23,538 nucleotides of DNA, from positions 1 to 23,538 of IMG/VR virus record IMGVR_UViG_3300047491_000900; one strand, written 5' to 3'. A program made the translations under genes and the position numbers. Origin of the DNA: a virus. This document shows, piece after piece, positions 1 to 23,538 of the stretch. The notes beneath the pieces were generated by a model. The model saw nothing but the letters and a program-made list of their open reading frames with translations. It made no database searches and was not told where the DNA came from. Within the stretch, counting starts at the first letter, position 1, and the number at the start of each line of letters is the position of its first letter.

Positions 1-1057
1 ATTCAAGGCTCTGTATGTGGCCTGCATGCAATATGTCAAAGCATCCGTTGGTGACCACAAGCTTGAAGTCACGGCTCGCAAGAGAATCGTATGGCACTAT
101 CTTTGACTCGCTGCCAAGGATGGCACGACTTGCCCTCTCCATGTCTATTGGCTTGTTGTGCTTGTCCGTGACATAGGTCGACCCCATCTCAAAGGCGAAC
201 TCAGCCGACCTTCGCACGCACACGCCATTTCCCATGCACAGCCCAAGGAATGCTATGAAGCAATCGCCAGCGCCTATGACACTGTTTACGGACGATGGTT
301 TCCTTGGGCTCTTGTATTCGAAAAACTCACCATCAACACCACTAAATCCAGAGCCCTCAGCCGTGACTATGACCGACTGGCATGCCGTTGCACTCATGAT
401 CGACATTGCCTGGTCACGGCTTGACGACTTGCCGGTGAGAGACCTTGCCTCCGATGTGTTTGGCTTTACAAGCGTGCAGCCACGCCACTTCATGAGATCA
501 TTCTTTGGGTCAACAATTCTGATTGGGCATGGATGTCTCGCAGCAAGGCTTGAGACAACAGAGCTGGCAAATACACCCTTGTCATAGTCGGAGAATATGA
601 GCACATCAAAGTTTGCCCCCATTATCTTGTCGGCAAGTTCCTTGGCAGCAGCTTTCAGCTTCCCATCTTCCATTCCGCAATGGTGCATCTCAACATCCCA
701 TCTGTATGTCGGAAAGTCGCCATTGTAGAATCTTTTCTTCCTTGGGATTAAATAGGGATCAATCTTAACGCATAGTGATGTGTCGACATCATGAGACTTC
801 AGCATAGCTTCCGCTTCATCATCAAGGAACGAGCACAATAATGTTTCGTGGTTAAAATTGTCAAGCTGGTAGGCAACATTTGCAGCACCACCTGGGAGAA
901 CCGCAATTGGGCTGGTGGTTTTAGAGTGCATCACCGGTATTGGGAATTCTGGTGATATCTTGCGAACGCTCACATCATAATATTCATCAAGCATAGAGTC
1001 ACCAACAACGCCTATGCGTATGGAGCTCCCCTTGATTCTTTCGAGAATTTCCTTCAT
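1..1057 (-). CDS. hldE: HldE-like bifunctional heptose-7-phosphate kinase / heptose-1-phosphate adenylyltransferase (partial, C-terminus cut by window edge)
   Basis: The open frame starts at ATG 1057 and runs off the left edge, so only 352 residues are visible. Residues 1-~320 are a PfkB/ribokinase-type kinase: a GG sequence in LPGGAAN (54-60), substrate-facing segments, and the catalytic NSVIGAGDCF (258-267) with Asp265 as the expected base. Residues ~331 onward begin a nucleotidyltransferase domain, with TNGCFDILHAGH (336-347) carrying the HxGH nucleotide-binding motif. A PfkB domain followed by this TNGCFD motif is the HldE (RfaE) order. In bacteria HldE phosphorylates heptose-7-phosphate and later adenylylates heptose-1-phosphate on the way to ADP-heptose for LPS core. 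The acceptor in a phage is unknown. The start has only a weak ribosome site. It lies 44 bp downstream of thyX on the same strand, so the two are probably co-transcribed. Family identity is strong; true substrate is inferred. Confidence 0.9.
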   Translation of the reverse strand, partial: MKEILERIKGSSIRIGVVGDSMLDEYYDVSVRKISPEFPIPVMHSKTTSPIAVLPGGAANVAYQLDNFNHETLLCSFLDDEAEAMLKSHDVDTSLCVKIDPYLIPRKKRFYNGDFPTYRWDVEMHHCGMEDGKLKAAAKELADKIMGANFDVLIFSDYDKGVFASSVVSSLAARHPCPIRIVDPKNDLMKWRGCTLVKPNTSEARSLTGKSSSRDQAMSIMSATACQSVIVTAEGSGFSGVDGEFFEYKSPRKPSSVNSVIGAGDCFIAFLGLCMGNGVCVRRSAEFAFEMGSTYVTDKHNKPIDMERASRAILGSESKIVPYDSLASRDFKLVVTNGCFDILHAGHIQSLE

Positions 1058-1101
1058 GATGGCACCCAAGTAGCTGTGAATTACTTGAGTTACCAAGACA
1101 T

Positions 1102-1974
1102 TTATTTGTTAGACATGCCAAGCCTCAATGCCTTAGCCACCCACTCATCTTGCTCCCGCTTGTTCTCGGAATCGATGGAAGGCATTTGCACGCCATGGAG
1201 AGCCTTGGCGACAGCCTCAACCTCAAGCCGTGTCAGCCTAATCCCACCACGATGGTCATGGTAATCCTCCCAGGCCTCAATTGTCCATGGCACAAGCGGC
1301 CTTATCAATTCGAGCATGGCCTCGGCAAATACCCTGATTTCCCACTGCGCATGAGAGTCGCATCTAAGCGCAAGAAAATGCAGAAGATTATGAAGATCAA
1401 CTTTCCAGTACCAACTTGTGTAAAGATTGACTGGCAAAAGCATCCTAGCTTGTTCCCTTGATATCCCATCTGACATGGCCTTCTCATAGGCCTTGTATGA
1501 TTTAGAGCAAATCTCATCAATGTCGGCCATGAATCCCAAGGCTGACGATTCCTCGATTGACGCATCACCGCCCTGCTTGTTCGTTGATGATTGCTGCCTA
1601 ACATTGCCATTGGTCGGAAGGTAAAACTCATCCTTCATCACGGAGTACCTTCCGCTGTACTCATTAACATTCGCAGTCCTATGGCGTATCATTTGCCTTG
1701 CCACAAAGATTGGAAGCTTCATGGCGAACTTGAATTCAATCATCTCGAATGGGGTTGTGTGCTTGTGCCTAAGGAGGTATCTAATAAGGCCACGATCCTC
1801 ATTGACTGTCTTTGTTCCATCGCCATAAGACACCCTTGCCGCCTGGCAGATGGCATAATCAGCCGTCTTTCTGTCCTTTGGAACAATCCTTGGCATCATG
1901 TCAACGATGGTGACATGTCCATGGTCAAGGCAATCTATGGTCTTATTTGTAAGGTTGTCAAGAATGTCATGCAT
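1102..1974 (-). CDS. thyX: Flavin-dependent thymidylate synthase ThyX
   Basis: This 290-residue protein carries the ThyX signature RHRTANVNEYSGR (97-109), which matches the family pattern RHRxxSxNExSxR except that Ala replaces the first Ser. ThyX makes dTMP from dUMP using methylene-tetrahydrofolate, FAD and NADPH, and acts in the cytosol. The start ATG at 1974 has a good AGGAG about 8 nt upstream. Length fits phage and bacterial ThyX proteins (about 220-300 residues). It sits between the nucleotide-sugar dehydrogenase and hldE on the same strand. Together with the dCMP deaminase (17775-18215) and the dNMP kinase (5015-5653) in this window, it supplies pyrimidine deoxynucleotides for phage replication. 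Folate-recycling thymidylate synthase ThyA is not seen here. Confidence 0.95.
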   Translation of the reverse strand: MHDILDNLTNKTIDCLDHGHVTIVDMMPRIVPKDRKTADYAICQAARVSYGDGTKTVNEDRGLIRYLLRHKHTTPFEMIEFKFAMKLPIFVARQMIRHRTANVNEYSGRYSVMKDEFYLPTNGNVRQQSSTNKQGGDASIEESSALGFMADIDEICSKSYKAYEKAMSDGISREQARMLLPVNLYTSWYWKVDLHNLLHFLALRCDSHAQWEIRVFAEAMLELIRPLVPWTIEAWEDYHDHRGGIRLTRLEVEAVAKALHGVQMPSIDSENKREQDEWVAKALRLGMSNK

Positions 1975-2018
1975 GGTTTTTCTCCTAGCATGACATTCTC
2001 CCAGAAATCATGAGATTA

Positions 2019-2912
2019 TCAAGACAACACACCAGATATTTTTTCCCAGTCTTTTTCTGGTCGCATCTTGAGATTGAGGTCATTGGCTTTTTCCAAGAGA
2101 GAAAAATCCACACCACAAGATTTTGCTGCGGCAATAAAAGCCAAAACATCTTTTGGAAAGCATTTGCCGCCATATCCAGGCAAACCGTCGGGGCCTGGGG
2201 CCATCCAGTGTGTGGAACCCATTCTTTTGTCGGAAATCACCATGTCAACAACGGCATTGTAATCGACACCAATGGCTTCAGAATATGACTTTATCTGATT
2301 CGCAAATATGACCTTAACCGCCAAAAAGCTATTGCAAACATATTTTAGCATTTCAGCTTCCTTACGCCCGCATTTTTTGTAAGTGGCCAGTGGAAAAGCA
2401 TCTTTGTAATAAGAATGAACCATTTCAACAGCCTTGTTGTCGCCACCAAGCACAATTCTGTCTTGGTTCTTAAAATCATCAACGGCATTACATTCAGTAA
2501 GAAACTCTGGATTAAAAACAACTGAAATATACGGGTTCTCACCTTGTATTTTGTCACAAGTTTCTGGAGGCACAGTCGAGCGAATAACCACAACTTGCTC
2601 ACATATGCCACAAAGGTTGCAATAGCAGCTCTGCTCGGTGACACGCCTCATGTGGGCATCATTGATTTCCTTGCATACGGATTTAACAATAGAGGTGTTG
2701 CAAGAGCCGTCTTGGTTCATGGGTGTTGGAACAGAAATAAATATTGGTCCATTAGTCAAATAAACAAGCTCTTGAATTGCGCCATCCCCATGAACTGTAT
2801 TTAAATGCGGCTTGTTCTTATCGTAAATTGTTATGTCAAATTTGTCTTTGAATGATTGAAGCATGGCATTGCCAACAACACCAAGGCCAACTATTGCCAT
2901 ATCTTTTTTCAT
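2019..2912 (-). CDS. UDP-glucose/GDP-mannose dehydrogenase family protein, short form
   Basis: The N-terminus has a Rossmann NAD-binding motif (VGLGVVG, 8-14). Further family landmarks are PTPMNQDGS (62-70), VVIRSTVPPET (108-118), FNPEFLTE (133-140), the FLAVK Lys199 region, and the catalytic GGKCFPKD with Cys251. Family members oxidise the C6 hydroxyl of a nucleotide sugar to a uronic acid in two NAD-dependent steps. At 297 residues it ends about 45 residues after the catalytic Cys, whereas usual members have about 390-450 residues with a C-terminal nucleotide-sugar-binding domain. There is also a Cys cluster C-x-C-x2-C-x2-C (96-104) just before the VVVIRSTVPP strand, which is not a family feature I know. 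The sugar specificity cannot be told. Start ATG 2912 has a poor ribosome site; ATG 2900 is an alternative. Confidence 0.88.
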   Translation of the reverse strand: MKKDMAIVGLGVVGNAMLQSFKDKFDITIYDKNKPHLNTVHGDGAIQELVYLTNGPIFISVPTPMNQDGSCNTSIVKSVCKEINDAHMRRVTEQSCYCNLCGICEQVVVIRSTVPPETCDKIQGENPYISVVFNPEFLTECNAVDDFKNQDRIVLGGDNKAVEMVHSYYKDAFPLATYKKCGRKEAEMLKYVCNSFLAVKVIFANQIKSYSEAIGVDYNAVVDMVISDKRMGSTHWMAPGPDGLPGYGGKCFPKDVLAFIAAAKSCGVDFSLLEKANDLNLKMRPEKDWEKISGVLS

Positions 2913-2926
2913 AAAACACCAATTAA

Positions 2927-3160
2927 TCAGAAGTAACCAATATCGCCCATAACAACTTTTTTTCCAGGGAACATTTCAAGAACCTTTGGTTTTTTTTTCT
3001 TTTTGCTAGAATCATCCATTGATGGGTATTTTCTGGCGACCATGCCACCAATTGGACGGGCAAACTTGGCTATGTCACCAGTGAATGTTCCACCTCCACC
3101 AGCGCCACCAGACATGGTGGCAATTTCATCCTTCCTCAACCAATTCTTGAATGAAATCAT
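2927..3160 (-). CDS. Small hypothetical phage protein, Gly-rich and Lys-rich
   Basis: This is a 77-residue protein that I do not recognise. It has a hydrophobic/aromatic N-terminus (MISFKNWLRKDE), a Gly-rich stretch around residues 18-24, a GDIAKFARPIGG segment and a five-Lys run near residue 55. Its ATG overlaps the stop of the upstream gene in ATGA (3157-3160), so translation is probably coupled. The pairing with the next gene, which also starts with an aromatic MxxxFxxF-type segment, is typical of small T4-like phage structural or internal proteins, but this is only a resemblance. It ends 14 bp before the dehydrogenase start. Confidence 0.7.
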   Translation of the reverse strand: MISFKNWLRKDEIATMSGGAGGGGTFTGDIAKFARPIGGMVARKYPSMDDSSKKKKKPKVLEMFPGKKVVMGDIGYF

Positions 3161-3612
3161 AATGGTGGCCCTCCCATGGCTCCCATATCACCAGCTGGCT
3201 GTTGCGGAACCCAAGCTGTGGTAAGCATCTTCTCAAGCTGTTTTCTTGTCACATAATACCTATCTGTGTCTGGCATGCCTTTATTGATAGAGCCATCCTT
3301 GAAGTAATCCCTCATGCCCTTGGTCGGCTTTATCCTTATGTAAGCTCCCTTTTCGCTGATGCTATCGGGGTCAACCTCCCAAGCAGAGAGCTTATGGGTC
3401 TGGTCACCCATGGTGAAATGGGATAACACCCATGGCTCTGATGAAAGTATGTCCTTGAGGCTTTTCCATTTTATGCCAAACTCATCCTCAAGTGACTTCA
3501 TGTAGCTGCCACTTGGCGGCTTGGCCTCATCGGGCTCCGATCCTGCTTTTTTGGATGGTGTTTCGTCCATTTCCTCAACAAATCTTCTGAACCCAGTGAA
3601 TAAATAACTCAT
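3157..3612 (-). CDS. Hypothetical phage protein (151 aa)
   Basis: I recognise no family. The N-terminus reads MSYLFTGFRRFVEEMDE, followed by a charged, Pro/Ser-rich linker (residues 17-35). A central region of about 100 residues looks globular, and the C-terminus is Gly/Met/Pro-rich (GAMGGPPL). The start ATG at 3612 has AAGGGT close upstream and faces the plus-strand gene at 3633 across a 20-bp divergent gap. The stop overlaps the next gene's start by 4 nt (ATGA), so the two form a translationally coupled pair. A structural or assembly role is possible but not shown by the sequence. Confidence 0.75.
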   Translation of the reverse strand: MSYLFTGFRRFVEEMDETPSKKAGSEPDEAKPPSGSYMKSLEDEFGIKWKSLKDILSSEPWVLSHFTMGDQTHKLSAWEVDPDSISEKGAYIRIKPTKGMRDYFKDGSINKGMPDTDRYYVTRKQLEKMLTTAWVPQQPAGDMGAMGGPPL

Positions 3613-3615
3613 ACC

Positions 3616-3625
3616 CTTATATAGG
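3616..3625. promoter_or_regulatory. CTTATATAGG element in a divergent gap
   Basis: The 20-bp gap between divergent genes at 3612 (minus) and 3633 (plus) is nearly filled by this quasi-palindromic TATA-like element. On the plus strand it is followed by AGGA and then the ATG. It resembles the ACTTATAAT elements at 5759, 11795 and 16635. T4-like late promoters are a TATAAATA box at -10 with no -35, so this could be a late-type promoter, but the leader would be very short. It may simply be a ribosome site in an AT-rich gap. Confidence 0.3.
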
Positions 3626-3632
3626 ACAACCC

Positions 3633-3992
3633 ATGGAAAACTTCATAGAGACATTCAAGCGATCCCAGCATCTATGGGATGCCTTCAGAGAAAGAGATGA
3701 GAAGGTGCAAAAACTACTTGATGACAACCATCTCATATTCTTCTTTAAGAAAGATGGGGAAATATACGGGGCATCAGAGGATGGCAGAATGTCATTTGCC
3801 TGCCTCAACGATGATGACGAATCGGAAGTCATAAAGCGTGAAGTCAGAGTTCATGCTATAAATCTCAAGAAAAGTCTTGGTAGCGAAAAATCCGAAGTCA
3901 TGTTTGACAGAGATGCCATGAAAGGCGTAAAGGTTTTAGACCGAGAAGATGTTGAGTCCATACTCCATAAACCAAAGAAAAAAACAAAATGA
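3633..3992 (+). CDS. Hypothetical charged protein (119 aa)
   Basis: I recognise no family. The protein is highly charged. It has an N-terminal helix-like segment (ENFIETFKRSQHLWDAF), a β-like central part with FFFKKDGEIYG, and a Lys-rich tail (KPKKKTK). The start ATG 3633 has AGGA 7 nt upstream. The stop overlaps the start of the zinc-finger nuclease gene by ATGA at 3989-3992, so the two are probably translated together. The shared transcript suggests a role linked to that nuclease, for example in DNA or head maturation, but nothing in the residues shows it. Confidence 0.75.
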   Translation: MENFIETFKRSQHLWDAFRERDEKVQKLLDDNHLIFFFKKDGEIYGASEDGRMSFACLNDDDESEVIKREVRVHAINLKKSLGSEKSEVMFDRDAMKGVKVLDREDVESILHKPKKKTK

Positions 3993-4660
3993 CGCTACCG
4001 TTCCAGAAGAACTCATACAAAAGGCGATTCCAGTGTTTCGTGTGTGGGCGATCATTCGAGGACTACCAAGAGTACAGCGAGCACATCAAGACGACACACG
4101 AACTTGGCAGGGAGTATGTCATATGCCCGCTTGGCCGGTGTGGGGCTCCAGTTCGTGATCTCCGTCTGCACTTCAAATCCAAGCACCCATCAGAGCCAGA
4201 GGTTCCAAAAGTTGGACAGATGAGGGCTACCGTGTGGAAAGATATCGACCGCAAGAGCGGCAAGATGAACCAGCGCAAGCCAAGATTCAGGGAAGGATTC
4301 TTCATGTCAAACAAGAATGGCAAGGAGATGCACTACCGCAGTGGTTACGAGGTAGAAGTCTATGAGTGCTTGGAGTACCTTCCAGATGTAATCAAATATG
4401 ATGTTGAGCCATTCAAGGTTGACTACATATTTGAGGGCGAGCGACACGAGTACAACCCAGACTTGAGCATATACTTTGTCGATGGCCATGTCGAGATATG
4501 GGAGATCAAGCCCGCCAACCAGACCCAACTTCCAAAAAACCACGCAAAGTGGTCCGCCTGCCAACATCACTGCGAACAGCGTGGATGGCAGTTCGTCGTT
4601 ATGACAGAGGTCGGAATGGGCAAGCTAAAGAGAGCTGTCAACGAGATCAATCGCCCTTGA
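3989..4660 (+). CDS. Zinc-finger PD-(D/E)XK nuclease, T4 gp4 head-completion/TnsA-like
   Basis: The 223 residues hold two parts. Residues 16-37 form a C2H2 finger (Cys16, Cys19, His32, His37) and residues 46-66 a second Cys/His unit (Cys46, Cys51, His61, His66). Residues ~115-215 are a PD-(D/E)XK-type nuclease core: YRSGYEVEVYE with Glu121, then YNPDLSIYF with Asp158, then EIWEIKP with Glu172 and Lys174, followed by KWSA and GWQFVVMTE. This order resembles T4 gp4/gp50-type head-completion proteins and the TnsA N-terminal nuclease. Such proteins are thought to trim DNA at the packaged head; here that role is inferred. The finger fusion is not part of the usual gp4 form. Start is fixed by the ATGA overlap with the gene before; the end overlaps the convergent cupin gene by 14 bp. 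Confidence 0.75.
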   Translation: MTLPFQKNSYKRRFQCFVCGRSFEDYQEYSEHIKTTHELGREYVICPLGRCGAPVRDLRLHFKSKHPSEPEVPKVGQMRATVWKDIDRKSGKMNQRKPRFREGFFMSNKNGKEMHYRSGYEVEVYECLEYLPDVIKYDVEPFKVDYIFEGERHEYNPDLSIYFVDGHVEIWEIKPANQTQLPKNHAKWSACQHHCEQRGWQFVVMTEVGMGKLKRAVNEINRP

Positions 4661-5033
4661 TGATCCTAATGCTGTCTGAATCCTCATGATGGGTCGAGAA
4701 TTCTATGATTCTAGCGCCATCTGAGCCAGCAATCATTTGGTGCCTCAATCCTGGCTTGACATGAAACGACATTCCAGGCTTAAGCTTTGTTGTTGCGGCC
4801 TCATCGCCGTCATTCCAATAATGCACGACATCAATCTGGCCGCTGTCACAATAAAGAACCTCATCCTTGATAACATGATAGTGCATTGAGCACTTCTTCA
4901 GCGGCTTGAACACAAGGAACTTGCCACAGTACTTATCGAAGTTGCAAACCCACTCCTCATGACCCCAACCCTTTGGAACCATGACATGTGGCGCAATCAA
5001 TGAATTCGGTGCGGTCAGCTGGTTCGGCTGCAT
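4647..5033 (-). CDS. Cupin protein, sugar-phosphate isomerase-like
   Basis: The 128-residue single-domain cupin has metal-binding motif 1 as MHYHVIKDEV (His52 region and Glu) and motif 2 as GLRHQMIAG. The opening VPKGWGHEEW and closing STHHEDSDSIRI resemble the cupin half of type II mannose-6-phosphate isomerases and related sugar isomerases. A role in sugar metabolism would suit the other nucleotide-sugar genes in this window, but the substrate is unknown. The ATG at 5033 overlaps the end of the dNMP kinase gene by 19 bp; an internal ATG at 4982 (before VPKGWG) is a possible alternative start. The 3' end overlaps the convergent nuclease gene. Confidence 0.8.
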   Translation of the reverse strand: MQPNQLTAPNSLIAPHVMVPKGWGHEEWVCNFDKYCGKFLVFKPLKKCSMHYHVIKDEVLYCDSGQIDVVHYWNDGDEAATTKLKPGMSFHVKPGLRHQMIAGSDGARIIEFSTHHEDSDSIRIIKGD

Positions 5034-5653
5034 GAATATGACTTCTCTATGTAGGGTATGAGCAGGTCACGGACTTTGTAGTGGAGGTCAACTATGTCCT
5101 TGTCATTGACAAGGAAGAAATCGTAAAGCTCTGATCCTGGTGGGCCGTTGCCAACCCCATGGTTTATGGCGCCATCCCTCTGTGTTGCGACGCACCACTC
5201 TATGATTGGCCTTATCTGCGACTCCGATGGATTAGGGTCGTCATTGATGTAATTGGGCCTGTAAAGGATAACATTGATCCCCTCACGCATTCGTATGTGT
5301 TTTGCCTCATTTATGTATCGGCAATCGCTGAAGACGAGCTGCCTTGAGCTGTCACGGAGTGCGATGTCAATCCAGATATCTGGGACTATCTGCCTAAAGC
5401 CATCCCCAATGAACTGCAAGGACTTCCTTACATTCATGCTCATGCCAGGTGGCGGCGTGTCAATCCTCTTCCATTTTTCAATGAAAGACCTGTCGACATT
5501 GAATGCGTTGCAAAATGTGTCCTTAACGGCATTTGCGAACGAAGCCCTTTCCCAATGCCCTGTTGTTTTGACACGGTTCATCTCCATGGCAAGGTAATCT
5601 GCGGCTGTGTCCTTGCCCATGGCAAGCTGGGATGAGAAGCCAACTATTCGCAT
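5015..5653 (-). CDS. Deoxynucleoside monophosphate kinase (T4 gp1-like)
   Basis: The 212-residue protein opens with a P-loop, GFSSQLAMGKDTAADYL (residues 5-21), in the form typical of phage dNMP kinases. A conserved-looking central part (FIGDGFRQIVPDIWID) and VFSDCRYINEA follow. The family transfers phosphate from ATP to dNMPs, feeding dNDP and then dNTP pools. In phages with modified bases the specificity can be shifted to the modified nucleotide; that cannot be judged here. The start ATG has an AGGGGGG tract about 10 nt upstream, and an ATTTATAAAT element lies 38 bp upstream. It leads a two-gene minus-strand unit with the cupin gene. Confidence 0.85.
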   Translation of the reverse strand: MRIVGFSSQLAMGKDTAADYLAMEMNRVKTTGHWERASFANAVKDTFCNAFNVDRSFIEKWKRIDTPPPGMSMNVRKSLQFIGDGFRQIVPDIWIDIALRDSSRQLVFSDCRYINEAKHIRMREGINVILYRPNYINDDPNPSESQIRPIIEWCVATQRDGAINHGVGNGPPGSELYDFFLVNDKDIVDLHYKVRDLLIPYIEKSYSCSRTS

Positions 5654-5690
5654 GACGAGATACCCCCCTAATTGTCAACACATTAATTTC

Positions 5691-5700
5691 ATTTATAAAT
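5691..5700. promoter_or_regulatory. Palindromic ATTTATAAAT element in the 5654-5781 divergent gap
   Basis: The element is a perfect palindrome containing TATAAAT, close to the T4 late-promoter box TATAAATA. On the minus strand it lies 38 nt upstream of the dNMP kinase start, leaving room for a short leader with the AGGGGGG ribosome site. The gap holds no gene. Activity is inferred. Confidence 0.35.
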
Positions 5701-5756
5701 CATAAACAACCATCATGGACAAATCAACAGCATGGGCTGTTTTTAATGTGCCAAGC

Positions 5757-5768
5757 GCACTTATAATT
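5757..5768 (+). promoter_or_regulatory. GCACTTATAATT promoter-like element
   Basis: This 12-nt word is identical to the one at 11793-11804, and both lie upstream of a plus-strand gene in a divergent gap. Here it ends 13 nt before the ATG at 5782. TTATAAT resembles a -10 box or a T4-like late promoter, and no good -35 is seen. Its role is inferred from the repetition. Confidence 0.45.
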
Positions 5769-5781
5769 CGATGGTAGCCTT

Positions 5782-6042
5782 ATGAAGAAACTAGAACCAA
5801 TTTGCAAGAACTGCCTCCTCTACAACCACGAAAAGAAGGAGTGCAAGGTGGCAATACTCATAGACGGCAGGGAATATCACCTGCCAGTTGACATGAATGA
5901 CAAATGCCACATGGATGAACTTGGCATAGATGTCAAGCAGGTTCGCTGGTGGACTGAGGATGAAAAAGGCCAGAAGACGGACGGCAACGGCGTCGTCAAA
6001 ATAGAGTATCCCGAGGGTTTCTTCGGATCAGAGGGCCAATGA
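5782..6042 (+). CDS. Small Cys-containing hypothetical protein (86 aa)
   Basis: I recognise no family. Four Cys at 8, 11, 21 and 42 (C-x2-C, then two single Cys) could bind a metal such as zinc. The rest is charged with a WW pair (residues 56-57). It is the first gene of a two-gene plus-strand island, with the Cys-rich 247-residue gene starting 1 nt after its stop. A GCACTTATAATT element precedes it. The ribosome site is weak (GATGG about 10 nt upstream). Confidence 0.75.
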   Translation: MKKLEPICKNCLLYNHEKKECKVAILIDGREYHLPVDMNDKCHMDELGIDVKQVRWWTEDEKGQKTDGNGVVKIEYPEGFFGSEGQ

Positions 6043-6043
6043 T

Positions 6044-6787
6044 ATGTCATGCACTGGCCCATTCTTATATGGTGTCGAGGCAAACCCGTACTGCGGCTGC
6101 CAATGCGACACAAAGTGCTGCCCGCCTCCATGCTGCTCATCCGTAACCATCAAGTATGAGATTGGATCCGACTACTCGGTGGAATTCCCTGAGGGTTGCG
6201 ATTGCGTGCTTGATGCCCCTCCAGGCATGCATGTCGGAGCCTCAACATCTGATGACTGGGAAACACGCCTCCAAGACAAGAAATTTGTACCATTCCCAAA
6301 GTTCAACAAAGAGTCCATACGCAAAAAAAGCAGTGACGGTTTCGTGTTCGCATTGGACAACAGCTGCTCTGTTCCGTGCGAGATTGTCGAGGTTACGCTG
6401 ACAACCACTGGATGCTGCCTGGAGGTTGTTGGCGGTGGCAGCCCAACCACAAACTACCCAGCCAACACGCCAATTCGTCTGGTTGGGGATGGCACCGTAT
6501 CGGCAACCTATGGGGCAGGCTCATGCAGCTTTGTGCTTGACATAAATGGGTCTGGAAGCAGTGTGTATCTAACGGATGGAACATCAATCTCTGTGTCGCT
6601 GACCATGGATGGGCCAAACGCAAAATGCTGCAACTACTGCCAAGTTGAGGTCATCTGCTCACCGTTCAATTTTGCCCCAGCGTCCATATTCTACCGTGCA
6701 CGGTCAATTGGAAAAACCGTGCAGGGATACCTTAACGCAAAGAAACTTGCCGAGAGGGTAAAAAGACTAAGAAGAGGCAAGCCTTGA
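6044..6787 (+). CDS. Cysteine-rich hypothetical protein (19 Cys), possible virion protein
   Basis: The 247-residue product has 19 cysteines. They group as a cluster at 17-31 (CGCQCDTKCCPPPCC), pairs at 52/54, 124/125 and 195/196, and singles between. No signal peptide is obvious. The middle (about 115-190) is rich in Gly, Ser, Thr and Val, as expected for β-structure. The tail is strongly basic and helical (AKKLAERVKRLRRGKP). I recognise no family. The Cys layout suggests metal binding or many disulfides, and the β-rich body would fit a fibre or decoration protein, but neither is shown. GAGGG lies about 8 nt before the ATG. The 3' end overlaps the convergent helicase gene by 21 bp. Confidence 0.8.
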   Translation: MSCTGPFLYGVEANPYCGCQCDTKCCPPPCCSSVTIKYEIGSDYSVEFPEGCDCVLDAPPGMHVGASTSDDWETRLQDKKFVPFPKFNKESIRKKSSDGFVFALDNSCSVPCEIVEVTLTTTGCCLEVVGGGSPTTNYPANTPIRLVGDGTVSATYGAGSCSFVLDINGSGSSVYLTDGTSISVSLTMDGPNAKCCNYCQVEVICSPFNFAPASIFYRARSIGKTVQGYLNAKKLAERVKRLRRGKP

Positions 6788-8791
6788 TGCGTCAGTGACA
6801 ACTTGCTTAACGATGTCTTCTTTCATGTTCAACAGCTTCTTCAACTTTGCAACATCCTCTTTTGCCACATCGCCAACATTCTTGTACCCAAGATCCCACA
6901 GTTTCTTTGCCCTAACCTTGCCTATGTTTGGTATCTGACACAGCTGCACAAGGTGACTCGGAACACCATGCTTTATGCGACTTCCAAGATCATGGAAGAA
7001 TTTCTCCTTGCCCCATTTTCCACTCATTGTGTCAAGGGCACAAAGAACTTGCTCAAGCCTTTCAAAATCAGACTGTATGCCTCGTTGAAATCCAGCCAAA
7101 GCCATTGATCCAACTCCATTGAGGAGGTTGTAATATGCGAGGATGGCCTTCTTGCAACCTTCATTGAGGAATTTGTATTCCGAACCAAGCTCACGCCGTA
7201 GCTTTATGTCAAATGGGGCAATCTCACTTTTCTCAGCCGTGTTGGCTATCAGTGTTCTATTTCCGTATGTGTTCGCAAGAGCCACAGCGACCTTAAGCTC
7301 ATTTGACTCATCTCCACTCTTGAACAAGAAGTACATGTTCCTTCTGAGTGAGGCGATATCGAACGGGCAGCAGTAAAATATGCTTGAGACCTTACCAACA
7401 CTTGAAACTTCAAGAACTCCATCATTCTCATAGACTATCTCATACTTCTTGAGGTCATCAAATATAACCTTAAGCATGGTGTCGCCAAGGTGTTTGCTCT
7501 GGTTGTGCGCAAGTGACCTCTCATACCATTTCTTTATGTCATCATAATTCGATATCTCACCTTGATAAATCTCACTTACCAGATGAAAAGCAAGATTCTT
7601 GGGATCCTCTATCAACTTTGAAACAATCCTCTGTGGTGTCTTTAGCCGATCCATCTGGGTCCTGGCCTGTGAGTTTGGCAGCAGAATGTACGCATCTCCC
7701 ATGGGGTCTATGCCAAGTCTTCCACTGCGACCAACCATCTGCGTTATGTTGTATGGCTCAACCAGCTCATTACCACGATGGATTCCAAGAATGATGACCC
7801 TGCGTGCTGGCATGTTGACGCCCCAGGCAAGTGTTGGCGTCGCAACAACAACACGGAGATCACCAGCAGCCTTGAATCGCCTCTCCAAAGAAACTCTTTC
7901 ATCTTTTTTAAGATCGGCGTTGTGGAACTCGGCAGTTATTCCATTGGCCTTAAGGGTCTTGGTCATAAGTTCGCCAGTTCGCTTGGTGTGACTGAACACC
8001 AAGAACTTGTCATCCGGATAGTCAAGGATGATGTCCATCGCCTTATCGATCTTGTTTCTCTCCACGGCATCATAGTAGCCAGCATCATCGTCATAGTTCT
8101 CATAATGTATGCCAAGCGGCACTGGTCGGTAGCTGGAGTCAAGCACATATGTCTTCTTTTGATTCAGAGAACCAGCCATCCACTCGGCTATCTGCCCAAC
8201 ATTTGGCATTGTGGCGCTCAATAAGACTATCCTGCAACTCGGGTTGATCTTGGAGAATTTCATCAGCCCAACCTCAAGGTGCTCACCACGGCCAGGGACG
8301 GTCAAGAGGTGGCTCTCATCAACGACGAGCGTGCCTATGTCCTCAAGGTACTTGCTCTTCTCGGACTTGATGTTCCTAGCACGGTGGTTGAGCATCTCGC
8401 TTGTCATGATGATTATGTTCGATTGCTCAAGCTCCTTCTGCCTCTGCGGGGTTATCCTATAATCGCCCGTGCATATGGATATGTTCTGGCCTGAGAAATG
8501 GTAGTCTGGGTCGCACCATTGGTCTATTTTCTCTTGCGCAAGGGCACGGAGTGGCGCAAGGAACATGCCTTTTCCACCCCTCTCCTTGATCTCTTGTGCT
8601 ATAAACATCTCTGCGATGACCGTCTTGCCTGCACTTGTCTTTGCAGCCACGATTATGTTTGCGTCCTCGTGGCACACCTCAAGGATCCTACTCTGCACTG
8701 GGTTGAATTTTTCAAATGACCATTTGGCGTGCTTGTAGGAACTTGTGGGCGCAAGATCGTTCTGGTCGGTTAAATTTATGACATTGCTCAT
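6767..8791 (-). CDS. Hel308/Ski2-like superfamily 2 DNA helicase
   Basis: The 674-residue protein has all SF2 motifs. These are the Q-motif region FNPVQ, Walker A AKTSAGKT (50-57), DESH (158-161), SAT (192-194), FSHTKRT, VATPTLAWGVNMPARR and QMVGRSGR (351-358). After the motor there is a winged-helix/ratchet-like stretch and a C-terminal helix-hairpin-helix, QIPNIGKVRAKKLWDLG. This layout is that of the Hel308 and Ski2-like group, which unwinds forked DNA during repair and fork restart. ATG 8791 is chosen because AGGAG lies 6 nt upstream; an ATG at 8809 lies before this site. T4 has UvsW and Dda instead, so this may be the phage's fork or recombination helicase. It overlaps the convergent Cys-rich gene at its 3' end. 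Confidence 0.93.
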   Translation of the reverse strand: MSNVINLTDQNDLAPTSSYKHAKWSFEKFNPVQSRILEVCHEDANIIVAAKTSAGKTVIAEMFIAQEIKERGGKGMFLAPLRALAQEKIDQWCDPDYHFSGQNISICTGDYRITPQRQKELEQSNIIIMTSEMLNHRARNIKSEKSKYLEDIGTLVVDESHLLTVPGRGEHLEVGLMKFSKINPSCRIVLLSATMPNVGQIAEWMAGSLNQKKTYVLDSSYRPVPLGIHYENYDDDAGYYDAVERNKIDKAMDIILDYPDDKFLVFSHTKRTGELMTKTLKANGITAEFHNADLKKDERVSLERRFKAAGDLRVVVATPTLAWGVNMPARRVIILGIHRGNELVEPYNITQMVGRSGRLGIDPMGDAYILLPNSQARTQMDRLKTPQRIVSKLIEDPKNLAFHLVSEIYQGEISNYDDIKKWYERSLAHNQSKHLGDTMLKVIFDDLKKYEIVYENDGVLEVSSVGKVSSIFYCCPFDIASLRRNMYFLFKSGDESNELKVAVALANTYGNRTLIANTAEKSEIAPFDIKLRRELGSEYKFLNEGCKKAILAYYNLLNGVGSMALAGFQRGIQSDFERLEQVLCALDTMSGKWGKEKFFHDLGSRIKHGVPSHLVQLCQIPNIGKVRAKKLWDLGYKNVGDVAKEDVAKLKKLLNMKEDIVKQVVTDASRLASS

Positions 8792-8845
8792 GGTTGCTCC
8801 TAAATGCAAACAGACATCTTACCACTTGTGGTTTTTGTGGCAACA

Positions 8846-9295
8846 CTAAGATTTTGGCATTCTGGAGCGCCATATTTCCGCTATTGACTTGCCAATCCTC
8901 AACATCTCCGACTGGCTAAAAAGGTTGCTCTTGACCTTGTTGCAAGCATAACAGCAGAGAACGATGTTGCTAAGCTCATAATGAAGGGAGTTGTCAATTC
9001 TGTCAATGCCAAGCGACTCCACATGGAGGCCAATTGAGGATTTGATGGATATGCCGCTCAGCTCAACCTCCTTGATGCCACAGTAATGGCATTTTCTTGG
9101 GGTTGAATGAAGCCAAGATTTGAATTCTGTCTCAGTCATGAGAAGCTCTGGTGGTTTGCTTCTTTTTCTGTCAACCGAGCAGTTAGCCTTCATGTTTTGA
9201 TACTTCTGGCAGTCCTTGCACAGCTTCATCTTGCCAGAATTGTACCTTAGGGAAGCCTCATGTGTCTTACATCTTGAGCATGACCAAATATGCAT
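8846..9295 (-). CDS. HNH endonuclease with N-terminal zinc ribbon
   Basis: Numbering from ATG 9295 (149 aa), a zinc-ribbon-like set C6-x2-C9-x16-C26-x2-C29 is followed by the HNH core. The core has Cys69/Cys72 (RKCHYCGI), LGIDRIDNS (97-105), Asn110 and CCYACNKVKSN (114-124). The Cys pairs clamp a zinc and DRIDN/NIV/CN carry the catalytic pattern of HNH nucleases. Such free-standing genes in T4-like phages are usually homing endonucleases that copy themselves between genomes. A TTG at 9298 would lie only one base after the GGAG, so ATG 9295 is preferred. It sits 54 bp upstream of the helicase gene on the same strand. Confidence 0.88.
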   Translation of the reverse strand: MHIWSCSRCKTHEASLRYNSGKMKLCKDCQKYQNMKANCSVDRKRSKPPELLMTETEFKSWLHSTPRKCHYCGIKEVELSGISIKSSIGLHVESLGIDRIDNSLHYELSNIVLCCYACNKVKSNLFSQSEMLRIGKSIAEIWRSRMPKS

Positions 9296-9354
9296 CAAAC
9301 TCCAACTTTAGGTTGAGTGTTTGATGTATCTAGTGGACGATCTTTTTTTTTAGA

Positions 9355-9609
9355 TTAACGGTGCATGCCGAATCTCTTCATGTACTCACGGTTGACAGAC
9401 TCTTGCATGGAGTCTATCATCCCAAAGAAGTCACTCACGCAGTCTGCGCCTACAAGCCAGCGGTCGATGTCCCTGTTGTTGCAAACAAAATTCAAGACTT
9501 CTGGAACATCACCTTGGTACTTGAAGTGCAATCTGCTGTGTATTATCTTCAGATTCTCGTCAGATAGTCTGTAGAAGTAGTCACGGAGAAATTGATCATG
9601 CTTTTTCAT
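9355..9609 (-). CDS. Small hypothetical protein (84 aa)
   Basis: I recognise no family. The charged protein has a probable helical N-terminus (MKKHDQFLRDYFYRL) and ends FGMHR. ATG 9609 is preferred to an upstream start at 9672, because GGGG lies 7 nt before it and the longer form would overlap the divergent gene that starts at 9624. After the stop the minus strand has an A-rich run before the HNH gene. Confidence 0.7.
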   Translation of the reverse strand: MKKHDQFLRDYFYRLSDENLKIIHSRLHFKYQGDVPEVLNFVCNNRDIDRWLVGADCVSDFFGMIDSMQESVNREYMKRFGMHR

Positions 9610-9623
9610 AGTCTGCCCCGCAC

Positions 9624-9962
9624 ATGAAGAATATATTTGAAACAAAAAAACTCGAAGCGCTGCTGGTAGCACGATGGTCTGAGTTTATCGACGCCCAAGC
9701 GCTCCTGGACAAAATCAAGGAATTGGTCGAGGAAAACAAGCATTCATTCGACTTCATCCCAAACACCTCCTACAAGCAAAAGGGAGCCCAGATCATGGTA
9801 TCCAGGTTTCAGTACCAGAAACACGCATTTGTGGTCTGGGTGGACTTCCTCATGCCAATCGATGGAAAGAGGGTCGCCGTTGGAACGGCTGAGTTCTTTC
9901 TATCAACTACAGAAATTTTAAGCTTGTCAAAAATTTTAGGCAACATTTATGATTGTGGTTAA
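9624..9962 (+). CDS. Hypothetical protein (112 aa)
   Basis: I recognise no family. The first half looks helical and charged (residues 1-40), and a β-like stretch follows (QIMVSRFQYQKHAFVVWVDFLM). No clear ribosome site is seen before ATG 9624, which lies 14 bp from the divergent gene's start. The stop TAA forms a palindromic TTAA with the stop of the convergent gene (9959-9962). Confidence 0.65.
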   Translation: MKNIFETKKLEALLVARWSEFIDAQALLDKIKELVEENKHSFDFIPNTSYKQKGAQIMVSRFQYQKHAFVVWVDFLMPIDGKRVAVGTAEFFLSTTEILSLSKILGNIYDCG

Positions 9963-10258
9963 ACCACATCAAGCCGCCTCACACTCTCACCATCCTGATT
10001 GACAAAGCTGTCCTCAAGGATCATGGCGCCATTATCATCGGCAAAGCGAAGCCCAAGATTGAATGCGTCAATGCAAGCTGTCCTGTCATTGCGGGATGCC
10101 ATAACCCAGCAGTAATCGTCCTTTTTGACAAAACTGCCACTGTTGTTCTCCTGTGTGATCCCTATCTCAAGGGTCATATTGTCGGGGAGAAGGAGTTGTA
10201 TATGACCATGCTTCATAAGATGCTCGACAATCATCGACTGTATCTTATTTTTGCTCAC
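9959..10258 (-). CDS. Hypothetical protein (99 aa)
   Basis: I recognise no family. The start is GTG 10258, with GAGGTG about 8 nt upstream; no better ATG precedes it. A region with HIQLLLPDNMTLEIGI looks β-rich and the rest is acidic. It follows the 156-residue gene by 15 bp, so it probably belongs to the operon that starts with the amidoligase gene. Its stop shares TTAA with the convergent gene. Confidence 0.65.
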   Translation of the reverse strand: MSKNKIQSMIVEHLMKHGHIQLLLPDNMTLEIGITQENNSGSFVKKDDYCWVMASRNDRTACIDAFNLGLRFADDNGAMILEDSFVNQDGESVRRLDVV

Positions 10259-10273
10259 GGCACACCTCGCTAG

Positions 10274-10744
10274 TTAGATGAAGTAAACATTAGTTGGCGG
10301 TATGTAGCTGTACTTCAAGCCTCCATGCGTCCTGAAGGTCATCTTGCCCTTCTTCCTTGTTGGGCACGGCAAGACCACTTCGTCCTTGTCAAGATATAAA
10401 GTCCAGCAATAGATCTTCTTCATTTCCTTGTATGTCTCTATTAGGGACAACTCCATGTCCCCAAGGAACATCCTTGCAAGCTTGCAATTGACATTGATTG
10501 GAAGAAATGTGCTATAGTCGCCATAAAGCTGAAGCACATCCATGAAGTATTCGTCATAGTCGCACCTTTGGTAGTGCGCTATCACGGAATAACCATCAAT
10601 CAAGAACTTTCTTGACTTAAAGATAAGAAGGTCATCCTCCTGCTCCTCCGATAAACTTTTGGGGTAATTATGCGGAATCAGGAGCTTTCCAAGCCTTTTA
10701 AGCTCCCCAATCGAACTCATTGTCTTGCTAAAATTGTTCGACAT
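10274..10744 (-). CDS. Hypothetical phage protein (156 aa)
   Basis: I recognise no family. The protein is rich in Tyr, Leu and Lys; residues about 85-120 (NCKLARMFLGDMELSL and KKIYCWTLYLDKD) look like a compact αβ unit. ATG 10744 is chosen because AAGG lies about 5 nt upstream, while the in-frame GTG at 10750 would overlap that site. It starts 26 bp after the stop of the amidoligase-like gene, so the two are likely co-transcribed. Confidence 0.7.
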   Translation of the reverse strand: MSNNFSKTMSSIGELKRLGKLLIPHNYPKSLSEEQEDDLLIFKSRKFLIDGYSVIAHYQRCDYDEYFMDVLQLYGDYSTFLPINVNCKLARMFLGDMELSLIETYKEMKKIYCWTLYLDKDEVVLPCPTRKKGKMTFRTHGGLKYSYIPPTNVYFI

Positions 10745-10770
10745 AGGCACCTTCTATGCTGTATATATCG

Positions 10771-11787
10771 TTAGAAGGCAAACTTATCTTTTGAAAAAGA
10801 AAAAGATTGCTCCACATAACTCTGGTTCGCATACACAAAATCATCCCAGCCAGCAGATTTGGAAAAAAACAAGCCAAAAACACCATTTTCCTCTCTATTT
10901 TCACATCCAGATATGCGACCCTTCATCCATGAGGAAAGCTCAGACATGCCATCAGAAATGGGCACATCAAAAAGCCCGAGCATATCCGCAACATCGGTGC
11001 CATCAAGCCATGCATATCCAGTCATTTTTTCACCTTGCTTGTAACTTGGAGGCAAGCCACGGTCTATGGCGGCGCCCACGAATAGCATGACCAACTTTAG
11101 GTAATTTTTTGCATCATGATAATTTAGGCATGCGCTGGAGTCCATGAACCTAAACTCTATGGTCTGACGCTTGCGATTGCACAGGTGGTATGTATTCATG
11201 GACAAGTACTTGTGCTCGCCAACCATGGAAATAAGATCACGGCTTTCAAGCATTGGATCCTCCATGTCCATGACAATATCAGATGTCGATATGAACTGAC
11301 AGTACCTGTTGCGCCGGCGCCCAATAGGAACAATTGCCGACATTGCATATTCGCACTTTATCCACCAAGCGATGATGGATGCTATCTGGTCGCTAGAAAG
11401 GTCGTGAACATCGACATGGACATGAAGTGAACACCTGTCATCGGCTGAGACACGGCCATCTCGGCTAAGTGCATCCACGACGGCGCAAATCGACCTGACG
11501 CCAGCCATGCCCTTGCAAACGGGGGTGCATATTTCCATGCCACAGCTGCTATCTGGCTTTAAAATCCATGTGTCATTGTTGTGGTTGCTGCCCCATTTCT
11601 GCACATAAACCCTTTCCCGTGTGGCGGACTGTACTATGTTAGCCACCTCATGCATCCCAGAGGGCAGCCTACCAATCTCATGGCCAATTGGTCTATTCCG
11701 CATGTCAAATGAATTGACCTCTATCTCCACTCCAAAACGGCGGAGCATACATCGCCTCAGTTTTTCGCAACTGTTGTCCATGAACAT
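10771..11787 (-). CDS. Amidoligase-family (COOH-NH2 ligase) enzyme
   Basis: The pattern matches the putative amidoligase family (Amidoligase_2): RRFGVEIEVNS at the N-terminus, WILKPDSSCGMEICTPVCKG around residue 80, CSLHVHVDVHD around residue 120 and RQTIEFRFMDSSA around residue 210. The Glu, Asp, His and Arg residues in these motifs are those expected for ATP and metal binding in the ATP-grasp/glutamine-synthetase-like fold. Members are predicted to join an amine to a carboxylate, making small peptides or modifying proteins; the substrate here is unknown. Starts at 11796 (GTG), 11790 (GTG), 11787 and 11781 (ATG) are all possible; I use the first ATG, giving 338 residues. A TATAAAT element lies just upstream in the divergent gap. 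Confidence 0.82.
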   Translation of the reverse strand: MFMDNSCEKLRRCMLRRFGVEIEVNSFDMRNRPIGHEIGRLPSGMHEVANIVQSATRERVYVQKWGSNHNNDTWILKPDSSCGMEICTPVCKGMAGVRSICAVVDALSRDGRVSADDRCSLHVHVDVHDLSSDQIASIIAWWIKCEYAMSAIVPIGRRRNRYCQFISTSDIVMDMEDPMLESRDLISMVGEHKYLSMNTYHLCNRKRQTIEFRFMDSSACLNYHDAKNYLKLVMLFVGAAIDRGLPPSYKQGEKMTGYAWLDGTDVADMLGLFDVPISDGMSELSSWMKGRISGCENREENGVFGLFFSKSAGWDDFVYANQSYVEQSFSFSKDKFAF

Positions 11788-11792
11788 CACCG

Positions 11793-11810
11793 GCACTTAT
11801 AATTTATAAT
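11793..11810. promoter_or_regulatory. Divergent promoter-like element (GCACTTATAATT plus second TATAAT)
   Basis: The plus strand carries the same 12-nt GCACTTATAATT as at 5757, immediately followed by a second TATAAT. Read on the minus strand this gives TATAAAT, the T4-like late box, pointing at the amidoligase gene. The plus-strand gene at 11828 has GGAG 5 nt before its ATG, giving it a normal leader. The quasi-palindrome could serve both genes; function is inferred. Confidence 0.42.
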
Positions 11811-11827
11811 CAAACATCGGAGCAAAC

Positions 11828-12265
11828 ATGAACTGCCTAATGATAACCCTTCGGGACAAAAGAAAGTTCCTAACCAGCACCAAGAACCTAAACCAACTTA
11901 TCGAGTTCGCCAAGGCGTTTGGGGCTGATCTATCAATAGTAAGCACGCAGTGCAAGAAGTCGCTGTCGCTTGACAGACTTGCCGAGGAAATATGCGACAC
12001 CAACAAAAAACAAGGCGACTTCGCCTACAAGGTGTTGCGAAAAATACCAGTGTCAAATTTCAAGACAAACATAGTGTTTAAGCAAATCATAGGGACACTC
12101 AAGAGGCGTCGCCATGTGGACACCAAGCAGATAGTGAGCCTTTACAAGAAAAAGGGAATAGATGAGAAAAACATCTATTCCCAAATAACCCGTGCTAAGA
12201 AGCACATAGCAAAGATAGGCATGACGCTGAAGAAACTTGGGCGAACCAAGTTCACCGCAATCTAG
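11828..12265 (+). CDS. Basic hypothetical protein, possible winged-helix DNA-binding
   Basis: The 145-residue protein is rich in Lys and Arg. Its C-terminal half (about 95-145) reads as helix, turn, helix, then a long basic helix and a GMTLKKLG turn before a terminal strand. This resembles the layout of small winged-helix domains (VDTKQIVSLYKKKG, then IDEKNIYSQITRAKKHI). I recognise no family by sequence, so a DNA-binding role is a weak inference. A clear GGAG precedes ATG 11828. The stop TAG forms palindromic CTAG with the stop of the convergent recombinase gene (12262-12265). Confidence 0.7.
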   Translation: MNCLMITLRDKRKFLTSTKNLNQLIEFAKAFGADLSIVSTQCKKSLSLDRLAEEICDTNKKQGDFAYKVLRKIPVSNFKTNIVFKQIIGTLKRRRHVDTKQIVSLYKKKGIDEKNIYSQITRAKKHIAKIGMTLKKLGRTKFTAI

Positions 12266-13473
12266 CCATCTATCTCCGAATCGATCTCATCATCGACCCC
12301 ATCAGAAGTTGCGACATCAGTCTCAATGACATCACCACCTATTTGAAATTCCATGGCTGCCTTGTATGGCTCAAGGTAATCAACAACTTCTTGCTCGCTT
12401 GATGCGTCAATGATGCCTGGGCATTTCAAAAGTATGTCGATTGGAACCTCATTCTTGTCAAGTGAAGCCTTGAACTTGACCTCCTCACCATTGCAGTACT
12501 GCTCCGCAACAATGAAATTTCCAGCACTCTTGGCAATGATCCTATTGGCATCCATCAGACAAGATAGAAGGCCACTAATTGGATTGATGCCATGATCAAA
12601 GAGGAGCTGTATGTTCTCCGTGGAGATGTATGGTCTATGGGTCTTGTTCTTCACATTCTTGACTCTAATGTTGATTCCAAGAATTTTTGTTTTCTTGGCA
12701 CTCAGTCTATACTCAATCTTCTTCATCGTCGCAGTTTCAAGCCTACAAGATGCATAAAAAGGCAATGCATTGCCACCACCCGCTGTTGTCGTTGGGTTTC
12801 CATAAAGGACACCAATCTTTGACCTTGTCTGGTTAAGGATGACAACCGTTGCGTCATTCTTCTCCATCACGGTGTTGAGCTTGCGAAACTCCCTTGAGCA
12901 AATTTTTGCTCGCTCACCTGGCTGCTCGTTGGCTCCCACAATACGCTTGAAGTCAGCCTTGGAAGCGTTCTCTGGAAGGTTTACCTCACGCAGCTCTCTG
13001 GCAGATGGGCTGACACCTATGGAGTCATAAACAATAGCTATTGGTATGTCCTTGCGCTTGGTTCGGACATAATCCACGGACTTGTACATCTTAAGAAATA
13101 CATCCTCAAGCGTCTGTGGAGTATGACGCACTATCCTGCTAAGGTCACAGTGCGATGCCCTCTGGATGAACTCCTTGTTTGCGCTATTCTCACAATCCTC
13201 GAGAATGGCCACGCCGCCAGCCCTCTGGCATCCAAAAAGAACATTAGTGCCAATAAGTGACTTTGACGATGAGCTTGGCCCATAAATCTCTGTCAACTTG
13301 CCTCCTGGCACACCGCCGCCCATGAAACGGCCGCTGCAAATGTAATTTATAGCAAGGTTTCCTGCGTCCACAAAATACTTGACGCTATCTATGTCAGCAA
13401 CTATGTCGCCGCCAGTCTGGCTGGCAAGTTCCTTGAAAAAACTGTCATCATCGCCCGTTTTTTTCTTGGCCAT
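12262..13473 (-). CDS. uvsX: UvsX/RecA-family recombinase
   Basis: The 403-residue protein has a RecA core. Walker A is GPSSSSKS (65-72), in which Ser70 replaces the usual Gly, as T4 UvsX also departs from the consensus. Walker B ends at IPIAIVYD (Asp150). NQTRSKIG followed by GNPTTTAGGGNALPFYAS is the RecA L2/Gln switch region. The C-terminus is acidic (TDVATSDGVDDEIDSEIDG), as in many RecA-type proteins. It forms filaments on single-stranded DNA and drives strand exchange in recombination-dependent replication. The gene is the sole minus-strand unit between the terminator at 13566 and the convergent gene; AGAGGTGA lies before the ATG. Its stop shares CTAG with the plus-strand neighbour. It probably works with the SSB (13623-14618) and the UvsY candidate (18709-19194). 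Confidence 0.92.
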   Translation of the reverse strand: MAKKKTGDDDSFFKELASQTGGDIVADIDSVKYFVDAGNLAINYICSGRFMGGGVPGGKLTEIYGPSSSSKSLIGTNVLFGCQRAGGVAILEDCENSANKEFIQRASHCDLSRIVRHTPQTLEDVFLKMYKSVDYVRTKRKDIPIAIVYDSIGVSPSARELREVNLPENASKADFKRIVGANEQPGERAKICSREFRKLNTVMEKNDATVVILNQTRSKIGVLYGNPTTTAGGGNALPFYASCRLETATMKKIEYRLSAKKTKILGINIRVKNVKNKTHRPYISTENIQLLFDHGINPISGLLSCLMDANRIIAKSAGNFIVAEQYCNGEEVKFKASLDKNEVPIDILLKCPGIIDASSEQEVVDYLEPYKAAMEFQIGGDVIETDVATSDGVDDEIDSEIDG

Positions 13474-13565
13474 GATTCACCTCTTGATAATTTTCTGTTA
13501 TAAAATTCAAATTTGTAGACAAGCCAAACATAGGCTCATCGCTGATTTTTTTGTAATGATGCTTT

Positions 13566-13605
13566 AAAAAAGCGTATACACAATGTGATTACATTGTGTA
13601 TACGC
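13566..13605 (-). terminator. Strong intrinsic terminator after the SSB gene
   Basis: A perfect 15-bp stem (13572-13586 paired with 13591-13605) with a 4-nt loop is followed on the minus strand by six T (13571-13566). It lies 18 bp after the stop of the SSB gene, so it ends that transcript before uvsX. No T-run follows on the plus strand. Confidence 0.92.
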
Positions 13606-13622
13606 CAAATTCAACAAGGTCT

Positions 13623-14618
13623 TTACATGGCGCCAAGTTCTTTTAAGAAGTCCTCGTCAGCCATTGAGTCGTCATCAGCCTGCTTTGGCTTCTGGGACGC
13701 TTGCTTGGGAGCGATGTCCTCGTCACGGATCTTATCAGCGCCCGTGGCCAAGGTTGATGATGCTGGCTTTGCTGGCTGCCTTGTGGCTTGACCATAGAAC
13801 TCATTAAGATCATTGCTATCCTCTTCGACAACCATACCACAATGGACACGCAATGCATGCTTGAGCTCATCTGAGGTCTTAAGCTTTCTCAGCATCTTTA
13901 GGTCGATAAGATTGCCAAACCATTTTTCCATCTCCTCTTGAGTTCCGGCAACACTTGGATCCTCAAAGCGACTGTTGTCATAGTTTGGGTACTCCCTTGC
14001 GCCACTCTTGACAACTTTTTTGACGAGACGGAAGTCACGGCCAGTGTCTGGCCTTGTGATGTCGCCAAGCTCTTTTTCTCCAGAAACTTGATCGCCATTG
14101 ATTGCCAGCATGATCTTGGCGTGAACTTGCTTGCCACAGCTGTAGATTTTTGGCCCGACATTCTTAAGAGTGCCGCCCTTGCCATCACTCTCGGATCGAA
14201 CGATGACATTGTAGTAATACCTTTCAAGCGGCTTTAGATCACGAGCCTGGTTTTGCATGTTCTCCTGATCCTTGCCATTTAATCTTTCGCTTTTCTGCCA
14301 AAGATTGTGGTAAAGACTGCAGATTATGCAATCGCCACGCCACGCCTCCTTGCCATTAGCATCCCTAGTCAGTTCCCTTGGACAATGATATTGCGTTTTT
14401 CTTCCAGTGCTTGGATTCGTAAGCGTATGAATCCTGGTGGCGCAGAAAAACTGCTGGCCTTTCTTGCGTGGAAGAAATCTCATCAGAACAAAACCGTCAC
14501 GCTCTGGCATTCTTACAAACTGTTGCATGAACTCGTTTTCAGAGCCTTCGCCTGAGTTTATTCTCTTGACTTCTTTCTGAATGGAATTGAGGTCGAGTGG
14601 TTCAAAATCGATAGACAT
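13623..14618 (-). CDS. 32: gp32-like single-stranded DNA-binding protein
   Basis: The 331-residue protein has RFLPRKKG and a zinc site with His64, Cys79, Cys97 and Cys100, a near copy of the T4 gp32 set His64/Cys77/Cys87/Cys90. LERYYYNVIVR and GPKIYSCGKQVHAKI, then GRDFRLVKK, follow in the gp32-core order. The last 20 residues are acidic with FLKEL, the usual protein-partner tail. gp32 coats single-stranded DNA at the fork and in recombination. ATG 14618 is chosen because GGAG lies 8 nt upstream; the in-frame extension to 14657 would start inside the leader. It is a separate transcript between terminators at 14760 and 13566, with two hairpins in its leader that may permit self-regulation, as gp32 does in T4. 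Confidence 0.93.
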   Translation of the reverse strand: MSIDFEPLDLNSIQKEVKRINSGEGSENEFMQQFVRMPERDGFVLMRFLPRKKGQQFFCATRIHTLTNPSTGRKTQYHCPRELTRDANGKEAWRGDCIICSLYHNLWQKSERLNGKDQENMQNQARDLKPLERYYYNVIVRSESDGKGGTLKNVGPKIYSCGKQVHAKIMLAINGDQVSGEKELGDITRPDTGRDFRLVKKVVKSGAREYPNYDNSRFEDPSVAGTQEEMEKWFGNLIDLKMLRKLKTSDELKHALRVHCGMVVEEDSNDLNEFYGQATRQPAKPASSTLATGADKIRDEDIAPKQASQKPKQADDDSMADEDFLKELGAM

Positions 14619-14649
14619 GGATATATCTCCGTTATTTAAAGGTGTTTTC

Positions 14650-14669
14650 GGACACAAACAGATGTGCCC
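14650..14669 (-). promoter_or_regulatory. SSB leader hairpin B (loop UCUGUU)
   Basis: On the minus strand a 7-bp stem, GGGCACA with TGTGTCC (one G-U pair), encloses the loop TCTGTT, identical to the loop of the hairpin at 14684. It ends 31 nt before the SSB start. The GTGT in its 3' arm can instead pair with ACAC at 14642-14645, so two shapes exclude each other. This is consistent with a regulated leader; function is inferred. Confidence 0.5.
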
Positions 14670-14683
14670 AATTTGTCGTATTC

Positions 14684-14705
14684 GGGGAGCAAACAGATGC
14701 GCCCC
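14684..14705 (-). promoter_or_regulatory. SSB leader hairpin A (loop UCUGUU)
   Basis: On the minus strand GGGGCGCA and TGCTCCCC pair with one mismatch around a TCTGTT loop. The centre lies 35 nt upstream of the second hairpin, and the two share CATCTGTTTG. The stems differ but are kept, which suggests the loop and structure matter. Confidence 0.5.
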
Positions 14706-14751
14706 AATTCGTAAGGTAATAGTTACCAGTATCTAGTTTCTTTTACAAGAT

Positions 14752-14760
14752 TAATTTATA
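14752..14760 (-). promoter_or_regulatory. TATAAATTA late-type promoter candidate for the SSB gene
   Basis: On the minus strand this sits directly on the T-run of the upstream terminator. It would start the SSB transcript about 130 nt before its ATG, including both leader hairpins. The match to the T4 late box TATAAATA is 7 of 8. Not tested. Confidence 0.35.
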
Positions 14761-14791
14761 AAAAAAATTCCCGGCCTATTTTGGCCGGGAA
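14760..14791 (-). terminator. Intrinsic terminator upstream of the SSB gene
   Basis: TTCCCGGCC (14768-14776) pairs perfectly with GGCCGGGAA (14783-14791) around a 6-nt loop, and eight T follow on the minus strand (14767-14760). It lies 18 bp after the stop of the 14810-15232 gene, closing that transcript. The stem is G/C-rich and the T-run is long, so it should be strong. Confidence 0.93.
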
Positions 14792-14809
14792 AACAAGTGT
14801 TTTTTGATT

Positions 14810-15232
14810 TTACTTTGTCAAATCGATAACAGGCTGAGCATCGCCTTCCTTGTCAAGACCTTGTGACTCAACTGCCTTTTTGTGCATTGCTGCAAGTTTA
14901 TCTTGTAATGATTCGTGCCCTTCACCCTCAAGGTTTGTGTTTATTCCATCCCTTGTCTGTTGCTCTTTGTTGTATTCCGCCTCAAGAGCCTTGAGGATCT
15001 GCTGGTTTTTCAACAGCTGCTCACGGATCTTCTCGTCCTTGCTGCTCACAGAAGCATCACTCTTAAGGTTGATAATTGGGTTTTGCTTAGGTGCAAACTC
15101 AGATTCTTTTTTTGCCCTTTCCATTTCAATCTTGCGATCCCTGCGAATAGCTTCACGGCGTCGAAGCACCTTTGCCCGTGCCTCTTTTTTCCTATCCTTG
15201 CGCTTCTTTGCCACCTTCTGTTCCTTCCTCAT
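14810..15232 (-). CDS. Highly charged coiled-coil hypothetical protein (140 aa)
   Basis: The first 45 residues are almost all Arg, Lys, Glu and Ala (KKRKDRKKEARAKVLRRREA) and should form a long helix. Residues about 65-95 form a second helix with a Glu/Leu pattern (REQLLKNQQILKALEAEYNK). I recognise no family. Its start has AGGTGA 5 nt upstream and lies 7 bp after the stop of the previous gene; a terminator follows its stop. It could be a DNA-packing or scaffold-like protein, but this is only from composition. Confidence 0.7.
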   Translation of the reverse strand: MRKEQKVAKKRKDRKKEARAKVLRRREAIRRDRKIEMERAKKESEFAPKQNPIINLKSDASVSSKDEKIREQLLKNQQILKALEAEYNKEQQTRDGINTNLEGEGHESLQDKLAAMHKKAVESQGLDKEGDAQPVIDLTK

Positions 15233-15239
15233 GGTTCAC

Positions 15240-15968
15240 CTACTTTCTCAAGTTCGGCATGTTGTCATTTACAGCACCGCCCCAGAAAAGGCTGCCGCCC
15301 TCCCTTTGCTTCTGGGTCTCGGAGAAACGCAGCTCATTGTCCGCAAAGAGCTGTATGTTTCCTGGAACAAAATACTTGTCACTTATCTTGATCTCTCTGT
15401 TGGAATCATCTCGAATCGTCAGAATGTCACCTTGGATTGATGATTGCTTGCTGTACACGGCATATTTCTTGTCGACCGTGAGCCTAAATCCCTTCTTTGC
15501 AACTTCTGGAATCTGCTGTGGCTCAGGGATGTAAACAACATAGTCAACAACCCGTGACGCAGGGCTTGATTCACCACTTGCAGTAAGCTCCTTGCGTTGG
15601 TTTGTGGAAAGGGACTCGTGCGGATGGATTATTGGCTGTCCGCTTGTTTGCTGTGGCGCTGGTTGGTCTTCTGCATCCTTAACTGTGAAATCGCCAGTGA
15701 CCTGATCAAACGAAAATTTCTTGTTCTTTATGACGACACCATTGTCTGTCTCCCTAAAGCTCACCTTCTTCTTGGAAAGCTCAAATACCTCTACACCAAT
15801 GACAAATATGTCCCTTCTGGCAAGCTGTCCCATGATGCTGCTTGCAAGCTTCTCTATCGGCACATCATCAAAAGGATCGCCAACCTTTCTCTTAAGGGTC
15901 TTTGTCTCCTCCTTGTTGTAGGATCCATCAACCCTCTCATGATATGTGTATATTACTTCGTAACCCAC
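15240..15968 (-). CDS. Hypothetical protein (242 aa)
   Basis: I recognise no family. Residues 1-95 look like a folded αβ domain, then a Pro/Gln/Ser-rich linker (about 100-135), then a second β-rich part (VVDYVVYIPEP, GFRLTVDKKYAVYSK). The start is GTG 15968, with a GGGGG tract about 8 nt upstream. It leads a two-gene unit with the 140-residue gene 7 bp downstream, closed by the terminator at 14760. It starts 34 bp after the methyltransferase-like gene's stop. Confidence 0.7.
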   Translation of the reverse strand: MGYEVIYTYHERVDGSYNKEETKTLKRKVGDPFDDVPIEKLASSIMGQLARRDIFVIGVEVFELSKKKVSFRETDNGVVIKNKKFSFDQVTGDFTVKDAEDQPAPQQTSGQPIIHPHESLSTNQRKELTASGESSPASRVVDYVVYIPEPQQIPEVAKKGFRLTVDKKYAVYSKQSSIQGDILTIRDDSNREIKISDKYFVPGNIQLFADNELRFSETQKQREGGSLFWGGAVNDNMPNLRK

Positions 15969-16002
15969 GGAAAAACCCCCAAGTGCTTACCTAAAGTAGT
16001 AA

Positions 16003-16629
16003 TCACTTCATCAAAATGCCAGTGCCATACCTTGTCGGGAATACAACTGGCTCACGGCCAACACTGTCGGCGAATGCATGCAATGCTTGCTTGATGGATT
16101 TGATGTCCGATGCATTGTCTACCACTATGATGCCGCCGCCCGACATGTTCTGCCATGACAGCTCCAGGGAATAAAGCATGTCATCATAGTTGAACTCCTC
16201 GTTGAGTATGACCATATCCCACTTCCGTGATGAAAGCCTCTGCTCAAGTCCGACCTCCCTTGCGCTTGATTCAAAGTAGTCGAAATTGCCCTTGTAAGAC
16301 CGCCTTATGTTGTAAAATCCCATCCTTGGCGAGAAATAAACCCTATCGTCCTTGTTACGGAAGGCAAGAAAGTACTCAACAGACTTGCATGACATGAAGA
16401 AGCACTTCTCTAAAAGACCAAGGTTGAAGCTCAATGAAACCATCGTCTTCGGAGCGACAAACTTGCCTAGGTGGTAGTAAAATGGCACATACATGGGGTC
16501 ACTGTAGGCTGGGCTTCGCCTGGAATTTTCATCAACAAGCTTGCAGTCCTGCAACAATATCTTGCCATTCACAAGCTTCTTGTGAAGTAAAGGCCTTATT
16601 TCATTTTGGATGTCTTCTACTGTCGGCAT
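16003..16629 (-). CDS. Class I SAM-dependent methyltransferase-like protein
   Basis: The C-terminal 75 residues contain WDMVILNEEFNYDDMLYSLE (137-156) and GGGIIVVDN (164-172). These fit the strand-4/strand-5 pattern of Methyltransf_24-type enzymes that act on sugars or peptides. The SAM-binding motif I is degenerate (SLSFNLGLLEK) and the N-terminal 60 residues look like a separate region. Role as a methyltransferase is likely but not certain; a glycan substrate would match the UGM gene divergently next to it. ATG 16629 has no ribosome site and lies 5 nt from an ACTTATAAT element, so it may be translated from a very short leader. Confidence 0.6.
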   Translation of the reverse strand: MPTVEDIQNEIRPLLHKKLVNGKILLQDCKLVDENSRRSPAYSDPMYVPFYYHLGKFVAPKTMVSLSFNLGLLEKCFFMSCKSVEYFLAFRNKDDRVYFSPRMGFYNIRRSYKGNFDYFESSAREVGLEQRLSSRKWDMVILNEEFNYDDMLYSLELSWQNMSGGGIIVVDNASDIKSIKQALHAFADSVGREPVVFPTRYGTGILMK

Positions 16630-16633
16630 AAAA

Positions 16634-16644
16634 TATTATAAGTC
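16634..16644. promoter_or_regulatory. ACTTATAAT-type element in the methyltransferase/glf divergent gap
   Basis: On the minus strand the gap holds GACTTATAATA, sharing ACTTATAAT with the elements at 5759 and 11795. On the plus strand it reads TATTATAAGTC, 18 nt before the glf ATG. Direction and use are unknown. Confidence 0.35.
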
Positions 16645-16662
16645 AAAACCAATGGGTGCACC

Positions 16663-17778
16663 ATGTACGATTTCCTTATTGTTGGCGCCGGCTTCTTTGG
16701 GTCTACATTCGCAAGGCGTGCGCACGACGCAGGCAAGCGTGTCCTTGTCGTAGACAAGAGGCCGCACATAGCCGGTGCCGCCCACGACACCCCACAAGAT
16801 GATTACTTCGTGTCAAGCTATGGCGCCCACATATTCCACACACACAGCGAGGAGGTGTGGGAATTCGCCAGTCGATTCACAAGGTTCTTGCCATTCATCA
16901 ACCGCCCAAAGGCAATGTCAAACGGCAACATATATAGCTTCCCAATCAACCTGATGACAATGCACCAGTTGTGGGGCGTGCGCACCCCCGAGGAGGCAGC
17001 AAGGCGTCTCGATCGTGAAAGAGTGAAGATAGAAAGCCCATCAAACTTCGAGGAGTGGGCGCTCTCGATGATAGGAAAAGATCTATACGAAAGGTTCATC
17101 TATGGATACACAAAGAAGCAGTACTTGCGTGAGCCAAGGGAACTGCCGATGAGCATCATCCAGCGCCTTCCAATACGCCTAACCTATGATGAAAACTACT
17201 TCACCACCAAATATCAAGGCATACCTGCGAACGGGTACACGAACATGATCCGTGAAATGCTACAAGGTGTGGATGTCGAGCTTGGCGTTGACTTCATCAG
17301 GAGGCGTGACTCACTCTCGGGCATGGCAAGACATATCATCTACACAGGCCCAATAGACGAATTCTTTGGCTATGAACATGGGCGACTCGAGTACAACACC
17401 ATGATCTTTGAGCGCAGGGAGTTCACCGGCGACCAACAGGGCAACGCAGTGATAAACCATGTCGACCAGTACACCCAATGCCTGAGGTCAATTGAGCATA
17501 GGCATTTCTATATCCACGGCGAGTCGACAAAACACTATGGGGCTGCATCACAGCCATTCACCAGCGTGGTAACCTATGACCTACCAATAAGCTTCAAGGA
17601 TCACCCAGACCCACTTTACCCAATCCGCAACAAACTGAACAGCGACATGTACCAGAGATACTCATCGATAAGGCCGAGGAATGTTCTGTTCGGAGGAAGG
17701 CTTGGTGAATACAAATACCTCGACATGGACCAGTCAATGGCATCCGCCATACAGAAAGCAAAGGCACTTGGTTGCTAG
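16663..17778 (+). CDS. glf: UDP-galactopyranose mutase
   Basis: The 371-residue protein has an FAD-binding VGAGFFGS (7-14), DKRPHIAGAAHD (31-42), YGAHIFHTHSEEVW (53-66) and the family segment GYTKKQYLREP followed by a YQGIPANGY motif. The C-terminus has FGGRLGEYKYLDMD, the flavin-binding closing motif of UGM. It converts UDP-galactopyranose to UDP-galactofuranose, the donor for galactofuranosyl transfer, with a reduced FAD. The length matches bacterial UGM (about 370-390). It stands alone on the plus strand, and its TAG stop overlaps the dCMP deaminase stop as CTAG. A GGGTG lies 5 nt before the ATG. Galactofuranose decoration of phage or host glycans is inferred. Confidence 0.96.
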   Translation: MYDFLIVGAGFFGSTFARRAHDAGKRVLVVDKRPHIAGAAHDTPQDDYFVSSYGAHIFHTHSEEVWEFASRFTRFLPFINRPKAMSNGNIYSFPINLMTMHQLWGVRTPEEAARRLDRERVKIESPSNFEEWALSMIGKDLYERFIYGYTKKQYLREPRELPMSIIQRLPIRLTYDENYFTTKYQGIPANGYTNMIREMLQGVDVELGVDFIRRRDSLSGMARHIIYTGPIDEFFGYEHGRLEYNTMIFERREFTGDQQGNAVINHVDQYTQCLRSIEHRHFYIHGESTKHYGAASQPFTSVVTYDLPISFKDHPDPLYPIRNKLNSDMYQRYSSIRPRNVLFGGRLGEYKYLDMDQSMASAIQKAKALGC

Positions 17779-18215
17779 GTCAGTTCATAAAGCACAAGTT
17801 CAACGCCAGCCTCGTTGAACATCATCGTCGATGCCGCACAAGAATCGCTCCACCTCGACGCAAGCTCGTCGGAAAGCCTTGGTGCGACACACCGCCTTAT
17901 CCCGGACTGTATCAGCATTGCGGCGCATGCCGAGCATGACATGAATGGCCATGTCGCTATGGAGCAACCACCAAGATCCCTCTGCGCAAAAAGTATTGCA
18001 TTGGCCTCAGCGTGCACCACCATTTTGTACTTTGTCTGCCTATCGGCGTATCTTTCGGGGTTGTCATCGACACCCTTGGGGAATCCGTTGTAGCCAAGAG
18101 ATACGACACGGTTCTGTCGGTCGAAGATGACGGCGCCAACCTTGGTTGATGGATCCTTGCTCCATGAGGCGACATGTTTTGCCATGTCCAGAAATCTCAA
18201 GTCCCACTTGCTCAT
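17775..18215 (-). CDS. dCMP deaminase-like protein
   Basis: The 146-residue protein has DPSTKVGAVI (21-30), the zinc-binding HAE (68-70) with Glu70 as the proton shuttle, and PFMSCSACA with Cys94 and Cys97. This is the zinc-deaminase layout of dCMP deaminases, which make dUMP for thymidylate synthase; ThyX is the match here. The usual PCxxC form is changed to P-x3-C-x2-C. A related ComE-type deaminase is the alternative. The ATG overlaps the GNAT gene's stop by 4 nt (ATGA), so the two are coupled. Its stop shares CTAG with glf. Confidence 0.9.
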   Translation of the reverse strand: MSKWDLRFLDMAKHVASWSKDPSTKVGAVIFDRQNRVVSLGYNGFPKGVDDNPERYADRQTKYKMVVHAEANAILFAQRDLGGCSIATWPFMSCSACAAMLIQSGIRRCVAPRLSDELASRWSDSCAASTMMFNEAGVELVLYELT

Positions 18216-18700
18216 GGCTTGCCACCAACCCCACCCACAACAAGGTTGTGCTGCTTCAAAGCATAGGAGAAAAGGTATGCGTCATGAGACTTGCCAGAAT
18301 CAAGGAAGAAATCCCTTTCGACGCCAATGGCACGGAAACCAAGACTCTTGAAGAAAAGGTGCGCCCCAAGGTTACCCTCGGATATGTGTATGTCGATCAT
18401 GGTCCTGTTTCCATTCGGCAACTTGTCTATGAGTTGCGTTACGAGCGTGCGACCAAGGCCACGCCTCCTCATCGGTTGAGATATGGCGATGTTGATGAGG
18501 TAAAAGCTGTCACTCATGAGCTCATAAAGCATGTAACCTTCCACCCCTCCATCGACCTCTATGACCTTGCCAATCCTACCCCATGGCTTGAGGCATTGGG
18601 CAAAGTCAGACTCCAACCACGGCTCCAGAAACGAGCCCTTGTCTATCCCGATCGCATGCTTCACATCATCCCTGGTCATCCAGCGTATCATCGGCTTCAT
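18212..18700 (-). CDS. GNAT-family N-acetyltransferase
   Basis: The 162-residue protein has the acetyl-CoA motif A with RRRGLGRTLV (78-87), matching R/Q-x2-G-x-G. A β strand YLINIAIS precedes it, and GNLGAHLFFKSLGFRAIG follows, the usual motif B. RimI-like acetyltransferases modify protein N-termini; the target here is unknown. ATG 18700 is chosen because the AGGTAGGTG site overlaps the previous stop and lies about 7 nt before it. Earlier in-frame starts would extend into the UvsY-like gene. It forms a coupled operon with the dCMP deaminase. Confidence 0.85.
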   Translation of the reverse strand: MKPMIRWMTRDDVKHAIGIDKGSFLEPWLESDFAQCLKPWGRIGKVIEVDGGVEGYMLYELMSDSFYLINIAISQPMRRRGLGRTLVTQLIDKLPNGNRTMIDIHISEGNLGAHLFFKSLGFRAIGVERDFFLDSGKSHDAYLFSYALKQHNLVVGGVGGKP

Positions 18701-18708
18701 TGTGTCAC

Positions 18709-19194
18709 CTACCTGACGAACTCGTCTGTGTTGCACATCTTGTCATCCTTGTCGTCCTTGTAGATGTCCCTGTTTAGCTTGTCGAGCTCCTTGCGCAGGG
18801 TGTGCCCACGGTTCTGGGCGTTGTCATGGTTCTTGTCCCATGCCCTCAAGTGGTTCTTAAGGAAACCAACGGCGGCACGGCGATCTATGACCCTTTCTTG
18901 CAGACTGACACAAAGCTGGTCGCATTGCGCCTTGGCCTTGCAATAGGCATCAGAGCCACCCGAGTCCTTGTGCGTTATGTACAACTCATTGTACTTCGTC
19001 TCGTAGGCCAGCTCGGCGAGCGAAAGCTCCTTTGTCGCCAGCTCAAGCTGCTTGCCATAGTAGTCAATCCATGCATACTCCTTATCCATGTACTCACTCA
19101 GCGTGAACTCGTTGAACTTCATGTTTTCTGGGTCAAGAACTATGTCCTTGTTGTTGACCTTTATCGTGACGCTTTCATTTGGTATCTCTGGCAT
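18709..19194 (-). CDS. Small helical protein, UvsY-like recombination mediator candidate
   Basis: The 161-residue protein (ATG 19194 follows the helicase stop after one base, with GAGGAG upstream) is mainly helical. It has a YAWIDYYGKQLELATKELS helix near residue 40, a short DSGG loop and a C-terminal VGFLKNHLR plus NRGHTLRKEL. The order of an aromatic N-terminal helix, a Lys/Glu-rich middle and a C-terminal RG-type helix resembles UvsY, which loads UvsX on gp32-coated DNA. The match is by pattern only. It lies directly after the replicative helicase, as a recombination or replication accessory gene should. A helicase loader is the other main possibility. Confidence 0.75.
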   Translation of the reverse strand: MPEIPNESVTIKVNNKDIVLDPENMKFNEFTLSEYMDKEYAWIDYYGKQLELATKELSLAELAYETKYNELYITHKDSGGSDAYCKAKAQCDQLCVSLQERVIDRRAAVGFLKNHLRAWDKNHDNAQNRGHTLRKELDKLNRDIYKDDKDDKMCNTDEFVR

Positions 19195-19195
19195 T

Positions 19196-20713
19196 TCACT
19201 CCTCATCGGAACTTTGGTTTGCACCTGCACCCTTGGACTTGCCCTTTCTGTCAACAGAGTAAGTGTCAAACGCAATCTCCTCGCTGCGCTTGACCTGGGA
19301 CCTTGTCAGACGCTCCTTGTATGCGTCATGGGTGATCTCATAGATGTCAAGAGTCCCCATCGTGAAGTCAAACGCCATCTTGAATGGGAAGCGAGATCTC
19401 CCATTGCGGTGTTTGATGACAAAACCCCTGCCGATCTCCGCATCCTTCTCTTGCACTTGCTGGTTTATGCTCCAGAATGCGTCAAGTGGCTTGAACTGGT
19501 CAAATGATGTGCCTATGTTTGACTCATCGATGTACTGGCTTATCTCAAGCTTGGCCGCACTCTGGTTTGGCTGAACGCATGTCAGCGTGCAATGGCCATT
19601 CTCCACGCCAAAACCCCTGAGATCCCTCAGTATCTTGTAAGCACTCTCATACTTCTTAACATTGGGGTCATCCTTCATCTCACCGACATAGTCAATGATT
19701 ATGAGCCCAGGCTTCCAGCCACGCATCTCAAGCTTGCTGCAATAGCTTCGTATCCCATTCACATCTATGGCGCCACCTGGGAACTGCTTGATGATGAGGA
19801 GGTTGGTGTCATCCTTGTCCTTGTTGAACTCATCAATGGTTCTCTTGATGATGTCCTTGGCTTGCAGCAGCGTGTTGTTGTCGACCTTGGCAAACATGCT
19901 GGTGAACCTGCCAGCTATGCCAACCTCATCCATCTCCATGGTGAGGTACAACACCTTGTGGCCAAGAAGCACATTCGCAACGGCCGCCTTGACGAGCGCA
20001 AGGCTCTTGCCAGTACCAGGCAGGCCAATCCACGCCCCGATCTGGCCATGGAACAACCCGCCGCCAGTCAGTGCGTTGTCTATGGACTCAAATGCACTTG
20101 TGTAGCGCTCCTTGCCCTGGTACTGGTCCTGCATGCGGTTGAACATCTCATCTACATTCGTGAAATACTCCAGCCCAGGCTCATAGTTTCTCTCTATGCT
20201 CATGGCCATGCGCATCTTGTCATAGATGTATGGCCAGGTCTTCTCGTCCTCAGGAGCCTCATTCATCTTCTTGACGCACTCACGGAAAGCCGTCTTCAGT
20301 GACTGAACCTTGGCGAAGAACATGACCTTGTCAAGCAGGTAATCCCTTGTGTCGACGCCTGGGACATAGAAGTCAACTAGGGCCTCAAGTTCTGCGACAT
20401 GGTGAAGCCTGACGGCGGCATCCCTGTCCTTGAGCCTCTCGCCAAGCTCTTGCTTGATGATGAAGAGCGATGGCGCCTCGCTTCTTGACTTGAAGTAGTT
20501 GAAGACAATGTCGCAGATAATGACATGCACCTCATTGCTGAAGTAGCCCGGCTTAAGAAGGTCAACCCCTTGCAGAAGCATGGCCTTGTCGCACATCAGC
20601 ATGCTGAGTATCTTGCGTTGGAATGTGTCATCCCATGCAAACCTTGGCTTTGATTCCTCGGAGTCCGTGAATGACTCCATCTGCTGCCTTTCCTCTGGCG
20701 TGAGATCCCTCAT
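19196..20713 (-). CDS. DnaB/gp41-like replicative helicase
   Basis: Numbered from ATG 20713 (505 aa), residues ~25-150 hold an N-terminal DnaB-like helical domain and ~195-460 a RecA-like motor. Walker A is GLPGTGKS (230-237), Walker B LIIIDYVGEM with Asp341, and KHRNGRSRFPFKMAFDF near 440 is the DnaB motif 4 with its arginine finger. DnaB/gp41 helicases form hexamers that unwind the fork 5' to 3' and recruit primase. No primase is seen in this window. GGAGG lies 8 nt before the ATG; the in-frame TTG at 20719 is too near to it. The last 25 residues are polar and probably disordered. The UvsY candidate starts 1 nt after its stop. Confidence 0.93.
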   Translation of the reverse strand: MRDLTPEERQQMESFTDSEESKPRFAWDDTFQRKILSMLMCDKAMLLQGVDLLKPGYFSNEVHVIICDIVFNYFKSRSEAPSLFIIKQELGERLKDRDAAVRLHHVAELEALVDFYVPGVDTRDYLLDKVMFFAKVQSLKTAFRECVKKMNEAPEDEKTWPYIYDKMRMAMSIERNYEPGLEYFTNVDEMFNRMQDQYQGKERYTSAFESIDNALTGGGLFHGQIGAWIGLPGTGKSLALVKAAVANVLLGHKVLYLTMEMDEVGIAGRFTSMFAKVDNNTLLQAKDIIKRTIDEFNKDKDDTNLLIIKQFPGGAIDVNGIRSYCSKLEMRGWKPGLIIIDYVGEMKDDPNVKKYESAYKILRDLRGFGVENGHCTLTCVQPNQSAAKLEISQYIDESNIGTSFDQFKPLDAFWSINQQVQEKDAEIGRGFVIKHRNGRSRFPFKMAFDFTMGTLDIYEITHDAYKERLTRSQVKRSEEIAFDTYSVDRKGKSKGAGANQSSDEE

Positions 20714-20755
20714 TGTCAAACCTCCAAATAGGAAGAGACTATCAGAAACCTATGG

Positions 20756-21595
20756 TCAAGTAAAGTTCTGTTTCGCCGGAACTACACGCCTTCCGATCAT
20801 GACACGGGATTCCTTTGGTTCCAAAACACTACGGAACCTGAAATATGATTGTGGCCAGTTCTGTGTCAGTGTGTGGTACACGACACAGCCACCAAGGAAA
20901 TTCTCAGTCTGCACGAATTGTTTCTGGAAATAGCGGAACCTCAAACCCCTATCGAGAACAAATATGCTGCATGCCAGCTCCTCCCTTCCCTGCGGCGGGT
21001 CAGTGCTGCTGCGCTGGCGTAGCCAACCACTCAACGCATGGCTGCCATTTTTCAAGCTATGGCAGAGGCCACCAACGCTTGCGGCGTATTCACGCAGAAG
21101 ACCATCACCCCAGAGAACGACGCCAGAATTGAATGGCCTTATGGTGCGCCCGCCGTAATCCAGCGTGCCCCTCTCGCCAAAGGTGTTTTTGTCAGCAACA
21201 AAATGGCAGCCATCAAGGCTGCCAAACAGGCCAGCAACATCACCAAACACAAATGTGTCGGCATCAAGCAGTAGCGTCTTTTCCGTGGAACAATGGTTTA
21301 GACAAACCCTCTGGGCGGAGGCATATCCATTCTCCTCACCCAGATCCGGGGCTCCTACATCGAAAAGGTTTAGGCCCATTGATTTGCAAAATGAAGGCAA
21401 CTCAAGCGAGTGCATCCTTGGGACGCCCCCAAGCGACATGGTGATGCCGCCAACATCACGGCTGTCCCTATTGCCATCACTAACAAAGACTATGTCTATC
21501 GGGATGTCGTGGTTGTGCTTGCGCAGCGATGTCACGCTGCACCTGAGCATCGTGAGGTAAAGCCAGAACTCATTGACAATGTAGACGACTCTCAT
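20756..21595 (-). CDS. GT-A glycosyltransferase (GT8-like)
   Basis: The 279-residue protein opens with a short MRVVYIVNEFWLYL strand and has a DAD metal-binding motif (LLLDADTFVFGDV, Asp111-Asp113). FNSGVVLWGD follows (about residue 155), as in GT8-type retaining glycosyltransferases that use a nucleotide sugar and a divalent ion. It could move a sugar made by other genes here to a virion or host surface target. The ATG at 21595 has only a poor ribosome site (AAAAAAACATG); an in-frame TTG extension to 21616 is less likely. No membrane anchor is seen. Confidence 0.82.
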   Translation of the reverse strand: MRVVYIVNEFWLYLTMLRCSVTSLRKHNHDIPIDIVFVSDGNRDSRDVGGITMSLGGVPRMHSLELPSFCKSMGLNLFDVGAPDLGEENGYASAQRVCLNHCSTEKTLLLDADTFVFGDVAGLFGSLDGCHFVADKNTFGERGTLDYGGRTIRPFNSGVVLWGDGLLREYAASVGGLCHSLKNGSHALSGWLRQRSSTDPPQGREELACSIFVLDRGLRFRYFQKQFVQTENFLGGCVVYHTLTQNWPQSYFRFRSVLEPKESRVMIGRRVVPAKQNFT

Positions 21596-21616
21596 GTTTT
21601 TTTGATGCCAGGGCAA

Positions 21617-21697
21617 AGGGTCGAAATGCTAGGTTTAAAAAAGTATATATATGAGTTTCCCGCCGACCTACTGCTTTGCCCCAGCATCCTAAGCTAG
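21617..21697. other. 81-bp gap with CATATATATAC box and an 8-nt inverted repeat
   Basis: The gap between the sigma-like gene and the glycosyltransferase gene holds no ORF. On the minus strand a CATATATATAC run could form a -10 for the glycosyltransferase gene. GGGCAAAG (21611-21618) and CTTTGCCC (21674-21681) are inverted copies around it. Role unknown. Confidence 0.3.
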
Positions 21698-22255
21698 TTA
21701 CTCGCCATTCAGATAATCATACTCAGACAGGGAAACCTGGCCTGACCGTATGGATTTCTCACGGGTTATCTTCTTGCCCATGCTTTTCTGGCCATTCCAG
21801 ACAATCGCCTTGCAGTAAGTCGAAAATTTAGAGTCAATCTTCAGTAACGCCTTGCGGTTTGGCCTTTTCCGCTTTGGAACAACATTCCTCACTATGGCAT
21901 CAAGCATCAATTCTTGCTTTGCGCCAAACTTCTGCCTATTGGCGCCATGCCTTGTTCTGTTTGTCCAAAGATCAACGAGCTTGTGGATGACCTTGCCGGT
22001 AAAGCCATCAAAATTGTGCTCCTTGACGGATGAAAGGCATTTCTCGATGTAAATCTGCCTCTTGTAGTATGAGCCGGCACGAATTATGCTCAACTGAAGC
22101 TCCTGGTTGATGTCATCGAAGTCATCGGTGTAGTTGTTCTTTGAGTTCTTCTTCTGCAGCTGGTGTGCCGCATAGTAGCAAAGCTTTCCAAAACACTTTG
22201 TGAGGCAGTCATACTCCTCGGCTGTGATTGGGAATGATTGGCATATCGTCTTCAT
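21698..22255 (-). CDS. Sigma-like small protein, T4 gp55-type candidate
   Basis: The 185-residue protein (ATG 22255 overlaps the polymerase stop as ATGA) has FDDINQELQLSIIRAGSYYK (46-65), resembling the DLxQE-type start of sigma region 2. Later it has KFSTYCKAIVWN (143-154), like the FSTYA part of region 2, followed by a basic stretch and VSLSEYD. In sigma-70 these two motifs are about 25 residues apart; here they are about 95 apart with an insert (Arg- and Lys-rich, NRTRHGANRQKFG). T4 gp55, the late sigma, has about the same length. This is pattern recognition and I cannot exclude another helical factor. It is coupled to the polymerase, which is early in most phages, as a late-factor gene might be. 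Confidence 0.72.
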   Translation of the reverse strand: MKTICQSFPITAEEYDCLTKCFGKLCYYAAHQLQKKNSKNNYTDDFDDINQELQLSIIRAGSYYKRQIYIEKCLSSVKEHNFDGFTGKVIHKLVDLWTNRTRHGANRQKFGAKQELMLDAIVRNVVPKRKRPNRKALLKIDSKFSTYCKAIVWNGQKSMGKKITREKSIRSGQVSLSEYDYLNGE

Positions 22256-23538
22256 TTTCTCTTTTTCCCCGGTAAGTTGATCTGTTTCATATCGATAAGG
22301 CTCTTGCCGACAAGGCATGACACCCCTATGGTCAGTCCTGGGAACAGTTCGCTCTGCGACATCAATGCCTTTTGGGCGGCCAAAATTGCTTCCCTCATGC
22401 CATCTCTGGTCACATAGATCATGAACCCATCATGTACATTGTAAGCTATTTTGGCAATGCCTTTCAATGCACCATGCAGTCTAACAAGCCCATGCATGCA
22501 GAATACCGCACTTGGACTCTGGATGGCAAAATTGCGTGCCCTGTAGTGCTTCTCCGCAAAGGATCGTTTCTTGCCAAGCATGTCGGTGTAACAACCAGAC
22601 GATTCCGCCGCACTCTGAACCGACCTCATCCATGCACTCGCCACATGGAATATGCCATGCACCCTCTCCACTATGCTCTCACACGCAGCCATGGGCAGGC
22701 CAATCGACTTCTCCAGACCAGCCGCCCCCATGCCATAAAATATGGGAAGAAGAAAGCGCTTGCACATGGATCTCTTCTCATCACTATCACATGGCGTCTT
22801 CGTTACCATCTCATATGCAGATGCATAAATATCATCGGATGAGCACGCCCTTGCCAGCTCATCATCCCTGGAAAGCCAAGCAAGCATTTGCACTTCCATG
22901 CTTTTGTAGTCAAGGTAGACAAACAGATGGTTCTCAATCGGCTTTAGCTGGTTCCTGAGTTCTGGTGTCAAAACATGTGGCACATAGCCACGGGAAAAAG
23001 CCTTGTGGCTAAGCATCCTTCCATTTTCCTGGCCGACAATGTCATAGAAGGCATGCAGCCTTGTGTCGCCAAGAATGCCAATTGCCTCCATCTCTGGGAC
23101 AACATCCATGGACAGGGGCAAATGAACAAGGCGGTAGACATCCTGCCTAAGCTTCCATGTGGCCGAATCAGAAGCGGCCCGCAGACGACCCATAAACTCG
23201 CTTATATTCGATGGCATGCCCAAATGGGCATCCGAGTGGCTTTCAATCAATTTGAGGTCTATAATCGAACATTGGGGCTGCAATGGCACGCCATACCTTC
23301 CAAGGATGAATGAGGCAATCCCCTTCCAGTCCCAGACAAGAAGCCTCTTGTTAGCAGCCATGATTGTTTCATTCGCTGCCTTGACAAAAAACCTCACAAG
23401 CCATTCATCACCCAAATTTATTGTGTTGCTTCCCTTTGCGGATGAAATGCCAATCGATGCAACCTTTGACGCTTCACGGTCAGTGAAATCAAGTATTCCA
23501 CTTGATGATAGGTAAACAATAGGCGATTGCTGATGATG
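22252..23538 (-). CDS. polA: Family A DNA polymerase (partial; N-terminus beyond window edge)
   Basis: The frame is open to the right edge (427 or more residues), so the TTG at 23415 is not the real start. Polymerase motif A is LDYKSMEVQMLAW with its catalytic Asp at 22909-22911. The O-helix motif B is RSMCKRFLLPIFYGMG, and motif C is VHDG with His and Asp at 22429-22434. Aligned to E. coli Pol I, the residue at position 762 is Leu (codon 22747-22749). The motif C Glu is Gly. The N-terminal visible part has the fold-order of the 3'-5' exonuclease (SSSGILDFTD, then WDWKGIASFILGRYG, then IIDLKLIES), but the D-x-E of ExoI is replaced by Ser. It likely copies the genome with the helicase and SSB. 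Confidence 0.93.
   Translation of the reverse strand, partial: HHQQSPIVYLSSSGILDFTDREASKVASIGISSAKGSNTINLGDEWLVRFFVKAANETIMAANKRLLVWDWKGIASFILGRYGVPLQPQCSIIDLKLIESHSDAHLGMPSNISEFMGRLRAASDSATWKLRQDVYRLVHLPLSMDVVPEMEAIGILGDTRLHAFYDIVGQENGRMLSHKAFSRGYVPHVLTPELRNQLKPIENHLFVYLDYKSMEVQMLAWLSRDDELARACSSDDIYASAYEMVTKTPCDSDEKRSMCKRFLLPIFYGMGAAGLEKSIGLPMAACESIVERVHGIFHVASAWMRSVQSAAESSGCYTDMLGKKRSFAEKHYRARNFAIQSPSAVFCMHGLVRLHGALKGIAKIAYNVHDGFMIYVTRDGMREAILAAQKALMSQSELFPGLTIGVSCLVGKSLIDMKQINLPGKKRK

Follow-up and report, generated by a model that had tools for sequence, protein, structure and literature searches.

The gene for the single-stranded-DNA-binding (SSB) protein of this virus is preceded by what is, by sequence comparison, the 5′ UTR of a single-gene SSB mRNA made of two parts: a structured 5′ end, which in the window consists of two tandem hairpins, and, after it, open A/U-rich sequence in which the Shine-Dalgarno lies. 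By window we mean the whole stretch of 23,538 nucleotides that was analysed. The hairpins are real, and the variation found among relatives points to their maintenance by selection on RNA. We give a probability of roughly 50% to the reading, drawn by analogy with phage T4, that this leader acts as a gp32-like autogenous SSB operator of a different construction, with a structural cap at the 5′ end followed by an open site for the loading of SSB.

The features of the region, all on the minus strand, are listed below from upstream to downstream.

14768-14791 (-): intrinsic terminator of the gene upstream of SSB, a 9-bp GC-rich stem followed by T8
14743-14760 (-): conserved promoter box TATAAATTAATCTTGTAA, including the -35 TTGTAA (14748-14743); exact core in relatives
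14720-14725 (-): putative -10 TAACTA, with a 17-bp spacer; its position agrees with the clear promoters of relatives
14677-14712 (-): hairpin unit 1, ACGAAUU, stem 14705-14698/14691-14684, loop UCUGUU, then CGAAUACG; 44.3 bits, covariation
14643-14676 (-): hairpin unit 2, ACAAAUU, stem 14669-14663/14656-14650, loop UCUGUU, then CGAA; E=7e-6
14631-14649 (-): A/U-rich spacer GAAAACACCUUUAAAUAAC, candidate SSB-loading site; unpaired in the predicted fold, openness family-wide
14627-14630 (-): Shine-Dalgarno GGAG, from the sequence
13623-14618 (-): gp32-family single-stranded-DNA-binding protein, 331 aa, start codon ATG at 14618; PHROG, Pfam and PDB profile matches
13571-13606 (-): intrinsic terminator between SSB and uvsX, a 16-bp stem and a T-run

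The SSB gene and its transcription unit

An earlier reading made from the sequence only had called the gene gp32-like, and profile searches agree: the protein matches PHROG 1192 at 3e-19, PHROG 224 at 9e-18 and the Pfam gp32 family PF08804 at 2e-12, its profile matches PDB gp32 chains (E 1e-7), and PF08804 was found in 10 of the 10 SSB relatives tested. Since terminators flank the gene on both sides, SSB would form an isolated, single-gene transcription unit. The gene downstream encodes a UvsX-like recombinase; SSB and uvsX are neighbours in most relatives, with terminator-like hairpins at their junction, and many uvsX genes lie directly 3′ of the hairpin with no obvious promoter. Expression of uvsX may come from read-through of the SSB unit. 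As a neighbour comparison, the uvsX leaders mostly began directly after a terminator, with no clear start site. Two other genes of the window may be mentioned: one for an amidoligase-like protein at 10771-11796 (-) (PHROGs 2443 and 7469), and a 371-aa ORF at 16663-17778 (+), on the strand opposite to SSB and the replication genes, which matches PHROG 9677 (function unassigned) at 2e-105.

Relatives were collected by protein-based scans of viral contigs, to which the phage record LR756511 (595 kb) was added, giving about 65 distinct SSB leaders; a search of bacterial genomes with the SSB protein gave no match. The sequence TATAAATTAATCTTG is exact in the window, L003, L007, L026, L027/L039 and L103/L105, and 16 of the 17 viral contigs that carry the box TTTTATAAATTAATCTTGY also carry an SSB relative. 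The window's own SSB promoter is a weak match, and we placed its transcript start from the promoter positions of relatives: judged from the -10, it would lie at about 14713-14712, just ahead of hairpin unit 1. At the equivalent place relatives have clear promoters of the form TTGACA-N17-TATAAC, in which CGATAT frequently precedes the -10, or TTGCAC-N17-TATAAA in L028. In 17 long records, all matches to the CGATAT/TATAAC form with at most one mismatch fall at the SSB gene, and this promoter looks SSB-specific; with all matches at SSB genes, the records searched yielded no non-SSB leaders behind such a promoter that could have served as controls.

Tandem hairpins in the leader

Both hairpins stand on the minus strand at the positions first proposed for them. 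Hairpin 1, GGGGcGCA-UCUGUU-UGCuCCCC (14705-14684), contains one C-U mismatch, and hairpin 2, GGGCACA-UCUGUU-UGUGUCC (14669-14650), one G-U; their stems thus differ in sequence yet pair, while the UCUGUU loops are identical and 35 nt apart (36 nt between unit starts). Both helices are extended outward by U-G and U-A pairs. Because the units (14712-14677 and 14676-14643) abut, they form a tandem duplication of an element of 34-36 nt, composed of ACnAAYU, a stem, a loop ending in GUU, the other arm of the stem and CGAA. The predicted fold of the 97-nt leader reaches -29.7 kcal/mol, whereas dinucleotide-shuffled sequences give -19.1 ± 3.0 (z -3.5, 0/200), and the folding z of a single hairpin is -3.1 or -3.5.

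A covariance model built from six units, from which W2 (the second window hairpin) was excluded, found W2 at E=7e-6 and gave no other convincing match across the window besides the leader hairpins. In the 16 records searched, which are fragments (one, 80 kb long, contains three units) and speak for their own content only, all strong matches to the unit fall in SSB leaders, and the remaining ones have E>0.16. Among weak matches, two of equal score (16.7 bits) lie 1.3 kb apart and away from the SSB gene in G013, the record of L033 (104485-104520 and 105775-105810).

The hairpin sequence and the copy number (1, 2 or 3) vary among SSB leaders. There are two hairpins in L003 and L024 (SSB 89% identical) and three in a row in L028 and four near-identical contigs (SSB about 59% identical). 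L103/L105, L007/L025, L026 and L027/L039 have one, and LR756511 and L021 (about 35%) have two tandem hairpins whose sequence is unrelated to that of the window's. The SSB protein tree places the window together with the one-hairpin L026, apart from the three-hairpin L028. A single origin of the tandem arrays was considered and dropped: the tree rejects a clade of the window, L003 and L028 (p-AU 0.004, for a clade named after the first tree had already been seen), and copy number would therefore have changed more than once, or leaders have been exchanged.

Evidence for selection on RNA structure

Seven hairpins (two from the window, two from L003 and three from L028) were aligned by their arms, with the loops replaced by a constant filler. 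In this alignment 94.2% of the cells are paired, as against 30-54% in slid controls, and 5 of the 10 stem pairs show changes on both sides. The double-changed cells number 10 where shuffling gives 4.2 (0/500), and the covariation score is 0.58 versus 0.27 (0/500), figures to be read in the light of seven hairpins that come from three genomes, do not amount to seven independent events, and were picked for folding. The covariation holds with the true loops and W2 left out. Independent of this set, a clean A-U/G-C exchange at the base of the stem distinguishes two near-identical leaders, those of L103 and L105; in the other close pairs, from 11 clusters, the counts are small and mixed, with 3 double changes paired, 13 single changes paired and 5 broken.

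The sequence-only reading had suggested aligning the leaders of homologues and looking for covarying stems around an unchanged loop. Relatives do keep the hairpins and their stems covary; the loop, however, is not strictly conserved, UCUGUU being replaced by UUAUGUU, UAUGUU, UAUCGUU, AUGUU or AUUAUU, so that what stays constant is its U-rich 3′ part, mostly GUU. The flanks AC.AA and CGAA are present in 7 of the 7 hairpins by the arm alignment, and the GUU loop end in most. That reading had also named loss of the hairpins in relatives, or a transcript start inside or downstream of them, as signs against it; the hairpins are kept, and the start would lie just upstream.

Layout of the leader across the family

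Layout statistics were obtained on 44 leaders less than 80% alike, in which the -10 boxes were set by hand and the starts taken from them. In these, the first 10 nt after the putative start are unpaired at 0.37, versus 0.62 in shuffles (z -7.3), and the final 30 nt ahead of the AUG, taken as three bins of 10 nt, exceed the shuffles in openness (z +3.9, +5.1 and +2.9). The first helix lies 0-7 nt from the putative, unmapped start in 41 of 42 leaders; little structure is seen in the leaders of L080, L113 and L117. Open initiation regions are common among well-translated genes, which makes the 5′ pairing the more telling half of this layout.

The open A/U-rich stretch that had been noticed before the Shine-Dalgarno sequence is present in the window, and its openness is found family-wide. 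Among spacers, ACUUU is enriched (42 occurrences versus 17.6 in shuffles, with a shuffle maximum of 28); the window's spacer is open and A/U-rich and contains one UUAAA only and no ACUUU. An 11-nt tandem repeat, CTTTTGTGTAA, occupies the spacer between hairpin and Shine-Dalgarno in five copies in L027 (1430-1490) and in two copies in L039, and since the SSB genes of these two are nearly identical, the open stretch would have been lengthened or shortened recently.

Comparison with known systems and possible functions

In T4, gp32 is a translational repressor of its own mRNA, to which it binds first at a pseudoknot (about -67) and next along an unstructured A+U-rich stretch with UUAA(A) repeats. 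RNase E cuts this mRNA at -71, a short way upstream of the pseudoknot, and no other T4 message is as stable (PMC3014915). The RB69 operator has a similar layout with diverged sequence (PMC535899), while RB49 has neither the pseudoknot nor the A+U stretch (PMC3014915). The leader studied here shares with the T4, T2 and RB69 operators the protein family, a structure upstream of an unstructured A/U-rich initiation region and a sequence that diverges among relatives; with T4 it also shares a structure at the 5′ end of the mature mRNA, which in T4 follows the RNase E cut at -71 and which here depends on the placed start. Two differences stand out. The T4 operator is one H-type pseudoknot, whereas here there are plain hairpins in one to three copies, in tandem; and the 5′ end of T4 arises by RNase E processing of longer transcripts, whereas here it would come from a promoter that seems SSB-specific. 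That the hairpins are not of the T4 form, as first remarked, agrees with the pairing of 48 loops to downstream sequence, which is no better than in shuffles (mean z 0.03). As far as such loop-downstream pairing shows, a T4-type pseudoknot is rejected, and the window's sole candidate is not conserved; the leader is set apart from T4-type operators, and repression is carried over here by analogy.

Another known RNA to be compared is STAXI (Weinberg et al. 2010), which consists of tandem pseudoknots, often with UUCG tetraloops and often near SSB genes (PMC2864571). Tandem structured repeats in two or three copies and the vicinity of an SSB gene are common to both, but STAXI has pseudoknots with frequent UUCG, and here we have simple hairpins whose loops are 5-7 nt long and in most cases end in GUU. 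Rfam gave no match at gathering score in the window and, for six leader loci, none at E≤1 except an unrelated one at 0.23; Rfam families, STAXI included, were rejected for want of a credible match.

If the leader is an autogenous operator, its structured 5′ end would protect the SSB message from decay, and the hairpins would delimit, on the upstream side, the single-stranded region on which SSB lands. When in excess of single-stranded DNA, SSB would coat the open stretch cooperatively and so block ribosomes. Specific recognition of the hairpins by SSB is putative, since their sequence is not conserved across the family.

The main and serious rival is that the hairpins are only a 5′-terminal stabiliser: pairing at the 5′ end would block decay that depends on that end and, together with a strong promoter and a terminator, give an abundant, long-lived message with no action of SSB. 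RppH and RNase E require single-stranded 5′ ends, and in E. coli structure at the 5′ end makes mRNAs more stable (PMC3997798). In agreement with this, terminators bound the SSB unit and helices sit 0-7 nt from the putative start with a sequence free to vary, as if any helix would serve; a helix at or near the (predicted) 5′ end with largely free sequence is also what the stabilising 5′ stem-loops of ompA and papA have. But one helix should be enough for this purpose, and here two or three copies and the ACnAAYU/CGAA flanks are kept at about 59% SSB identity; unlike the ompA and papA stem-loops, these hairpins come in multiple copies, have conserved single-stranded flanks and, in the records searched, belong to one gene only. 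A stabiliser also leaves the ACUUU-rich open spacer unexplained. We regard protection alone as possible, at well under even odds.

A more specific form of the operator reading, which we put forward tentatively and with less than even confidence, is that ACnAAYU-stem-(n)GUU-stem-CGAA would be a novel RNA element restricted to the SSB mRNAs of one phage group, amplified into a tunable tandem array (two or three copies, with single-hairpin relatives) whose conserved single-stranded flanks and loop might be recognised by SSB or a partner, giving graded autogenous control unrelated to the T4 pseudoknot.

Autogenous control by gp32 has been worked out only for T4 and close relatives. Here dozens of diverged SSB leaders keep one layout while hairpin sequence and copy number change, and the family lets tests separate the parts of an operator, namely the structured 5′ end, the open spacer and specific letters. 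Among its members, related SSB genes are preceded by one, two or three hairpins, a gradation that occurs naturally.

Alternative roles of the repeats and alternative folds

The inverted repeats could instead be operators in the DNA that overlap the start site and bind a dimeric repressor of transcription, for they lie at about +1 to +70 of the seemingly SSB-specific promoter. A sequence-specific operator would be expected to keep its half-site letters, but the stem letters differ between copies and between relatives. Furthermore, 8 of the 9 non-Watson-Crick cells in the eight core pairs are G-U, where column shuffles give about half (0/5000 as extreme), and this excess favours RNA over a DNA palindrome and argues against such operators, which we consider improbable.

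More doubtful still is that the hairpins are transcription attenuators, that is, early terminators under the control of an antiterminator or of an alternative fold. By a loose criterion, a U-rich tract follows soon after the first helix in 16 of 42 leaders; in the window, however, no U-run comes after either hairpin, the sequences there being GAAUACG and GAAAACACC, and an attenuator was rejected for the window on this ground. The alternative fold that had been proposed, GTGT (14655-14652) with ACAC (14645-14642), has its letters in place and could pair; as a functional switch it finds no support, for the pairing is weak (-2.1 kcal/mol versus -12.5 for the hairpin displaced) and the closest relative, L003, has AAUAAACC in place of ACAC.

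Least probable of all is a self-masking switch in which the loops pair with the Shine-Dalgarno region: between the loop UCUGUU of window hairpin 2 and AACGGA six pairs are possible (-4.9 kcal/mol), but with a z of -1.9 only, in one genome, with no equivalent in the loops of L003 and L028 and with the 48 loops at shuffle level.

Two observations on single leaders remain. In L003 (2912-2990) both hairpins fall inside a single short open frame, MFVSRIRQMGSHMFVARINLFT, and their loops contain ATGs; a leader peptide covering both repeats in one frame was taken as chance, because these ATGs are absent from the window. The leader of L075 (upstream of 1501) contains nested alternative hairpins, GACAGCAC..GTGCTGTC followed by GCTTTTTT, and GACACCAAA..TTTGGTGTC, which look like a terminator/antiterminator pair.
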